From assembly GCF_900110435.1 (NCBI RefSeq), contig NZ_FODT01000007.1:186001-250000 (forward strand): a DNA stretch of 64,000 bases, in the 5' to 3' direction. The stretch comes from Rhodopseudomonas pseudopalustris. Lineage in GTDB: Bacteria > Pseudomonadota > Alphaproteobacteria > Rhizobiales > Xanthobacteraceae. A program made the position numbers and the translations under genes. Under the pieces are notes generated by a model. That model saw nothing but the letters and a program-made list of their open reading frames with translations. It did not search any database and was not told where the DNA came from. Positions 1 to 64,000 of this stretch are shown piece by piece. Position 1 is the stretch's first letter; each line of letters starts with the position of its first letter.

Positions 1-146
1 CGAAATTCGCGCAGCTCGCGCAGCTCGCGCTGTCGCCGCAATGCGGCTTCGCCTCCACCGAAGAGGGCAACATCCTCAGCGAGCAGGAGCAGTGGGACAA
101 GCTGCGCCTCGCCGTCGAAGTGGCGCAGGACGTCTGGGGCAGATAG
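1..146 (+). CDS. Cobalamin-independent methionine synthase-like protein, C-terminal fragment
   Basis: The gene enters from the left edge and stops with TAG at 144-146; only the last 47 or so residues are visible. They include a SPQCGF motif followed by an acidic stretch and the end AQDVWGR. In the MetE/YxjG family the cysteine of the QCGF motif is a zinc ligand needed to activate homocysteine. The protein would then transfer a methyl group to homocysteine or a related thiol in the cytosol. Its place a few kilobases upstream of metK and ahcY fits methyl-cycle metabolism. The family assignment rests on this short tail only; the N-terminal half and the exact substrate cannot be judged here. Confidence 0.7.
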   Translation, partial: KFAQLAQLALSPQCGFASTEEGNILSEQEQWDKLRLAVEVAQDVWGR

Positions 147-257
147 CGCCCTGCGGCATGGCGTGCCTCGGTCGATCGTGTCGCTTGAGAGTTCCTTAAG
201 CGGCGCGTCCTTATCATCGCCGGGTTCAAACCCTAACGATTGCTTAAGGATTGCCGC

Positions 258-1298
258 ATGGCCGCAGCGCCAGAGACCCGACGCCCGATCCGCGGCGATC
301 TCGCGTCGATGGCGCAGGCGCTGCACGATTTCGCCGAGCAAGAGTTTCCGCAAGCCGCCGCCCAGCCGCGCGTCGCGGTGCTGGTGCCGTGCTTCAACGA
401 GGAGGCGGCGGTCGCGACCGTGGTCGCGGATTTCCGCCGCGTTCTGCCGGACGCCGCGATCTACGTGTATGACAACAATTCGACCGACCGCACCGCCGAG
501 GTCGCACGCGAGGCCGGCGCCGAGGTGCGCCGCGAGCGGCGGCAGGGCAAGGGGCAGGTGGTGCGGCGGATGTTCGCCGACATCGACGCCGACGTCTATC
601 TGCTGGTCGACGGCGACGCCACCTACGACGCCGCCAGCGCGCCGAAGATGATCGCAGCGCTGATCGACGAGCATCTCGATATGGTGGTCGGATCGCGGAT
701 CGATCAGGCACGCGGCGCCTGGCGTCCCGGCCATCGCACCGGCAATCTGTTGCTGACCGGGTTTCTCTCGGCGGTGTTCGGCCAGGCCTTCAAGGATATC
801 CTGTCCGGCTACCGGGTGTTCTCGCGCCGCTTCGTCAAGACCTTCCCAGTGCTGTCCGACGGCTTCGAGATCGAGACCGAGCTCAGCGTGCATGCGCTCG
901 AACTGGCGATGCCGGTGCGCGAGATCGAGACGCCGTATTTCGAGCGGCCGCACGGTTCGTTCAGTAAGCTCAACACCTGGCGCGACGGCTTCCGCATTCT
1001 CGGCACCATCCTGAAGCTGTATCGCTCGGAGAAGCCGTTGCGGTTCTTCGGCTCGATCTCGCTCGGCCTCGTGATGCTGTCGCTCGGCCTCGCGACGCCG
1101 GTGATCGTGACCTATCTCGAAACCGGCCTGGTGCCGCGGCTGCCGACCGCGGTGCTGTCGATGGGGCTGATGATCGTCGCCGTGCTGTCGGTTTCGTCCG
1201 GCCTTGTGCTCGACACCGTGACGCGCGGACGCCGCGAGATGAAACTGCTCGCCTATCTCGCGCATCCGGCGCTCGGCGAGACCCGCCGCGACGGGTAG
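258..1298 (+). CDS. Family 2 glycosyltransferase with C-terminal membrane anchor
   Basis: 346 residues starting at ATG 258, chosen because AAGGA (246-250) sits 7 bases upstream; a TTG at 240 is also open but has no such site. The N-terminal two thirds is a GT-A domain: VAVLVPCFNEEAAV (about 39-52), DNNSTDRT (72-79) and the metal-binding DGD (118-120). Residues from about 265 to 325 form two hydrophobic segments, as in polyprenyl-phosphate sugar transferases of the DPM1/GtrB type. It therefore probably moves a sugar from a nucleotide donor to a lipid carrier at the inner membrane. It converges on the UDP-glucose dehydrogenase gene 30 bases away, which suggests a role in envelope glycan synthesis. 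The sugar and acceptor are unknown. Confidence 0.85.
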   Translation: MAAAPETRRPIRGDLASMAQALHDFAEQEFPQAAAQPRVAVLVPCFNEEAAVATVVADFRRVLPDAAIYVYDNNSTDRTAEVAREAGAEVRRERRQGKGQVVRRMFADIDADVYLLVDGDATYDAASAPKMIAALIDEHLDMVVGSRIDQARGAWRPGHRTGNLLLTGFLSAVFGQAFKDILSGYRVFSRRFVKTFPVLSDGFEIETELSVHALELAMPVREIETPYFERPHGSFSKLNTWRDGFRILGTILKLYRSEKPLRFFGSISLGLVMLSLGLATPVIVTYLETGLVPRLPTAVLSMGLMIVAVLSVSSGLVLDTVTRGRREMKLLAYLAHPALGETRRDG

Positions 1299-1328
1299 CT
1301 CGACCGCGTCGTCGTCCGAGCCGAACCC

Positions 1329-2639
1329 TTACGAGGGCCGGCCGATGCCGTGATAGACGAAGCCGTGCTCCGCCATCTGCTCCGGGCGGTACACGTTGCG
1401 CAGATCGACGATGACCGGTTGCTTCAAGGTCTGCTTCAGTCTGGCGAGGTCGAGCGCGCGGAACTGGACCCATTCGGTGACGATGACGAGGGCGTCGGCG
1501 CCCTGCGCGCAGTCATAGGCGTCGGTGCAATAGGTGATATCCGGCAATTCTTCGCGCGCCTGCGCCATTCCGGCGGGATCGAATGCGCGCACCGTCGCGC
1601 CCATGTCGAGAAGGCCGGTCACCAGCGGGATCGACGGCGCCTCGCGCATGTCGTCGGTGTCCGGCTTGAACGTCAGCCCGAGCACCGCGACGGTCTTGCC
1701 GCGCAGGCTGCCGCCGAGCGCATGCAGAACCTTGCGCGACATCGCGCGTTTGCGGTTTTCGTTGACGGCCAGCACCGCTTCGACGATCCGCAGCGGCGCC
1801 TCGTGGTCGAGACCGATCTTGACCAGAGCGCGGGTGTCCTTGGGGAAGCACGAGCCGCCGAAGCCGGGGCCGGCGTGCAGGAATTTCGCGCCGATGCGGT
1901 TGTCCATGCCGATGCCGCGGGCGACGTCCTGCACGTCGGCGCCGACCTTTTCGGCCAGATCCGCCATCTCGTTGATGAAGGTGATCTTGGTCGCGAGGAA
2001 GGCGTTGGCGGCGTATTTGATCAGCTCGGCGGTGCGCCGCTCGGTGTACATCAGCGGCCCCTGGTTCAGCGACAGCGGCCGATAGATCTCGCCGAGCACT
2101 TTGCGCGCGCGCTCGTCGGAGGTGCCGATGACGATGCGGTCGGGAAACTTGAAGTCGCGGATCGCCGCGCCCTCGCGCAGAAACTCCGGGTTGGAGGCAA
2201 CGGCGGCATCCGCCTCGGGATTGGTCTCGCGGATCAGCCGTTCGACCTCGTCGCCGGTGCCGACCGGCACGGTCGACTTGGTGATGACGACGGTGAAATC
2301 CTTCAGCGCGGCGGCGATCTCGCGCGCCGCTGCATAGACGTAGCTGAGGTCGGCATGGCCATCGCCGCGGCGCGACGGCGTGCCCACCGCGATGAACACC
2401 GCTTCGGCTTCGCCCACCGGCACGCTCAGATCGGTGGTGAAGCCGAGTCGCCCCGCCTTGACGTTGGCCGCCACCAGTTCGTCGAGCCCCGGCTCATAGA
2501 TCGGGATTTCGCCCCGATGTAGCGCGGCGATCTTGTCGGCGTCCTTGTCGACGCAGACGACGTGATGGCCGAAATCGGCAAAGCACGCCCCCGACACCAG
2601 CCCCACATAGCCGGTTCCGATCATCGCTATTCGCATCAT
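1329..2639 (-). CDS. ugd: UDP-glucose 6-dehydrogenase
   Basis: 436 residues. It oxidises UDP-glucose to UDP-glucuronate with two NAD per turnover, supplying uronic acid for envelope polysaccharides. The N-terminal Rossmann motif is IGTGYVGLVSG (7-17), the catalytic cysteine lies in GGSCFPKD at residue 264, and the NAD-binding GTPS segment is near 86. The C-terminal domain carries LGLTFKPDTDDMR, usual for the family. Length is normal. Two consecutive ATG codons (2639 and 2636) could serve as start. A UDP-glucuronate 4-epimerase-like gene lies at 28284, so the product has a plausible local consumer. Confidence 0.95.
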   Translation of the reverse strand: MMRIAMIGTGYVGLVSGACFADFGHHVVCVDKDADKIAALHRGEIPIYEPGLDELVAANVKAGRLGFTTDLSVPVGEAEAVFIAVGTPSRRGDGHADLSYVYAAAREIAAALKDFTVVITKSTVPVGTGDEVERLIRETNPEADAAVASNPEFLREGAAIRDFKFPDRIVIGTSDERARKVLGEIYRPLSLNQGPLMYTERRTAELIKYAANAFLATKITFINEMADLAEKVGADVQDVARGIGMDNRIGAKFLHAGPGFGGSCFPKDTRALVKIGLDHEAPLRIVEAVLAVNENRKRAMSRKVLHALGGSLRGKTVAVLGLTFKPDTDDMREAPSIPLVTGLLDMGATVRAFDPAGMAQAREELPDITYCTDAYDCAQGADALVIVTEWVQFRALDLARLKQTLKQPVIVDLRNVYRPEQMAEHGFVYHGIGRPS

Positions 2640-2833
2640 ACGCTCATTCTGCTGGCACGCCCGGCGGATCGTCGGCGCCGGGGCCTCTTAGCAGAAAGAC
2701 CAGTGTTTCCAAATGACGGTGCATGAATTCCATGGGGGTGGCCGAGGTTTTGTCCGGCGATCGCCCGGTTGCATTCCGGCGGTGGGCAGGTGATGGTGCG
2801 CTTCCTGTCCGATTCCGTTCTGCCCACCGCCGA

Positions 2834-4190
2834 ATGATGAAAAACGACCAGCTCCTCAGCCGGATTTCCGACTATTGTCGTCAGGCGGGCATGGCCGAGA
2901 CCACGTTCGGCCGCCGCGCTGTCAATGACGGCAAGCTGGTGCAGCGGCTGCGCGAGGGCAAACGCATCACCGTCGATACGCTGGAGCGGATCGAGGCGTT
3001 CGTCGCGGCGGGGCTGGGAACCGCGCCGCCGCCGCGGGGGCTGGTGGTGCCGCCGGAGCGGCGCGACGCCCGCGGCAACTTCCGGTTCTTCGAGAATCGG
3101 CAGAAGTATCTGCTGTTCGTCCACACCTGCAGCGAAAAGCGGGTGGTCGCCGACCGGGTCGCGCTGGAACTCGCCAGCATCCATCCCCGGCCGCCCGCGC
3201 TGCGCGTGTTCGACGCCGGCTGCGGAGACGGGACCGTGCTGGCGCGCGTTCTGCGTGCGATGCATGGCCGGTTCCCGCATATGCCGTTCTATGTTGCGGG
3301 CAAGGAACTCAGCGTTGAAGACGTCCGCCTGACGCTCGACAAGGTCCCGGACCGGCTGTTCGAGCACCCGGCGACGGTTTTTGTTCTCACCAATATGTAT
3401 TACGCCGAAGCGCCATGGCTGACGCCGGCCTCGCCGACAGCGGCGGCCGGGATGATCTGGCATGAAGTGCCGTTGCGCGGCGCTTCATCCGGCGAGTTTG
3501 AGACCCAGATCGCCGAATTGGCGCCGTTTCTGCAGGAAAACTGGCGCGCCAGCGTCAGCCCGCGCTCCGGAATGCCGGTCTATGAGCGGCCGGTGGCGAT
3601 CGTTCTGTATCGCGAGGACCATCGCTTCCTGCTCGATTCGGTGATCCCGCGGGCAGGGCGGACCGAGGCGAATTTCGACCTGATCATCGCCTCGCAGCCC
3701 TATCGGGCCAAATCCAGCGTGAATTTTCGCGCCAAACGCATCATCGCGCCGCTGGCGCGTGCGTTGCGGGCCGGGGGGGCGGCTGATCGGAATTCACTCC
3801 CACGGGCACGATCCGGGGCTGGAAATCGTCCAGTCGGTGTGGCCGGAGGAAAACCCGTTCTCAGTGAGCCGCCACGAACTGCTACGTGCGGTCAAATACG
3901 AGCTCGGATCGGCCGGAAGGGACCTCAACTTTAACGCATATGCGGATAGCCGGTCGATCTTTCGTTATGATATGGAAGCCCTGCCAAACGAGGTCACCGG
4001 GTCGATTGGCAATTCGACGGCCTTTGCAGCCTGGAATGCGGCGGTGTATGTCGCGCAGATCGAGGATGATCGGCTTACCGAGATGACCCAGGGCGGCCAG
4101 TATCTCGATGCTACCAGGGAAGTTCTGCGCAAGCACAGCGGGCTCTGGTTTTACGACGAATCCTACGTCATCTCGCGCCGTCGCGACTGA
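2834..4190 (+). pseudogene. SAM-dependent methyltransferase, interrupted by a one-base frameshift
   Basis: Two frames must be joined to give one protein. From ATG 2834 the product carries a small N-terminal helical region (about 60 residues, containing GMAETTFGRR and RITVDTLERI) and then a class I methyltransferase motif FDAGCGDGTVL. At a run of seven G (3773-3779) the reading frame breaks. Removing one G restores LRAGGRLIGIHSHGHD and the protein continues in the next frame to TGA at 4188-4190. Without repair the first frame runs about 50 unrelated residues further, to 3934. The gene lies immediately upstream of metK, which makes its methyl donor. Whether the extra G is a sequencing error, decay or a slippery switch cannot be decided here. 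Substrate unknown. Confidence 0.75.
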
Positions 4191-4218
4191 CATTTCAGGG
4201 ATATCATTCACGAAAGCG

Positions 4219-4234
4219 CCGCCGGATCCGGCGG
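4219..4234. promoter_or_regulatory. 16-bp perfect palindrome in the metK leader
   Basis: CCGCCGGATCCGGCGG reads the same on both strands and ends 15 bases before the metK ATG. It could be an operator or an RNA hairpin masking the ribosome binding region. No SAM-riboswitch consensus was recognised around it, so its function is open. Confidence 0.4.
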
Positions 4235-4249
4235 ATACAGGGGTTGGTG

Positions 4250-5446
4250 ATGCGCGCGTCTTACATGTTCACGAGTGAGTCGGTGTCGGAAGGACATCCG
4301 GACAAGGTCTGCGACCGGATTTCCGACGAGGTCGTCGATCTGTTCTTCCGCGAGGGGCCGAAGGCGGGGATCAGCCCCTGGGCGATCCGCGCCGCCTGCG
4401 AGACGCTCGCAACGACCAACAAGGTCGTCATCGCCGGCGAGACCCGCGGACCGGCCTCGGTGACCAACGACCAGATCGAGAGCGTCGTCCGCGCCGCGAT
4501 CAAGGACATCGGCTACGAGCAGGAAGGCTTCCATTGGGAGACCTGCGACATCGAAATCCTGCTGCATCCGCAATCGGCGGACATCGCGCAGGGCGTCGAC
4601 GCGCTGCAGCCCGGCACCAACCAGGAAGAGGGCGCCGGCGACCAGGGCATCATGTTCGGCTACGCCACCAACGAGACGCCCGACCTGATGCCGGCGCCGA
4701 TCTTCTATGCCCACAAGATCCTGCGGCTGATCTCGGAAGCCCGACATTCCGGCAAGGAGAAGGTGCTGGGCCCGGACTCCAAGAGCCAGGTCACCATCCA
4801 GTACGAGAACGGCAAGCCGGTCGGCGTCCGCGAAATCGTGGTGTCGCACCAGCATCTGGTCGAGGACATGACCTCGGCCCAGGTCCGCGAGCGGGTCGAG
4901 CCCTATGTCCGCCAGGCGCTGCCGGCCGACTGGATCACCGACAAGACGATCTGGCATATCAACCCGACCGGCAAGTTCTACATCGGCGGCCCCGACGGCG
5001 ACACCGGCCTGACCGGGCGCAAGATCATCGTCGACACCTACGGCGGCGCGGCCCCGCATGGCGGCGGCGCGTTCTCGGGCAAGGATCCGACCAAGGTCGA
5101 CCGCTCGGCCGCCTACGCCTCGCGCTATCTCGCCAAGAACATCGTCGCCGCGGGCCTCGCCGACCGCTGCACCCTGCAGCTCGCTTACGCCATCGGCGTG
5201 GCGCGGCCGCTGTCGATCTACATCGACACCCACGGAACCGGGAAGGTCTCGGAAGACAAGCTCGAGAAGGCGGTCGCCGAGGCGATGGACCTGACCCCGC
5301 GCGGCATCCGCACCCATCTCGACCTCAACAAGCCGATCTACGCCCGGACCTCGTCCTACGGCCATTTCGGCCGCACGCCCGACGCCGACGGCGGCTTCTC
5401 CTGGGAGAAGACCGATCTTGCCGACGCCCTGAAGCGCGCGGTTTAA
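4250..5446 (+). CDS. metK: S-adenosylmethionine synthetase
   Basis: 398 residues. It makes S-adenosylmethionine from methionine and ATP in the cytosol. Visible signatures are [10 protein letters not shown] (ATP-binding region near the N-terminus), [12 protein letters not shown] in the middle and [19 protein letters not shown], the glycine-rich phosphate-binding loop. Length matches alphaproteobacterial MetK. ATG 4250 is preferred over the upstream in-frame TTG 4244 and GTG 4247 because the mature family starts at about this point. It lies between a broken methyltransferase gene and ahcY, in the same direction, so synthesis of SAM and removal of its product SAH are linked. A palindrome lies just upstream. 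Confidence 0.97.
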
Positions 5447-5456
5447 GAAGACGTTC

Positions 5457-5485
5457 CGCCTCTCCGGCCGATCGCCGGGGAGGCG
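5457..5485. terminator. Hairpin after metK
   Basis: A 12-bp stem (5457-5468 with 5474-5485, one G-U pair) with a five-base loop begins 11 bases after the metK stop. It is GC-rich but lacks a long T run, so it may be a weak or factor-assisted terminator. Confidence 0.5.
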
Positions 5486-5490
5486 TCTGC

Positions 5491-5702
5491 CGTCATCCTG
5501 AGGTGCTCGCCGTGTTCGGCGAGCCTCGACGGATGACCCAGCGAAGTGCCCGCAGCGCTCCTTCGAGGCGCGCACGAGAGCATGATCCCGGAAAGCGGAT
5601 GCCGGTTTTCGGAAAAGATCATGCTCGGACAGGAATCTCGAACGGGATGATGATTCGAGGAAGCATCGTCCCGCTCGAGCGTGCGCCTACCTCAGGATGA
5701 CG
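5491..5702. repeat. Nested interspersed inverted repeats between metK and ahcY
   Basis: This 336-base gap (5447-5782) holds no gene but is packed with palindromic repeats. A 14-bp sequence CGTCATCCTGAGGT at 5491-5504 returns exactly inverted at 5689-5702, framing the whole block. Inside it, 5492-5538 is a hairpin (GTCATCC with GGATGAC, GCTCGCC with GGCGAGC). A second unit at 5578-5626 has GAGCATGATC and GATCATGCTC as its ends around a CCGGAAA/TTTTCGG core. From memory both inner units are common REP-like repeats of Bradyrhizobium-type genomes. One repeat appears to have been inserted into another. Confidence 0.7.
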
Positions 5703-5782
5703 TTTCGTTTGCGGTTCGTCACAAAACGTTCGATTTCGCTTCGTATCGACGTTTCCGAATTACTCCGTTCAGGAAAGTACTC

Positions 5783-7198
5783 ATGACCGCCAAGTTCACC
5801 GATTACATCGTCAAGGACATCGGCCTCGCCGAGTTCGGCCGCAAGGAAATCTCGCTGGCCGAGACCGAAATGCCCGGCCTGATGGCGACGCGCGAGGAAT
5901 ATGGCCCGAAGCAGCCGCTGAAGGGCGCCAGGATCGCCGGCTCGCTGCACATGACGATCCAGACCGCGGTGCTGATCGAGACGCTGACGGCGCTCGGCGC
6001 CGACGTGCGCTGGGTGTCCTGCAACATCTATTCGACCCAGGACCATGCCGCCGCGGCGATCGCCGCCGCCGGCATTCCGGTGTTCGCCATCAAGGGCGAG
6101 AGCCTGGAGGACTATTGGGACTACACCGCCCGGATGTTCGACTGGCACGGCGGCGGCACCCCGAACATGATCCTCGATGACGGCGGCGACGCCACCATGT
6201 ACGTCCATCTCGGCCTGCGCGCCGAGAACGGCGACACCGCGTTCCTCGACAAGCCCGGCTCCGATGAGGAAGTGATCTTCTTCGCGCTGCTGAAGAAGCA
6301 GCTCAAGGACAAGCCGAAGGGTTACTTCGCCGAGATCGCCAAGAACATCCGTGGCGTCTCCGAGGAAACCACCACGGGCGTGCATCGCCTTTACGACATG
6401 CAGAAGGCCGGCACGCTGCTGTGGCCGGCGATCAACGTCAACGACTCGGTCACCAAATCGAAATTCGACAACCTCTATGGTTGCCGTGAATCGCTGGTCG
6501 ACGGCATCCGCCGCGGCACCGACGTGATGATGTCCGGCAAGGTCGCGATGGTCGCGGGCTTCGGCGACGTCGGCAAGGGCTCGGCGGCGTCACTGCGCCA
6601 GGCCGGCGCCCGCGTGATGGTGTCGGAAGTCGATCCGATCTGCGCGCTGCAGGCGGCGATGGAAGGCTATCAGGTCGTGACCATGGAAGATGCGGCGCCG
6701 ATCGCCGACATCTTCGTCACCGCCACCGGCAACAAGGACATCATCACCATCGAGCACATGCGCGCGATGAAGGATCGCGCCATCGTCTGCAACATCGGCC
6801 ACTTCGACAACGAGATTCAGATCGCGCATCTGAAGAACCTGAAGTGGGACAACATCAAGCCGCAGGTCGACGAGATCACCTTCCCGGACGGCAAGCGGAT
6901 GATCCTGCTGTCCGAAGGCCGCCTCGTGAACCTCGGCAACGCCACCGGCCATCCGTCCTTCGTGATGTCGGCGTCGTTCACCAACCAGACGCTGGCGCAG
7001 ATCGAACTGTTCGCCAACAACAAGGACGGCAAGTACAAGAAGGAAGTCTACGTCCTGCCGAAGTCGCTGGATGAGAAGGTCGCGCGCCTGCACCTCGCCA
7101 AGATCGGCGTCAAGCTCACCGAACTGCGCAAGGACCAGGCCGACTACATCGGCGTCAAGGTCGAGGGCCCGTTCAAGGCGGATCATTATCGGTATTGA
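5783..7198 (+). CDS. ahcY: Adenosylhomocysteinase
   Basis: 471 residues. It hydrolyses S-adenosylhomocysteine to adenosine and homocysteine, relieving product inhibition of methyltransferases. ATG 5783 follows AGGAAA (5771-5776). The N-terminal catalytic domain contains [19 protein letters not shown]. The NAD-binding domain has [13 protein letters not shown] near residue 255, and the C-terminus ends FKADHYRY as usual for the family, where the lysine and tyrosine reach the NAD site of a neighbouring subunit. Length is typical of bacterial AhcY with the extra inserted segment. It is followed by repeat remnants and a strong hairpin at 7304-7330. No SAH riboswitch was recognised upstream. Confidence 0.97.
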
Positions 7199-7263
7199 TG
7201 GGGGAGGGCGGCGGTCGCTGCGCTCGCCGCCATCTCGCACTGCCGCTGTCGTTATCGCACAGC

Positions 7264-7297
7264 GTCATGGCCGGGCTTGACCAGGCCATCCATCGGA
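7264..7297. repeat. Fragment of an interspersed repeat downstream of ahcY
   Basis: The stretch GTCATGGCCGGGCTTGACC, then GGCCATCC, resembles from memory one arm of a repeat that is widespread in Bradyrhizobium-type genomes. Only one arm is present. Confidence 0.4.
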
Positions 7298-7303
7298 AAA
7301 ACG

Positions 7304-7330
7304 AAGCCCCGGAGCGATGCTCCGGGGCTT
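7304..7330. terminator. Bidirectional rho-independent terminator
   Basis: A 12-bp perfect stem (7304-7315 with 7319-7330) with a three-base loop, flanked by AA on one side and TT on the other. It lies between the convergent ahcY gene and the Argonaute operon and could end transcripts from both sides. Confidence 0.85.
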
Positions 7331-7395
7331 TTCGCTAGCTAGAAAAATCGACCGCGACAAGGTGTTCGAAGTAGAGGCGCTTTTCACCTGAGCTG

Positions 7396-8850
7396 TTAGA
7401 TATAGCGAGCGTAGTCCGAGCTGATCTTCTGATTTGTTGTGTACTTCAGTACTTCGCCAACTGCACGGGCAGCGCGAATTGGAATTGGTAACTTCTGATT
7501 CATTTGTGTGGAATTCCAATTGACTTTGGTTAGAGCCAATACCTCTCCTGCGATCTGTGCGACTGTGCTGTCACTCCCTTGGTATGGGCAAAGCAGAAGT
7601 GGGCGCGGGTCGTACTGACCTGGATAAGTCCCATAGTAAGGAATGCTTCCATTTGTATAAAGTAGGCCCTTTCCGTCCAGCTCCACAAAAGTTCCTCTCA
7701 TTACTGGATAGTTTCCATCCCGAAGTACTTTTACGGAGTATGATTCCTGGATCCAAACGAGATCACGAAGTTCGGCGCCCGCTTCGTCAATCGCGTCAAA
7801 AATGCCTGCCGCCTCTTCTTCTCGAAACTGAGAAGTCTTGAAGACTATGACACGTGCAGGGTAATGTTTGTGGTGGTTCTTGTAGGCCGACAGTGCATCT
7901 CGGATGAGTTCAAAGGCGTCCTCCCGAGTCATGTAAGGATGGCGCCCTCGACTCTCAGTCTGCGATCGCTTTCCTCTGAGAATAAAGCCGCGACCTCTTT
8001 CATCAAACATCTGCGCCGCGCTTGTGAATAGCTGTTGGCCACCCACTTCGCGGTAGAAGCTAATGCCGATATAGCAAGCTCTGAACTCGCCGTCCTGAGG
8101 CATCTTTCGCCAAGGGATGCGTCCAGTCCCTTTGTAATAAAGCGTGGTAAGGAGATTCCATGTTCGATCTGCTTGCTCTTGGATCTTTCTGGATCGACTT
8201 TCTTTGACCTTCAGGGGAATCTTGGCGCTCTCATCAAGTACGTCTTCCCACACGATCTGAATCGGAAAGCTAAGCCCCATCGCTTTTGCTTTGAGCATTC
8301 CGCGAAAGTCTGGCGCGTCCGAGCCGCCACTATCATCCTTCTCGACTGTGGCCTTGGAATCGACCTTCGCATTCCAAACGCGCTCGATCAGTTCGACGGG
8401 TAAGGCGATAATCGCCACGTGGGGGCGGCGGCTGCTCTCGTCGAGAGTCTCAAGCTGTTGAACGATCTCATCGACAGCTAATTCCACGGCCTTTGTGTGA
8501 TTGGGCTCTTTCCTAATCTTATCAATTTTGGACTGAGAAATTGCCGCCGTCGCCCCCTCCTCGATTTCGAATTTGCAGCGGAAGGGATTTCTATTTCCCA
8601 GGCCAGGAAAATCTGGATGTAGATTAGGATGCTTCTCGCCGCTGCCGGTAAAGCCGGCCGATGCGTCCGCAAGAAATTCCTTCGTATTCTCCACAGTCTT
8701 GGCGCTGCCAACAACTGCGATTTTAATGGCGTCTCCTAAAGGGGTTTGAAGAGGTCCAGCTTCGAACAGTCCTAGTCGGGGGTCCGGATGATGATGTTTG
8801 TCACCAAACTCAAGGTGGGGTTCGTCGAATATCTTCGTTTCGAATCTCAT
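7396..8850 (-). CDS. Short prokaryotic Argonaute (MID-PIWI), catalytically inactive
   Basis: 484 residues, the size of short pAgos, with no N or PAZ domain. The N-terminus has the signature EPHLEFG (10-16) and [12 protein letters not shown] (23-34). A MID-like part follows, with [11 protein letters not shown] at 149-159. The PIWI part begins around 235 ([17 protein letters not shown]) and includes YIGISFYR (260-267), VIVFKTSQF (334-342) and LTKVNWNST (440-448). Where cleaving Argonautes carry their first two aspartates, this protein has S264 and T339/S340, so it should bind guide and target without slicing. It overlaps the upstream APAZ gene by four bases (ATGA), so the two are translationally coupled. 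In known systems such a protein forms a heterodimer with its APAZ partner and senses invading DNA. GC is visibly lower than in flanking genes, suggesting acquisition. Confidence 0.9.
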
Positions 8851-10166
8851 CCGAACATGCGCTCCTGTCCATCATCTGATTCAGTGGTGCGCCTCTTTTG
8901 AGCTCCCCAAACGTCCTCAGGTACTCGCGTTGAGAGAGTGACCGTAGGAGGCTCGCCAAACCTCAATCGCTGCTCTGGTGCCGGTGTTGCAAAGAGGCTC
9001 TCTTGATCGCGCTCGGACTGAGTCAGAAAGCGATGCCACATAATGACTTGCCCTCGTAGCGATGCGCTGTTGTCCAGCCGTTTCTTGCCAGCTAACAGTG
9101 CGGATGGATAGGAATGCGGGATAAATCCATTAGTTGTGAAGAAATAGGTAGGGCTAACAATAAGGTACCATTGATCGTAGAGTAATTCAAATCGCGGGAT
9201 GAAGGCGTGGTGCCGAACAAAATCGATCTTGCTCTTTTCAATTTTGTTCTCGGACACGTTCACTATTTCGGTTGAAGTTCTCTTTTTCGATGCCCCGTAA
9301 GAAAATGAGCGCGGTGTGTTTTCTGAGAAGGCGCGAGCGTAATATATCTTTCGCTCTTTATCCCATGATAGGTCTTTGCGAAATTGATGGTCCAGCGTCT
9401 TGCGCAGCAAGAAAGAGAAATTATTCCGTTCGTGGCTATCTTCGTGAAATGCTAGGAAAGATGTTGCTATCGCTTCCACTTGATCGGGATCGACAATGTG
9501 GCGGCAGACTGATTCACGGGGGTCGCTAAATGACCAGAATGTTTCGCCTTTGATTGCCCAATCGAAGCGAGGTTCGTCTCCTTCTAGAAGAATCGCAGCC
9601 GCCTTCTTGGGCGTGTAAGGAGTAGACGAGACGAATAATTCTGATGGGTATTGCACTGGCAGGATGTTAACCAGCGCGTCTTCGCCGCCCCCAATTGGGG
9701 GGACATAGTAACCGAATCCAGCTTTTGGGACGGTTAGAGCGGCCAGTCGATCGACGGCGCGTTCATCTAGTACATCAACGATCTTATCGAATTGAAGTCT
9801 ACGATCGTCATCGTCGACCTTGCCGGCAATTTCCTTCCAATAAAAAGTATCATCTGATTTCCGGTAGAGAACTATAATTACAGGAAGGTTCGATCCTCTC
9901 CAATACGCCAAGTCGGTTGAACGTAATAGGTAGCTGAAGCTGGTCTCATCTTCAGAGGTGTATCGCGCTGCTTCGGTGGCTTTGACCTGAACTGCAATCA
10001 TTCGGGCCAGAGGCTTACCTTTGTCCATGACCTCCGCAATTCCATCGACCCCAGCTTCCAGGCGCGAGCGCCCGTCGAATTGGAAGCCGATGTGAAGGAA
10101 GCGCAGACGAACCGAAGTCTCGCCGATTTCTCCCAAGAGCTGGCTGGAGGTAATTTTCTTGGTCAT
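8847..10166 (-). CDS. DUF4365 nuclease-APAZ protein (DREN-APAZ-like effector of a SPARDA system)
   Basis: 439 residues, first gene of the Argonaute operon. Residues 8-75 match the DUF4365 version of the PD-(D/E)XK nuclease fold: GEIGE (12-16), G39-V-D41-G, and VQVKAT (59-64) giving the E-D-QxK active-site set. The rest, from about 170 to 439, has no obvious enzyme motif and corresponds in position to the APAZ domain that binds short Argonautes. This domain order with a downstream short pAgo matches SPARDA, in which guide-directed target recognition by the Argonaute unleashes indiscriminate DNase/RNase activity of the DREN domain and cell dormancy or death. The start ATG 10166 has no ribosome binding site, and a promoter-like sequence lies so close that the message may be leaderless. 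The APAZ call is from context and length, not from a profile search. Confidence 0.85.
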
Positions 10167-10171
10167 GCTGA

Positions 10172-10200
10172 AATATAGAACAATTCGGGAACACTGTTAA
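10172..10200 (-). promoter_or_regulatory. Candidate sigma-70 promoter of the Argonaute operon
   Basis: Read on the minus strand: TTAACA, 17 bases, TATATT, ending five bases before the start codon of the nuclease-APAZ gene. Both hexamers differ from consensus by one base. The short distance implies a leaderless or nearly leaderless mRNA, consistent with the missing Shine-Dalgarno sequence. Confidence 0.45.
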
Positions 10201-10336
10201 GCGGCATTTGAAGATATTGATAGCTTTATGCGAGATTTCGCTTTGTTTTGGACTTGTAGTATCGTGATACCTGGCAGAGGGATTGATGTTGCCCGCAGTC
10301 TCCAGTTCGGCGGGCGGCCGATGATAACTTCATCGG

Positions 10337-10479
10337 CCCGTAGGGCGGCCGAGTGCGGTGTCATTTGCCATTGCACCCGGACAAGCCCCGCGGCTGTTCG
10401 GCGGGTTACGCCTTCGGCTAGCCCACCCTACGAAGAATGCGCTTGCTGTCGCGGATGTCGCTGCGCTCATCCAAGCTAC
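10337..10479. repeat. Interspersed palindromic repeat, copy 1
   Basis: Starts CCCGTAGGGCGG and runs through CTGCGGCTGTTCGGCGGG-type sequence to CCACCCTACGAAGAATGCG and GGATGTCGCTGCGCTCAT. Copies lie at 11246-11343 and 12090-12232. Much of the 321-base gap between the Argonaute operon and the first toxin gene is this repeat; the rest (10201-10336) is AT-richer with nothing recognised. Confidence 0.85.
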
Positions 10480-10487
10480 GTGGACCG

Positions 10488-10910
10488 CTACCTCCCCCTC
10501 CAGGGATCAACCACCGTAATCCCGCACTCGGCGAAATCCGCAACATTGCGCGTCGCCAGCCGGGCGCCGCGGGAGCGGGCGATGGCGGCGATCTGGGCGT
10601 CGATCTGACTGATGGGTTGGCCGCTGTGTCGCCGGCTCGCCGCGATGGCCGGGTAGGCGTCTGCGGCGTCGGTGTCGAACGGCAGCACGCGACCGGCGAG
10701 GTCGCTCTCGAAGATCGGTCGCGCGGCGGCGATCAGGTCGTCGCGGCGGCGTCCTTCCGGCAGCAGCGCCAGGCCGTAGAAGATCTCCGCCTGCGTCAAG
10801 CTCGTGGTGAACAAGCCGGCGATCGGTTGTTCGCCGATCCATGCCATCACCGCGGCATCCGGCTTTGGACGCATCAGCTCGGAAATGACGTTGGTATCAA
10901 GGACGATCAT
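10488..10910 (-). CDS. PIN-domain toxin, VapC/FitB type
   Basis: 140 residues, a typical VapC-sized PIN ribonuclease. The acidic residues expected at the metal site are visible: MIVLDTNVISE (D5 and E11), TQAEIFYGL, and DAQIAAIA, followed by LATRNVADF. Such toxins cut RNA and stop growth when their antitoxin is lost. The start codon overlaps the antitoxin stop by four bases, so the pair forms one operon with the antitoxin first. It is the first of two PIN toxin modules lying between copies of the same repeat and next to the Argonaute operon. Confidence 0.9.
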   Translation of the reverse strand: MIVLDTNVISELMRPKPDAAVMAWIGEQPIAGLFTTSLTQAEIFYGLALLPEGRRRDDLIAAARPIFESDLAGRVLPFDTDAADAYPAIAASRRHSGQPISQIDAQIAAIARSRGARLATRNVADFAECGITVVDPWRGR

Positions 10911-11155
10911 TCGCCGAAATCCGGCGGCTGCCGGATCGCCTCGCGCGGCGTGTCGGGGAGGTCGACGCCGCCCGTCGCCGCGAACCGCTCATGGATGACT
11001 TGCGCGAGATTGCGCGCGCGCGGCTCGTCGGTCGACAGCGCCGAACGCAGGATGTCTCGCGCCTCGTCTTCCATCGAGCGCCCGTTGACGGCGGCGCGCA
11101 CCCGCAGCCGCTGCTTGATGGCGTCGTCGATGTTCCGGATCGTCATCACCGCCAT
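10907..11155 (-). CDS. Ribbon-helix-helix antitoxin, FitA type
   Basis: 82 residues from ATG 11155, chosen because GGAGG lies five bases upstream on the minus strand; an earlier ATG at 11167 is open but less well placed. The N-terminus MAVMTIRNIDDAIKQRLRVR is the beta-strand plus helix of FitA-like RHH antitoxins, and SMEDEARDILRSAL is the second helix. The C-terminal tail, rich in proline and charge, would wrap the toxin. It would repress its own promoter; an inverted repeat at 11172-11194 just upstream is the likely operator. Confidence 0.88.
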   Translation of the reverse strand: MAVMTIRNIDDAIKQRLRVRAAVNGRSMEDEARDILRSALSTDEPRARNLAQVIHERFAATGGVDLPDTPREAIRQPPDFGE

Positions 11156-11171
11156 GCCGGCCTCCATCAGT

Positions 11172-11194
11172 CAATGACTGCAAAATAGTCATTG
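11172..11194. promoter_or_regulatory. Inverted repeat upstream of the FitA-like antitoxin, probable operator
   Basis: CAATGACT and AGTCATTG are perfect 8-bp arms separated by seven bases, placed about 17 bases before the antitoxin start. RHH antitoxins with their toxins usually bind such sites for autoregulation. Confidence 0.55.
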
Positions 11195-11245
11195 ATGGGC
11201 AGGCGAGCAAGCGTTGAAGAGGCGACATCTTAAGGTTCGGCGTAG

Positions 11246-11343
11246 CCCGTAGGGCGGATGAGCGTAGCGTCATCCGCCATTGCGCCGAGACAAGCCCTGC
11301 GGCTGTTCGGCGGGTTACGCCTTCGGCTAACCCGCCCTACGAA
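11246..11343. repeat. Interspersed palindromic repeat, copy 2
   Basis: Starts CCCGTAGGGCGGATGAGCG and ends CGCCCTACGAA. The end of the repeat overlaps the 3' end of the second PIN toxin gene, whose TAG stop codon (11337-11339 on the minus strand) is part of the repeat. Confidence 0.85.
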
Positions 11344-11747
11344 CTGAACGGATCGACCACCGCCGCCCCTGTCGGTGCGAAATCCGAGACGTTGCGGGTC
11401 ACCACGGTGAGTCCGTGTTCGAGTGCGGTGGCGGCGATCATCAGGTCGGCGCTGTCGTTGCCGAGTGCGGCGCTCAGCGCCCCCCAGCGCCGGGCCGCGC
11501 GCAGATCGAACGGGACGATCCGCTCGCCATAGACGGTCAGAACGCGGTCGAGCCAGGCGGCGAGGGCGCGTGCGAAGTCCGGGTCGGTCGTGCGCTGCCG
11601 CGCGATGCCGCGCTCGATTTCGCCGATGCTGATGACGCTGAGGAACAGGTCGGCCGTTCGCTGCCGCTCGAACCACGCGACGACCTGCGGGTCGCGCTGC
11701 CGCTTGCGCAGTTCGGACAGCGTCACGGTGTCGATCAGAAACATCAC
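11337..11747 (-). CDS. PIN-domain toxin, VapC type
   Basis: 136 residues. Metal-binding acids are visible in MFLIDTVTLSELRK, ISIGEIERGI and NDSADLMIAATAL, with TRNVSDFAPTG near the C-terminus, as in PIN ribonucleases that cut tRNA or mRNA. The start overlaps the Phd-type antitoxin gene by four bases (11744-11747). The last codons and the stop fall in an interspersed repeat, so the original C-terminus may have been trimmed by the repeat's arrival, though the protein is of normal length. Confidence 0.9.
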   Translation of the reverse strand: MMFLIDTVTLSELRKRQRDPQVVAWFERQRTADLFLSVISIGEIERGIARQRTTDPDFARALAAWLDRVLTVYGERIVPFDLRAARRWGALSAALGNDSADLMIAATALEHGLTVVTRNVSDFAPTGAAVVDPFSS

Positions 11748-12001
11748 AGATCGAGATCGCGCATGCGCACGTCGGCGCGCGAAAAGTCGCGGTCGTCCTG
11801 CGGCATCGCCAGCAGCACATCGGCGAACGACGGCGCGTGGGCGCGTTCGAGCTGTTGCAGGCGTTGGTATTCGGTCACATCGACGACGACGACGGCAGGC
11901 TTGCCGTGCTTGGTCACCGTCTGCGGGCTGCGCCGTGCCGCCTCGACCACCTCGCTGAAGCGGTTCTTGGCGTCCTGCACCGACCAGCTGCGCTCGGCCA
12001 T
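11744..12001 (-). CDS. Phd/YefM-family antitoxin
   Basis: 85 residues. MAERSWSVQDAKNRFSEVVE and the following KHGKPAVVVVDVTEYQRL form the DNA-binding and dimerisation fold of Phd/YefM antitoxins. The acidic C-terminal part (about 58-85) should neutralise the PIN toxin encoded directly downstream with a four-base overlap. A 7-bp inverted repeat at 12013-12037 in front of the start is a likely autoregulatory site. Pairing of a Phd-type antitoxin with a VapC toxin is common. Confidence 0.9.
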   Translation of the reverse strand: MAERSWSVQDAKNRFSEVVEAARRSPQTVTKHGKPAVVVVDVTEYQRLQQLERAHAPSFADVLLAMPQDDRDFSRADVRMRDLDL

Positions 12002-12012
12002 GGGGCGGATCT

Positions 12013-12037
12013 TTCTGGCTAGATTATCTGGCCAGAA
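12013..12037. promoter_or_regulatory. Inverted repeat upstream of the Phd-type antitoxin, probable operator
   Basis: TTCTGGC (12013-12019) and GCCAGAA (12031-12037) face each other across 11 bases, directly upstream of the antitoxin start at 12001. Confidence 0.5.
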
Positions 12038-12089
12038 TACGGCGATGGTCGATCGCGGTCAAGCCATCGCTGCGCGGTACTCACCAGAG

Positions 12090-12232
12090 CCCGTAAGGCG
12101 GATGAGCGCAGCGTCATCCGCCATTACGCCGAGACAAGCCCTGCGGCTGTTCGGCGGGTTACGCCTTCGGCTAACCCGCCCTACGAAGAATGCGATCGCC
12201 GTCCCGGATGTCGCTGCGCTCATTCGGGCTAC
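12090..12232. repeat. Interspersed palindromic repeat, copy 3
   Basis: Same family as 10337-10479 and 11246-11343. Like copy 1 it carries the 3' extension GAAGAATGCG and GGATGTCGCTGCGCTCAT that copy 2 lacks. The gap 12002-12373 contains only this repeat and the element at 12283-12325. Confidence 0.85.
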
Positions 12233-12282
12233 AGATCGCGACAAGTCGCGGCGCTGCGATTCATCACGGATCGCGGTGATGA

Positions 12283-12325
12283 TGGATTCCTGGTTCGCGA
12301 GCTACGCTCGCGCCCCGGAATGACG
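12283..12325. repeat. Short palindromic repeat with GCGAGC/GCTCGC core
   Basis: GATTCCTGG then GCGAGCTACGCTCGC then CCCCGGAATGAC forms an imperfect hairpin resembling interspersed repeats of this bacterial group. Confidence 0.5.
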
Positions 12326-12373
12326 GACGAGAGGTGACGCGCCCGTCCGCGGGCGCGCTCGTCTCGTGCGCTG

Positions 12374-12511
12374 TTACTTCTTCTTGCCGGTGCCACCCTG
12401 CGTCGGCTGCCAGCCGCCGGTCTTCTGGCTCGGGGCGGCGGCGATGGTCTTGGGCTTTTCCTTCTTGGGTTTCTTGGTCTCGCGATTACCCTTTTGCTCG
12501 CCTTTGGCCAT
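12374..12511 (-). CDS. Small lysine-rich protein of unknown function
   Basis: 45 residues from ATG 12511, which is preceded on the minus strand by CAGGAGA about five bases away; upstream in-frame extension lacks such support. The product starts MAKGEQKGNRETKKPKKEKP, is strongly basic, and ends in TGGWQPTQGGTGKKK. It has no hydrophobic segment, so it is likely cytosolic and could bind nucleic acid. I recall similar tiny proteins in Bradyrhizobium-type genomes but no function. It stands alone between repeats. Confidence 0.6.
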   Translation of the reverse strand: MAKGEQKGNRETKKPKKEKPKTIAAAPSQKTGGWQPTQGGTGKKK

Positions 12512-12760
12512 CGTGGTCTCCTGTTCGACTGGGATTGAGGACGTCTGCTGCCGATCGCGACGGCGGAACCGCTTGCGATTCGCGTCGCGCGGCATTGGTG
12601 GCGCCATCGTGCGCCCTTTGCGGCCGCGGTGCCACGGATTTCGCGCGCGCCGCCATCGTCAGCGCCCGGTCGCGTTCAGCGTCGGCGCGGCCGGCTGCGG
12701 ATCGGAACCGGACGCGCTCGAAAGCGTCGCTTGACAGACGCATCGAAATAGGATTATAGT

Positions 12761-12806
12761 CCGCTCATCCCGCCCCAATGAGAGGGGCGTTTCGCGATCG
12801 TCACGA
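12761..12806. repeat. Copy of a roughly 42-bp interspersed repeat (inverted relative to the others)
   Basis: CCGCTCATCCCGCC, GAGAGGGGCG and CGCGATCGTCACG match, in reverse orientation, GCGTCCGTGACG and CGCCCCTCTCGGTGAGGCGG at 53989-54030 and 55321-55362. Confidence 0.65.
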
Positions 12807-13060
12807 TCCGCGGGGCGGGAGGCGGTGGACGCAGTCGGCGTCGGCCGAAGCGGCGTTGCGGGATCGGCCGCAACCCGCCCGGCAGACGACACGCCGAACG
12901 CGGACGGCCGAAGTCGCGTGGTCCTGACGTCGCGATGCTGACGTCATGTGGGAGGTGGAGGCCCCGGCCTGATGCCGACAGCGGGGATCTCTCAATCACC
13001 CACGAGCGGTGGCGAAACAGCCGTCCACCGGGGAGAGCGCGAAATAGGCGTTAACCCACC

Positions 13061-13170
13061 GCGCGCGGAACGCCGGATGTTCTCCGGTGTGACCGTGGTT
13101 TCGAACTCGTGTGCTTTTTCACTTTGCACACGAGGCCGCGGGTGCATCGGGCACCCGGCGTTCCGCGCGC
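13061..13170. repeat. 110-bp element with 16-bp terminal inverted repeats, copy 1
   Basis: GCGCGCGGAACGCCGG (13061-13076) returns exactly inverted at 13155-13170. The interior contains CTCGTGTGCTTTTTCACTTT and GCCGCGGGTGCATCGGGC. The same element occurs in opposite orientation at 53610-53718 with the same ends and near-identical interior, so it is a mobile or dispersed non-coding unit. Confidence 0.8.
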
Positions 13171-13437
13171 CCTCTTCTCGAGGAGGGCGAAACGAACGGC
13201 GCAAACCTCGGGCGCATCGCGCCGCGAGAACGCGGAGGCGTGGGTGGTTGTGTGTGGGTGGTTGTGATGGGGCTGTGACCATCGCGCGCAGCCGGTAGCA
13301 AGTGGCGTCGCGATCGCCAGCCGTCCCGTCGTTGCACGTCATTTGACAGGCGCACGCATCGCGCTGCAAATTCCGCCGATTCAAATTTTATTAACCGCAC
13401 GTCGGCATCGTCTCCCGCAACGCAACAGGAGTATTCG

Positions 13438-13647
13438 ATGCAGGATTTGGAACAGGCGATCCGCGAGCGCGCCTATCATCTCTGGAACGACGCCGGCCGC
13501 CCGGACGGCAACGCTGAAGGCTTCTGGCTGACCGCTCAACGCGAGCTGCTTGCGCAGTCGTTGGCGCAGATCACGCCTGTCAAACCGACCGCGTCCAAGA
13601 AATCCGCGAAGACGACCGCGACGCCGCGCAAACGCAAGGTCGCTTGA
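13438..13647 (+). CDS. DUF2934-type small protein
   Basis: 69 residues from ATG 13438, with AGGAG (13428-13432) a few bases upstream. The first 45 residues, IRERAYHLWNDAGRPDG and FWLTAQREL, match the DUF2934 motif common in Rhizobiales. The tail is lysine- and threonine-rich, ending PRKRKVA. It has no signal peptide and its function is unknown. It is transcribed alone. The 240 bases after it (13648-13887) hold nothing recognised. Confidence 0.85.
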   Translation: MQDLEQAIRERAYHLWNDAGRPDGNAEGFWLTAQRELLAQSLAQITPVKPTASKKSAKTTATPRKRKVA

Positions 13648-13887
13648 ACGCCGCCGGATCGGAGGTCGCCAAGATCGGCGATCTGCACTGACCAAACTGG
13701 ATCCGTGACCCGTCAGTCGCGGTTGGATGGATTGGGGTGCGAAACCCGTCGCAACACCCGCGGCCGAACGCCGCTCGAAAAACACATCGAACTCGGAAAA
13801 ACGCCGATCCGACCCGCTCCGGCCGCGCCGCTCTCGCGGGAGCCGTTGGGCAAGGGGGCATTCAGAGACCCGCCGGGTCGGCGTGAA

Positions 13888-15096
13888 TCAAGCTTTGGCC
13901 TCGATCGAACGCGAAGCCGCCGCAGCCTCGTTGCGGAATGCGGCGGTTGCGACGCAGCCGATCGGCAGCAGCAGATAGATCCATTGCCAGTTGGCAAGTT
14001 CGACCAGCAGCACGCCCTCGACCAAACCATGAACAAACACGTACACAGCCATACTCAAGGCGAGCACGTCCCCGCCACGCCAAGCGATCGGCACCGCCGA
14101 CTTCACCATCACGAACAGAACGCCAGCCCAGGCAAGGCACGCGGGAATCCCCGCATACAACAGAGCGATCAGAAACATATTGTGCGGATTGTCGATGGGC
14201 GATCCCGCGATCTCGAACACCAGCGCGAATTGCCGATCGATCCCGATGCCGCGCCAAATATGCTCCGAGATCGGCTGCCAGAATGCTCGCCAGACCTCGA
14301 ACCGTGCGGAGTCGCCTCTCGTGAGATAATTCAGTGGTTGAATGAACCCCGCGGCAGTTGCGGCAGCCATGACGACCGGCAGGGGGATGGTCAACAGCAA
14401 CAAGGCTTTCAGAGATCGGCGTGCGAGAAGGGCAACGAAGCAGGCGGTGATCACAGCCAGAAGGGTGGCGCGACTGAGCGAAAAAACGATCTCGATCGAG
14501 AGTCCGAACAGCAGAACTGCAATCAGATATCGCAGCGGCCCGTTCCGGCAATTCAACAAGGCGCTGACGAGCAACAGCGTCGCCACGCCGGTCACAGCCG
14601 CTCCGGTATTCGAGTTCGACCACATGAACAGCGTCAACCGGCCGCCGACGAACTCCGTTTGTCCCCATAAGGACAGGACAAGTGCGATGAAAAGGCTCCC
14701 TCCCAACGAGAGGCTCGCCAGGAGTTCTGTGCGGTTGCGGTCGTGTTCAAGAAGCCAGGCGATCAGCGTCACAAAGGACAATTCAGCCAGAAGGTTTCGC
14801 GCGTAGTATATCGTCCACGCCGGAGTGGTGTGCCCGTTCCAGAGCAGCGAAAACCACAGCGTCGCAAAGTAGACGGCGAGTGCGATGAGTACACCGTTCC
14901 GCGCCAGCTGTTTCGCCTCCGCAGCGGTGATCGCCAGAAGAAACGGCACAAGCAGCAGAAGATAGTAGTAATTCTGGGTGATCGATTTTCCGTAGAAAAC
15001 CAGCAGCACGAAGAAGCCCGCCAGCACCCAGGCGAATGGATACTTCTCCCGAAAGAAACGTCGCGTGATGGTCAGCCGCTCCGATAGTGTCGTCAT
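13888..15096 (-). CDS. O-antigen ligase-like integral membrane protein
   Basis: 402 residues with about ten to twelve hydrophobic segments, for instance AWVLAGFFVLLVFYG near 24-38 and LLLLVPFLLAI near 47-57. A long periplasmic loop between about 245 and 300 contains RGDSARFEVWRAF and DNPHNMFL, which fits the Wzy_C / WaaL domain; the late NPHN segment is characteristic of that family. It would join polymerised O-chain from the lipid carrier to lipid A-core in the periplasm, or polymerise O-units. It overlaps the upstream glycosyltransferase gene by four bases. Ligase and polymerase cannot be told apart from sequence alone. Confidence 0.8.
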   Translation of the reverse strand: MTTLSERLTITRRFFREKYPFAWVLAGFFVLLVFYGKSITQNYYYLLLLVPFLLAITAAEAKQLARNGVLIALAVYFATLWFSLLWNGHTTPAWTIYYARNLLAELSFVTLIAWLLEHDRNRTELLASLSLGGSLFIALVLSLWGQTEFVGGRLTLFMWSNSNTGAAVTGVATLLLVSALLNCRNGPLRYLIAVLLFGLSIEIVFSLSRATLLAVITACFVALLARRSLKALLLLTIPLPVVMAAATAAGFIQPLNYLTRGDSARFEVWRAFWQPISEHIWRGIGIDRQFALVFEIAGSPIDNPHNMFLIALLYAGIPACLAWAGVLFVMVKSAVPIAWRGGDVLALSMAVYVFVHGLVEGVLLVELANWQWIYLLLPIGCVATAAFRNEAAAASRSIEAKA

Positions 15097-16112
15097 CGAC
15101 GCGTTGCATGCCCCTGGATCAGATTGAGGAAGCGATGGGCGATGGCGTTGACGGAAAATTCCGGGCGCGCTGCATGGTCGAGCGCGAATTTGGATGTTTG
15201 CCGGTAGAAATCCTCATCGAACCACAATTTGTCGAGCGCCGCGGCCCACTCTCCGATCGGCGCATCGCGTGCCACGACGACGCCGCCGGCGCCGACCGCT
15301 TCGGGCATGCCGCCGCTGTCGCTGACCAGAGCCGGGATGCCGCTGACCTGAGCTTCAGAAATCACCCGTCCCCACGCTTCCTCCCAAAGGCTCGGCGCAA
15401 GGATCAGCCGTGTATTGGCGTAGATCTGGCGCATGTCCCGCACCGGCGGACGCAACTGGATGTTGCCATGATGGGCGATCCTCTGCTGCAGATATTTGCG
15501 AACCCGTGCGCGCAAGTGCCATGCCTCGACGAATTGGAAGCCGATTTCGGGCCTCCGCGCCGCCAGTTCGAAGGCGATCTCGATTCCCTTGCGCGGAATT
15601 GGATTGACGAAGGTGATCAAATTGCCAGGCGCGGGGACCCGATAGGAGGCCGGATCAATCAACACGGGCAGCACGGTGGCCTCGATGTCGATGTTGCGTA
15701 GCGCCGCGGCGACGCTGCTTGAGCAAGCCGCGTAGGCGTCCGCGCCACCCTTGACCTGTGCGACCGTTCCGGTGTCGTGCAGGTAAGCCAGAACAGGGAT
15801 ATCCGCCGACTTCAGCGCCGCGACCATGCCGGCGATATCGCCGAATTGCACCACGGCGAGATCGGGCCGATAGCTCTGGCATACGTCTCGCACCGCGCCA
15901 AGCGGATCGTCGACGCGCGTGACCGGATAGCCGAGATCGACCTTGCGCGCCCATGGCATCAGCCGCGTGAGCCCGCTGCGAAGATCTCTGCACAGCACCA
16001 TCACCTCGTGTCGGCGCGCGATCAAAGCCCGGCATAGAGCGTCGGTATTCGTCAGCCCGCCGCCGAACTCATGAGGTAGATAGGGAACAGTCTGGCTGAA
16101 CAGAATGCGCAT
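15093..16112 (-). CDS. Family 4 glycosyltransferase
   Basis: 339 residues with a GT-B layout. The N-terminal domain has MRILFSQTVPYLPHEFGGG and the C-terminal domain has LILAPSLWEEAWGRVISEAQ, the E-x7-E region that binds the nucleotide sugar, followed by GIPALVSDSGGMPEAVG. It should transfer a sugar in LPS core or O-chain assembly at the cytoplasmic face. It forms an overlapping pair with the O-antigen ligase-like gene downstream (four bases). The sugar donor is not predictable. About 100 bases separate it from the hydrolase gene upstream. Confidence 0.88.
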   Translation of the reverse strand: MRILFSQTVPYLPHEFGGGLTNTDALCRALIARRHEVMVLCRDLRSGLTRLMPWARKVDLGYPVTRVDDPLGAVRDVCQSYRPDLAVVQFGDIAGMVAALKSADIPVLAYLHDTGTVAQVKGGADAYAACSSSVAAALRNIDIEATVLPVLIDPASYRVPAPGNLITFVNPIPRKGIEIAFELAARRPEIGFQFVEAWHLRARVRKYLQQRIAHHGNIQLRPPVRDMRQIYANTRLILAPSLWEEAWGRVISEAQVSGIPALVSDSGGMPEAVGAGGVVVARDAPIGEWAAALDKLWFDEDFYRQTSKFALDHAARPEFSVNAIAHRFLNLIQGHATRR

Positions 16113-16211
16113 CGGCTACCTGGTAGCGACCCCAGCACGGGCTGGTATAACTAAGTTCTTATGCCAATTGGTAAAGGCTTGCCAGCGGCAAGCGGAGTTG
16201 TCGGTCGCAAC

Positions 16212-16913
16212 TCACATCGCCTTGCCGATCGTCACCTTCAGCGTACCGAGGCCGTCGACGCCGCATTCGATCTTGTCACCCGGCACGAGCGCGGCGACGC
16301 CGGCCGGGGTGCCGGTCATGATGATGTCGCCGGCGCCGAGCTGCACCTGCTGCGACAGCCTGGAGATGATCTCGGCGACGTTCCAGATCATCTCGGAGAG
16401 ATCGCCCTTCTGTCGTTCGGCGCCGTTGACCGACAGCCAGATCCGGCCTTTCGCCGGATGGCCGATCTCCGACGCCGGGCGCAGCGCGCCGCAAGGCGCC
16501 GAGAGGTCGAACGATTTGCCGATCTCCCAGGGCTGTTCCTTCTTGCGCGACGCGGTCTGCAGATCGCGCCGCGTCAGATCGATGCCGACGCCGTAACCCC
16601 AGACGTGATCGAGCGCGGTGTCGACCGGAATGTTCAGCCCGCCGCTTTTCAGCGCCACCACCAGTTCGACCTCGTGCTGCATGTCCTTGGTCAGCGTCGG
16701 GTAGGGGATGGTGGCGCCGTCGGGCGCGACCATGTCGGCGTGCTTGGCGAAAAAGAACGGCGGGTTGCGCTCGTCATTGCCGAGTTCGCGGATATGCTCG
16801 AGATAGTTGCGCCCCACGCACCAGATCCGGCGCACCGGGAAGGTCTTGCTGACGCCGTGCACGGCCAGCGCGGGTTGCGCCGGAGGCGCGATCACGTGGT
16901 TGGCATTGCTCAT
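16212..16913 (-). CDS. Fumarylacetoacetate hydrolase family protein
   Basis: 233 residues, single FAH domain. FPVRRIWCVGRNYLEH and FFFAKHADMV open the fold, HEVELVVAL supplies the metal-binding glutamates and GIDLTRRD the aspartate; GDIIMTGTPAGV is the usual late motif. Family members hydrolyse or decarboxylate beta-diketo acids such as fumarylpyruvate in aromatic or tyrosine degradation. Nothing near it belongs to such a pathway; it sits inside the LPS region and may be a house-keeping acylpyruvase. It reads in the same direction as the exporter gene 72 bases upstream. Confidence 0.88.
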   Translation of the reverse strand: MSNANHVIAPPAQPALAVHGVSKTFPVRRIWCVGRNYLEHIRELGNDERNPPFFFAKHADMVAPDGATIPYPTLTKDMQHEVELVVALKSGGLNIPVDTALDHVWGYGVGIDLTRRDLQTASRKKEQPWEIGKSFDLSAPCGALRPASEIGHPAKGRIWLSVNGAERQKGDLSEMIWNVAEIISRLSQQVQLGAGDIIMTGTPAGVAALVPGDKIECGVDGLGTLKVTIGKAM

Positions 16914-16985
16914 GACTGACCTTCGCCGTTGGGGATTGCAAATCGAGTGATCGGCGCGGAAGCGCGAAACGTCGTCTTCGTGAGT

Positions 16986-18788
16986 CTAGATCGCGGTGTC
17001 TGCGGGCGCCAGCGGCGCGGCGTGGCGCTGCTGCAGACGGAAGAACGAGGCGTAGCGGCCGCTGCGCCGCAACAAATCGTCGTGCCGGCCTTGCTCGACG
17101 ATCTCGCCGGCTTCGACCACCAGGATGGCGTCGGCGTGCATGATGGTGTGCAACCGGTGCGCGATCACGATCGTGGTGCGGTTGAGGCACAAACGTTCGA
17201 TCGCTTCCTGCACAAGCTTTTCCGATTCGGAGTCGAGCGCCGCAGTCGCTTCGTCGAGCAGCACGATCGGCGCATCGCGGAGCAGCGCGCGCGCCACCGC
17301 GATCCGCTGGCGCTGGCCGCCGGACAGTTGCGCGCCGTGTTCGCCGACCGGCGTGTCGTAGCCGAGCGGGAAGCTCATGATGAAATCATGCGCATGGGCA
17401 GCCTTGGCGGCGGCGACGATCTCGTCCTCGCTGGCGCCGATCTTGCCGAAAGCGATGTTGGCGCGGATGCTGTCGCGGAACAAATAGACGTCCTGGCCGA
17501 CATAGGCGGTCTGCTGCCGCAGCGACCGCCGCGACACCGCCGCGATCGATTGGCCGTCGATGCGAATGTCGCCGGAGCCGGCTTCGTACAGCCGAAGCAG
17601 CAGCGCCAGCACGGTCGATTTGCCGCCGCCGGAGGGGCCGACCAGCGCGGTCATCTTGCCGGGCTCGGCCGTGAAGCTCATGTGATTGAGCACCGGCTCG
17701 TCGGGACGATAGGCGAAGCAGACGTTGTCGAACTCGACGCGCGCCACGGTCAACGCGAGGGGCGGCTTGTCGCTGTCGTCGGGCTCGCTCTGCGGGCTGT
17801 CGACGATCTCGAGCAACATCCGCGCGCCGACCAGGGCGCTGTTGAGCTCGATGTTGAGCCGCGCCAGCCGCTTCGCCGGCTCGTAGGCCAGCAGGAACGC
17901 GGTGAGGAAGGAAAAGAACTGCCCCGGCGTCGCGCCGGTCGCGACCACGCGGTAGCCGCCATACATCAGCGAGGCCGCCACTGCGAAGCCGCCGAGCGTC
18001 TCCATCAGCGGGCTGGACCGATTCGAGACTCGCGCCATCTTGTTGGCGTTCCGCTCGACCGCGCTGATGCTGGCGTCGATCCGTTCGCGCATGGTCTGTT
18101 CGAGCGAGAACGCCTTCACGGTCCGGATGCCCTGCAGCGACTCCTGCATGGTCTCGAGAATTTCGGCGTTACCGGTGAACTGGGTGTAGGCGAGGCCCTT
18201 CACGCGCCGCACCAGCTTGCGCAGCACGAACACCGCCGGCGGCGCGATCAAGAGGCCGAACAGCGCCATGAACGGGTCCTGCGAGACCATCACGATGACC
18301 AGAGCGATCAGTGACAGCAGATCGCGGCCGACCGCGTTGATCAGCAAATTGAGGACCTCGGTGACCGAGTTCGCGCCGGATGTCAGGCGCGCGAGAAACT
18401 CCGAGGAGTGCCGCTGCGAGAAGAAGCCGAGGCTCTCGTGCATCAGCTTGGCGAACAGCCGCCGCTGATTATTGGCGAGGATCGCGTTCCTGATCTGGGT
18501 CAGGATCACTGACTGGCCGTAGGTCGCTGCCCCCTTCAGCGTGAAGATCGCGAGACTCACGACCGACAGGATCATGATGCCCTGCAGATTGCGGTCGACA
18601 TAGGCCTGGTTGATTACCTGTCCGAGCAGATAGGCCGACAGCGCCGTCGCAGCCGCGGCCACCGCCATCAGGCTGAAGGCCAGCAGATAGCGACGCCAAT
18701 AGACTGAGGCCTGTTCCATCACCAGACGACGCACGAGCTGCGCCGCGCCGTAGGGATCGTCCGTTATCTTACGTGGGGCGTCGGTCAT
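16986..18788 (-). CDS. MsbA-like ABC exporter (fused membrane and ATPase domains)
   Basis: 600 residues from ATG 18788; an in-frame ATG at 18884 would add 32 residues without hydrophobic character, so the inner start is preferred. Residues 1-310 hold six membrane segments, then the ATPase domain follows with Walker A GPSGGGKSTVL, the Q-loop VGQDVYLF, signature LSGGQRQRIAVARALL, Walker B IVLLDEATAALD and the H-loop IAHRLHTI. Family members flip lipid A-core or other lipids across the inner membrane as homodimers. Its position between galE and O-antigen genes supports a role in LPS export. A second msbA elsewhere in the genome cannot be excluded. Confidence 0.88.
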   Translation of the reverse strand: MTDAPRKITDDPYGAAQLVRRLVMEQASVYWRRYLLAFSLMAVAAAATALSAYLLGQVINQAYVDRNLQGIMILSVVSLAIFTLKGAATYGQSVILTQIRNAILANNQRRLFAKLMHESLGFFSQRHSSEFLARLTSGANSVTEVLNLLINAVGRDLLSLIALVIVMVSQDPFMALFGLLIAPPAVFVLRKLVRRVKGLAYTQFTGNAEILETMQESLQGIRTVKAFSLEQTMRERIDASISAVERNANKMARVSNRSSPLMETLGGFAVAASLMYGGYRVVATGATPGQFFSFLTAFLLAYEPAKRLARLNIELNSALVGARMLLEIVDSPQSEPDDSDKPPLALTVARVEFDNVCFAYRPDEPVLNHMSFTAEPGKMTALVGPSGGGKSTVLALLLRLYEAGSGDIRIDGQSIAAVSRRSLRQQTAYVGQDVYLFRDSIRANIAFGKIGASEDEIVAAAKAAHAHDFIMSFPLGYDTPVGEHGAQLSGGQRQRIAVARALLRDAPIVLLDEATAALDSESEKLVQEAIERLCLNRTTIVIAHRLHTIMHADAILVVEAGEIVEQGRHDDLLRRSGRYASFFRLQQRHAAPLAPADTAI

Positions 18789-19014
18789 CCGCGTTCCATC
18801 GACGGCGTCGAACAGGTCGCGCGCGTCCGAGCATGTTTCGGCAAAGTGCCAACCGGTTTGCCGAAAGACAGTGCTCCAGTCCATGAGGCTGCCCGTATCC
18901 TGATCACAAAACCGGGTACAGTTGTGCGGGATCCGCGCGGGCGTGCGTAACGAACGCCTCCTTGCCCTTGATGGACCGGGTTTTCAAGCCAAAAGCTAGG
19001 GAAGCGGGGCTGAC

Positions 19015-20028
19015 TTAAGCTGGAATCGCTTGCCGTTCAAAGCCTTGGCGCTGCGCGACCAGCTTGCGCTCCCATCCCAGCGCATCCGCCGCGATGGTGT
19101 CGAGGTCGTCGTAGCGCGGCGTCCAGTCCAGAGTCGCGCGTATCCGGCGCGTGTCGGCGACCATCGCCACGATGTCGCCGGGCCGACGGGCGGCGGTGGA
19201 CACCGCGAAATTGCGACCGGCGACGCGCCGCACCGCCTCGATGGTTTCCAGCACCGAATAGCCGCGGCCGTAGCCGCAGTTCAGCGTCACCGGCGTGCCG
19301 CCCTGGCGCAGATAGCCGAGCGCCGCGCCATGGGCTTGAGCGAGGTCGCTGACATGAATGAAGTCGCGGATGCAGCTTCCGTCGGGCGTCGGATAGTCGG
19401 CGCCATAGACCTCGACCAGCGGGCGCTGGCCGGTCGCGGCTTCGACCGCGATCTTCATCAGATGCGTCGCGCCGGCGGTTGCGAGCCCGATCCGCGCCTG
19501 CGGGTCGGCGCCCGCGACGTTGAAGTAGCGCAGCGCCACGTAGTTCATGCCGTAGGCCGATGCGGTGTCGTGCAGCATGATCTCGGTCATCAGCTTGGAA
19601 CAGCCATAGGGCGACAGCGGTCGGGTCGGCGCTTCTTCCGGGACCGGCGTGCGGTCGGGATTGCCGTAGACCGCTGCGGTCGAGGAGAAGATGAAGTTCT
19701 TCACGCCGCACGTAACTGCTGCGCTCAGCAGGTTGCGCGAGGTCATGGTGTTGTTGCGATAGTAAGCGAGCGGATCGCGCATCGAGTCCGCCACGATCAC
19801 CGAGCCGGCGAAATGAATGATGGCGTCGACGCCGTGATTCCTGATCACGCCCTCGACCAGATTCTCATCGCCGGCATCGCCGATGAACAGCGGCACGCCT
19901 TCCGGGATGAAGCTGGAGAAGCCGGTGCTCAGATTGTCGATCACCACGACGCTTTCGCCGGCCTCGACCAGCGCCAGCACGGTGTGACTTCCGATGTATC
20001 CGGCGCCGCCGGTCACGAGCACGGTCAT
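19015..20028 (-). CDS. galE: UDP-glucose 4-epimerase
   Basis: 337 residues. It interconverts UDP-glucose and UDP-galactose with tightly bound NAD, supplying galactose for LPS. MTVLVTGGAGYIGSHTVLAL is the Rossmann motif, FSSTAAVYG supplies the catalytic serine/threonine and PLSPYGCSKLMTE the Y-x3-K pair. NCGYGRGYSVLE near the C-terminus is typical of GalE. It diverges from the heptosyltransferase gene across about 190 bases and probably leads a unit with the exporter gene downstream. Confidence 0.95.
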   Translation of the reverse strand: MTVLVTGGAGYIGSHTVLALVEAGESVVVIDNLSTGFSSFIPEGVPLFIGDAGDENLVEGVIRNHGVDAIIHFAGSVIVADSMRDPLAYYRNNTMTSRNLLSAAVTCGVKNFIFSSTAAVYGNPDRTPVPEEAPTRPLSPYGCSKLMTEIMLHDTASAYGMNYVALRYFNVAGADPQARIGLATAGATHLMKIAVEAATGQRPLVEVYGADYPTPDGSCIRDFIHVSDLAQAHGAALGYLRQGGTPVTLNCGYGRGYSVLETIEAVRRVAGRNFAVSTAARRPGDIVAMVADTRRIRATLDWTPRYDDLDTIAADALGWERKLVAQRQGFERQAIPA

Positions 20029-20215
20029 GAAGGGCTCCCGTGTTGAGGTTGCGGATCTGCGCCCGCGCGGTCGGCCTCAGTCTTTCGTCAAACGGTGGAC
20101 TTGCGGTGTAGCCAAGCCCCTGATCTTCGCGATTTTCCAGCGCTCCACAGGGGGAATCGACAATATGGTTGCCAAACTGTAACGAGTGCCGCTGTTGTGG
20201 CGGCCATCGGCGGCA

Positions 20216-21160
20216 ATGTCGGACATTCTCATCATCAAGACTTCCTCGCTCGGCGACGTGGTGCATCAGATGCCCGCGATGACCGATGCCGCGCGCGCGG
20301 TTCCCGGATTGCGGCTGTTCTGGGTGGTCGAGGAATCTTTCGCGCCGCTGGCGCAATTGCATCCGTCGATCGCGGAGGTGATTCCAGTGGCGACGCGACG
20401 CTGGCGATCGAAGCTCGCTTCGCGCGCGACCTGGCGCGAGATCGGCGCGTTCAATACGCGACTGCGCGAGCCGGATTTCGACAAGGTGATCGACACGCAG
20501 GGGTTGATCCGCTCCGCGGTGATCGCGCGCCTCGCGCATGGCGAACGTCACGGCTACGATGCCGACAGCATCCGCGAGCCTCTCGCTGCGCGGTTCTACG
20601 GCGTCACCCACGCCGTAAGCCGCGACCTCCATGCGGTGGCGCGCAATCGCTTGCTCACGGGTCACGCGCTCGGCTATCAGCCGCCCGCAAAAATCGACTA
20701 CGGCCTGATCCGCCCGCCGCGCGCGGAGGAAAACGGCTACGCCGTGCTACTGCACGGCACTTCGCGCGCCTCCAAAGAATGGCGCGCGGAGGACTGGATC
20801 GAGACCGGCCGCTGGCTGCAGAAGCGCGGAATGCAGGTCGTGCTGCCGTGGGGCACCGAGGCAGAACGGCAACTCGCCGAAATGCTGTCGGGCGCGATCG
20901 AAGGCAGCCGCGTGCTGCCGCGGCAGCGCCTCGATCTCACCGCGCAGGTGATCGCCAATGCGGCGCTGGTGGTCGGCGTCGACACCGGTCTGATGCATCT
21001 GGCCGCTGCCTATCGGGTGCCGCTGGTCGGCATCTATGTCTCGACCGATCCGGGGTTGACCGGTCCGGTCGGCAGCGGTCCGATGAGCGTGCTGGGCGGC
21101 AAGGCCGGCGCGCCATCGGCCCGACAGGCGATCGAGGCTGCCGAGCGCCTGCTCGATTAG
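20216..21160 (+). CDS. waaC: Lipopolysaccharide heptosyltransferase I
   Basis: 314 residues from ATG 20216, where [20 protein letters not shown] begins exactly as in WaaC; upstream in-frame codons add an unrelated stretch. It adds the first L-glycero-D-manno-heptose to Kdo of the inner core. Further landmarks are [12 protein letters not shown] and the GT9 donor-binding segment [15 protein letters not shown]. It converges with gmhB, their stop regions overlapping by four bases. All enzymes needed to make its ADP-heptose substrate are encoded within the next 5 kb. Confidence 0.93.
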
Positions 21161-21705
21161 TTCGATACGGCGCCGCGGGCCATTCGATCGAGCACTTGCA
21201 CGACGAACGCGTCGATATCGTCGCCTTCGAACAAAAAGCCCGGAATGCCAGCGGCCCGCGCCGCCTCGATGTCGATGTCACTGTCGCCGATCACGAAGCT
21301 GCCCTGCAGTGACACCGGCCAAGCGCGCGCCAGATCGAGGATCATGCCGGGCTTCGGCTTGCGGTCGTCGCTCGCCCTTCGGTAGGCCTCGACGACGCCC
21401 TCTGGATGATGCGGACAATAGCGAATGTCGTCGATCCGCGCGCCTTGCGGACGCAATTCGTCCAGCATCCAGCGATGCAGGGCCTGCACGTCGTCCTCGC
21501 TGAACATTCCGCGCGCCACGCCGGACTGATTCGAGATGATGAAGACGTAGTAGCCGGCGTCGTTCAACCTGCGGATCGCCGCAGCGATCCCGGGCATCCA
21601 GCGAAACCGCTCGCGCGTGCCAACGTAATGGTCGTTGTAGTTGATGACGCCGTCGCGATCGAGGAATGCGGCCGGCCGCAGCGGCGCTGTGGAGCTCGAC
21701 GTCAT
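21157..21705 (-). CDS. gmhB: D-glycero-D-manno-heptose 1,7-bisphosphate 7-phosphatase
   Basis: 182 residues from ATG 21705, which overlaps the gmhA stop by four bases. It is a small HAD phosphatase: FLDRDGVIN is the nucleophile motif, [11 protein letters not shown] motif II, and KPKPGMI with [16 protein letters not shown] motifs III and IV. CPHHPEG supplies part of the zinc-binding loop of GmhB. It removes the 7-phosphate from heptose bisphosphate in ADP-heptose synthesis. Co-transcribed with gmhA and probably waaF. Confidence 0.93.
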
Positions 21706-22289
21706 GCCTTTGTCGCGCCGAGCACGCTTTCGATCTCGTCGCAGATTGCGTGCGCGGCCATCAGATGGATCTGCTGAACCAGCGCGGTCTCGGCGCCGGG
21801 CGCCACCAGCAGATGATCGCACCACGCGGCCATCGAGACGCCGCTCGGCCCGGTCATGCCGATGGTGACCAGGCCGCGTTCGCGCGCCATCTTCAACGCG
21901 GCGAGAATGTTGGGTGAGCGGCCCGACGTGGTGATGCCGATGAAGACATCGCCGCGCTGGCCGAGCCCCTCGACCTGCCTCGCGAACACCCGATCGAAGC
22001 CGTAGTCGTTGGCGATGGCGGTCAGCGCCGAAGTGTCGGTGGTGAGCGCGATCGCCGGCCACGCGGGTCGATCCCGCTTGTAGCGCCCGATAATCTCGGC
22101 GGCGATGTGCTGGGCGTCGGCGGCGCTGCCGCCATTGCCTGCGATCAGAATCTTGCGACCGTCACGCAGCGCCGCAATTGAAGCCGCGGCGATCGCGCGT
22201 GACGCCGACAACACGGCCTCGTCGCCCACCGCCGCGGTCATCGCGACGAGTGAGTTGTGAAAATGCGCGGCGATCCGGTCCTGGCTCAC
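21702..22289 (-). CDS. gmhA: Phosphoheptose isomerase
   Basis: 195 residues with a SIS domain. It converts sedoheptulose 7-phosphate to D-glycero-D-manno-heptose 7-phosphate, the first step toward ADP-heptose. [19 protein letters not shown] is the hallmark phosphate-binding loop, [18 protein letters not shown] the second sugar-phosphate motif, and [13 protein letters not shown] the C-terminal catalytic histidine helix. It lies 66 bases after waaF and overlaps gmhB. Confidence 0.95.
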
Positions 22290-22355
22290 GTGACACCTGA
22301 AAGCTGAAAGGCACTGGTTAAGCGCAGGGCAGGGACGGGCGCAAGTCGCGCGGCG

Positions 22356-23432
22356 CTACTGCGCCGGGGCGAGGCCGGCCGCGCCGAGCGCCCGCAGCGC
22401 CGCGGTCATGACATCCTCGACCGGGATGTCGCGCATGCATTTGTGGTGCACCATCCGGCAGGTCGGCTTGTGACAGGGGCGGCAGGGCACGTCGGTTGTG
22501 GTCTCGATCACCGCCTCGATCGGGTTCAGCGGCGCGTAGTGCCAGGCGCTGGTCGGGCCGAAAATCCCGATGGTGCGGCTGCCGATGGCCGCTGCGACGT
22601 GGAGCAGGCCGGAATCGTTGGAGATCACCAGATCGGCCGCCGCCAGCGCCATGATGCCGTTACGCAGATCGGCGCCGGTGAGGTCGCGCGCGCGGGGACC
22701 GGCCATCGCCACGATCTCGGCCGCCTTGTCTGTCTCGCCCGGCCCGCCGATCACCCAGACCGCGAAACCGCGGTCCGTGAGCGCTTTCGCCGCCTCGGCA
22801 TAATAGGTCCAGCGCTTCGAGGGCCCGACCGCGCCCGGCGCCAGCGCCACGGCGGCCTGACCTTCCAGCCCGTTCGCCCGCCGCCAGGCGGCAATTTCGG
22901 CCTCCGGCACGACGAGCTGCGGCTCCGGCCAGTCCATCGGGAGTTCGATTCCGGACGGCAGCGCCAGTGCGGCGCAGCGGTCGATCATCCGCGGCAGCGC
23001 CTTCTCGCCGCGTCGCCAGTCGTTGAGCAGGCCAAATCGGACCTCTCCGATGAAGCCGGTCCGGTTCGGGATACCGGCGAGGAACGGCGCGATTGTGGAT
23101 TTGAAGGTGCGGGGCATCACCAGCGAATCGCCGTAGCGCTGTTCGCGGAGTCTGGCGGCGAGGGCCCGCTGCTGGTCGAGCGCGAGCTGCTTGCGCGGCA
23201 GGTCCCATACGATCCCTTGGCGCACGCCCGGCATGTAATCCACCAGCGGGGCGCATAGCGTCGTGGTCAGGACGTCGACCGGTCGGTCGGGCCAGCGGTC
23301 CTTCAGCACCCGCACCACGGTATGGCAGCGCACGAAATCGCCGATCCACATATAGGGGATCAGCAAAACCGGGCTGGTCTCAGAGCGGTCGACCGCCGTG
23401 GCCAGGCTCAATTTGAGTGAATTGTAATTCAT
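22356..23432 (-). CDS. waaF: Lipopolysaccharide heptosyltransferase II
   Basis: 358 residues, GT9 family. SPVLLIPYMWIGDFVRCHTV opens the acceptor domain, ALAPGAVGPSKRWTYYAEAA carries the conserved APGA..G..KRW stretch of WaaF, and LVISNDSGLLHVAAAIGSRTIGIFGPTSAWHYAPL is split here as the donor site (NDSGLLHVA and FGPTSAWHY). It adds the second inner-core heptose. The C-terminal CRPCHKPTC/CMRDIP cysteines are a common WaaF feature. It diverges from hldD across about 190 bases. Confidence 0.93.
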   Translation of the reverse strand: MNYNSLKLSLATAVDRSETSPVLLIPYMWIGDFVRCHTVVRVLKDRWPDRPVDVLTTTLCAPLVDYMPGVRQGIVWDLPRKQLALDQQRALAARLREQRYGDSLVMPRTFKSTIAPFLAGIPNRTGFIGEVRFGLLNDWRRGEKALPRMIDRCAALALPSGIELPMDWPEPQLVVPEAEIAAWRRANGLEGQAAVALAPGAVGPSKRWTYYAEAAKALTDRGFAVWVIGGPGETDKAAEIVAMAGPRARDLTGADLRNGIMALAAADLVISNDSGLLHVAAAIGSRTIGIFGPTSAWHYAPLNPIEAVIETTTDVPCRPCHKPTCRMVHHKCMRDIPVEDVMTAALRALGAAGLAPAQ

Positions 23433-23619
23433 TACGCTGCGGGCGGAGTCTCTAATACCCCGAGAGGAACGCGGTGATGCCGGTTAGCGCTTGCGTCGCC
23501 CCGCGTCCAGCCGGATTTCTGCGGCATGCAGGTTCCGATTTCGCCGAAAGTCAGAGTTCGAGTTGCCTGCCCGGGCGGAGTGGGGCAAAGGTGGCCGCTC
23601 AAATCAAGGCGGGGGACAC

Positions 23620-24600
23620 ATGCTGCTGGTAACCGGAGGCGCCGGTTTTATCGGATCGAACATCGTGGCCGCGCTGAACGACGCCGGCCGCAGCGACATC
23701 GCCGTGAGCGATGTCCTGGGTCATGACGGCAAGTGGAAGAACCTCGCCAAGCGTCAGCTTGCCGATGTCGTGCCGCCAGCCGAACTGGCCGACTGGCTGA
23801 AAGGCCGCAGGCTCGAGGCGGTGTTCCACATGGGCGCGATCTCGGAGACGACCGCGAGTGATGGCGATTTGGTGATTGACACCAACTTCCGGTTGTCATT
23901 GCGACTGCTCGACTGGTGTACCGAGAACCGGGTACCGTTCATCTACGCATCTTCGGCCGCGACGTATGGCGACGGCGCGCAAGGCTTCAGCGATGATGCC
24001 TCGCTTGCCGCCTTGAAGCAGTTGCGGCCGATGAATCTCTACGGCTGGAGCAAACACCTGTTCGATCAGGTGGTCGCGGAGCGCGCCGCGCGCGGCGACC
24101 GGCTGCCGCCGCAATGGGCGGGGCTCAAGTTTTTCAACGTTTTCGGCCCCAATGAATACCACAAGGGCACGATGGCGAGCGTGCTGGCGCGGCGTTTCGA
24201 CGACATCAAGGCCGGGCGCGTGGTGCAGCTGTTCAAGTCGCATCGCGACGGCATTGCCGACGGCGACCAGCGCCGCGATTTCATCTATGTCGACGATGTC
24301 GTTCGGGTCATGTTGTGGTTGTTCGCGACGCCGTCGGTGAGCGGCCTGTTCAATGTCGGCACCAGCCATGCCCGCAGTTTCCGCGACCTGATCCTTGCGG
24401 CCTATTCGGCGCTCGGAACCCCACCGCATATCGAGTACATCGACATGCCGGAACAGATTCGCGGCAGCTATCAGTATTTCACCGAGAGCGAAGGCGACCG
24501 GTTGCGTGCCGCAGGCTATAATGGCGGCTTCACGCCGCTCGAAGATGCGGTCGCTTCCTATGTCAGGGGCTACCTTGACGGTAACGATCGCTTCCGCTGA
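23620..24600 (+). CDS. hldD: ADP-L-glycero-D-manno-heptose 6-epimerase
   Basis: 326 residues from ATG 23620, preceded by GGGGGA. It inverts C6 of ADP-D-glycero-heptose to give the sugar used by WaaC and Waa[20 protein letters not shown] binds [17 protein letters not shown] holds the catalytic serine, and [13 protein letters not shown] the tyrosine-lysine pair; [13 protein letters not shown] is diagnostic for HldD. First gene of a long plus-strand series (hldD-hldE and the O-antigen sugar genes). Confidence 0.95.
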
Positions 24601-24625
24601 TCGCGCTCCAACTGCGTCGAGTTTG

Positions 24626-26098
24626 ATGTCCAGATTTGACACCCTGCTGCAATCGATTGCCCGCACGACGGTGCTGTGCGTCGGCGATCTGATGCTCGAC
24701 GAGTTCGTCTATGGCGAGGTGTCGCGGATCTCACCGGAGGCGCCCACGCCGGTGATCGCAGTCCAGCGCAGCGAGATCAATGTCGGCGGCGCCGGCAACG
24801 TGGCGCGTAACATCGCGGCGATCGGCGCGCGATGCATTTTTGTCGGACTGATCGGTGGCGACGAGGCGGGCCGGACGCTGAGCGCCGAGATTGCCCGGGA
24901 ATCCCGGATCGAGCCGCTGCTGGTGTGCGATCCGGCACGGCCGACCACCCGCAAGGTGCGGTTTGTGTCCGAACATTTCTCCACCCACATGCTGCGTGCC
25001 GATTGGGAGACCGCGTCGGCCGCATCCAGCGAGATCGAACAGCGCCTGCTCGACGCCATCCTGCCGCAACTTCAACGCGCCGACATCGTCCTGCTGTCCG
25101 ACTATGCCAAGGGGGTGCTGACGGAGCGGGTCATCGCAAGTGTGATCGAAGCCGCACGAAAACTCGGCAAGCGGGTGATTGTCGACCCCAAGAGCGCCAA
25201 CTTCGCGATCTATCGCGGCGCGACGTTGCTGACGCCCAACCGTAAGGAATTCGTGTCCGCGACACGTAGCGCCGCGGAGACTGTCGATGACATCGCAGCG
25301 GCGGCGCAGGACGCGATGGCGCTCGCCGATTGCGAGGCGATGCTAGTGACGCAGAGCGAGCACGGCATGACGCTGGTGCCCCGCGTCGGCGAGCCGATCC
25401 ATGTGCCGGCGATGCCGGTGAAGGTGCGTGACGTCTCCGGCGCAGGCGACACCGTTGCTGCCGTGCTGGCGGTTGTGCTTGCCGCCGGCGCCGACTGGGC
25501 GACCGCGATGCGGGCCGCGAGCGCCGCGGCCGCCGTCGCGGTCAGCAAGAATGGCACCGCGGTGGTGACGCCGGCGGAGTTGCGGCGAAAGATCCTGCCG
25601 CATGCCTCGCTCGCCGCGGAGGAGAAAATCATCGGCAGCGAAGCCGAGCTCGACCTTCGCCTCGCCGAATGGCGGCGCGAAGGGCTGCGCGTCGGCTTCA
25701 CCAACGGCTGCTTCGACATCCTGCATCCCGGCCACGTCAAGGTCCTGACCGCGGCCCGCGGCGCCTGCGACCGGCTGATCGTCGGCCTCAACAGCGACGC
25801 CTCGGTGCGCCGACTGAAGGGCGAGAGCCGTCCGGTCCAGAACGAGCGGGCGCGCGCCGAAGTGCTGGCCGCGCTCGAAGCGGTCGATCTGGTGGCGATC
25901 TTCGGGGAGGACACCCCTCTGAAGCTGATTAAGCGGATCGTGCCGAGCGTGCTGGTCAAGGGCGGCGACTACACGCGCGAGCAGGTGGTGGGCCACGAGA
26001 TCGTCGCGGCCAGAGGCGGTGAGGTGCTGCTGGTCGACGTGCTGCCGGGGTTCAGCACGACCTCGCTCGTCGAGAAAGCGCGGGAGGGGACCACATGA
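24626..26098 (+). CDS. hldE: Bifunctional heptose 7-phosphate kinase / heptose 1-phosphate adenylyltransferase
   Basis: 490 residues from ATG 24626, 25 bases after hldD. Residues 1-320 are a PfkB-type kinase ([20 protein letters not shown] and the anion hole [15 protein letters not shown]). Residues 340-490 are a nucleotidyltransferase ([17 protein letters not shown], then [12 protein letters not shown]). The fused enzyme phosphorylates heptose 7-phosphate at C1 and later attaches AMP. With gmhA, gmhB and hldD this completes the ADP-heptose route within 5 kb. Confidence 0.96.
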
Positions 26099-26222
26099 GG
26101 CGGTCCCTGGAATCGGAATCCGTCTATCGGTTGCGATCGCACAGGAATATGGCAATCGTAATGGGAATGAGATATCAGCGCGTTGTGATTAGAGAAATTC
26201 CAGATTTTCAAGTTGCGGGCGA

Positions 26223-28139
26223 ATGGTAATGCGTTTTTTTTCAAAGATGCGATCGCGAAACTACCTCATCATTTTGCACGATGTGATTGCGACGGCGTGC
26301 GCGATTCTGACGAGTTTCTATCTTCGCTTCGACGGTGAAGATCTGTCTGCTCGCCTCCCGCTACTTTGGACGTTGATGCCGGGCTTTCTGCTGCTGAGCG
26401 TCTTCGTATTCTATGTCTTCAGGTTGACGACGTCGAAATGGCGGTTTGTTTCGCTTCCCGACGGCATCAATATTCTTCGTGCAGCAACCGTCCTCACCGT
26501 AGTTCTTGTCATCACCGATTACATTTTCCTGGCGCCCGACGCTTACGGAACCTTCTTCCTGGGTCGGATCACCATCGTTCTGTACTGGTTCCTCGAAGTC
26601 GCCTTTCTGAGTGCGCCGCGATTTGCTTACCGTTACTTCCGCTACACACGAACACGCAATCAGGCTAAGGCGATCAATGCCGCTCCCACGGTTCTGATCG
26701 GCCGCGCAGCCGATGCCGAGATTTTGATTCGGGGAATCGAGAGTGGCGCCGTCAAGCAGCTTTGGCCGGTGGGGATTTTATCGCCTTCGGCCGCTGACCG
26801 CGGCCAGCTCGTTCGAAATATTCCTGTCCTCGGAGGGATTGGCGACCTTCAGGATGTCGTCGCGGACTACGCGAGACGTGGAAAGCCGATCGAGCGCGTG
26901 GTAATGACGCCGTCCGCCTTCGAGCCTGACGCCCATGCGGAATCGATTTTGGTCCGCGCACGAAAACTCGGCCTGTTGGTCAGCCGGTTGCCGTCACTTG
27001 AAGAAAGCCGCGACGTGCCCCGGCTGGCGGCCGTTGCGGTCGAAGATTTGCTGCTCAGGCCGACCGAGAAGATCGACTACGGCCGTCTGGAGGCCCTGGT
27101 GAAGGGCAAGGCGGTGATCGTGACCGGAGGCGGCGGCTCGATTGGCGCTGAAATCTGCGCCCGAGTCGCAACCTTCGGCGCCGCAAGATTGCTGGTGATC
27201 GAGAATTCCGAACCGGCGCTCTACGCGGTCGTCGAAACGCTCTCGGCGACTCCGGTTCAGATCCGCGTCGAAGGTCGCATCGCGGATATTCGGGATCGCG
27301 AGCGTATCCTCGGCTTGATGAACGAGTTCAAGCCGGATCTGGTGTTCCATGCCGCCGCGCTGAAGCACGTTCCAATTCTGGAGCGCGACTGGAGCGAGGC
27401 CGTCAAGACCAACATTTTCGGATCCATCAACGTTGCAGACGCGGCCTTGGCCGCGGGTGCGGAAGCGATGGTGATGATCTCGACCGACAAGGCCATCGAG
27501 CCGGTGTCGATGCTGGGGCTCACCAAGCGTTTCGCGGAGATGTATTGTCAGGCGCTCGATCGCGAACTCTCGGACAAGGGCGCAGGAAAGACGCCGATGC
27601 GGCTGATTTCCGTGCGATTTGGTAATGTGCTGGCTTCGAATGGCTCCGTCGTGCCGAAGTTCAAGGCTCAGATTGAAGCGGGCGGCCCTGTGACTGTCAC
27701 CCATCCGGATATGGTGCGGTACTTCATGACGATCCGTGAGGCATGTGATCTGGTCATCACGGCGGCCACGCATGCTCTGACGTCTGCATGTTCCGACGTG
27801 TCGGTTTACGTGCTCAACATGGGGCAGCCGGTACGGATCGTCGAACTGGCCGAGCGCATGATCAAATTGTCGGGCCTTGAACCCGGGCACGATATCGAGA
27901 TCGTCTATACGGGCGTGCGCCCAGGTGAGCGCCTGAATGAAATCCTGTTCGCGCATCAGGAGCCGACGATTGAAATCGGGATCGCGGGGGTGATGGCGGC
28001 GAAACCCAACGAGCCAAGAATGCAGACATTGAGAGACTGGATCATCTCGCTCGATGAGGCCATCGCAACCAATGACCATGCAAGAGTTCAACTGGTGCTG
28101 AAAGATGCGGTTCCGGAGTTCGGCGTCAGCATGGCGTGA
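26223..28139 (+). CDS. CapD/WbpM-like membrane nucleotide-sugar 4,6-dehydratase
   Basis: 638 residues. The N-terminal 170 residues hold four membrane helices; then comes a cytosolic CoA-binding-like region and, from about 295, a Rossmann dehydratase domain with VTGGGGSIGAEIC. In the catalytic site the usual tyrosine is replaced by methionine (SMLGLTKR), as is typical of the large UDP-GlcNAc 4,6-dehydratases of the WbpM/FlaA1-long type. It would start synthesis of a 6-deoxy-amino sugar such as QuiNAc or FucNAc for O-antigen. ATG 26223 or 26229 may be the start. Base composition of this gene and the next is AT-richer than the heptose genes, hinting at horizontal exchange. Confidence 0.9.
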   Translation: MVMRFFSKMRSRNYLIILHDVIATACAILTSFYLRFDGEDLSARLPLLWTLMPGFLLLSVFVFYVFRLTTSKWRFVSLPDGINILRAATVLTVVLVITDYIFLAPDAYGTFFLGRITIVLYWFLEVAFLSAPRFAYRYFRYTRTRNQAKAINAAPTVLIGRAADAEILIRGIESGAVKQLWPVGILSPSAADRGQLVRNIPVLGGIGDLQDVVADYARRGKPIERVVMTPSAFEPDAHAESILVRARKLGLLVSRLPSLEESRDVPRLAAVAVEDLLLRPTEKIDYGRLEALVKGKAVIVTGGGGSIGAEICARVATFGAARLLVIENSEPALYAVVETLSATPVQIRVEGRIADIRDRERILGLMNEFKPDLVFHAAALKHVPILERDWSEAVKTNIFGSINVADAALAAGAEAMVMISTDKAIEPVSMLGLTKRFAEMYCQALDRELSDKGAGKTPMRLISVRFGNVLASNGSVVPKFKAQIEAGGPVTVTHPDMVRYFMTIREACDLVITAATHALTSACSDVSVYVLNMGQPVRIVELAERMIKLSGLEPGHDIEIVYTGVRPGERLNEILFAHQEPTIEIGIAGVMAAKPNEPRMQTLRDWIISLDEAIATNDHARVQLVLKDAVPEFGVSMA

Positions 28140-28283
28140 CGTGTTGGTGGTGATGTCCGCGATGCGCGGTCTCTGGCGCCGCTGATGTCGCACCTCTGTC
28201 GTCAAACGTGATGGCTGCCGCCTCCGTCCGCAGAGGCGCGCAGCGAGGTTCGAACGGGTTGCCTGCTTGTATTTGGGGGGGAG

Positions 28284-29261
28284 ATGCCGAAAAGCGCGGT
28301 TCTGGTCACGGGAGCGGCTGGCTTCATCGGGTATCACCTATCCCGCGAGCTTCTGGAGGCCGGCTACGATGTCGTTGGACTGGACAACGTCAACGATTAT
28401 TACGATCCGGCGTTGAAATCCGCGCGTCTGGACCTGCTGCGGGACAATCCCAGGTTCGATTTCGTGAAGCTGGATCTGAAGGATCGTTCGGCGACCGATG
28501 CGGTGTTCGCTAAGGGACGCTTCCCGGTCGTCTTTCATCTCGCCGCCCAGGCCGGCGTTCGGTATTCGATCAGCAATCCGCATGCTTATGCCGATTCCAA
28601 CCTCGGGGCCTTCGTCAATGTCCTGGAAGGCTGTCGGCACAATGGATGTCGTCATCTCGTTTATGCTTCGTCGTCCTCCGTTTACGGCGCGAACGCCAAG
28701 CTGCCTTTCTCCGTCGGTGACCGGACCGACCATCCGATCAGCCTGTACGCCGCGACCAAGAAATCCAATGAGTTGATGGCGCATTCCTACAGCCATCTGT
28801 TCGGATTGCGGACGACCGGTTTGAGGTTCTTCACGGTGTACGGCCCCTGGTATCGACCTGACATGGCGATCTTCCTGTTCGCCAAGGCGATATCGTCCGG
28901 CGCGCCGATACGGCTGTTCAACCATGGCCGAATGCGGCGTGATTTCACCCACATTTCCGACGTCATGCGTGTGATGCGTCGCCTGTTGGACGTCCCCGAA
29001 AACGCAGGCGATCCGACCGCGCGCGTCTATAATGTCGGCAATCATCGACCCGAAGAGTTGATGCGTGTCGTCGATCTTCTGGAGGCCGAATTCGGACGCA
29101 AGGCGGAGAAGGAGTTGCTGCCGATGCAACCGGGTGACGTGCCGGAGACCTTCGCCGACATCGACGACCTCAAGCGCGATTTCGGTTTCAGTCCAGAAAC
29201 GCGGATCGAGGATGGTATTCGCGATTTTGCGTCATGGTATCGAAGCTACTATGGCGTCTGA
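28284..29261 (+). CDS. UDP-glucuronate 4-epimerase-like sugar epimerase
   Basis: 325 residues of the extended SDR family. SAVLVTGAAGFIGYHLSREL binds NAD, LDNVNDYYDPALK is the sequence characteristic of UDP-glucuronate epimerases, LVYASSSSVYGAN the serine site and SLYAATKKSNELMAH the Y-x3-K site. FFTVYGPWYRPDMA also fits LpsL/CapI-type enzymes. It would convert UDP-glucuronate (from the Ugd encoded at 1329) into UDP-galacturonate for LPS. It has a good upstream GGGGGGGAG purine run as ribosome site. Confidence 0.9.
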   Translation: MPKSAVLVTGAAGFIGYHLSRELLEAGYDVVGLDNVNDYYDPALKSARLDLLRDNPRFDFVKLDLKDRSATDAVFAKGRFPVVFHLAAQAGVRYSISNPHAYADSNLGAFVNVLEGCRHNGCRHLVYASSSSVYGANAKLPFSVGDRTDHPISLYAATKKSNELMAHSYSHLFGLRTTGLRFFTVYGPWYRPDMAIFLFAKAISSGAPIRLFNHGRMRRDFTHISDVMRVMRRLLDVPENAGDPTARVYNVGNHRPEELMRVVDLLEAEFGRKAEKELLPMQPGDVPETFADIDDLKRDFGFSPETRIEDGIRDFASWYRSYYGV

Positions 29262-29279
29262 AAAACGGATTGGCATTCA

Positions 29280-30692
29280 ATGGACAAGAAAATCGTTCCT
29301 GTGATCATGTGTGGTGGAGCGGGGACGCGACTCTGGCCGGCCTCACGTGAGGCGCGTCCAAAGCAGTTCTTGCAGCTGTTCGGTCCACGATCGACGTTTC
29401 AAGACACACTGCTGCGGGTCGCGGATTCGACGCTGTTTGCGCGCCCGATCATCATCACCAACACCACCTATCGCTTCATCGTCAAGGAGCAACTCGACGA
29501 GATCGGGATCGCTGCCGACATCCTGCTTGAGCCTCTCCGCAGAGACTCCGGTCCGGCGATCGCAGCTGGCGCCGCTTTTGCGCGAGCGGTGAATAGCAAC
29601 GCCGTGCTGCTCGCACTGGCGTCTGATCATGTCGTGCGCGACAACGAGGCGTTCGTCGAGGCCTGCCTGAAAGGCAGGGACGCCGCGCAATCGGGATACA
29701 TCGTCACATTCGGAATCAGACCGGAACGTGCGGCGACCGAGTACGGTTACATTCGCGCAGGGGACAAGATTTCGTCCGATGTTTTCAAGGTCGAGACATT
29801 CGTCGAGAAGCCGGACGAGACAACAGCGAACGAGTACGTTCGGGCCGGCTATTTGTGGAATAGCGGCAATTTCATGTTCGGCGCAGCAATGCTGCTCGAT
29901 GAGTATCGAAAGACCGATTCAGTCAGCGTCGAAACGATCGAGGAGGCCGTTGCACATGCTGGATCGGACCTCGGGTTCGTCACATTACAACCGGAAGCCT
30001 TCGCTGCAGCCGTGCCGATTTCGATCGACTATGCGGTGATGGAAAAGACCGCCCGTGCGGCCGTCGTGCCCGTGTCCTGCGGGTGGTCCGATGTCGGCTC
30101 GTGGCATGCGGTTTGGGAACTGTCCGACAAGGACGAGCACGGCAACGCCGCCCGGGGCGCGGTCGTCTTCGAGAATTCCCACAACTGCAATGTCGCGACA
30201 GATGCCGCGCTGGTTGCGCTCGAAGGCGTCGACGACCTCGTCGTGGTCGCAAGTCAGGATGCCGTACTGGTTTCGAGCCAACGCGATCCTGCCGGTTTGA
30301 AGCGCCTGGTGGCGAAGCTGAAGGCGATAGCGCCGGAGGTCACTGACCATCATCTGCATGTGCTGCGACCATGGGGAAGTTACCAGTCGCTCGACACCGG
30401 CGAACGCCATCAGGTCAAGCGGATCGAGGTCAAGCCCGGCGGACGCTTGTCGCTGCAGAAGCATCACCACCGGTCGGAACACTGGATCGTCGTTAGGGGC
30501 GTGGCTCTTGTCACCGTAAACGATGATGTCAAAATGATTCACGAGAACGAATCAACCTACATTCCCATGGGGGCAACCCATCGGTTGGAAAACCCCGGCA
30601 AGATTCCCCTCGAACTGATCGAGGTGCAAACGGGTAGCTATCTCGGGGAGGATGATATCATCCGGATCTCCGACGAATACAGTCGACAATGA
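29280..30692 (+). CDS. manC: Mannose-1-phosphate guanylyltransferase / mannose-6-phosphate isomerase
   Basis: 470 residues, type II bifunctional enzyme. The N-terminal transferase has PVIMCGGAGTRLWPASRE and FVEKPDETTANEYV; the C-terminal cupin isomerase has VKPGGRLSLQKHHHRSEHWIVV split as GGRLSLQKHHHRSEH and PMGATHRLENPG. It makes GDP-mannose from fructose 6-phosphate via mannose phosphates, a donor for mannose, rhamnose or fucose in the O-chain. It starts 18 bases after the epimerase gene and is surely co-transcribed. Confidence 0.95.
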   Translation: MDKKIVPVIMCGGAGTRLWPASREARPKQFLQLFGPRSTFQDTLLRVADSTLFARPIIITNTTYRFIVKEQLDEIGIAADILLEPLRRDSGPAIAAGAAFARAVNSNAVLLALASDHVVRDNEAFVEACLKGRDAAQSGYIVTFGIRPERAATEYGYIRAGDKISSDVFKVETFVEKPDETTANEYVRAGYLWNSGNFMFGAAMLLDEYRKTDSVSVETIEEAVAHAGSDLGFVTLQPEAFAAAVPISIDYAVMEKTARAAVVPVSCGWSDVGSWHAVWELSDKDEHGNAARGAVVFENSHNCNVATDAALVALEGVDDLVVVASQDAVLVSSQRDPAGLKRLVAKLKAIAPEVTDHHLHVLRPWGSYQSLDTGERHQVKRIEVKPGGRLSLQKHHHRSEHWIVVRGVALVTVNDDVKMIHENESTYIPMGATHRLENPGKIPLELIEVQTGSYLGEDDIIRISDEYSRQ

Positions 30693-30861
30693 GCCGGTCG
30701 GCAGCGCCTGTCCAAGCGGCGCTTGCGTAGTTTCGTCAGCGTCGCGTTGGAACTCTGTAATCTTTTGAATCAAAACGTGTTTGGGCAATTTCCCCTGCGC
30801 ATCGCCACATCTGTGGCGGCGTGCTAGGAAGCCGCATCGCCAATGTCCGAGGCATCACGCA

Positions 30862-31860
30862 ATGACTTCACCTTCTGATCCGGCCACGAAACCCCTGCTC
30901 AGGATCGGCGTTATCGGCGCCGGCGTGATGGGAACCAATCATGGGCGGGTTCTGGCCGGTTTGCCGGGGGTGTCGCTGGTCGGCGTCGTCGATCCGCTGG
31001 AAGAGCACCGCAGTCGCGCGGTCGAGCTGATCGGTTGCCGCACCTTCGCGACGGTGGACGAATTGCTGCTGGCCGGCGTCGATGCGGTGACGATCGCGGC
31101 CCCCACGCATCTGCATCATGACATCGCGCTCACCTGCATCGGTCGCGGCGTCCATACGATGGTGGAAAAGCCGATCGCCTCCACCGTCGCGGAGGGGCGC
31201 GACATCGTCGCCGCTGCACGCCGCGCCGGGGTGACGCTGATGGTGGGCCATGTCGAGCGTTTCAATCCCGCCGTCGCCGCGATCAAGCAGGCCATTCGCA
31301 ACGAGGACATTCTGTCGATCGGCATCACCCGGGTCGGACCGTTCCCGCCGCGAATGTCGAATGTCGGCGTCGTCATCGATCTCGCGGTGCACGACATCGA
31401 TCTGATTCGCTGGTTCACCGAATCCGAGATCGTCGAAGTGCAGCCGCAGCTCTCGAGCGCGGTCGCCGAGCGCGAGGACATCGCGCTGCTGCAATTCCGC
31501 ACCGCGTCGGGCGTGCTCGCCCACATCAACACCAACTGGCTGACGCCGTTCAAGGCGCGCAACGTCACGGTCGCGACCCGCGGCAAGTACGTGATGGGCG
31601 ATCTGCTCACCCGTCAGGTCACAGAGTGCTTCGGCTTCAAGGCCGACGGCAGCTATTCGATGCGGCATCTGCCGGTCGGACACGACGAGCCGCTCCGCGC
31701 CGAACTGATCGCCTTCATCAGCGCCGTCCGTTCGAACGGCGTTCCCGCCGTCACCGGCGAGGAGGGCGTCGCCAGCCTCGAGATCGCCATCCAGTGTCTG
31801 GAGCAGCCACCCAAGGCCGCCGCCGTTCGGCACACGCAGCCGCTGCGCGCCGCAGGTTAA
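30862..31860 (+). CDS. Gfo/Idh/MocA-type NAD-dependent sugar oxidoreductase (WbpB-like)
   Basis: 332 residues from ATG 30862. The N-terminal Rossmann fold shows RIGVIGAGVMGTNHGRVL, followed by VEKPIAST (the EKP catalytic lysine motif) and VGHVERFNP. The closest familiar role is oxidation of a UDP-GlcNAc-derived sugar at C3 before amination, as WbpB does. The next gene is an aminotransferase of the matching type, so the pair probably makes a 3-amino sugar nucleotide. About 170 bases separate it from manC. Confidence 0.85.
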   Translation: MTSPSDPATKPLLRIGVIGAGVMGTNHGRVLAGLPGVSLVGVVDPLEEHRSRAVELIGCRTFATVDELLLAGVDAVTIAAPTHLHHDIALTCIGRGVHTMVEKPIASTVAEGRDIVAAARRAGVTLMVGHVERFNPAVAAIKQAIRNEDILSIGITRVGPFPPRMSNVGVVIDLAVHDIDLIRWFTESEIVEVQPQLSSAVAEREDIALLQFRTASGVLAHINTNWLTPFKARNVTVATRGKYVMGDLLTRQVTECFGFKADGSYSMRHLPVGHDEPLRAELIAFISAVRSNGVPAVTGEEGVASLEIAIQCLEQPPKAAAVRHTQPLRAAG

Positions 31861-31929
31861 GCGCACCAGTCCGTCTGCTCGCGCGCCGCCCCGGCGCATT
31901 ATCGTTCTCACCGATCCCAGCCAGGTCTC

Positions 31930-33081
31930 ATGAATCAGCATCTCCGAACCGAACCGGTCCCGTTCATCGATGTCGAGGCGCAGCGCCGCCGACTTGGCGG
32001 TTTGCTCGATGAAGCGATCGGACGCGTGTTGACGCACTGCAATTTCATCAACGGTCCCGAAGTCACCCGCCTTGAGGCGGATCTTGCAGCCTTCAGCGGC
32101 GCGCGCCACGTGATTGTTTGCGCGAGCGGCACGGATGCGCTTTTGATGGTATTGATGGCCAAGGGCATCGGTCCGGGCGACGCCGTCCTGTGCCCCTCCT
32201 TCACGTTCTGCGCAACCGGCGAGGTTGTGGTGCTGACGGGCGCCACGCCGGTTTTTGTCGATGTCGATGAAAGTACCTTCAACATCGACATTGCCTCGCT
32301 GAAACGCGGCATCGACACGGCGCGCAAGCTCGGCCTGAAGCCGCGGGCGGTGATTCCGGTCGACATGTTCGGGCAGGCCCTCAATCATGACGCGATCGCG
32401 GCGGTGGCCGCCGACGAGGATCTGTTCGTGCTCGATGACGCCGCCCAAGGGTTCGGCGCCAGCTTTAACGGCAGGAAGATCGGCACCTTTGGTCTCGCCA
32501 CCGCGACCAGCTTCTTTCCCGCCAAGCCGCTCGGCTGCTTCGGCGACGGCGGTGCGATCTTCACCGACGATGCCGAGCTGGCCGAGGTGCTGCGCAGCAT
32601 ACGGGTCCATGGTCAGGGCAGCGAAAAATACGACAACGTCCGGATCGGGCTGACAGCGCGCCTCGACACCATGCAGGCCGCGATTCTGATCGAAAAGCTG
32701 AAGATCTTCGACGATGAGATCGTTGCCCGGAACAAGGCCGCGGAGCGTTATTCCCGCGCGCTCGGCAATCTCGTCACCGTGCCGCGGCTGGCGGAGGGCT
32801 GCACCTCGGTGTGGGCGCAATATACCATCCGTTTGCCGCAGGGCGTCGATCGGAACGACTTTGCCGCCACGCTGAAGGCGCAGGGCATTCCGACCGCGAT
32901 CTATTATCCGAAGTCGATGCACCAGCAGACCGCCTATCGTGGCTTTCCGGTGGCCGAGGGCGGGCTGCCGGCGTCCGAGCGGCTGTCGCGCGACGTCATC
33001 AGCCTGCCGATGCACGCCTATCTGGACGAGGCGACCCAGGATCGGGTGATCGCGGCGGTGCGCAGCGCGCTCGGGGCCTGA
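31930..33081 (+). CDS. DegT/DnrJ/EryC1-family sugar aminotransferase (WbpE-like)
   Basis: 383 residues, PLP-dependent. GARHVIVCASGTDALLMVL lies near the cofactor phosphate, PVDMFGQALNHDAI and DAAQGFGASF in the middle, and the PLP lysine in ATATSFFPAKPLGCFGDGG. VPFIDVEAQRR at the N-terminus is typical of WbpE-like enzymes. It would aminate the 3-keto sugar made by the preceding oxidoreductase. No matching N-acetyltransferase (WbpD type) is seen in the window. Confidence 0.92.
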   Translation: MNQHLRTEPVPFIDVEAQRRRLGGLLDEAIGRVLTHCNFINGPEVTRLEADLAAFSGARHVIVCASGTDALLMVLMAKGIGPGDAVLCPSFTFCATGEVVVLTGATPVFVDVDESTFNIDIASLKRGIDTARKLGLKPRAVIPVDMFGQALNHDAIAAVAADEDLFVLDDAAQGFGASFNGRKIGTFGLATATSFFPAKPLGCFGDGGAIFTDDAELAEVLRSIRVHGQGSEKYDNVRIGLTARLDTMQAAILIEKLKIFDDEIVARNKAAERYSRALGNLVTVPRLAEGCTSVWAQYTIRLPQGVDRNDFAATLKAQGIPTAIYYPKSMHQQTAYRGFPVAEGGLPASERLSRDVISLPMHAYLDEATQDRVIAAVRSALGA

Positions 33082-33140
33082 TTTCGGCTCTGCCTGATTT
33101 CGCCGTTTTGCCCGCCCGCATCATGATGTAAAGCGGGCGG

Positions 33141-34670
33141 ATGCTCAGGCGTATTTTCACCGTCGGCGGCTTTACCCTGCTGTCGCGTTTGACCGGCTTC
33201 GCCCGCGACATCCTGCTCGCGGCGATTCTCGGTGCGGGCCCGATCGCCGATGCGTTCTTCGTGGCGCTGCGGTTGCCCAACCATTTCCGCGCGATTTTCG
33301 CCGAAGGCGCGTTCAACGCCGCCTTCGTGCCGGCCTATGCCCATGTCCATGGCGAGCGCGGCGAGGCATCGGCGCGGCTGTTTGCCAGCCGCATCTTCAC
33401 GCTGCTGTTCGCGTCCCAGCTGGTGCTGCTGGCGGCGGCGCTGCTGTTCATGCCGCAGATGATGAGCATCCTGGCGCCGGGCTTCACTGATGATCCGGCG
33501 CAGCGGTCGCTGGCGATCGAACTGACGCGGATCACCTTTCCGTATCTGCTGCTGATCACGCTGGTGACGCTGTATGGCGGCATCCTCAACGTGATGCAGC
33601 GCTTTGCCAGCGCAGCGGCGGCGTCGATCTTTCTCAATATTTCGATGATGGCGACGCTGGCGCTGGCCGCGTTCTTCCCGACCGCCGGACATGCGGCGGC
33701 GTGGGGTGTGCTGATCTCGGGTTTCCTGCAGTACTTCTTGCTCGCCGGTGATCTGTCGCTGCATGGCGGGCTGCCACGCTTCGCCAGGCCGAAGCTCGAT
33801 GAAGACGCGCGCGCCTTCTTCCGCGCGCTGGGACCTGCGACGCTGGGTTCGATGGGCACCCAACTTGCGCTATTTGCCGACACCATCATCGCGACCTTTT
33901 TGGCCGCCGGCGCGCTGTCGGCTTTGTACTACGCCGATCGCCTCAACCAGTTGCCGATCGGCGTGATCGGCATCGCCATCGGCACCGTGCTGCTGCCGGA
34001 AATGTCGCGGCAGCTCGCTGCCGGCGACGATGCCGGCGCAAAAAAGTCGCAGCGGCGGGCGTTCGAATTCACGCTGCTCTTCTCGGCGCCGTTCGTCGCG
34101 GCGTTCCTGACGGTCCCGGACGTCATCATGCGGGCGATGTTCGCGCGCGGCGCGTTCACCCGCGCCGACGCGATCGCGGCCGGGGCGACGCTCGCGGCCT
34201 ACGCGATCGCGCTGATTCCGTTCGTGCTGATCCGCAGCGCGGTGGCGCCGTTCTACGCCCGCAAGGACACCGCGACGCCGGTGAAGGCGGCGTTGACCGG
34301 CGTTGCCGCCAATGTCGTGCTGAAAGTGCTGCTGATGGGACCGCTGGCGCAGGTCGGCCTGGCGCTCGCGACCGCCGCCGGCGCCTGGATCAATCTGCTG
34401 CTGGTGATCGGCTTCTCGGTGCGCGCCGGATATCTCGAGTTCGACCGCGCGCTCACCAGCGCGATCATCAAGTTTCTTGCGACCGGCGTGGTGCTCGGGG
34501 CGGCATTGTGGGCGACCAACGGGTTGGCCGCGCCCTATCTCGCACAACTGCCGACGCTGCGCGACGAAGCCGCGCTGCTGTTGCTGATCGTCGTCGGCGC
34601 CGTCATCTACGGCGCCGCGGTCCTGATGTTGTTCGGGCCGCGCTGGATCAAGACGCTGCTGCGGGGCTGA
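33141..34670 (+). CDS. murJ: Lipid II flippase
   Basis: 509 residues with about 14 hydrophobic helices, MOP superfamily. The start RIFTVGGFTLLSRLTGFARD and NHFRAIFAEGAFNAAFVPAY are the strongly conserved MurJ helices 1-2, and TLYGGILNVMQRF sits in the middle. It moves lipid II across the inner membrane for peptidoglycan synthesis. It lies among O-antigen genes rather than next to glnD where I would expect it in related genomes, so an O-unit flippase role should be kept as an alternative, although the sequence is MurJ-like. It converges with the carbamoyltransferase gene, two bases apart. Confidence 0.92.
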   Translation: MLRRIFTVGGFTLLSRLTGFARDILLAAILGAGPIADAFFVALRLPNHFRAIFAEGAFNAAFVPAYAHVHGERGEASARLFASRIFTLLFASQLVLLAAALLFMPQMMSILAPGFTDDPAQRSLAIELTRITFPYLLLITLVTLYGGILNVMQRFASAAAASIFLNISMMATLALAAFFPTAGHAAAWGVLISGFLQYFLLAGDLSLHGGLPRFARPKLDEDARAFFRALGPATLGSMGTQLALFADTIIATFLAAGALSALYYADRLNQLPIGVIGIAIGTVLLPEMSRQLAAGDDAGAKKSQRRAFEFTLLFSAPFVAAFLTVPDVIMRAMFARGAFTRADAIAAGATLAAYAIALIPFVLIRSAVAPFYARKDTATPVKAALTGVAANVVLKVLLMGPLAQVGLALATAAGAWINLLLVIGFSVRAGYLEFDRALTSAIIKFLATGVVLGAALWATNGLAAPYLAQLPTLRDEAALLLLIVVGAVIYGAAVLMLFGPRWIKTLLRG

Positions 34671-34672
34671 GC

Positions 34673-36481
34673 TCAGCCCGCGCGGGTGGCCGATCGCACC
34701 AGATTGCTGACGTCGGAATAGACCTCGAGCACCGGGTTGATGAAGCGGTGCGCCTTGTTCTTCGACACGATGGTATCGTGCATCACCAGATGGTCGATGC
34801 CGGTGGTGAGGAAGCAGGCCATCGCGTCGCGCGGCGTCTCGACGATCGGCTCGCCCTTGATGTTGAACGAAGTGTTCACAAGCACCGGCACGCCGGTGAG
34901 GGCCTCGAACTCCTTCAGGATGTAATAGAGGTCCGGTGCGGTCTCTTCGTCCACCGTTTGCACACGCGCGGTGCCGTCGACGTGGACCACAGCGGGAATC
35001 TTGTCACGCCACGCCGCGGCCACCGGCTTCGCCATCAGCATGAATGGCGAGTCGCCTGTGCCTTCGAAAATCTCGTCGGCGCGTTCTTTCAGCACGATCG
35101 GCGCAAAGGGGCGGAACGGCTGGCGATGCTTCACACGACTGTTGAGAATGTCCTTCATCTCCGCCTTGCGCGGGTCGGCGAGCAAGCTGCGATGGCCGAG
35201 TGCGCGGGGGCCGAACTCGGAAGAGCCCTGGAACCACCCGATCACCTTCTGGTCTGCGAGCAGCTTGGCGGTTTCCTTGTAGACGCTGTTGCTGCGGATT
35301 ATGTTGATCTGCGGCTTGACGAAGAACCGCTTGGTCGCTGCCTCGACCTCGCCCTCGGTGTAGGCCCGGCCGATGAAGGCGTGCTTCATCTCGAATGAGC
35401 GCTGCTTCTGCTGGACTGCGAGATGGCCGTAGTAAGCACAGCCGATCGCGATACCGTCGTCGCCGGCGGCCGGCTGGATCCAGACGTTTTCGAAGCCGCT
35501 CTCGCGCGCGATCCGGCCGTTGGCGACGCAGTTCAGCGCCACGCCGCCTGCGATGCAGAGATTCTTCGCGCCGGTGGTCTCGCGCAGCCAGCGCGCCCGC
35601 TCCAGCAGAACGCGCTCGGTGTCGTCCTGGGCCTGCCAGGCGATGTCCTCCCAATGCCGCATCGACGGGTGGCTCTCCCACTTGCCGGGCGAGTCCATGA
35701 TGTAGGGCTGGTTCAATTCGGGCGTCCAATGCGGCACCGTCAGAACATTGTTCTCGATCTGCAGCATCGGTTTCACGGCGCCGGGGCGGCCGTAGGGCGC
35801 GAGACCCATCAGCTCGCCGCATTTGTTCCAGTCGCCGAATACATAGGTCGAGGCGCGGCTGTAATACGCGCCGAGCCCGGGCATGTTGTAGAACTCGTCG
35901 CTGAGGAAACCGCGCACCGGTTCCATCCAGATTTTCTTGAGGCACTCGAGCTTGCTGCCGCTGAACTTGTAGTAGCTCTCGGATTCGCGTGCGAGCGGGC
36001 TGGCTTCGTCGCCGGGAAAGCTCTCGTCGACGTCGGAGCGATAGCTGCCGACGCCATCGACGACCATCACCACGCCTTCATCGAATGGCGACACCGCGAA
36101 CGCGCTGTAGGCATGCGCGAGGTGATGCGAGATCGTCATCACCTTATTGGAATTGGTGCGGAACAGCGCATGGGTGCCGGCGTCGCCGCGCTCATATTCG
36201 GGCAGGAAGGCCGGCATGTCCTGATAGATCAGCCGGTCCTCCATTTCCTGCACCGGCAGGATGTAGCAATTGCGCACCACCAGATCGACATCGGCCATCG
36301 TGATGCCTTCGGCATTCAGGCAATAGTCGATGACCTCCTTGTAGAAGCCGCTGGCGTGCTTCTCGCGGGTAATGCGTTCCTTCGCGATACCGAAGGCGAT
36401 CTCGCCATCGCGCAACAGGACGGCGCTGACGTCGTGATCGTAGGTGTTGAGGCCGAGGATGTAGGTGTGTTGATTTGACAT
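34673..36481 (-). CDS. NodU/CmcH-family carbamoyltransferase
   Basis: 602 residues from ATG 36481 (MSNQHTYILGLNTYDHDVSA). The N-terminal domain has a Kae1-like fold with the metal-binding ISHHLAHAYSAF; the C-terminal domain contains KVIGWFQGSSEFGPRALGHRS split here as GWFQGSSEFGPRALG, plus LVNTSFNIKGEPIVETP. Family members transfer a carbamoyl group from carbamoyl phosphate to a sugar hydroxyl. Next to the O-antigen genes it probably carbamoylates an O-chain sugar; Nod-factor carbamoylation is the other family role but no nod genes are near. It has its own promoter region upstream. Confidence 0.92.
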   Translation of the reverse strand: MSNQHTYILGLNTYDHDVSAVLLRDGEIAFGIAKERITREKHASGFYKEVIDYCLNAEGITMADVDLVVRNCYILPVQEMEDRLIYQDMPAFLPEYERGDAGTHALFRTNSNKVMTISHHLAHAYSAFAVSPFDEGVVMVVDGVGSYRSDVDESFPGDEASPLARESESYYKFSGSKLECLKKIWMEPVRGFLSDEFYNMPGLGAYYSRASTYVFGDWNKCGELMGLAPYGRPGAVKPMLQIENNVLTVPHWTPELNQPYIMDSPGKWESHPSMRHWEDIAWQAQDDTERVLLERARWLRETTGAKNLCIAGGVALNCVANGRIARESGFENVWIQPAAGDDGIAIGCAYYGHLAVQQKQRSFEMKHAFIGRAYTEGEVEAATKRFFVKPQINIIRSNSVYKETAKLLADQKVIGWFQGSSEFGPRALGHRSLLADPRKAEMKDILNSRVKHRQPFRPFAPIVLKERADEIFEGTGDSPFMLMAKPVAAAWRDKIPAVVHVDGTARVQTVDEETAPDLYYILKEFEALTGVPVLVNTSFNIKGEPIVETPRDAMACFLTTGIDHLVMHDTIVSKNKAHRFINPVLEVYSDVSNLVRSATRAG

Positions 36482-36904
36482 TGACCACTTTTCTGAAGGC
36501 CCGGCGGCCGCGGATATCGCAACCGGCACTTTTTACCCTGAAGTCGATCCGCACGAGGCTGCGGTTCAGTGAATTTGCAGGATATCAGTATAGTGTGTCG
36601 CCTGCGCTTGAACACGACTTTGGATGCGATGCTCATTGCCTCTGCGGTCTTGCGTTTTGAACTTTGAAATGCCGCATTGCACAAGGAAACTTATCGCCGT
36701 TGAAACTGTTTCGCACGCGTATCGTTTGGTGTTTCAGTTTTCGACGCAACTTGACCCAAACCGGCGCTTGCTCTTAAGCTCATTTGTTGAGACGGCAAAG
36801 ATCGGTTTGAATCGACCGGCATTTTTGAACCTTCAGGACTTGCGTGCCCACCAATACGGGCGAAGTTCTGGTCAAATGCTCAAACGATCGGAGAAAGACG
36901 TAAG
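36482..36904. other. AT-rich divergent intergenic region
   Basis: About 420 bases between the carbamoyltransferase start and the RGG-peptide start. It is clearly AT-richer than its surroundings and must hold promoters for both genes. I see no repeat, RNA gene or additional coding sequence in it. Confidence 0.5.
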
Positions 36905-37198
36905 ATGGCTCAAAGTGTTTCGAAGGCCCGGAAAGGTTTGCTGGCGCGAGTGATCGCGGCTGCAGCGTTGACCGGCATTTATTGCCTCAGCCTGGTGGGC
37001 ACCTCGGCGGTGTTCCTCACAGCCTCTACCACCAAGGCGGACGCCCAGCGTGGCCGCGGGCGTGGCGGCGGACGCGGGCGAGGCGGCGGTTTTTATCGCG
37101 GCGGACGTGGGCGTGGGTACTATCGTGGTCGTGGGCGCGGCTACTATGGCGGCGGCTGCGTGTTCAATCCGGTCTACGGCCGGGTGGTCTGCTACTAA
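36905..37198 (+). CDS. Exported RGG/glycine-tyrosine-rich small protein
   Basis: 97 residues from ATG 36905, with GGAG about 11 bases upstream. Residues 1-12 are basic, 13-41 hydrophobic, and TKADA-Q near 43-48 looks like a signal peptidase site. The mature part is almost entirely RGRG, RGGG, GFYRGG and GYYRG repeats, ending with CVFNPVYGRVVCY whose two cysteines could form a disulphide. It is strongly basic and probably periplasmic or surface-exposed, perhaps binding polyanions such as LPS or nucleic acid. Function unknown. A strong terminator follows. Confidence 0.8.
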   Translation: MAQSVSKARKGLLARVIAAAALTGIYCLSLVGTSAVFLTASTTKADAQRGRGRGGGRGRGGGFYRGGRGRGYYRGRGRGYYGGGCVFNPVYGRVVCY

Positions 37199-37240
37199 CG
37201 CACCGCTCCGGGCGGTGACGCCGGAAGCTCTAACGAATCG

Positions 37241-37273
37241 AAAAGGTGCATCGGCAAGCCGGTGCACCTTTTT
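37241..37273 (+). terminator. Strong rho-independent terminator
   Basis: A 15-bp stem (37241-37255 with 37258-37272, one G-U pair) with a two-base loop, AAAA on the left and TTTTT on the right, 43 bases after the RGG-peptide stop. Confidence 0.93.
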
Positions 37274-37296
37274 CTTGTCGACTACGTTGTCGTTTC

Positions 37297-37318
37297 TTGT
37301 CGACGACGTCGTCGACAA
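37297..37318. promoter_or_regulatory. 22-bp perfect palindrome upstream of the CoxL-like gene
   Basis: TTGTCGACGAC followed by its exact complement GTCGTCGACAA. A partial copy of the arm, CTTGTCGACTACG, precedes it at 37274-37286. It lies about 150 bases before the CoxL start and could be the operator of an unidentified dimeric regulator. Confidence 0.5.
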
Positions 37319-37465
37319 CAGCTGTCATGTCGCCTTGCTGCCGCACCGCGGCCTTTCCGAGATTCGGTTCGTTTTGCGGCTGCTGGAAGCAGTGATCGAG
37401 CGACGTTGTTTGCGCGGAACGCCGATCCGCTGCATGATGGCGGAAAGAACCAGAGAGGGTGATCG

Positions 37466-39772
37466 ATGGCTCCCACAAAGTTCGGCGTCGGCCAGAGCGT
37501 CCTGCGCAAGGAGGATGACCCCCTTATCCGCGGCAAGGGACGCTATACCGACGATTATGCGCCGCAATCCTCGGCGCACGCGCTGGTGCTGCGCTCGCCG
37601 CACGCGCACGCCAAATTCACGCTCGACGCGACGGCCGCGCGAAATCTGCGTGGGGTGCTCGCGATTTTGACGGCGGCCGACGTCCAGGATCTCGGTGGGC
37701 TGCCGTGCCTGTTCAACCTGCCGGACACTCCGTTCAAGGGCCCTGACTACGCGGTCCTCGCCAGCGGCGAGGTGCGGCATGTCGGCGATGCGGTAGCATT
37801 TGTGGTGGCGGACACGCTGGCGACGGCGCGCGACGCGCTGGAAGCGATCGTGGTGGAGTGGACGCCGCTACCGGCCGCGATCGGCGCGGCCGAGGCAGTC
37901 AAGCCGGGTGCGCCTCAGGTCTGGCCGGAATTCGCCGGCAACGTGCTGTTCGATACAGCGATCGGCGACAAGAGCGCCGCTGACGCGGCCTTCGCGAAGG
38001 CGCATGCGGTCGCCGAGATCAAAATCGTCAATCCGCGCATCGTCACCAACTACATGGAAACCCGCGCCGCGGTCTGCGAATACGACGCCAAGAAGGATCA
38101 TCTGACCCTCACGGTCGGCAGCCAGGGCAGCCATCGCCTGCGCGATATCCTGTGCCAGAACGTGCTCAAGATCCCGGTCGAGAAGATGCGGGTGATCTGC
38201 CCTGATGTCGGCGGCGGCTTCGGCACCAAGCTTTTCCCGTATCGCGAATATGCGCTGCTCGCGGTGGCGGCGAAGAAGCTTGGCAAGACCATCCGATGGA
38301 CCGCCGATCGCTCCGATCATTTCGTCGGCGACTCCCAGGGCCGCGACAACATCACGACGGCGCGGATGGCGCTTGCCGAGGATGGCAAGTTTCTCGGCAT
38401 GGACGTCGATCTGATCGGCGATCTCGGCGCCTATCTGTCGACCTTCGGGCCGTACATCCCCTATGGCGGCGCTGGTATGCTGCCGGGTCTCTACGACATT
38501 CAGGCGTTTCACTGTCGCATTCGCACGGTGTTCACCCACACCGTGCCGGTCGATGCCTATCGCGGCGCGGGGCGGCCGGAGGCCGCCTATGTCATCGAGC
38601 GCCTGGTCGATGCCTGCGCGCGCAAGCTTGGGATTTCGCCGGATGCGATCCGGCGCAAGAACTTCATCGCGCCGCGCGCGATGCCCTACAAGACCGCGAC
38701 CGGCAAGGTCTACGACTCCGGCGATTTCAACGCCCATCTGAAGCGGGCGATGGAGATCGGCGAGTGGAAGGAATTCCCGAAACGCGCCAAGGCGGCCAAG
38801 AAGCTGGGCCTGGTGCGCGGTATCGGGCTCGGCTGCTATGTCGAGGTCTGCGGCACGATGGGCGAGGAGACCGCCAAGGTTGTGCTCGATCCCGATGGCG
38901 ACATCACCGTGCTGATCGGCAGCCAGTCGAGCGGGCAGGGCCACCAGACTGCCTACGCGCAGATCGTCGCCGAACAGTTCGGCGTGCCGCAGGAGCGCGT
39001 CCGCGTTGTTCAAGGCGACACCGACAGGATTGCGACCGGGCTCGGCACCGGCGGCTCGGCATCGATCCCCTCCGGTGGCGTCAGCGTGCAGCGCGCGACT
39101 CACCAGCTCGGTGAGCAGTTGCGCGAGACCGCCGCCGATGCTCTGGAAACCAGCGCCGCCGACCTGGAGATCAGCGACGGTATCATCCGCATCGCCGGCA
39201 CCGACCGGTCGATCTCCTTCGCCGATCTCGCCAAGCGCCCCGGCGTCGACCCGTCGAAACTCAACGCCAGCGCGACCTTCTCCAGCGCCGACGGCACTTT
39301 CCCGAACGGCACCCATCTGGTCGAGATCGAGCTCGATCCCGCGACCGGTAAGATCGCGATCGTCAACTACGTCATCGTCGACGATTTCGGCGTGACGTTG
39401 AACCCGCTGTTGCTCGCGGGACAGGTCCATGGCGGCACCATCCAGGGGATCGGCCAGGCGCTGATGGAGCGGGCGGTGTATGATCCCGACGACGGCCAGC
39501 TCGTCACCGGCACCTTCATGGATTACGCATTGCCGCGCGCAGAAGATGCCGCGCCGATTATCTTCGAGACTCACAACGTGCCGTGCACGACCAATCCGAT
39601 GGGCGTGAAGGGCGCGGGCGAGGCGGGCGCGATCGGCTCGTGCCCGGCGGTGGTCAATGCGATCGTCGATGCGCTGTGGCGCGAGTACAAGATCGATCAC
39701 ATCGACATGCCGGCGACGCCTGAACGCGTCTGGATGGCCATCCGCGAACACGAGCGCCAGCATCGGTTGTGA
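37466..39772 (+). CDS. Form II CoxL-type molybdenum hydroxylase large subunit
   Basis: 768 residues of the xanthine oxidase / aerobic CO dehydrogenase family. It begins FGVGQSVLRKEDDPLIRGKG. The active-site loop reads AYRGAGRPEAAY (about 362-373), the form II motif, not the AYRCSFR of true CO dehydrogenases. PDVGGGFGTK precedes it and the catalytic glutamate is in GVKGAGEAGAIGS near 718. It should hydroxylate an unknown heterocycle or aldehyde at a molybdopterin cofactor. The iron-sulphur and FAD subunits that normally accompany it are absent nearby; instead two c-type cytochrome genes follow and could accept its electrons, though it lacks a signal peptide. Substrate unknown. Confidence 0.88.
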   Translation: MAPTKFGVGQSVLRKEDDPLIRGKGRYTDDYAPQSSAHALVLRSPHAHAKFTLDATAARNLRGVLAILTAADVQDLGGLPCLFNLPDTPFKGPDYAVLASGEVRHVGDAVAFVVADTLATARDALEAIVVEWTPLPAAIGAAEAVKPGAPQVWPEFAGNVLFDTAIGDKSAADAAFAKAHAVAEIKIVNPRIVTNYMETRAAVCEYDAKKDHLTLTVGSQGSHRLRDILCQNVLKIPVEKMRVICPDVGGGFGTKLFPYREYALLAVAAKKLGKTIRWTADRSDHFVGDSQGRDNITTARMALAEDGKFLGMDVDLIGDLGAYLSTFGPYIPYGGAGMLPGLYDIQAFHCRIRTVFTHTVPVDAYRGAGRPEAAYVIERLVDACARKLGISPDAIRRKNFIAPRAMPYKTATGKVYDSGDFNAHLKRAMEIGEWKEFPKRAKAAKKLGLVRGIGLGCYVEVCGTMGEETAKVVLDPDGDITVLIGSQSSGQGHQTAYAQIVAEQFGVPQERVRVVQGDTDRIATGLGTGGSASIPSGGVSVQRATHQLGEQLRETAADALETSAADLEISDGIIRIAGTDRSISFADLAKRPGVDPSKLNASATFSSADGTFPNGTHLVEIELDPATGKIAIVNYVIVDDFGVTLNPLLLAGQVHGGTIQGIGQALMERAVYDPDDGQLVTGTFMDYALPRAEDAAPIIFETHNVPCTTNPMGVKGAGEAGAIGSCPAVVNAIVDALWREYKIDHIDMPATPERVWMAIREHERQHRL

Positions 39773-39975
39773 GTCGTTGACGATTACGTGATCGGCCGCG
39801 TCTCGCGGTACGATCATGCGCTAATTCTGCACGGTGCGATGAGACACCGCACCCGTAACGTCTTCGTCATATGCGCGATATGGAATAGTCCGATTGGATC
39901 GGGGTTTCCATGGTGCGGTTCGGGGCAGGCTGCCGAACCGCGCTTCGTTCGAATTGAGCCAGTGGGAGATGATTG

Positions 39976-40425
39976 ATGTTGCGAACATTTGTAGTAGCCG
40001 GAGCCTTGTTGCTGAGCGTGAGCGCGGTGGTCGCGCAGCAGGATATCGTCGACAAAACCCAGAAGCTGATGAAAGACAACGGTCGCAACGCCATGCTGCT
40101 GGGCGCGATGGCGAAGGGCGACAAGCCTTACGATCAGGCCGCGGTCGATGCGGCGCTGAAGCAGTTCGACGAAACCGCGAAGGAGCTGCCGAAGCTGTTT
40201 CCGGCCAGCGTCAAGGGCCTGAAGGCGTTCGACAGCAAATACAGTTCGTCGCCGAAGATCTGGGACGAGCGCGCCAAGTTTGATGCCGAGATCGCGGATT
40301 TTGCCAAGGCCGTAAACGCAGCGCAGGGCAAGATCAAGGATGTCGACACGCTGAAAGCGTCATTCCAGCCGATCGGCAAGCAGTGCGGCAGCTGCCACGA
40401 AACCTTCCGTCTGAAGGACGGTTAG
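39976..40425 (+). CDS. Class II cytochrome c (c556/c' type)
   Basis: 149 residues from ATG 39976, behind GGGAGA. Residues 1-21 form a signal peptide with VVAQ at the cleavage point. The rest is predicted helical and ends with the haem motif C137-GS-C140-H141, the C-terminal position typical of four-helix-bundle cytochromes c'/c556. Methionines at 32 and 40 could provide the sixth ligand (c556). It is a periplasmic electron carrier lying between the CoxL-type hydroxylase and a dihaem cytochrome in the same direction. Confidence 0.9.
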   Translation: MLRTFVVAGALLLSVSAVVAQQDIVDKTQKLMKDNGRNAMLLGAMAKGDKPYDQAAVDAALKQFDETAKELPKLFPASVKGLKAFDSKYSSSPKIWDERAKFDAEIADFAKAVNAAQGKIKDVDTLKASFQPIGKQCGSCHETFRLKDG

Positions 40426-40535
40426 TCTCCGCAGGAAAGGCGGGCGCCGCACGCGTCCGCCTTTGACCTGTGCGCTGGGATCTGCCCCGAGAAGGCGGAT
40501 TCGACGGGTGTTGCCTTCGCCAGTGAGGAGCGGCA

Positions 40536-41456
40536 GTGGCTCGAAGATTTGGTTTGGCGATCGTCGTGATCGCGTTCATCGTCGGCGGCGGGTTATGGGT
40601 CCTCACCACGCCGGCAACGATCGCCGCCAGTGCGCTGCCCTCGCGGACGCCCGACCTCGCCAATGGCAAGATCGCATTCGATGCAGGCGGCTGCGCCTCC
40701 TGCCACGCCACCCCAAATCAGAATGACCGCACCAGGCTCGGCGGCGGGTTGGCGATGCCGTCGCCGTTCGGCACGTTCCACGTGCCCAACATCTCGCCCG
40801 ATCCGAACGACGGCATCGGCAAATGGAGCGAAGCGGATTTCGTCAGTGCGGTGATCAAGGGCACGTCGCCCGACGGCGCGCATCTGTATCCGGCGTTTCC
40901 TTATCCATCCTATGCGCATGCCCGGCTGGACGACGTCCGCGATCTGTTCGGCTACATCAAGACACTGCCGGCGGTGGCCGGGCAGGCGGCTCCGCACGAA
41001 CTGCCGTTTCCGTTTAGCATTCGCCGCGCTGTCGGAGTTTGGAAGTTGCTGTTCTTGGACGACAAGACCTTCGCGCCGGACCCGACACAGACCGCGCAAT
41101 GGAATCGCGGCGCCTATCTGGTCAACGGCTTCGGCCATTGCGCCGAATGCCATAGCCCCCGCAATGCCCTCGGCGGCATCGTGGCATCGCAGCGTTTCGC
41201 CGGCGGGCCTGATCCGGAAGGCAAGGGCTGGGTGCCGAATATCACCTCGAAGGGCCTGAAAGACTGGAGCGAGAAGGATATCGCCTATTTCCTCGAGACC
41301 GGTCAGACGCCCGAGGGCGACAGCGCCGGCGGCTCGATGGCCCGCGTGATCCGCAACACCTCGCAAATGAGCGCCGAGGATCGCAACGCGATGGCCGCCT
41401 ATGTGAAGTCGCTGCCGCCGGTCGACGGGCCGTCGCGCCCGCCGCGCAAGAATTGA
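40536..41456 (+). CDS. Membrane-anchored dihaem cytochrome c
   Basis: 306 residues. One N-terminal membrane helix (6-23) is followed by two cytochrome c domains with haem motifs C53-AS-C56-H57 and C202-AE-C205-H206. GKIAFDAGGCASCH and GAYLVNGFGHCAECHSPRN match cytochrome subunits that receive electrons from periplasmic alcohol or heterocycle dehydrogenases. It is likely to pass electrons from a dehydrogenase, perhaps the upstream molybdenum enzyme, to the respiratory chain. It begins about 110 bases after the class II cytochrome. Confidence 0.9.
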   Translation: MARRFGLAIVVIAFIVGGGLWVLTTPATIAASALPSRTPDLANGKIAFDAGGCASCHATPNQNDRTRLGGGLAMPSPFGTFHVPNISPDPNDGIGKWSEADFVSAVIKGTSPDGAHLYPAFPYPSYAHARLDDVRDLFGYIKTLPAVAGQAAPHELPFPFSIRRAVGVWKLLFLDDKTFAPDPTQTAQWNRGAYLVNGFGHCAECHSPRNALGGIVASQRFAGGPDPEGKGWVPNITSKGLKDWSEKDIAYFLETGQTPEGDSAGGSMARVIRNTSQMSAEDRNAMAAYVKSLPPVDGPSRPPRKN

Positions 41457-41478
41457 GACCCGGAACGGAGGCCGGGCG

Positions 41479-41724
41479 CTATTTCGGCCCGAACGCCTTG
41501 AAGGTGATGATGGTGTGGGTGTCCTTGATGCCTGGGATCACCTGCACCTTCTCGTTGACGAAGTGGCCTATGTCGGTGGCGCGGTCGACGTAGAATTTCA
41601 CCAGCAGATCGTAGTCGCCCGCGGTCGAATAGATCTCCGACGCGATCTCGGCCTCGGCGATCGCATTGGCCACGGCATAGGACTTGCCGAGCTCGCATTT
41701 GAATTGAACGAAAAAGGGGACCAT
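41479..41724 (-). CDS. Stand-alone Lrp/AsnC ligand-binding domain protein
   Basis: 81 residues from ATG 41724. The sequence FVQFKCELGKSYAVANAIAE, SEIYSTAGDYDLLVKFY and IPGIKDTHTIITFKAF is the RAM (ligand-binding) half of Lrp/AsnC regulators, without the helix-turn-helix domain. Such stand-alone domains form multimers and may sense amino acids or associate with full-length family members. It is convergent with the dihaem cytochrome gene and divergent from thiD, 149 bases away. Confidence 0.9.
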   Translation of the reverse strand: MVPFFVQFKCELGKSYAVANAIAEAEIASEIYSTAGDYDLLVKFYVDRATDIGHFVNEKVQVIPGIKDTHTIITFKAFGPK

Positions 41725-41873
41725 CGCTTGTCTCTCCGGGTCTTGCTTTGGCCCCATCAAGCCCAAAACCACCTGGCGTGGCAAGCTTGCGGCGACCTTG
41801 GCGGCACGCTACCACCGGTCCGAAAGCATGGGTTCGGCGCCGGCCGGCCTCAGATGACGACGACGAGCATGAC

Positions 41874-42674
41874 ATGGCTATTCCGATCGCGCTGACGATC
41901 GCCGGGTCCGATTCCAGCGGTGGCGCAGGGATCCAGGCCGACCTCAAATCGTTTGCCGCCAACGGCGTCTACGGCGCCTCGGTGATCACGGCGCTGACCG
42001 CGCAGAACACACTCGGCGTGAGCGCGATCCATTCGGTGCCGGCTGAGTTCGTCACCGCGCAGATCGATTCGGTGTTCAGCGATCTCGCGGTCGCCGCCGT
42101 CAAGATCGGGATGGTCTCGCAGCGGCCGGTGATCGAAGCCATCGTCGCCGGCCTCGACCGCTGGTCAGCCGCCAACGTCGTGCTCGACCCGGTGATGGTC
42201 GCGACCTCCGGCGATCGCCTGATCGCCGACGATTGCGTGGAAGCGCTGCGAACCATGCTGATCCCCCGCGCGCGGATCATCACTCCGAACCTGCCCGAGG
42301 CGGCCGCGCTGCTGGACGAAGCGGTGGCGACCGATCAGGCGGCGATCGAAAGCCAGGGCCGTCGGCTGCTGGCGCTCGGCTGCGGTGCAGTGGTGATCAA
42401 GGGCGGCCACGGCCACGGGCCGACGAGCACCGACTATTTGTTCAGCGAAGCCGGCACTTTGGTGCTGGTGGCGCCGCGGATCGACACCCGAAACACCCAC
42501 GGCACCGGATGCTCGCTGTCCTCAGCGATCGCCGCGCAACTCGCCAAGGGCGAGGAACTGGCGACGGCGATCGGTCACGCCAAGGCTTGGGTCAGCGAGG
42601 CCATCGCCGCCGCCGACCGCCTCGAAGTCGGCAAAGGCCACGGCCCGATTCATCATTTCCACGCCTTCGACTAA
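41874..42674 (+). CDS. thiD: Hydroxymethylpyrimidine / phosphomethylpyrimidine kinase
   Basis: 266 residues from ATG 41874. It phosphorylates HMP and HMP-phosphate in thiamine synthesis or salvage. PIALTIAGSDSSGGAGIQAD is the classic ThiD start, VLDPVMVATSGDRL the substrate region and NTHGTGCSLSSAIAAQLA the anion-hole motif. Length is normal. It stands apart from other thi genes; no TPP riboswitch was recognised upstream, so it may serve salvage. Confidence 0.95.
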   Translation: MAIPIALTIAGSDSSGGAGIQADLKSFAANGVYGASVITALTAQNTLGVSAIHSVPAEFVTAQIDSVFSDLAVAAVKIGMVSQRPVIEAIVAGLDRWSAANVVLDPVMVATSGDRLIADDCVEALRTMLIPRARIITPNLPEAAALLDEAVATDQAAIESQGRRLLALGCGAVVIKGGHGHGPTSTDYLFSEAGTLVLVAPRIDTRNTHGTGCSLSSAIAAQLAKGEELATAIGHAKAWVSEAIAAADRLEVGKGHGPIHHFHAFD

Positions 42675-42738
42675 GGCCGGAGGGACTGCGGGACGGGTTG
42701 TCGCAGCACCGTCGCACTCCGCTGCTAATCGGAAATCA

Positions 42739-43425
42739 ATGATGATTTCCAGATTCGCGACGGACCCGATGACCCCCGACCTCGACAAATCCCTGGTTGA
42801 AACCGCCTACGCTCGCTGGGCGCCGATCTACGACGCAGTGTGCGGGCCGGTGATGGTCAAGGGGCGTCGCGCCGCGGCCGCCGAAGCGCGGGCGCAGGGC
42901 GGCAGGATCCTCGAAGTCGGCGTCGGAACCGGGCTTTCGTTCGATGATTACGATGCCTCGACGGAGATCATAGGTATCGACCTCAGCGCGCCGATGCTCG
43001 AGAAAGCCCGCGCCAAGATGTTGTCCGGCCGCTATCCGTGGGTGAAGGACGTACGCCAGATGGATGCGCACCACATGGACTTCGCCGACGCGAGTTTCGA
43101 CTGCGTAGTGGCGCAGTTCGTGATCACGCTGGTCGCCAATCCCGAGCGCGTGCTGTCGGAGTGCCACCGCGTAGTGAAGCCCGGCGGTCGCATCATCCTG
43201 GTCAATCATCTTTACTCGGAAGTCGGCGTCGCCGCCGCAGTCGAGCGCTGGGCGGCGCAGAAGACGCGCGGACTGGGTCTGCGCCCTGAATTTCCGTTTG
43301 CGCGATTGCAGGCCTGGGCGCAGGCGAACAGCGACGCAATTCTGATCGAGCGGCGCAAGATCAAGCCGTTCGGCATCTACACGCTGGTGTGTTTCGAGCG
43401 AGCCGGCCCACCGCTGGCGGCGTGA
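42739..43425 (+). CDS. pmtA: Phosphatidylethanolamine N-methyltransferase, PmtA type
   Basis: 228 residues; ATG 42769 (MTPDLDKS) is an alternative start. The N-terminal YARWAPIYDAVCGPVMVKGRRAA and ILEVGVGTGLSFDDYDA (SAM motif I) match rhizobial-type PmtA, and IGIDLSAPMLEKARAKM is motif II. It methylates phosphatidylethanolamine, usually three times, to make phosphatidylcholine at the inner membrane. The two following genes encode a PlcP-like phosphoesterase and a family 4 glycosyltransferase, together resembling a lipid-remodelling set. The exact number of methyl transfers cannot be told from sequence. Confidence 0.85.
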   Translation: MMISRFATDPMTPDLDKSLVETAYARWAPIYDAVCGPVMVKGRRAAAAEARAQGGRILEVGVGTGLSFDDYDASTEIIGIDLSAPMLEKARAKMLSGRYPWVKDVRQMDAHHMDFADASFDCVVAQFVITLVANPERVLSECHRVVKPGGRIILVNHLYSEVGVAAAVERWAAQKTRGLGLRPEFPFARLQAWAQANSDAILIERRKIKPFGIYTLVCFERAGPPLAA

Positions 43426-43478
43426 AGCCACCGCATTGTCATTCGCTGCCGTGGCAGCCTGGCATGGGACATAGACCG

Positions 43479-44276
43479 ATGAGCGACGACGGCCCGGAAC
43501 GGCGTTTCCGTACGCTTTTCATTTCAGACGTTCATCTCGGCGCGCGGGGTTCGCAGACCCATCTGCTGTTGGATTTCCTGCGCGTCCATGACGCCGACAC
43601 GATCTATCTGGTCGGTGACATCATCGACGGCTGGGCGCTCAAATCGAACTGGTACTGGCCGCAATCGCACAACGACTTCGCGCAGAAGCTGCTGCGCAAG
43701 GCGCGCAAGGGCGCGCGCGTCATCTACATTCCCGGCAATCACGACGAATTCCTGCGTTCCTACTACGGCACGCATTTCGGCGGCATCGAGGTCGCGGAAA
43801 CCGCGATCCACACCGGCGCCGACGGCCGGCGCTATCTGGTCATCCACGGCGACATGTTCGACCTCGTCGTGCAGAACGCGCGCTGGCTCGCCCATGTCGG
43901 CGACAAGGCCTACGACCTCGCGATCCGGCTGAACCGCATGGTCAACGCGCTGCGGCGTTGGTTCGGCGTGCCGTATTGGTCGCTGTCGCAATGGGCCAAG
44001 CACAAGGTCAAGAATGCCGTGAACTACATCGGGGCGTTCGAGCAGACGCTGGCGCAGGAAGCCCGCCGCCACGGCACCGAGGGCGTGATCTGCGGCCACA
44101 TCCACACCGCCGCGATCCGCGACGATCACGGTATTCGCTACATGAACTGCGGCGATTGGGTCGAAAGCTGCACGGCGCTGGCCGAGCACGAGGACGGCAG
44201 TTTCGAAATCATCACCTGGACCGATCCACTGAAGCGCAATCTGCCGGTGCCGACGGTCGCGGCGCGTGCCGCCTGA
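43479..44276 (+). CDS. PlcP-like metallophosphoesterase (LpxH superfamily)
   Basis: 265 residues from ATG 43479; ATG 43464 would add five. All calcineurin-like metal motifs are present: FISDVHLGARGS, LVGDIIDGW, PGNHDEF, HGDMFD and CGHIHTA. Superficially it resembles LpxH (UDP-diacylglucosamine hydrolase), but alphaproteobacteria generally use LpxI, and the neighbourhood fits PlcP, the phospholipase C that turns phosphatidylcholine into diacylglycerol under phosphate starvation. It lies 53 bases after pmtA and overlaps the glycosyltransferase gene by one base. The PlcP reading is inference from context. Confidence 0.8.
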   Translation: MSDDGPERRFRTLFISDVHLGARGSQTHLLLDFLRVHDADTIYLVGDIIDGWALKSNWYWPQSHNDFAQKLLRKARKGARVIYIPGNHDEFLRSYYGTHFGGIEVAETAIHTGADGRRYLVIHGDMFDLVVQNARWLAHVGDKAYDLAIRLNRMVNALRRWFGVPYWSLSQWAKHKVKNAVNYIGAFEQTLAQEARRHGTEGVICGHIHTAAIRDDHGIRYMNCGDWVESCTALAEHEDGSFEIITWTDPLKRNLPVPTVAARAA

Positions 44277-45334
44277 TGCGCATCCTGATCGCCACTGACG
44301 CCTGGCATCCGCAGGTCAACGGCGTGGTGCGGACGCTGACCATGATGGCCGAGGCGGCGAAGTCGCTCGGCGCCGAAGTCACGTTCCTGACGCCCGAAAC
44401 CTTTCCGACCATGCGACTTCCGAGTTACCCGGATCTGCGGATCGCGATCCCGAATCCGGCCAAGGTGGCGCGGATGATCATCGCGGCGCAGCCCGACTGT
44501 ATCCACATCGCGACCGAAGGGCCTATTGGGCTGGCCGCGCGGCGCTACTGCCGCAAGCGCGGCCTGCGCTTCACCACCAGTTTTCACACCCGTTTCCCGG
44601 AATACGTCTCGGCGCGTATGCCGATTCCGGAATCCTGGGTCTGGGCCTTGCTTCGCCGGTTTCACGGCGCCAGCCACGCGGTGATGGCGGCGACGCCGGC
44701 GCTGGCCGATGAGCTGCGCGGACGGGGCTTCCGCAATGTGGTGCTGTGGCCGCGCGGGGTCGACGGCGAGCTGTTTCATCCCCGCGCGGGCGCCGATCTC
44801 GGCCTGCCGCGGCCGGTGTTCCTGTCGGTCGGACGCGTCGCGGTCGAGAAGAACCTCGAAGCGTTCGTCGGGCTCGATCTGCCCGGCACCAAGGTCGTGG
44901 TCGGGGACGGGCCGGCGCGGGCGGCGCTGCAGCGCGACTTCCCGCAGGCGGTGTTCCTCGGCGCCAAGCAGGGCGAGGCGCTGGCGCAGGTCTATGCTGC
45001 AGCGGATGTGTTCGTGTTTCCGAGCCTGACCGACACTTACGGGCTGGTGCTGCTCGAAGCGCTGGCGAGCGGCGTCCCGGTCGCCGCGTTCCCGGTGACC
45101 GGCCCGCGCGATGTGATCGGCGATGCGCCGGTCGGCGTGCTCAGCGACGACCTGCGACAGGCCTGCCTCGGGGCGCTTGGGATCTCGCGCGACGCCTGCC
45201 TCGGCTTTGCCGCGGACCACACCTGGACCGCGTCGGCGCGCGCTTTCATCGACAATGTCACCCGGGTCTGGATGATGGACCCCGGTCAAGTTCTCGCCGC
45301 GGATTCCGCAAAACCGCGGCGTCTGGTCGCCTGA
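44276..45334 (+). CDS. Family 4 glycosyltransferase, Agt-like (diacylglycerol sugar transfer)
   Basis: 352 residues from ATG 44276, which overlaps the preceding stop (ATGA). GT-B fold: RILIATDAWHPQVNGVVRTL and TSFHTRFPEYVSAR in the acceptor half, FLSVGRVAVEKNLEAF and FPSLTDTYGLVLLEALASGV in the donor half (E-x7-E motif). This subgroup sits with PlcP-type phosphoesterases in several alphaproteobacteria and includes Agt, which glycosylates diacylglycerol to replace phospholipids when phosphate is scarce. Mannosyl transfer to other lipids is the alternative. Tight coupling to the upstream gene supports a shared pathway. Confidence 0.82.
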   Translation: MRILIATDAWHPQVNGVVRTLTMMAEAAKSLGAEVTFLTPETFPTMRLPSYPDLRIAIPNPAKVARMIIAAQPDCIHIATEGPIGLAARRYCRKRGLRFTTSFHTRFPEYVSARMPIPESWVWALLRRFHGASHAVMAATPALADELRGRGFRNVVLWPRGVDGELFHPRAGADLGLPRPVFLSVGRVAVEKNLEAFVGLDLPGTKVVVGDGPARAALQRDFPQAVFLGAKQGEALAQVYAAADVFVFPSLTDTYGLVLLEALASGVPVAAFPVTGPRDVIGDAPVGVLSDDLRQACLGALGISRDACLGFAADHTWTASARAFIDNVTRVWMMDPGQVLAADSAKPRRLVA

Positions 45335-45387
45335 CCTCAAGCCAACGTGCGTTGCCGCGCCGAGCCTCGCCGCGTTACGATCCGCCC

Positions 45388-46374
45388 ATGATGGATCAGC
45401 TCTCGTTCCCGATCACCGCTGCGGATATCGACGCGGCGGCCGAGGTGCTCGCGCCCTATGCGGTGCGCACGCCGTTGTTGACGTCGCCGGCGCTGGACGC
45501 CGCCACCGGCGCACGCGTGTATCTGAAGCCGGAGATGTTGCAGCGGACCGGCTCGTTCAAGTTTCGCGGCGCCTTCAACAAGCTGTCGTCGATCCCGCAG
45601 CAGGCGCGGGGCGGCGGCGTCGTGGCGTTTTCCTCGGGCAACCATGCCCAGGGCGTCGCCGCGGCGGCGCAGATTCTCGGGATGCGCGCCACCATCGTGA
45701 TGCCGGCCGACGCGCCGGCGTCGAAGCGCGAGCGCACCAAGGGCTACGGCGCCGAGGTGGTGCTGTACGATCGCGAACGCGAGGATCGTGAAGCGATCGC
45801 GCGGGACATCGCCGACAGCCGCGGCGCGACGCTGGTGCCGCCTTATGATGATCCCAAGGTGATCGCTGGGCAGGGAACGGTCGGCCGCGAGATCGCGGCA
45901 GACCTCGCCGCGCTCGGCGTCACGCCCGATATCGTGGTCGCTCCGGCCTCCGGTGGCGGGCTCGTTGCCGGCACTGCGGTCGCGGTAACGACGCGCTTTC
46001 CCGAGGCCGCGGTGATGTCGGCGGAGCCGGAAGCGTTCGACGATCACGCCCGCTCGATCGCCGCCGGTCGCCGCGAGCCGCATCGCGCTCAGGGCCGCAC
46101 CATCTGCGACGCGCTGATGGCTTCGATCCCCGGCGAACTCACCTTCGCGATCAATCAGCAGCTTCTGGCGCGCGGCGTCACGGCATCCGACGCAGAGGTC
46201 GCGACCGCAGTGGCCTTCGCATTCCGTGAGTTGAAGCTGGTGGTCGAGCCCGGCGGCGCGGTGGCGCTGGCGGCATTGCTTGCGGGGCATATCGATGCGC
46301 GCGGTAAGACCATCGCGATCGTGTTGTCAGGCGGCAATGTCGATGCAGACTTGTTCGCGAGGCTGATTGCTTAG
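45388..46374 (+). CDS. Serine/threonine dehydratase-like PLP enzyme
   Basis: 328 residues from ATG 45388 (a second ATG follows at once). Fold type II: the PLP lysine is in RTGSFKFRGAFNKL, GNHAQGVAAAA is the substrate loop, APASGGGLVAGTAV the phosphate-binding glycine loop, and VLSGGNVD the C-terminal motif. It lacks the regulatory ACT domain of biosynthetic IlvA, so it resembles catabolic threonine dehydratase, serine racemase or hydroxyaspartate dehydratase. It deaminates a beta-hydroxy amino acid to a keto acid and ammonia. Confidence 0.88.
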   Translation: MMDQLSFPITAADIDAAAEVLAPYAVRTPLLTSPALDAATGARVYLKPEMLQRTGSFKFRGAFNKLSSIPQQARGGGVVAFSSGNHAQGVAAAAQILGMRATIVMPADAPASKRERTKGYGAEVVLYDREREDREAIARDIADSRGATLVPPYDDPKVIAGQGTVGREIAADLAALGVTPDIVVAPASGGGLVAGTAVAVTTRFPEAAVMSAEPEAFDDHARSIAAGRREPHRAQGRTICDALMASIPGELTFAINQQLLARGVTASDAEVATAVAFAFRELKLVVEPGGAVALAALLAGHIDARGKTIAIVLSGGNVDADLFARLIA

Positions 46375-46415
46375 CGGCGAGGCCCTGAAGGCAAGGTTCC
46401 TGGAGCTCCGGCATT

Positions 46416-46461
46416 GACGCGTTCTCTTGACGCGAGCCGATATCCACTTCGTTGAAAACGC
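46416..46461. repeat. Partial copy of a rhizobial-type interspersed repeat
   Basis: GACGCGTTCTCTTGACGCGA and TATCCACTTCGTTGAAAACG match the right half of the element at 58225-58324. The left half is missing. Confidence 0.6.
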
Positions 46462-46474
46462 GACAAGGTAAGGC

Positions 46475-47920
46475 TCAGGAGAAGAACGCGACCTTCTCGG
46501 CCTGGCTCATCCGTCGCAACGGCGCCAGCGGGTCGCTACGCGGCTGTGAGGGTTGCGCGACGACACCGCTCGCGATCAGCGCCGCGCCAAGCGACGCCGT
46601 TGCCCCCGGGGCGGGCGTCTGCGCTGACATCGTGGCGGCCGCGGCCATGATCGGCTGCGCTGCGTGCTGCGTTCCGTGCAACGGCTCGCCACGCTCGCCA
46701 ATCTCGAACGTCGAGACATCGATCGACGGCGCCGCGGCTTCGGCGAGCCCTGCGGCCTCCGCATGTTGCTGCTGGATTGCGACTTCTACAGCGAGCTGTT
46801 CGATCTCCGAGCGCTCGACGGCGGCGATCCCGGCTTCGGTCGTCTGTTCGGCATCGGCCTGTGCGGCAGCGATTGCCGCTTCGAGTTCGCCGGGTTCGGG
46901 AGGCTGCGGGGCCGACATCTCGGTCGCGATCAGATCGAGCATCGCGTCGACGTCTGCAGCCTCGTCCTCGCTTGCGGTTTGTGCTTCGGAGGTCTCTGCA
47001 ACAGCGGCCGACTGATGGTGCAAAGTCGTCGGCCCGACGTCGGCCGGCGTTGCCATCGGCTCGACGAACTCGATCCCGTCGGTCTCGGCCGCGGTCACGA
47101 TCACCAGCTCGGACTCGGGTGTCGCTTCCGGCCTTGCCATTGCTTCGGGCGTTGCCGTTGCGTCCGGCGCTGCTGTTGCCTCCGGCGTTGCCATTGTTTC
47201 TGGCGCAGCCGCTGCGTCCGGCGCTGCCATTGCCACCAGCTCTGCGACTGCGGTCGGCTCGGGCGCTTCAGTGACGGACTCTGCGGCCGGCTCAATCGCG
47301 GCCGCAGCTTCGGGCAGTTCGCCATCGGCGGTCGGGAATGCCGGTTCGTCCTGGTTTGCAATGGGCGATTCGCCGGGGCTCATGCGAGCTTCGCCGGCGA
47401 GTTCGTGGATGCGGTCGAGCAGCCTGTCGAAGGTGGCCAGCGCAGCCTCGCTGTCGACGTCCGCGATCAGCCGATGGCCGGCATCGATCGCCGACAGCTG
47501 GGTATCGAGCAGGTTGCAGATCCGAATATCGGCGCCGCATTCGCGCAGCGTCCAGGACACCTCGCGGATGATCCGGACCCCGTCATGCGCTGCCACCAGC
47601 ACGGCGTCGTTCTCGAGCCCTGCAATCGCCTTCGCGACTCCGGCGCGCGCTTCGCCGACGACGGCCCGGATCGCGATCAGTGATTCGCTCAAGGACGGGC
47701 CGATCGGCTGCTTCTGCGCGGCGAGGTTCTTCTCGATTCGCGCCACCGCATCGAGCACCATGTGGGTGTCGGCGTTGCGGTTGCGCTTGGCGTATTCGCT
47801 GAGAAACCAGCGTCCGCGCGAGGTTTCCATGAAGGCTTCGCGGATCGCATCGTAGTCAGCGTCGCTCGGCATGGCCGGGCGAGCGGAGATCGGCGAGAGT
47901 GCGAAAGCTTCGTCGGCCAT
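46475..47920 (-). CDS. Ala/Pro/Glu-rich protein of unknown function with conserved N-terminal domain
   Basis: 481 residues from ATG 47920; an upstream ATG at 47968 is less likely. Residues 1-190 form a structured, helical domain with IREAFMETSRGRWFLSEYAK and NADTHMVLDAVARIEKNLA, which I recall as a conserved block in Rhizobiales proteins without assigned function. From about 200 to 330 the chain is low-complexity with repeated A-T/A-P-E/D-A units, and the remainder is acidic and Ala-rich, ending LAPLRRMSQAEKVAFFS. There is no signal peptide or membrane segment. It could be a scaffold or polarity protein. It diverges from the MFS gene. Confidence 0.75.
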   Translation of the reverse strand: MADEAFALSPISARPAMPSDADYDAIREAFMETSRGRWFLSEYAKRNRNADTHMVLDAVARIEKNLAAQKQPIGPSLSESLIAIRAVVGEARAGVAKAIAGLENDAVLVAAHDGVRIIREVSWTLRECGADIRICNLLDTQLSAIDAGHRLIADVDSEAALATFDRLLDRIHELAGEARMSPGESPIANQDEPAFPTADGELPEAAAAIEPAAESVTEAPEPTAVAELVAMAAPDAAAAPETMATPEATAAPDATATPEAMARPEATPESELVIVTAAETDGIEFVEPMATPADVGPTTLHHQSAAVAETSEAQTASEDEAADVDAMLDLIATEMSAPQPPEPGELEAAIAAAQADAEQTTEAGIAAVERSEIEQLAVEVAIQQQHAEAAGLAEAAAPSIDVSTFEIGERGEPLHGTQHAAQPIMAAAATMSAQTPAPGATASLGAALIASGVVAQPSQPRSDPLAPLRRMSQAEKVAFFS

Positions 47921-47995
47921 CAGGGACTCATTGCACAAATCACTGTGCGTCAGGATAACGATCACCACGATCCGCGTCGAATCGCAATTGAATTG

Positions 47996-49204
47996 ATGTC
48001 TACCGAATCAGGAATCCCCATCAGAGCCAAGGCTCCAAAGCGATTCGCTGCAGGGCTCGCGGTGTTCTACGCGACGGTGTTCGGCGTCACCGGCGCCTAT
48101 CTGCCGTTCTTTACGGTGTGGCTGAAAGCGATTGGCATCGAGGCGTGGTGGATCGGCATCATCGTTGCGACGCCGGCGATCACGCGTTTCACGGTGCTGC
48201 CGTTCATCACCGCCGAGGCGGAACGGCGCCAGGCGCTACGCGCGGCGCTTGTTATCACGGCGATCGTCACGACGATCGGCTTCATATGCCTCGGAGTGCT
48301 ACGAGGCCCGCTGGCGATCCTCGCGGTGTTCATGGTGACCGCTTGCGCCTGGACGCCGATGGTGCCGCTGACCGACGGCTATGCCCTCAAGGCGGTGGCG
48401 CGGTTCGGCCTGAACTACGGACCGCTACGGCTTTGGGGGTCTGCGGCCTTCGTCGTCAGCGCGCTGGTGAGCGGGGCGCTGGCCGATATCATCTCGCCAG
48501 AACACCTGATCTGGTTGATCGCGGCCTCAGCGGGCCTCGGCGTCATCGCTGCCCTTGGCTTGCAGCCGCTCGATGCCCCGGGCGCGCGACAGGGGCCTGC
48601 GCGTCGCGTCGCGCTACTGCGCAATCCGGCCTTTCTTGCGATCATCATCCCGGCCGGGATGATCCAGGGCAGCCATGCCGCGTACTACACGTTCGGGTCG
48701 ATCGTCTGGCAGGGCGCAGGCTACAGCGGCATGACGATCGCAAGCCTCTGGGTGCTCGGCGTCCTCGCCGAGATCGTCGTGTTCGCATTGTCGCCGCGTT
48801 TCACGCTGTCGCCGGCGTTGATGATGCTCGGCGGCGCGCTCAGCGCGGTCGTGCGCTGGCTGATCACCGCTCAGGATCCGCCGCTCGCCGTCCTCGTCGC
48901 CGTGCAGCTGCTCCACGGCCTGACATTCGGCCTGACGCAACTCGGCACCATGGGGCTGCTGATCCGCCACGCGCCCGGGCACGTCATTGCGCGTGCGCAG
49001 GGCTATTACACCGCCTGCTCGGGGCTCGCGATGAGCAGCGCGGCGATGCTGTCGGGCGCGCTGTTCGAGCGCTACGGCTTGGCCGTCTATGATCTGATGG
49101 CGGTGATGGCATTCACCGCGGCGGTCGTTGTGGTCTTGTCGCGTCGCCGGCTGGAGGCGCCGCCGGCGAGCGATCAGCCCCACAGTCCGGGCTCAGGCGG
49201 ATAG
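47996..49204 (+). CDS. MFS transporter, 3-phenylpropionate/LacY-like subgroup
   Basis: 402 residues with about 12 hydrophobic segments. FYATVFGVTGAYLPFFTVWL and GIEAWWIGIIVATPAITRF match the MFS_1-like group that includes HcaT and LacY. LNYGPLRLWGSAAFVVSAL is the central conserved loop. Substrate unknown, possibly an aromatic acid or sugar. It converges with the Ala-Glu epimerase-like gene, overlapping by 31 bases (49174-49204). Confidence 0.87.
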   Translation: MSTESGIPIRAKAPKRFAAGLAVFYATVFGVTGAYLPFFTVWLKAIGIEAWWIGIIVATPAITRFTVLPFITAEAERRQALRAALVITAIVTTIGFICLGVLRGPLAILAVFMVTACAWTPMVPLTDGYALKAVARFGLNYGPLRLWGSAAFVVSALVSGALADIISPEHLIWLIAASAGLGVIAALGLQPLDAPGARQGPARRVALLRNPAFLAIIIPAGMIQGSHAAYYTFGSIVWQGAGYSGMTIASLWVLGVLAEIVVFALSPRFTLSPALMMLGGALSAVVRWLITAQDPPLAVLVAVQLLHGLTFGLTQLGTMGLLIRHAPGHVIARAQGYYTACSGLAMSSAAMLSGALFERYGLAVYDLMAVMAFTAAVVVVLSRRRLEAPPASDQPHSPGSGG

Positions 49205-50169
49205 ACGGTGCTGCCGTCGTAGCGCAGGCCGTTGTCGCGGTCTCTGGCGAGCAGCAAGGGGCCGTCGAGATCGACGAAACGGGCATAAGGCGTCAGCAGC
49301 ATCGCCGGCGCCATCGACAGCGAGGTTGCGACCATGCAGCCGACCATGATGTCGAGGCCGAGCGCCCGCGCCGCTTTCGCCATCGCGATCGCCTCGGTCA
49401 GGCCTCCGGTCTTGTCGAGCTTGATGTTGATCGCGTCATAGCGCCCGCGCAGGCCTTCGAGCGAACCGCGGGCGTGGAGACTTTCGTCGGCGCAGACCGC
49501 GATCGGCCGCCTGATCTGCGCCAGCGCCTCATCGCGCCCGGCCGGCAGCGGCTGCTCCACCAGCGTGACGCCGGCATCCGCGCAGGCCGCCAGGTTGCGA
49601 GCGAGGTTGTCGGGCGTCCACGCCTCGTTGGCGTCGACGATCAGTTCGGCCTGCGGCGCCGCGCGGCGGACCGCGGCGATTCGGGCGTCGTCGCCGTCGC
49701 CGCCGAGCTTGATCTTCAGGAGCGGGCGGGCGGCGGCCCTCTCGGTCGCTTCGGCCATCGCGTCCGGCGTGCCGAGCGAGATGGTGAAGGCTGTAATCGC
49801 GGCGCGCGGCGCGGCGCTGCCGAGCACGTCCCAGGCGCGCCGGCCGCTGGCCTTGGCCTCGAGGTCGAGCAGCGCGCAATCGAGCGCGTTGCGCGCGGCG
49901 CCCGGCGGTATCGCGGAGTGCAGGCCGGCGCGGTCGAGCCCGCGACGCAATGGCTCGCGCATCGCCTCGATCGCGACCAGGGTCGCATCAGGCGTCTCGC
50001 CATAGCGGGCATAGGGAACGCATTCACCCCGGCCGGCTTGTCCATTGCGGCTGATCTCGGCAATCACCACGACCGCTTCGGTCTTGGCGCCGCGGCTGAT
50101 CGTGAAGGCGCCCGCGATCGGCCAGCGCTCGATACGGGCGGTCAATTCGGGCAGTTGAGTGGAAGTCAT
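49174..50169 (-). CDS. L-Ala-D/L-Glu epimerase-like enzyme (enolase superfamily)
   Basis: 331 residues from ATG 50169. The barrel domain carries the superfamily signature: LLKIKLGG (K-x-K acid/base), IVDANEAW, LVEQPLP and ICADES-like AVCADESLH as metal ligands, and INIKLDKTGGL with the second catalytic lysine. These match dipeptide epimerases that recycle murein peptides. The N-terminal capping domain begins LTARIERWPI. The specific dipeptide cannot be read from sequence. It shares its 3' end with the MFS gene, whose cargo may be related. Confidence 0.9.
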   Translation of the reverse strand: MTSTQLPELTARIERWPIAGAFTISRGAKTEAVVVIAEISRNGQAGRGECVPYARYGETPDATLVAIEAMREPLRRGLDRAGLHSAIPPGAARNALDCALLDLEAKASGRRAWDVLGSAAPRAAITAFTISLGTPDAMAEATERAAARPLLKIKLGGDGDDARIAAVRRAAPQAELIVDANEAWTPDNLARNLAACADAGVTLVEQPLPAGRDEALAQIRRPIAVCADESLHARGSLEGLRGRYDAINIKLDKTGGLTEAIAMAKAARALGLDIMVGCMVATSLSMAPAMLLTPYARFVDLDGPLLLARDRDNGLRYDGSTVYPPEPGLWG

Positions 50170-50275
50170 CCGGATTTCCGGCACATTGAAACCGGAGGGT
50201 TGCCCGGCGCAACTAAGTATGGCTGGTACTGACCCTTCCTCACAAGTCGCTGATTGAACTCCGGATTGGCTCAAA

Positions 50276-51427
50276 ATGGCACAGCAGCTGGCATTGGACG
50301 GCGGTCCGACGCTCGAACATATCGCGCGAGGCGAGGGGCTGGCCCTGTGCGCCGCAGGTTCCTGGACCGCGCGGTTCGCGCCGTCGCTCGAGCGGATCGT
50401 CGCCGACGCCGAGAAATTGACCGGGACGCGGCCGAACATCTTCATCGATGTGTCTGAAGTCGCACGGCTCGACACCTTCGGCGCCTGGCTGATCGAGCGG
50501 CTGCGCCGAAATCTCACCCAGGATGGCGTCGAGGCCCGGATCGCGGGACTGTCGGCGAATTATGCGAGCCTGGTCGACGAGGTCCGCCAGGTCCAACCGG
50601 ACGTCCCGGCGGTCGCATCGGGCGGGGCATTGCGGGCGCCGATCGAGAAGCTCGGTCGGACCATGTATGTCTTCGCGGACGACATCGTCGCGTTGATCAG
50701 CATGTTGGGCGCGGTGCTGGCCGGCGTGATGCGGGCAATCCTGCATCCGACGACGTTCCGTCTGACCTCGACGGTGCATCATCTGGAGCAGGTGTGCTGG
50801 CGCGCGGTGCCGATCGTCGTGCTGATCACTTTCCTGATCGGCTGCATCATCGCGCAACAGGGCATCTTCCATTTCCGCCGGTTCGGCGCCGACGTGTTCG
50901 TGGTCGACATGCTCGGCGTGCTGGTGCTGCGCGAAATCGGCGTGCTGCTGGTGGCGATCATGGTCGCCGGCCGCTCGGGCAGCGCCTACACCGCCGAACT
51001 CGGCTCGATGAAGATGCGCGAGGAGATCGACGCGCTGCGCACCATGGGGTTCGACCCGATCGACGTGCTGATCGTGCCGCGGCTGATTGCGCTGCTGCTG
51101 GCAATGCCGATCCTGACGTTTCTCGGCGCGATGTCGGCGCTGTATGGCGGCGGGCTGGTGGCGTGGCTGTATGGCGGGGTCGATCCGGAGGCGTTCTTGC
51201 TGCGGCTGCGCGACGCGATCTCGATCAATCACTTCACCGTCGGTATGATCAAGGCGCCGGTGATGGCGCTGGTGATCGGCATCGTCGCCTGCGTCGAAGG
51301 GCTGGCGGTGAAGGGCAGCGCCGAGTCGCTCGGCAGTCACACAACCGCCTCGGTGGTGAAGGGGATCTTCTTCGTGATCGTGATGGACGGCGTGTTCGCG
51401 ATCTTCTTCGCCTCGATCGGGATTTGA
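50276..51427 (+). CDS. MlaE-type lipid ABC permease with N-terminal STAS domain
   Basis: 383 residues. Residues 1-115 form a STAS-like domain (FIDVSEVARLDTFGAWLIER), normally the separate MlaB protein, here fused to the permease. The MlaE part has five or so helices with GVLVLREIGVLLVAIMVAGR and SGSAYTAELGSMKMREEIDA, the conserved coupling region. The complex moves phospholipid or other lipid between inner and outer membrane. It is followed after two bases by the ATPase gene and then by an MCE protein gene, forming one operon. Confidence 0.93.
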   Translation: MAQQLALDGGPTLEHIARGEGLALCAAGSWTARFAPSLERIVADAEKLTGTRPNIFIDVSEVARLDTFGAWLIERLRRNLTQDGVEARIAGLSANYASLVDEVRQVQPDVPAVASGGALRAPIEKLGRTMYVFADDIVALISMLGAVLAGVMRAILHPTTFRLTSTVHHLEQVCWRAVPIVVLITFLIGCIIAQQGIFHFRRFGADVFVVDMLGVLVLREIGVLLVAIMVAGRSGSAYTAELGSMKMREEIDALRTMGFDPIDVLIVPRLIALLLAMPILTFLGAMSALYGGGLVAWLYGGVDPEAFLLRLRDAISINHFTVGMIKAPVMALVIGIVACVEGLAVKGSAESLGSHTTASVVKGIFFVIVMDGVFAIFFASIGI

Positions 51428-51429
51428 CG

Positions 51430-52200
51430 ATGGCGCCCGAAGCAAACGACCCGATCATCCGGGTCCGCGACGTCTCCGTGCAGTTCGGCGCCACCAAGGT
51501 GCTGAACAATCTCGATCTCGACGTCCGTCGCGGCGAGATCCTCGGCTTCGTCGGCCCGTCGGGGGCCGGCAAATCGGTGCTGACCCGCACCATCATCGGG
51601 CTGGTGCCGAAGCTCAGCGGCCAGATCGAGGTGTTCGGCGTCGACCTCGACGCCGCCGGCAAGGTCGAGCGCCGCGGCATCGAGCGGCGCTGGGGCGTGC
51701 TGTTCCAGCAGGGCGCGCTGTTCTCGTCGCTGACGGTGCGCCAGAACATCCAGTTTCCGGTGCGCGAATATCTCAAGCTGTCGCAGCGGCTGCTCGACGA
51801 GATCACCATCGCCAAGCTGGTGATGGTCGGCCTCAAGCCGGAAGTCATCGACCGCTACCCGTCGGAGTTGTCGGGCGGCATGATCAAGCGCGTCGCGCTG
51901 GCGCGGGCGCTGGCGCTGGATCCGGAGCTGGTGTTTCTCGACGAGCCGACCTCGGGCCTCGATCCGATCGGGGCCGGCGACTTCGACGAACTGGTGCGCA
52001 CGCTGCAGCGCACTTTGGGTCTCACCGTTTTCATGGTAACTCATGACCTCGACAGCCTTCATACCGCGTGCGACCGGATTGCCGTTCTCGGAGACGGCAA
52101 GGTGATTGCGGCCGGATCGATGGCGGATATGCAGGCGTCGCAGCATCCGTGGCTGCGGTCGTACTTTCATGGCAAGCGCGCGCGCGCGGTGGTCGGCTAG
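51430..52200 (+). CDS. MlaF-type lipid ABC transporter ATPase
   Basis: 256 residues from ATG 51430. Walker A is FVGPSGAGKSVLTRTIIGL, the Q-loop LFQQGALFSSLTV, signature ELSGGMIKRVALARALALD and Walker B LVFLDEPTSGLDP, with the switch histidine in VMVTHDLDSL. The ELSGGM and FQQGALFSS segments are specific to MlaF/MkL-type ATPases. It energises the permease encoded directly upstream. Confidence 0.95.
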   Translation: MAPEANDPIIRVRDVSVQFGATKVLNNLDLDVRRGEILGFVGPSGAGKSVLTRTIIGLVPKLSGQIEVFGVDLDAAGKVERRGIERRWGVLFQQGALFSSLTVRQNIQFPVREYLKLSQRLLDEITIAKLVMVGLKPEVIDRYPSELSGGMIKRVALARALALDPELVFLDEPTSGLDPIGAGDFDELVRTLQRTLGLTVFMVTHDLDSLHTACDRIAVLGDGKVIAAGSMADMQASQHPWLRSYFHGKRARAVVG

Positions 52201-52324
52201 GCATGGTCGGTCTTGCCGGGCGAGATGTTGTTTTCAGAGGCGGGCGCCGCTTTGAGTCCGCAATTGGCGCGCAAGGGGGGCCATGCGTCCGTCGTGCGGC
52301 GCCGGGCGTCGTTGGAGTAGATTG

Positions 52325-53236
52325 ATGGAAACGCGGGCGAATTACTTCCTGATCGGCACTTTCACCCTGGCGGTGATCGCCGCGGCGTTCGGCTTCGTGC
52401 TGTGGTTCCAAAGTCTTCATTCCACCAAGGCGCGCAGCCCCCTGCGGGTGGTGTTCGAAGGCGCGGCCTCGGGCCTGCGCAACGGCGGCAGCGTCAATTT
52501 CAACGGCGTTCGGGTCGGCGAGGTGATTTCGGTCAAGCTCGACAATCCGAAGCGCGTGGTGGCGCTGGCGATGGTCGAGAACACCGCGCCGATCCGCAAG
52601 GACACGCTGGTCGGGCTCGAGTTCCAGGGCCTGACCGGGGTCGCGGCGATTTCGCTGAAGGGCGGACTGGATTCCGCCCCGCCGGTACCGCTCGACGAGG
52701 ACGGCGTGCCGGTGCTGACCGCCGACCCCGAGCTGCTGATGGATATCTCGGAATCGGTGAAGGCGACGCTGCGCAACCTCAACAAGGTCGTCGCCGAAAA
52801 TGCCGAAACAGTGAAGGAGTCGCTGTCGAACCTGCAGACCTTCACCGCCAGTCTGGCGCGCAGCTCGGACAAGATCGACAGCATCATGGTCAAGGTCGAC
52901 GGTGTGATCGGCAAGACCGACAGCGTGATGCAGGGGATCGACGCCTTGGCCGGCGGCAAGGACGGCGGCGAGCTGTTCCAGGCGGTCAAGTCGTTCCGGG
53001 AACTCGCCGACAACCTCGACAAGCGCTCCAACGCGCTGATCATCGACGGCCGCCGCACGCTGGTCGATATCAGCCGGGCGGTGAACAATCTCGACCGGAA
53101 CCCGACGCGTCTGTTGTTCGGGCCGAGCAACAACGCTGCGCAGGAGCAGGCGGCGCCGCCGCGCCTACAGGTCGCCCCGCCCACGGCCGCGCGCGCCGAA
53201 CAACCCCGCCCGCCGCGCCGGCGGGTGGCGCAGTAG
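52325..53236 (+). CDS. MlaD-type MCE-domain lipid-binding protein
   Basis: 303 residues from ATG 52325. One N-terminal membrane helix (about 5-27) anchors it; residues 40-115 are the MCE domain with FEGAASGLRNGGSVNFNGVR and EFQGLTGVAAISLKGG. The remainder is a coiled-coil-like helix and a Pro/Ala/Arg-rich tail. Six such subunits normally form a periplasmic ring on the MlaE-F transporter. No MlaC or auxiliary lipoprotein gene follows; the operon ends here at a repeat-rich gap. Confidence 0.92.
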   Translation: METRANYFLIGTFTLAVIAAAFGFVLWFQSLHSTKARSPLRVVFEGAASGLRNGGSVNFNGVRVGEVISVKLDNPKRVVALAMVENTAPIRKDTLVGLEFQGLTGVAAISLKGGLDSAPPVPLDEDGVPVLTADPELLMDISESVKATLRNLNKVVAENAETVKESLSNLQTFTASLARSSDKIDSIMVKVDGVIGKTDSVMQGIDALAGGKDGGELFQAVKSFRELADNLDKRSNALIIDGRRTLVDISRAVNNLDRNPTRLLFGPSNNAAQEQAAPPRLQVAPPTAARAEQPRPPRRRVAQ

Positions 53237-53323
53237 GCGCTGCGCCAATCAGCGGGCCGGGCGATGACTGACGTCACTGCCGGGTGTAGTTCGGGAGGTG
53301 CAGCCGCCGCACCAGCCCCTGTC

Positions 53324-53457
53324 GTCATCCCCCGCGGATCGGGGGATCCAGTATCGCAGAGCGCTGATGGTGACACGCGGCAGGTGCAGTTCACTTCGCC
53401 GTTTCGCAGCGCGAACGCTCTGGGATACTGGGTCGCCCGGTCGAGCCGGGAGATGAC
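53324..53457. repeat. Palindromic interspersed repeat with GTCATC/GATGAC ends
   Basis: GTCATCCCCCGC and GATCCAGTATC on the left are answered by GATACTGGGTC and GGGAGATGAC on the right. The ends are inverted, the middle unrelated. Confidence 0.65.
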
Positions 53458-53609
53458 GGGGCAGAGTGGGTGGCGAGGTCTGCCCCCATCTCAACGTCGA
53501 TCTGATTCAACTGTCAAACAGCCACGTCCCAAACAGCCACAATTTCGCGATCCCGCGGCGCTAAGCGCCCGGGGTTTGCTGCGGTCGCTTCGCCCTCTTT
53601 GGAAAGAGG

Positions 53610-53718
53610 GCGCGCGGAACGCCGGGTGCCCGATGCACCCGCGGCCTCGTGTGCAAAGTGAAAAAGCACACGAGTTAGAAACCACGGTTGCGCCGGAAAC
53701 ATCCGGCGTTCCGCGCGC
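53610..53718. repeat. 110-bp element with 16-bp terminal inverted repeats, copy 2
   Basis: Ends GCGCGCGGAACGCCGG (53610-53625) and its exact inverse (53703-53718). The interior CGGGTGCCCGATGCACCCGC and AAAGTGAAAAAGCACACGAG matches the element at 13061-13170 in the opposite orientation. Confidence 0.8.
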
Positions 53719-53988
53719 GTTGGGTTTTGTCGGCTTGCTCCGCGACGGGGCCCCCGGCGGCCGGTCCGTGCGTAGGACCACCGTTGTGAGGACTGACGAA
53801 CCCCAGAGCTGCGCCCCGACAAGGGCGCAGATGTGGCTCTGCCTCGTGGCGCGAAGGCGATCGCGCCGGGACCTCGCGGTTTGGGCCGCCATCGCCGCGG
53901 TGTGGTCGTCAGCCTGCTTCGCGCGCCCGATTACTCGACCGCACTCCCCTGCATCGAACACCGCGGCGTCGCCACCGCATCCCGCCCC

Positions 53989-54030
53989 GCGTCCGTGACG
54001 ATCGCGAGCCGCCCCTCTCGGTGAGGCGGG
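53989..54030. repeat. 42-bp interspersed repeat
   Basis: GCGTCCGTGACGATCGCGAG then CCGCCCCTCTCGGTGAGGCG. Near-identical copy at 55321-55362 and an inverted diverged copy at 12761-12806. Confidence 0.7.
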
Positions 54031-54104
54031 ATGAGCGAGGTATATGATCCTATAGGAATTTTGTCAAGGGACCGGTGGCTTGTACGGCGGGTTTTGTCAG
54101 CCCT

Positions 54105-55100
54105 TCAACGAATGCAGATGAACACCGAAGACCTGAAGTCCTTCGATTTATGGTCGAAACTATGAATTTCGCTTGCGATTTCGACCTTGTGTGAAACTCG
54201 CTGCGACATAAAGGGGAGCGACTTACTACTCCCGCAATGAGTTGGTTTCGCTGATGGGTAATAAATCATCCTGCCGTTTTCAGTCTCGGAGAGATGACGC
54301 CCATCCAGCGACGTCCGCACCAGTCGCTGCGCCCCCTTGTCGCAACACTCCATGTTTCCGCTGAAAACAACATGGTCGACGCCGCCGCTGTCGATCGACC
54401 ACGCAATGACCTCCGGCCCTTCACTTGCCGGCTCTTTGATCGTGATCCGCCTGGTGCCGGTAATCGTTCCAGCAAAGACGCCTTCGTGTCGATTTCGGTC
54501 GAGATCGTAGACGCTCCACGCGATCCAGATATCATTATCAATATGGGCTGGCGGAGTTGCGTAGATGAATTTCCTCGGATCGGCCGGAATGACTTCAACC
54601 GGCGATGAGCAGGCGTGACCGCTGATATCGATCACGCCGAGCCCGCCGCCCTGGTTCGCCTCCGTGCGGACGATTAGCTTCGACGTAGGACCAGCCCGGA
54701 TGAAGCGTGGATAGGTGAAACGGCCCGTGAGGTGACAGATCAGCGATGAATCGAGAGTTTTCAAATCGACCCGGTAAACGAAAAGGTCGCTGCTATGGTG
54801 GGAAGTGGCGACCAGCAACGATCCGTCCCTCTCCGATAATGCGGGAGCAGAGTGGTCGTCTGGGGTGTCATAGCGATGAATGGTCGCTCGTCGAGAGACC
54901 TTCTTGTCGTCTATTCGGACGACCTCGATGCCGCCGCTGCCTGTCGCATAGCCGGCAAAGATAGCTCGATCGGCCTCGACTGCCGGCGGTGAGTTGAAAT
55001 GCAGAATGGATGCAGAGGAACTGAGATCAATTCGTTCGGCAGAGCAGGTGGATGTTGCCACGAAGAAAACGATCAGAGACGCCACCATCGTCTTAAACAC
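54105..55100 (-). CDS. Exported BNR-like beta-propeller protein, unknown function
   Basis: 331 residues. A signal peptide covers residues 1-21 (MVASLIVFFVATSTCSA). The remainder has repeated beta-type segments with short hydrophobic strands, such as DDHSAPALSERDGSLLVATS and FTYPRFIRAGPTSKLIV, which resemble the BNR_4 propeller family found in some polysaccharide lyases and carbohydrate-binding proteins. No catalytic residues are recognisable. Its base composition is AT-richer than flanking genes and it is framed by repeats on both sides, suggesting insertion. Assignment to a propeller is by appearance only. Confidence 0.65.
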   Translation of the reverse strand: MFKTMVASLIVFFVATSTCSAERIDLSSSASILHFNSPPAVEADRAIFAGYATGSGGIEVVRIDDKKVSRRATIHRYDTPDDHSAPALSERDGSLLVATSHHSSDLFVYRVDLKTLDSSLICHLTGRFTYPRFIRAGPTSKLIVRTEANQGGGLGVIDISGHACSSPVEVIPADPRKFIYATPPAHIDNDIWIAWSVYDLDRNRHEGVFAGTITGTRRITIKEPASEGPEVIAWSIDSGGVDHVVFSGNMECCDKGAQRLVRTSLDGRHLSETENGRMIYYPSAKPTHCGSSKSLPFMSQRVSHKVEIASEIHSFDHKSKDFRSSVFICIR

Positions 55101-55474
55101 TTCAGAGATCCAATCTGCGATTATGAGTTAATGTGATGGCCTCACGGTTCCGGATTAGGTATTTCGTGCGCAATATAAGCGCAACCGGAAAGTACGAAAA
55201 TCAGATATGCGAAAGAAACGGTGTGGAGGTGACATTTGAAGTTGCGCGCGGGAGCCATCTGAAAATTGCGCGCGACAGCGCCCCCCCGGCCGACGCCAAG
55301 CAGCGTCCACCGCTCCCGCCGCGTCCGTGACGGTCGCGAGCCGCCCCTCTCGGTGAGGCGGAGTGCTGTGGCAGTAATCCTAGATTGGAAGCTTGGCGAT
55401 TGGCGTTTGAATTCGGCGTCGCAGAGAGGCGGACGCGGACTGTTGGGAGTTCGGCCGATCCAAACCCGCAGCCG
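55101..55474. other. Intergenic region with a repeat copy
   Basis: 374 bases containing the presumed promoter of the BNR-like gene, an AT-rich part, and the 42-bp repeat at 55321-55362. No gene is supported here. Confidence 0.5.
55321..55362. repeat. 42-bp interspersed repeat, second copy
   Basis: Same sequence as 53989-54030 in the same orientation, differing at one or two bases, 1.3 kb away on the other side of the BNR-like gene. Confidence 0.7.
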
Positions 55475-57949
55475 TCATTGTCGCGGCGTGGCGGCGCTGC
55501 GAAGCTTGAGGATCACCTCCGCAAGCTCTTTGTCATCCGGCGTGACGATGGCGAGCTGCTCGGCATAACCGAGCGCCGCCGGAGCATCGCCGGCCATCTG
55601 GGTGAACGATACGAGGGCCCGAAGAATCTCGGGATTGTTAGGATGGGTGCGGAGGGCGCCCTTGAGGACGGTCATGGCTTCTGCGCGGCGGCCGCTGGAA
55701 TGCAGCGCAACAGCGTAGACATAAGGGTAACGCGGCTGCTCCGGCTCGAGATCCGTCGCGCGCTGCAATTCGCCGAGCGCGTCGTCGGGCCGCTTCAGGC
55801 GCGTCAGATTGAGGCCCAGCGCGTGATGCAGCGCCGCATCCCGCGGAGAAACCGCCAATGCGGCGCGAAGGACAATTTCGCCCTCGCTGTCCCGGCCGCG
55901 CTGCCGATAGAGGTCACCGAGGTTGATCGCGGCCGTGGCGTATTGTGGGCTCAGACTGAGCGCCGCCCTGTATTCGGCCTCAGCCTCGGACATCAGGCCG
56001 CGCTGCGTCAGAAAATTTCCAAGCATGGTCCGGGCTTCCGGACGCTCGGCATTGGCGCGTTGCGCATCGACAAATTCAGAGGCCGCACGATCGAATGCCA
56101 CTCGGTCCCGTTCTGGCTGGCTTGCGGTCGGCACCGCCGCCAGCAGCGCTGCCGCCCTGATCCGGACCCCGCGGACAGGATCGGACAACAACGGGGACGC
56201 GAAGGGCCAGAGCTGACCGACGGGAACGTTGTCCAACATGTCGAGCGCACCGATCCGCACGATCGGATCAGGATCGGCGAGAGCGGCTCGGGTCATCGTG
56301 ACATGCGCGGCCGAGACGCGCGAGCCCAGTTCGCCAAGCGCGCTGGCGCGAACCACGGCGGGCGCCTGGCGATCCGCCGCGAGCACAGATAGCAGCGCGG
56401 CAGCATTGACCTGGTCGGTGCGGGCGGCATGAAATGCCGCTGCGTAAGACCGCAAGTCCTTGCGGACCGGGCCGTACCATCGTTCGACGGCTGCCGCCGA
56501 CCACTGTGGCGACTTGTCCTGATGACAGTCGTTGCAGGCATTCGGGGTCCCGAGCGTGACGGAAAGATCAGGGCGCGGAATTCTGAACGCGTGATCGTGC
56601 CTGACATCGATCACCATATAGGTCCGGGTCGGCATGTGGCACGAGATGCAGGTCGGCGCCCGGTCGATCGCGGCGTGGCGGCGATGGTCCACGCCGGCAT
56701 ATTTGTCGGACGCGTGACATTGCAGGCAGACGCCTTCGCCGGCGAGGCGCAGCTTGCCGCTGTGCGGCTCGTGGCAGTCGCTACAAGTCACGCCGGCGGC
56801 AAACATCCTGCTTTGCCTGAAAGGGGTGTAGTTATACGCCTCCTCGTTGTCCCGGATCTGGCCGTCGGCATGGTAGGTGTTGCGCGCAAGCGCTTCGACG
56901 GCATGGGTTTGCGACAAGGATCGCCCCGGTATCCAGTTCTCGTCGAAGCCGGCCCGGCGGGCGTGACAGAGACCGCAGGTTTCGACCTCCTTGCGTAGCG
57001 TTGCCGGGGCTGCCGAGCGTTGCGTGTTCCCGCTTCGTGGGTCCATCGGCCAAATGATGCCTTGGCGTTCGTCGAAACGAACCAGCAATCCCTTACTGGT
57101 GTCTCGCCGCCGGCCGAACGGCCACCAACTGTGCTGATCGCGCGCCCAGGCGGCGTGACGCGAGCCCTGCCCATGACAGGCTTCGCAGCCGACGCTGATC
57201 TCCGCCCAGGTCGTCGCGAAACGATCCGTTCTGGCGTCGTAATTCTTGCGCAGTCCGGTCGAGTGACACTCCGCGCACATGAAATTCCAGTTCTGGTTCA
57301 GCTTGGTCCAGTGGAGGATATCGTCGTGCCGGATTTCCTCATGGGGTGAGAGGTGAAACCAGTGCTGGCCGCCCTTGTCCTGCGGTCTCGCGTCCCAGGC
57401 GAGCGGCAATGCCTGCAGGCGTCCGTCGGAGAATTCGACCAGGTATTGCTGCAAGGGATCGATACCGAATGTATACTTCACCTCGAACACCGCCAGCTTG
57501 CCGCCGGCACCATCGGTCTCGACCCAAAACTTGCCGTCCTTGCGGAAGAAGCGGGAGCGCGAGCCGTAGTAGTCGACGCTTGCATCGTTGAAATTGCCGA
57601 GCACGGTCCGGTCGGTGGCGTGCTGCATAGCGGCCTTGTGCTGCGATGTACTCCACGAATTTGCTTCGGTTTGGTGACAGCCAGCGCATGTTTCGCTGCC
57701 GACGAAGGTTGCAGCGGCTTCGGTTTGACGGGTGGGAGTGAACTCGCCACGCTTTGAAAACTGGAATCCGACCGCGAGTGCTGCGAACCCGATCATGACT
57801 GCCGTCGCGACCAAGATGCGGCGTGTCGTGGGGAGCAGGGCCTTCAGTCCGCGAGGAACCGTCTCCCGCCGCGCCGCCGGCACAATCACCTGCGCCGTGT
57901 CCTTGCGGGATCCACCTTTGCTCCGGGTTCTCCGTCGTCTGCGTACCAA
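55475..57949 (-). CDS. Octahaem cytochrome c with C-terminal HEAT/TPR repeats
   Basis: 824 residues. A basic cytoplasmic N-terminus and one membrane helix (44-62) anchor a periplasmic domain with eight CxxCH haem motifs beginning at residues 88, 225, 255, 325, 389, 408, 434 and 472. The first (GSETCAGCHQTE) and the C-terminal pair CISCHMP / CNDCHQD resemble the cytochrome c554 superfamily. From about 520 to 620 lie HEAT-like helices and from about 625 to 815 TPR units (SLSPQYATAAINLGDLYRQ). It probably conducts electrons and docks a partner protein through the TPRs. No dedicated reductase lies nearby; the substrate is unknown. Divergent or isolated from neighbours. Confidence 0.9.
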   Translation of the reverse strand: MVRRRRRTRSKGGSRKDTAQVIVPAARRETVPRGLKALLPTTRRILVATAVMIGFAALAVGFQFSKRGEFTPTRQTEAAATFVGSETCAGCHQTEANSWSTSQHKAAMQHATDRTVLGNFNDASVDYYGSRSRFFRKDGKFWVETDGAGGKLAVFEVKYTFGIDPLQQYLVEFSDGRLQALPLAWDARPQDKGGQHWFHLSPHEEIRHDDILHWTKLNQNWNFMCAECHSTGLRKNYDARTDRFATTWAEISVGCEACHGQGSRHAAWARDQHSWWPFGRRRDTSKGLLVRFDERQGIIWPMDPRSGNTQRSAAPATLRKEVETCGLCHARRAGFDENWIPGRSLSQTHAVEALARNTYHADGQIRDNEEAYNYTPFRQSRMFAAGVTCSDCHEPHSGKLRLAGEGVCLQCHASDKYAGVDHRRHAAIDRAPTCISCHMPTRTYMVIDVRHDHAFRIPRPDLSVTLGTPNACNDCHQDKSPQWSAAAVERWYGPVRKDLRSYAAAFHAARTDQVNAAALLSVLAADRQAPAVVRASALGELGSRVSAAHVTMTRAALADPDPIVRIGALDMLDNVPVGQLWPFASPLLSDPVRGVRIRAAALLAAVPTASQPERDRVAFDRAASEFVDAQRANAERPEARTMLGNFLTQRGLMSEAEAEYRAALSLSPQYATAAINLGDLYRQRGRDSEGEIVLRAALAVSPRDAALHHALGLNLTRLKRPDDALGELQRATDLEPEQPRYPYVYAVALHSSGRRAEAMTVLKGALRTHPNNPEILRALVSFTQMAGDAPAALGYAEQLAIVTPDDKELAEVILKLRSAATPRQ

Positions 57950-58445
57950 CTGTGAGGCTCTTCAGCGTTGCGGTCGTCGAAACGATGATCAAACGGTTCA
58001 CTCGCATGATCAGGCCTTATGCTTGAGCCCGCCGTCAAGTTGGGCGGAAGCGTCCGGCCGAACAGCCTTGGCGGTCACAGTCGGACACTGCTCATCGCGG
58101 CTCCTGGGGCAGGATGAGTTGTCTTCGAGCTGTCATCAGTTCCAGTCTGCTCTATCCGGCTCCGGCTTGCTGTCACCGCATGACTCTTCCCAAAACCGGC
58201 GTCGAGGTTTCGGGATCATGCACTAGAGCTTTTCCGGTTCTGATCAAATCAGAACCGGAGCTCTCACTTTTTGTTCTGACGCGTTTTCTTCACGCGAACC
58301 GGTTTCCACTTCGCTCGAAAACGCACTAACGAGGACGAAGGGGCGAACAGTCTAGCTCCGAAGCTTGATCTGGATCAAATACGGCGACCGGATTGAAGCT
58401 GAACCTGCGCAAAATCAAAACGTCGGAAGAGCGGAGGAGTCGACC
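57950..58445. other. Intergenic region containing an interspersed repeat
   Basis: About 500 bases upstream of the octahaem gene. Besides its presumed promoter it contains only the palindromic element 58225-58324; no RNA or coding sequence was recognised. Confidence 0.5.
58225..58324. repeat. Composite palindromic repeat
   Basis: A first hairpin, AGAGCTTTTCCGGTTCTGAT with ATCAGAACCGGAGCTCT, is followed by a second with arms GCGTTTTCTT and GAAAACGC around GCGAACCGGTTTCCACTTCG. The right half recurs at 46416-46461. I recall the unit as abundant in rhizobial genomes. Confidence 0.7.
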
Positions 58446-58690
58446 ATGAGAGTGTTGAGCGAATAGCATCGGCGCTTCTGGCGGCGGTGTCCGTTGCCGT
58501 AACTACTCAGCATGGCCATGCAGCGGTCGTGTATTGCCAATAGGTGAGCTATCCCGCCGGCTGTATCGTGAGGCCGGGCGTGGTGTTGCGGCCCCGGCCG
58601 GTCGCGCGAGCCGTGGTGAGGCCGGGCGTCGGCGTGGTCGGAACGCCGATGAACCGTGGCGGCCCGGTCAATCGGGTCGGCAGACGCTGA
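58446..58690 (+). pseudogene. Decayed gene for a small exported Arg/Pro/Val-rich protein
   Basis: From ATG 58446 (after GGAGGAG-like sequence at 58432-58438) five codons read MRVLS, then the frame hits TAG. Adding one base near 58461 opens a frame that reads IASALLAAVSVAVTTQHGHA, a clear signal peptide, then VVYCQ, an in-frame TAG (58535-58537), then VSYPAGCIVRPGVVLRPRPV and ending GTPMNRGGPVNRVGRR with TGA at 58688-58690. Two lesions, a one-base deletion and an amber codon, therefore interrupt an otherwise intact small secreted protein. Similar intact proteins are, from memory, common in this genus. Confidence 0.7.
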
Positions 58691-58762
58691 CTCGATTCTG
58701 GATGCCGGTGGCTCGAGACAACCCTGTTTGTTGTGGCGTAGCAGTCTTCGTTGGAGGACACC

Positions 58763-61246
58763 ATGAAGCGATTGGCTTTGAAGCGATTGGTTTCGGTTGT
58801 TGCGCCACTGTCGTTGCTGGCATCGTTGTTGCTGGCGTCATGGATCGGCTACGCAAGCGCCCAGCAGGCGGCTCCGATCGACCCGGCTCCGATCAACCCA
58901 TCGATGCCCACCGATCGCTCGGTATTGCCGATTCCTGAACCGCAATACCCGCACAGCACGGTATTCGACGTCCGCAACGCAACGCCACCGCCGCGGTTCG
59001 AAGTCAAGGCTCCGGCGGGCGCGCCGAACGTGGTCATCGCTCTGATCGACGATATGGGGTTTGGCCAATCCAGCGCATTCGGCGGACCCGTCAGGATGCC
59101 GACAGTCGAGGGCCTCGCCAATCAGGGACTCCGCTACAATGAGTTTCACACCACGGCGCTTTGCTCGCCGACACGCGCCGCGCTGCTCAGCGGACGCAAT
59201 CACCACATCAACAACATGGGCTCGATTACGGAAACGGCGACTTCGTTTCCCGGGCAAACCGGGCAGCGCCCGAACAGCGTGGCATCGGTCGCAGAGATTC
59301 TGCGGCTGAACGGCTACAGCACCGCCCACTTCGGCAAGAACCACGAAACCGCGGCGTGGGAGGTCAGTCCGTCCGGTCCGACCGACCGCTGGCCGACGCG
59401 TCAAGGGTTCGACAAGTTCTACGGATTCATGGGGGGCGAGACCAACCAATGGGCGCCCCTTCTGTATGACGGTACGGCCCAGGTCGAACTACCAAAAGAC
59501 CCGAACTATCATTTTATGACCGACATGACGAATCATGCGGTCGACTGGATGAAGTCGCAGAAGGCGCTGACGCCGGACAAGCCGTTCTTCATCTACTTCG
59601 CGCCCGGCGCCACACACGCGCCGCATCAGGTGCCGAAGGAATGGATCGCTAAATACAAAGGCAAATTCGATCAGGGCTGGGACCAGCTTCGCGAAGAGAC
59701 CCTGGCGCGGCAGATCAGGCTCGGCGTGGTGCCGGCCGGCACCAAGCTCGCCCCGAAGCCCGAGCCGATCAAGGATTGGGCCACGCTGAACGCAGACGAG
59801 AAGAAGCTGTTCGCGCGCCAGATGGAAGTCTTCGCCGGTTTCGGCGAATACGCCGACACCGAAATCGGCCGTCTGATCGAGGCCATCAGGCAAACGGGTC
59901 AGCTCGACAATACGCTGATCTTCTACATCGTCGGCGACAACGGCGCGAGCGCTGAAGGCGGCATGAACGGCCTGTTCAACGAGATGACCTATTTCAATGG
60001 CGCTCAGGAAACCGTTCAGGATGTTCTGAAGCACTACGACGAGCTGGGCGGCCCTAACACCTATGGCCACTATGCAGCCGGTTGGGCGATTGCAGGCGAT
60101 ACGCCGTTCACCTGGACCAAGCAGGTGGCCTCCAGCTATGGCGGTACCCGTAACGGCATGGTGATCCACTGGCCCAAGGGCATCGCCGCAAAGGGTGAGG
60201 TGCGCTCGCAATGGCATCACGTCATCGATGTCGTGCCCACAATTCTCGAAGCGGCGAGTTTGCCGGAGCCGAGCGCCGTCAACGGCACGCTTCAACTGCC
60301 GATCGTCGGCAACAGCATGGTGTATACGTTCGCCGACCCGAAAGCGGCGAGCACGCACAAGACCCAGTACTTTGAGATCTTCGGCAATCGCGCGATCTAC
60401 AGCGATGGATGGCTGGCCGGAACGGTTCACCGAGCGGCATGGGAAACCAAGCCCCGCAGGGCGCTCGAACAGGATGTCTGGGAACTCTACGATACGCGGT
60501 CGGATTTCAGCCTCGTCAACGATCTGGCGGCGACGAATCCCGACAAGCTGAAGGAGTTGCAGGATCTGTTCATGAAGGAGGCGGAGAAGAACTCCGTCCT
60601 GCCGCTCGACGATCGAACCCTGGAGCGCACCAACGCAGCTCTGGTCGGACGCCCGGATCTGATGGCCGGTCGAACCACGCTGACGGTTTACGAGGGAATG
60701 ATCGGGATGTCTGAAAACGTCTTCATCAATCTCAAGAACCGGTCTCACACGGTCACCGCCGTGGTGGATGTTCCGAAGGCCAACGCCAACGGCGTCCTGA
60801 TGGCCCAGGCCGGGCGATTTGGCGGCTGGAGCCTGTATGTGAAGAACGGCAAACCGGTTTACACCTACAACTGGCTCGGCCTGAAACGGTTCAGTATCGC
60901 CGGCAAACAGCCGATACCGGCCGGCAAAGCAACGATCCGTTTCGAGTTCGTCTACGACGGCGGGGGGCTCGGAAAGGGCGGCCTTGGCACCCTTCTGGTC
61001 AACGGAAAACCCGCTGCTTCAGGTCGCATCGATCAGACCCAATGCTGCTTCTATTCGGCCGACGAAGGCGCCGATGTCGGCGCCGACGAAGGAACGCCCG
61101 TGACCGAAGACTACAAGTCGCCGTTCAAATTCACCGGAAAGATCTCGTCAGTGACGATCGAGCAGAAAGAGATGAAGAAGACCGAAAGCGAGGACGCCGT
61201 TCAGGCTCGCAAGGCGGCGCTGTTGAAGAAGGGACTGTCGGATTGA
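58763..61246 (+). CDS. Large periplasmic arylsulfatase-like sulfatase
   Basis: 827 residues from ATG 58763. A signal peptide (1-33, ending YASAQ) directs it to the periplasm. The sulfatase active site is complete at the motif level: LIDDMGFG (94-101) for the metal and C134-SPTRAALLSGR, the C-x-P-x-R sequence whose cysteine is converted to formylglycine. HTTALCSPTR and YIVGDNGASAEGG add further metal ligands. After the sulfatase domain (to about 560) a C-terminal beta-rich domain of about 220 residues may help binding. It would release sulphate from an ester for sulphur supply. It needs a formylglycine-generating enzyme, which is not in this window. Confidence 0.92.
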   Translation: MKRLALKRLVSVVAPLSLLASLLLASWIGYASAQQAAPIDPAPINPSMPTDRSVLPIPEPQYPHSTVFDVRNATPPPRFEVKAPAGAPNVVIALIDDMGFGQSSAFGGPVRMPTVEGLANQGLRYNEFHTTALCSPTRAALLSGRNHHINNMGSITETATSFPGQTGQRPNSVASVAEILRLNGYSTAHFGKNHETAAWEVSPSGPTDRWPTRQGFDKFYGFMGGETNQWAPLLYDGTAQVELPKDPNYHFMTDMTNHAVDWMKSQKALTPDKPFFIYFAPGATHAPHQVPKEWIAKYKGKFDQGWDQLREETLARQIRLGVVPAGTKLAPKPEPIKDWATLNADEKKLFARQMEVFAGFGEYADTEIGRLIEAIRQTGQLDNTLIFYIVGDNGASAEGGMNGLFNEMTYFNGAQETVQDVLKHYDELGGPNTYGHYAAGWAIAGDTPFTWTKQVASSYGGTRNGMVIHWPKGIAAKGEVRSQWHHVIDVVPTILEAASLPEPSAVNGTLQLPIVGNSMVYTFADPKAASTHKTQYFEIFGNRAIYSDGWLAGTVHRAAWETKPRRALEQDVWELYDTRSDFSLVNDLAATNPDKLKELQDLFMKEAEKNSVLPLDDRTLERTNAALVGRPDLMAGRTTLTVYEGMIGMSENVFINLKNRSHTVTAVVDVPKANANGVLMAQAGRFGGWSLYVKNGKPVYTYNWLGLKRFSIAGKQPIPAGKATIRFEFVYDGGGLGKGGLGTLLVNGKPAASGRIDQTQCCFYSADEGADVGADEGTPVTEDYKSPFKFTGKISSVTIEQKEMKKTESEDAVQARKAALLKKGLSD

Positions 61247-61297
61247 GCAGCAGTTCTGGAATGACGAAGGAGAGGCTTCGTCGACTGTTCGTCGTCG

Positions 61298-61331
61298 GTA
61301 GCCCGGGTGTTGCTGCACTCGTCCGGGCTAC
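61298..61331. repeat. Short REP-like hairpin
   Basis: GTAGCCCGG and CCGGGCTAC face each other across about 16 bases, 50 bases after the sulfatase gene. Confidence 0.45.
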
Positions 61332-61443
61332 GGTTTCGTGCGCTTTTGCTCGCGATGGGAAAGTAGTGGGAGCATCGCTTCGTTCACCCAAGCGGTGATC
61401 CGAGCAACTCCAATGGCGGTTGGTCGTGCTCGGCAAAAAAAGA

Positions 61444-61470
61444 AAAGCGGAGGCCAGAGGCCTCCGCTTT
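61444..61470. terminator. Bidirectional rho-independent terminator
   Basis: A perfect 12-bp stem (61444-61455 with 61459-61470) with a three-base loop, AAA on one side and TTT on the other, between the convergent sulfatase and coiled-coil genes. Confidence 0.88.
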
Positions 61471-61516
61471 GTCGTTGTTAGTTAAGTCCCGTCGCCGGAT
61501 CGGGCAGGGCGCTCGT

Positions 61517-64000
61517 TCACCCCAGCCGTCCCGCGGCGTGGGCCAGCAGGGTGTAGACCAGTCCGGTCTCCGAGCTGAGATGGGTGCGCAGCGCTTGCGG
61601 GCCGCGTTCGTCGCGCGCCACCTCGTCGAGCAGGCGCTCGAACTCGGTGATGTAGCGGTCCACCGTCTGCTTGAAGGCGCGGTCGCTGCGATATTTGCGG
61701 GCGACCTCGTCGAACGCCTTCTGGCCGGCGGGGGTGTACAGCCGCTTGCTGAACGCCTTGGCTTCGCCGCGCTGGTAGCGGTCCCACATCTCCAGCACAA
61801 GGTTGCGGTCCATCAGCCGGCCGATGTCGAGCGACAGCGATTCCAGCGGATTGCCGCTCATCGCCTGCTGGGGCGTCCGGCCGCGCGGGGGCTCGCGCTC
61901 CGCGCCGGTGTCGGCGCGGTTCAACAGGTCCGACAGCCAGCCGTCACGGCCCTGATCGGCGGCGGTCGGAGCGACCGGCGGAGCTTCGGTGCGGCGCGGC
62001 GCAGGACCGGCGATTCCGAGGTCCGGAGGCGGCAGGGTCGATGCGCTGGCGTCACGTCGGCTCGATTGCCGCGACACGGGCTCCCGCGACACCGGCTCGG
62101 CCGGCCGCGAGATCGCTTCGCTGCGGCCGCCGCCGGCGGTCGCCAGCATCGGCTCTTCCTCGCGGGCTGCGCTGGCGCGGGTCGTGCCGACCACGTCCAA
62201 GCCGCGGCCGTGGCGGGCGACGATGCGGTTGAGCTCGGCCAGCGCCTCGATCTGGTCGACGATCACCTTGCGCATCTGCGCGGTGCTCTCGGCGGCCTCC
62301 TGCGGGATCTCGAGCACGCCGCGACGCAGTTCTTCGCGGGTGGCTTCGAGTTCGGTGTGCATCTCCGACGCCATCTGCTTGATGCCCTGGACGATCGCCG
62401 AGAAGCGGTCGGCCGATTGCTTGAACAGGGCGTCGGCTTCCTGGGTGCCCTGCTGATAGACCTGGTGCATCGTCTCGGCGGTGAGGCGGCGCTCCTTTTC
62501 GGCGGCGCTGCGCACCGCTTCGAACTGCTGGGTGATGCTGGCGGAGCCGGCGCCGGCGGTCTCGGCCACGATCCGCGCGATGTCGCGCGCCCGTTCCTCG
62601 GCGGCAGCGAGCGATTCATCGAGCAGGCCGGTGAAGCGGCTCAGCCGCTGGTCGAGATCGGCGGTGCGCAGGTCGATGGTGGTGACCAGCGATTCCAGCG
62701 ACTCCTTGCGCTCGGTGACCGAGGTCGAGGCCGAGCGGTTGCTCTGCTGCACCAGATCGGCGGCTTCGGCCAGCGCCTGGCCGTGGGCCTCGAACTGCAC
62801 GGACAGCGCGTTGAGGTCGGACAGTGCCTTGCTGGTCTTGGTGTGGAAGCCGGTGAGCTGATCTTCCAGGCCCTGCGTGGCGGCGCCGCTGCGGGCGTTG
62901 ACGTCGTTCATCGTGGCGACGAAGTCCGCCACGCGGGTGACCAGCGCGCGCTCCAGCGAGTTGAGGTTGTCGTGAGCGCCGGTGAGCACTTCCTGCAGCA
63001 GGATGTTGCCCTCGCGCAGCCGCTCGAACAGCGCCACCGTATCGGAGCGCAGGATCTTGCTGGTCTCCTGCATCTCGGTGACGGCCGCGACCGACACCTG
63101 GCGCGACTGATCGATCGCCGATCGCGAGGCCAGTTCGAGGTCCTTGAGCGACTTGTTGATCGCGCCGGTCGCCAGATCGCCGGCGCCGGTGATCGAGCGC
63201 GCGACGTCGTTGCCGTTGGTGGTGATCGAGTTCGAGAACGCCTTGCCGCGAGTCTCGATCGCGTTCAGCGCATCGGTGGTGACGCGATCGATGTCGACGG
63301 TGAGCTGGTTGGTCTTGCCCGACAGGGCCTCGACCAGCACGCCGCGCTTGCTGTCGATGATATGCGACAGCCGGTCGGCCTGTTGCTGCACGTAGCTGAC
63401 GATCTCGTCGGTCTTGGCGGAGATCGTCGAGCCGAAGCTGCCGCTGGCGGCGAACACCGACCGTTCGATGTCTGCCGAAGTCGATTTGATCTTCGAGCTG
63501 ACCTCGTTCGAGACCGAGACCAGCGTGGTCTGGGCGGCGGCCGCACTGGCCTGGATGTTGTCGGTGGTGTTGATGGTGACCGCCGCGAGCGTGCGCTCGA
63601 TATCGGCGGAGATCGTCTTGATCTGCGTGGCCGCTTCCGCGGTGCTGTTGGTGAGCGTCGCCTGCACCTCGCGGGCGCTGCCCAGGATGGTGGTCGCCGC
63701 CGTGACGCCGGCCGAGCTCAGCGAGCGCTCGACATCGATCGCCAGCGACTTGACGTGGTTGGCCGCTTCCTCGGAGGCGTTGACCAGCGTCGACTGCGCT
63801 TCACGCGCGCCGGTGACCATCGATTCCGCGGACGTCATGCCGGCGGTGATCAGGGTGCGCTCGAGCTCGGCAGCAAGCGACCGGACCTGATCGGAGGCCG
63901 AGGTCGACGCGTTGGCGAGCGTGCTCTGGACGTCCCGCGCGCTGGCGAGGATGGCGCCGGCGGTGGCGCTGCCTGCAGCGGTCAGCGTGCGCTCGACGTC
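61517..64000 (-). CDS. Giant coiled-coil protein with 44-residue repeats, C-terminal part
   Basis: The frame is open from the stop at 61517 to the right edge, so at least 828 residues are present and the true start lies outside the window; the ATG at 63838 falls inside a repeat and is not a credible start. The first visible part consists of tandem 44-residue units built on D-V-E-R-T/S-L, SAREVQ-TL-N and K-S/T-x-A. Heptad/hendecad coiled coil continues to about 590, followed by a Pro/Arg/Ala-rich linker and a compact C-terminal helical domain (LESLSLDIGRLMDRNLVLEM onward). Similar proteins are labelled apolipoprotein- or kinesin-like; a structural, polarity or cell-envelope role is plausible. 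Function unknown. Confidence 0.85.
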   Translation of the reverse strand, partial: DVERTLTAAGSATAGAILASARDVQSTLANASTSASDQVRSLAAELERTLITAGMTSAESMVTGAREAQSTLVNASEEAANHVKSLAIDVERSLSSAGVTAATTILGSAREVQATLTNSTAEAATQIKTISADIERTLAAVTINTTDNIQASAAAAQTTLVSVSNEVSSKIKSTSADIERSVFAASGSFGSTISAKTDEIVSYVQQQADRLSHIIDSKRGVLVEALSGKTNQLTVDIDRVTTDALNAIETRGKAFSNSITTNGNDVARSITGAGDLATGAINKSLKDLELASRSAIDQSRQVSVAAVTEMQETSKILRSDTVALFERLREGNILLQEVLTGAHDNLNSLERALVTRVADFVATMNDVNARSGAATQGLEDQLTGFHTKTSKALSDLNALSVQFEAHGQALAEAADLVQQSNRSASTSVTERKESLESLVTTIDLRTADLDQRLSRFTGLLDESLAAAEERARDIARIVAETAGAGSASITQQFEAVRSAAEKERRLTAETMHQVYQQGTQEADALFKQSADRFSAIVQGIKQMASEMHTELEATREELRRGVLEIPQEAAESTAQMRKVIVDQIEALAELNRIVARHGRGLDVVGTTRASAAREEEPMLATAGGGRSEAISRPAEPVSREPVSRQSSRRDASASTLPPPDLGIAGPAPRRTEAPPVAPTAADQGRDGWLSDLLNRADTGAEREPPRGRTPQQAMSGNPLESLSLDIGRLMDRNLVLEMWDRYQRGEAKAFSKRLYTPAGQKAFDEVARKYRSDRAFKQTVDRYITEFERLLDEVARDERGPQALRTHLSSETGLVYTLLAHAAGRLG

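Follow-up and report, generated by a model that had tools for sequence, protein, structure and literature searches.

Short prokaryotic Argonautes (pAgos) have an inactive PIWI domain without the catalytic tetrad, and for the SPARDA system of Novosphingopyxis baekryungensis (NbaSPARDA; PDB 9jsb, 9jsp, 9jsz and 9jt2) the guide type, trigger and activation have already been published (PMC12205087). That work left open whether other SPARDA systems form filaments as well (PMC12205087). The PDB contains filament or active complexes of both Nba (9jsz, 9jt2) and Xau (9qcc), and no further SPARDA structure paper was found among the matches listed from the SPARDA filament literature. XauSPARDA (Xanthobacter autotrophicus; 9qbl, 9qbq and 9qcc) and the Enhydrobacter aerosaccus SPARDA (9qbp) have the same architecture as the operon described here and match it in fold, but by score they are more distant from it than Nba (pAgo 2.3e-176 and 4.2e-179, effector 2.7e-120 and 3.3e-118, respectively); their matched effector chains in the PDB begin 14 and 22 residues further upstream, possibly because of tags. 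According to its description (PMC10810196), TmuRE-Ago of Thermocrispum couples a DUF4365-APAZ protein to a short pAgo, is RNA guided, targets DNA, degrades DNA nonspecifically and has Q and K in its active site. It is likened to our operon by that description and prefers a 5'-OH guide RNA, whereas the operon here keeps the 5'-phosphate contacts of Nba. The SPARTA and SPARSA systems (TIR- or SIR2-APAZ) have a MID-PIWI protein and an APAZ partner in common with it at weaker sequence and fold matches; however, their effectors are NADases.

The window analyzed here is a 64-kb stretch of the Rhodopseudomonas pseudopalustris genome (5.27 Mb in 28 contigs, with two Photo_RC genes). As the initial annotation had described, its ORF list contains a SPARDA-type pair of genes on the minus strand, of 439 and 484 residues, coupled by a four-base overlap (8847-8850). 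The DREN-APAZ effector gene (8847-10166) comes first and the short pAgo (MID-PIWI) gene (7396-8850) second. By Nba numbering, with limits from PMC12205087, the DREN nuclease domain comprises effector residues 1-146 (9729-10166, minus strand) and carries the catalytic residues D41, Q60 and K62, and the APAZ domain comprises residues 161-439 (8850-9686, minus strand). A possible operon promoter, TTAACA-17-TATATT, lies on the same strand at 10172-10200, five bases upstream of the start codon of the effector gene; it is the position that argues for this candidate, since the motif scan found 3 such sites where 2.4 (sd 1.6) were expected. The only further ORFs of at least 100 residues within the insert that carries the operon are one antisense to the pAgo gene and one at the right edge.

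Both proteins match known families over nearly their full length. The effector matches Pfam DUF4365 at residues 13-143 (1.3e-22), in agreement with the nuclease fold proposed in the initial annotation, the PADLOC model Aga_REase (Argonaute-associated REase, PDLC02398) over residues 1-435 (5.6e-173) and the NbaSPARDA chain 9jsb_D over residues 1-433 (2.9e-180). The pAgo matches the PADLOC model pAgo_I (PDLC02376) over residues 3-484 (1.2e-173) and 9jsb_A over residues 1-484 (6e-250); its match to the general Pfam Piwi model is weak (0.013) and under the cut-off of that model. Matches of this size in both proteins lie far beyond chance and exclude chance ORFs; a length of 484 residues with a full-length match to the short pAgo model likewise excludes a long pAgo, and an effector that Pfam, PADLOC and the PDB all identify as a DUF4365 nuclease led us to reject SPARTA and SPARSA.

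The APAZ assignment of the C-terminal region was borne out by both sequence and fold. In sequence, it has the PADLOC and PDB matches above, and effector residues 152-430 match 9qbl_A, from a PDB entry titled as lacking DREN domains. In the comparison of the AlphaFold model of the effector (31 sequences; mean pLDDT 76.3, pTM 0.56) with the PDB, the solved SPARDA effectors rank first. Because of this pTM and of stretches with pLDDT below 50, only domain-wise fold matches count, and how the domains are arranged cannot be taken from the model, given whole-chain rmsd values of 15-23 Å in the top 16 fold matches. The best domain fit is to 9vx1_B (227 residues; 2.0 Å over 253 columns; TM 0.94 by target length). 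This chain of a guide-bound complex probably represents the APAZ part, judging from its length and from the NbaSPARDA study, in which guide-bound complexes show no DREN (PMC12205087).

We compared the two proteins with the N. baekryungensis locus (L076), using the functional residues named in PMC12205087. Identity to this reference amounts to 348/484 aligned residues in the pAgo and 263/436 in the effector. The catalytic residues are all kept (3/3), which upholds the D-QxK part of the nuclease motif claimed earlier. In the guide pocket, 13 of the 14 contacts are identical to Nba, including the 5'-phosphate contacts R183, K187 and K240, and this makes an RNA guide and a DNA target likely. The exception is N181, which is replaced by D, as in 9 of 66 aligned rows. 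In NbaSPARDA, position 181 contacts the first guide base (PMC12205087); therefore, the preference for a 5'-A could differ from that of Nba.

The other contact sets are kept to different degrees. The sensor loop is identical to Nba at 23/28 positions and the bridging loop at 13/16, as are the PIWI-PIWI filament contacts at 6/7 (E253 to D), the DREN-tetramer contacts at 6/7 (N17 to T), the MID-DREN docking contacts at 5/6, the MID-PIWI and MID-MID contacts at 5/7 and the Ago-Ago dimer contacts at 3/3 (R301, E268 and S174). Main-chain substrate contacts of DREN are identical at two of four positions. In contrast to the filament contacts, the APAZ-APAZ dimer contacts are mostly absent (1/6 identical).

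Conservation was assessed in 66 sequences, namely the window and 65 relatives (effective numbers at 90% identity, 31 and 41). D41, Q60 and K62 are invariant in all 66, a level that random sets of columns reach with a frequency of 0.011; for the guide pocket this value falls to 0.0001, its conservation being far above that of random columns. Against random columns of the same 66 sequences, no significant conservation was found for the PIWI-PIWI contacts (0.24), the DREN tetramer (0.10), the Ago-Ago dimer (0.31), MID docking (0.46), DREN docking (0.26), the MID interfaces (0.87), the APAZ dimer (0.66) or the substrate contacts (0.81). Single positions within these interface sets are invariant, namely R285, E360, D480, R301 and N86 in the pAgo and Q29, D31, R33, E45 and R122 in DREN (the first four of these in 66/66). 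At two APAZ dimer positions it is Nba that is the odd one, position 261 being H in 62 of the 66 sequences and position 354 being Y in 52, so other members may make APAZ contacts of their own.

With near full-length homology of both proteins, all three catalytic residues, 13 of 14 guide contacts and the gene order of NbaSPARDA, the SPARDA-type reading of the initial annotation holds; judged from sequence, the operon is an ordinary close member of the characterized SPARDA family, within the NbaSPARDA group. One scan of genome contigs gave 112 related stretches, of which 93 were confirmed and the best 80 of the 93 were kept, giving 78 loci. Judged from their titles, nearly all of these are Alphaproteobacteria, and two of the 65 tree rows (L004 and L023) are MAGs labeled as other phyla. 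Both genes are intact in 65 of the 78 loci and overlap in every one of these 65, by 4 bases in 45, by 1 in 12 and by 8-17 in 8, with start codons chosen by script; the remaining 13 are contig-cut, split or frame-broken. In one locus (L010:5277-7992), the effector match is split by about 1.4 kb, a natural interruption.

The closest relative in both gene trees is the pair of Bradyrhizobium sp. AS23.2 (L002; support 100/95 and 95/91), and the nearest SPARDA kin belongs to the Nitrobacteraceae. A Bradyrhizobium copy is 89% identical in the pAgo and 76% in the effector; no paper on a Bradyrhizobium SPARDA was found by title among the matches listed from the SPARDA and Argonaute literature. These values, and about 72% and 60% identity to NbaSPARDA, lend no support to the proposal that the operon diverges enough to call for separate characterization, and the guide type and trigger, singled out for such work, are already published for NbaSPARDA. 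Both trees group the window into identical sets of 9 and of 21 rows, and deeper branches differ between them for several long rows (e.g., L031, L039, L046 and L070), congruence being judged informally. The 9-row set spans hosts of several families, so the two genes move together between these. Evolution has been faster in the effector gene than in the pAgo gene, with end branches for the window of 0.26 and 0.097, respectively.

Relatives are also found on plasmids. At E 1e-5, 99 of 72,556 plasmid records match, 87 of these with a query coverage of 80% or more; only ten reach at least 60% identity, the others being less closely related short pAgos, and 50 of the 99 plasmids are predicted to be conjugative. 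On one plasmid, NZ_CP087720.1 of Roseomonas sp. OT10, the pAgo match overlies an IS5 transposase, a second natural interruption. A phage-borne system was rejected, as tblastn at E 1e-5 gave zero matches in 50,697 phage records. Within the genus, none of the 15 other genomes has an orthologue, and distant short pAgos, 32-34% identical, occur in two; in other genera of the family, one of nine genomes (G024) has an orthologue, at 54%.

The operon is carried by an insert of roughly 3 kb with low GC (7331-10335, right end approximate), delimited by GC and by comparison with sister genomes. GC drops to about 0.5 between 7.3 and 10.3 kb, with 0.41-0.60 per 100 bases over 7401-10300, against about 0.65 around it. 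To the left is ahcY, convergent with the pAgo gene, and between the two a stem search found a terminator-like stem of 12 pairs (7304-7330). ahcY is matched over nearly the whole query in 14 of the 15 same-genus genomes (the exception is G001). Similarity to the window stops at the end of ahcY (7198-7199) in 5 of these 14 and runs to the end of the stem (7328-7336) in the other 9, part of this comparison having used a query that ended at 7335.

On the right side, four of the seven ahcY-bearing loci compared match a repeat starting at 10336, and the other three resume similarity only at 10785 or 11043. This 144-base repeat has three copies (10336-10479, 11245-11388 and 12089-12232; the latter two 67% and 85% identical to the first), which surround two PIN-domain genes on the minus strand (10488-10910 and 11337-11747), and similar copies are found behind ahcY in several sister genomes. 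The right end is uncertain because the other copies account for the sister matches equally well or better and because similarity resumes late in those three loci; in one sister genome (G003), about 60 bases separate the ahcY side from a repeat match. Scans of the 64-kb window for tRNAs and for Rfam families at the gathering threshold found nothing, so no tRNA marks the insertion, and no target-site duplication was identified by eye in the flank sequences inspected. The insert carries no integrase, since it holds no further ORF of at least 100 residues besides the antisense and edge ORFs.

Judged from its low GC and from the lack of a counterpart in sister genomes, the operon probably arrived horizontally. 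ahcY is absent near all 78 related SPARDA loci, within at most 8 kb per side and often less, which suggests that the insertion behind ahcY was an event of its own. The N. baekryungensis operon differs in its genome place, as it follows a large gene. This gene (L076:3436-6675, 1,079 residues, directly before the operon) looks like hsdR of a type I restriction system; therefore, the Nba copy too may sit among defense genes.

Other cargo is found behind ahcY in the sister genomes. By Pfam and PADLOC, recognizable defense genes occupy this place in 4 of the 14: a McrC-like protein in G012 (Pfam McrBC 5.3e-73, PADLOC none) beside an AAA protein (AAA_5 3.4e-14), a PifA-like KAP NTPase in G010 (7.7e-62), a DSR2-like SIR2 protein in G015 (5.4e-172) and a Septu-like PtuA protein in G007 (2.7e-191) beside a PDC-M01B protein (3.4e-105). 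Four more genomes have low-GC3 genes with weaker or no labels there. In G011 this is a NACHT protein (Pfam 1.6e-6, PADLOC none); the labeled sites (McrBC, PifA-like, DSR2-like, PtuA and NACHT) are loci L145, L148, L151, L153 and L159. G006 has a three-gene set in which one protein matches DUF626_VIII (3.1e-27) and the others match weakly, G002 a weakly HATPase-like protein and G005 two genes without family matches. The weakly labeled or unlabeled cargo, all on the minus strand, consists of a trio of radical-SAM/CYTH, methyltransferase-like and hydrolase-like genes (L154:671-5555), a HATPase-like gene of 611 residues (L146:4454-6286) and two genes of 382 and 273 residues without family matches (L156:539-2495), and these are candidates for unrecognized defense systems. 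No such cargo was seen by eye in the ORF lists of G003, G004, G008, G009, G013 and G014, and in the literature one paper matched Rhodopseudomonas together with a defense hotspot, whereas nothing was found that links ahcY with a defense island.

Taken together, these results favor a SPARDA defense operon of the NbaSPARDA group that would act by the NbaSPARDA mechanism, a reading to which we give a probability of about 95%. The short pAgo and the DREN-APAZ protein would form a heterodimer, in which the pAgo would bind a small guide RNA that carries a 5' phosphate and begins with AU. Pairing of the guide with matching plasmid or phage DNA would move the PIWI sensor loop and let the units polymerize into a filament, and the filament would join four DREN domains, switching on an indiscriminate nuclease and leading to cell death or dormancy. 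We infer the guide type, the filament, the collateral activity and the protection from NbaSPARDA. The conserved residues, the intact overlapping genes in 65 of 78 loci, the relatives on plasmids and the filament structures of Nba and Xau all point to a mechanism of this type.

A GC far below that of the host and the lack of an orthologue in 15 other genomes of the genus indicate that the insert may be recent, and among the 13 related loci without both genes intact, some are contig ends and some have frame breaks. The operon could thus be SPARDA by descent, silent or decayed in its host and kept only as recent cargo; however, both frames are open over their full length, the catalytic residues are complete and a promoter-like site lies just before the operon, so we regard decay or silence as quite unlikely. 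The differences from Nba at position 181 and on the APAZ dimer surface would also be compatible with a guided system whose DUF4365 partner cuts the target only, without collateral killing. This is the least probable of the alternatives and in our view highly improbable, as the catalytic triad and the DREN contacts Q29, D31, R33 and E45 do not vary among the 66 sequences and the nearest relative studied so far acts as a collateral nuclease (PMC12205087). For the NbaSPARDA-like operon favored here, a broader reading that joins site and mechanism is tentative, and we consider it somewhat less probable than its negation: (i) the stretch behind the ahcY terminator would be a chromosomal hotspot of the genus where whole defense systems (SPARDA, McrBC, DSR2-like, Septu-like, PifA-like and perhaps NACHT and the unlabeled ones) swap by recombination of the conserved ahcY flank with the repeat/PIN region beyond, none of them bringing its own integrase; and (ii) the filament would be the step shared in this SPARDA group, whereas the APAZ contribution to the guide-induced dimer would be peculiar to Nba.

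The operon adds an intact SPARDA closely related to a solved one, from a bacterium that carries photosynthetic reaction-centre genes, and offers a second system for testing which of the NbaSPARDA contacts are important. Its interest lies in the candidate hotspot and in the contrast between filament contacts that are mostly kept and APAZ dimer contacts that are mostly lost. The site behind ahcY is also a place to seek further defense genes in sister genomes, some of them unlabeled.
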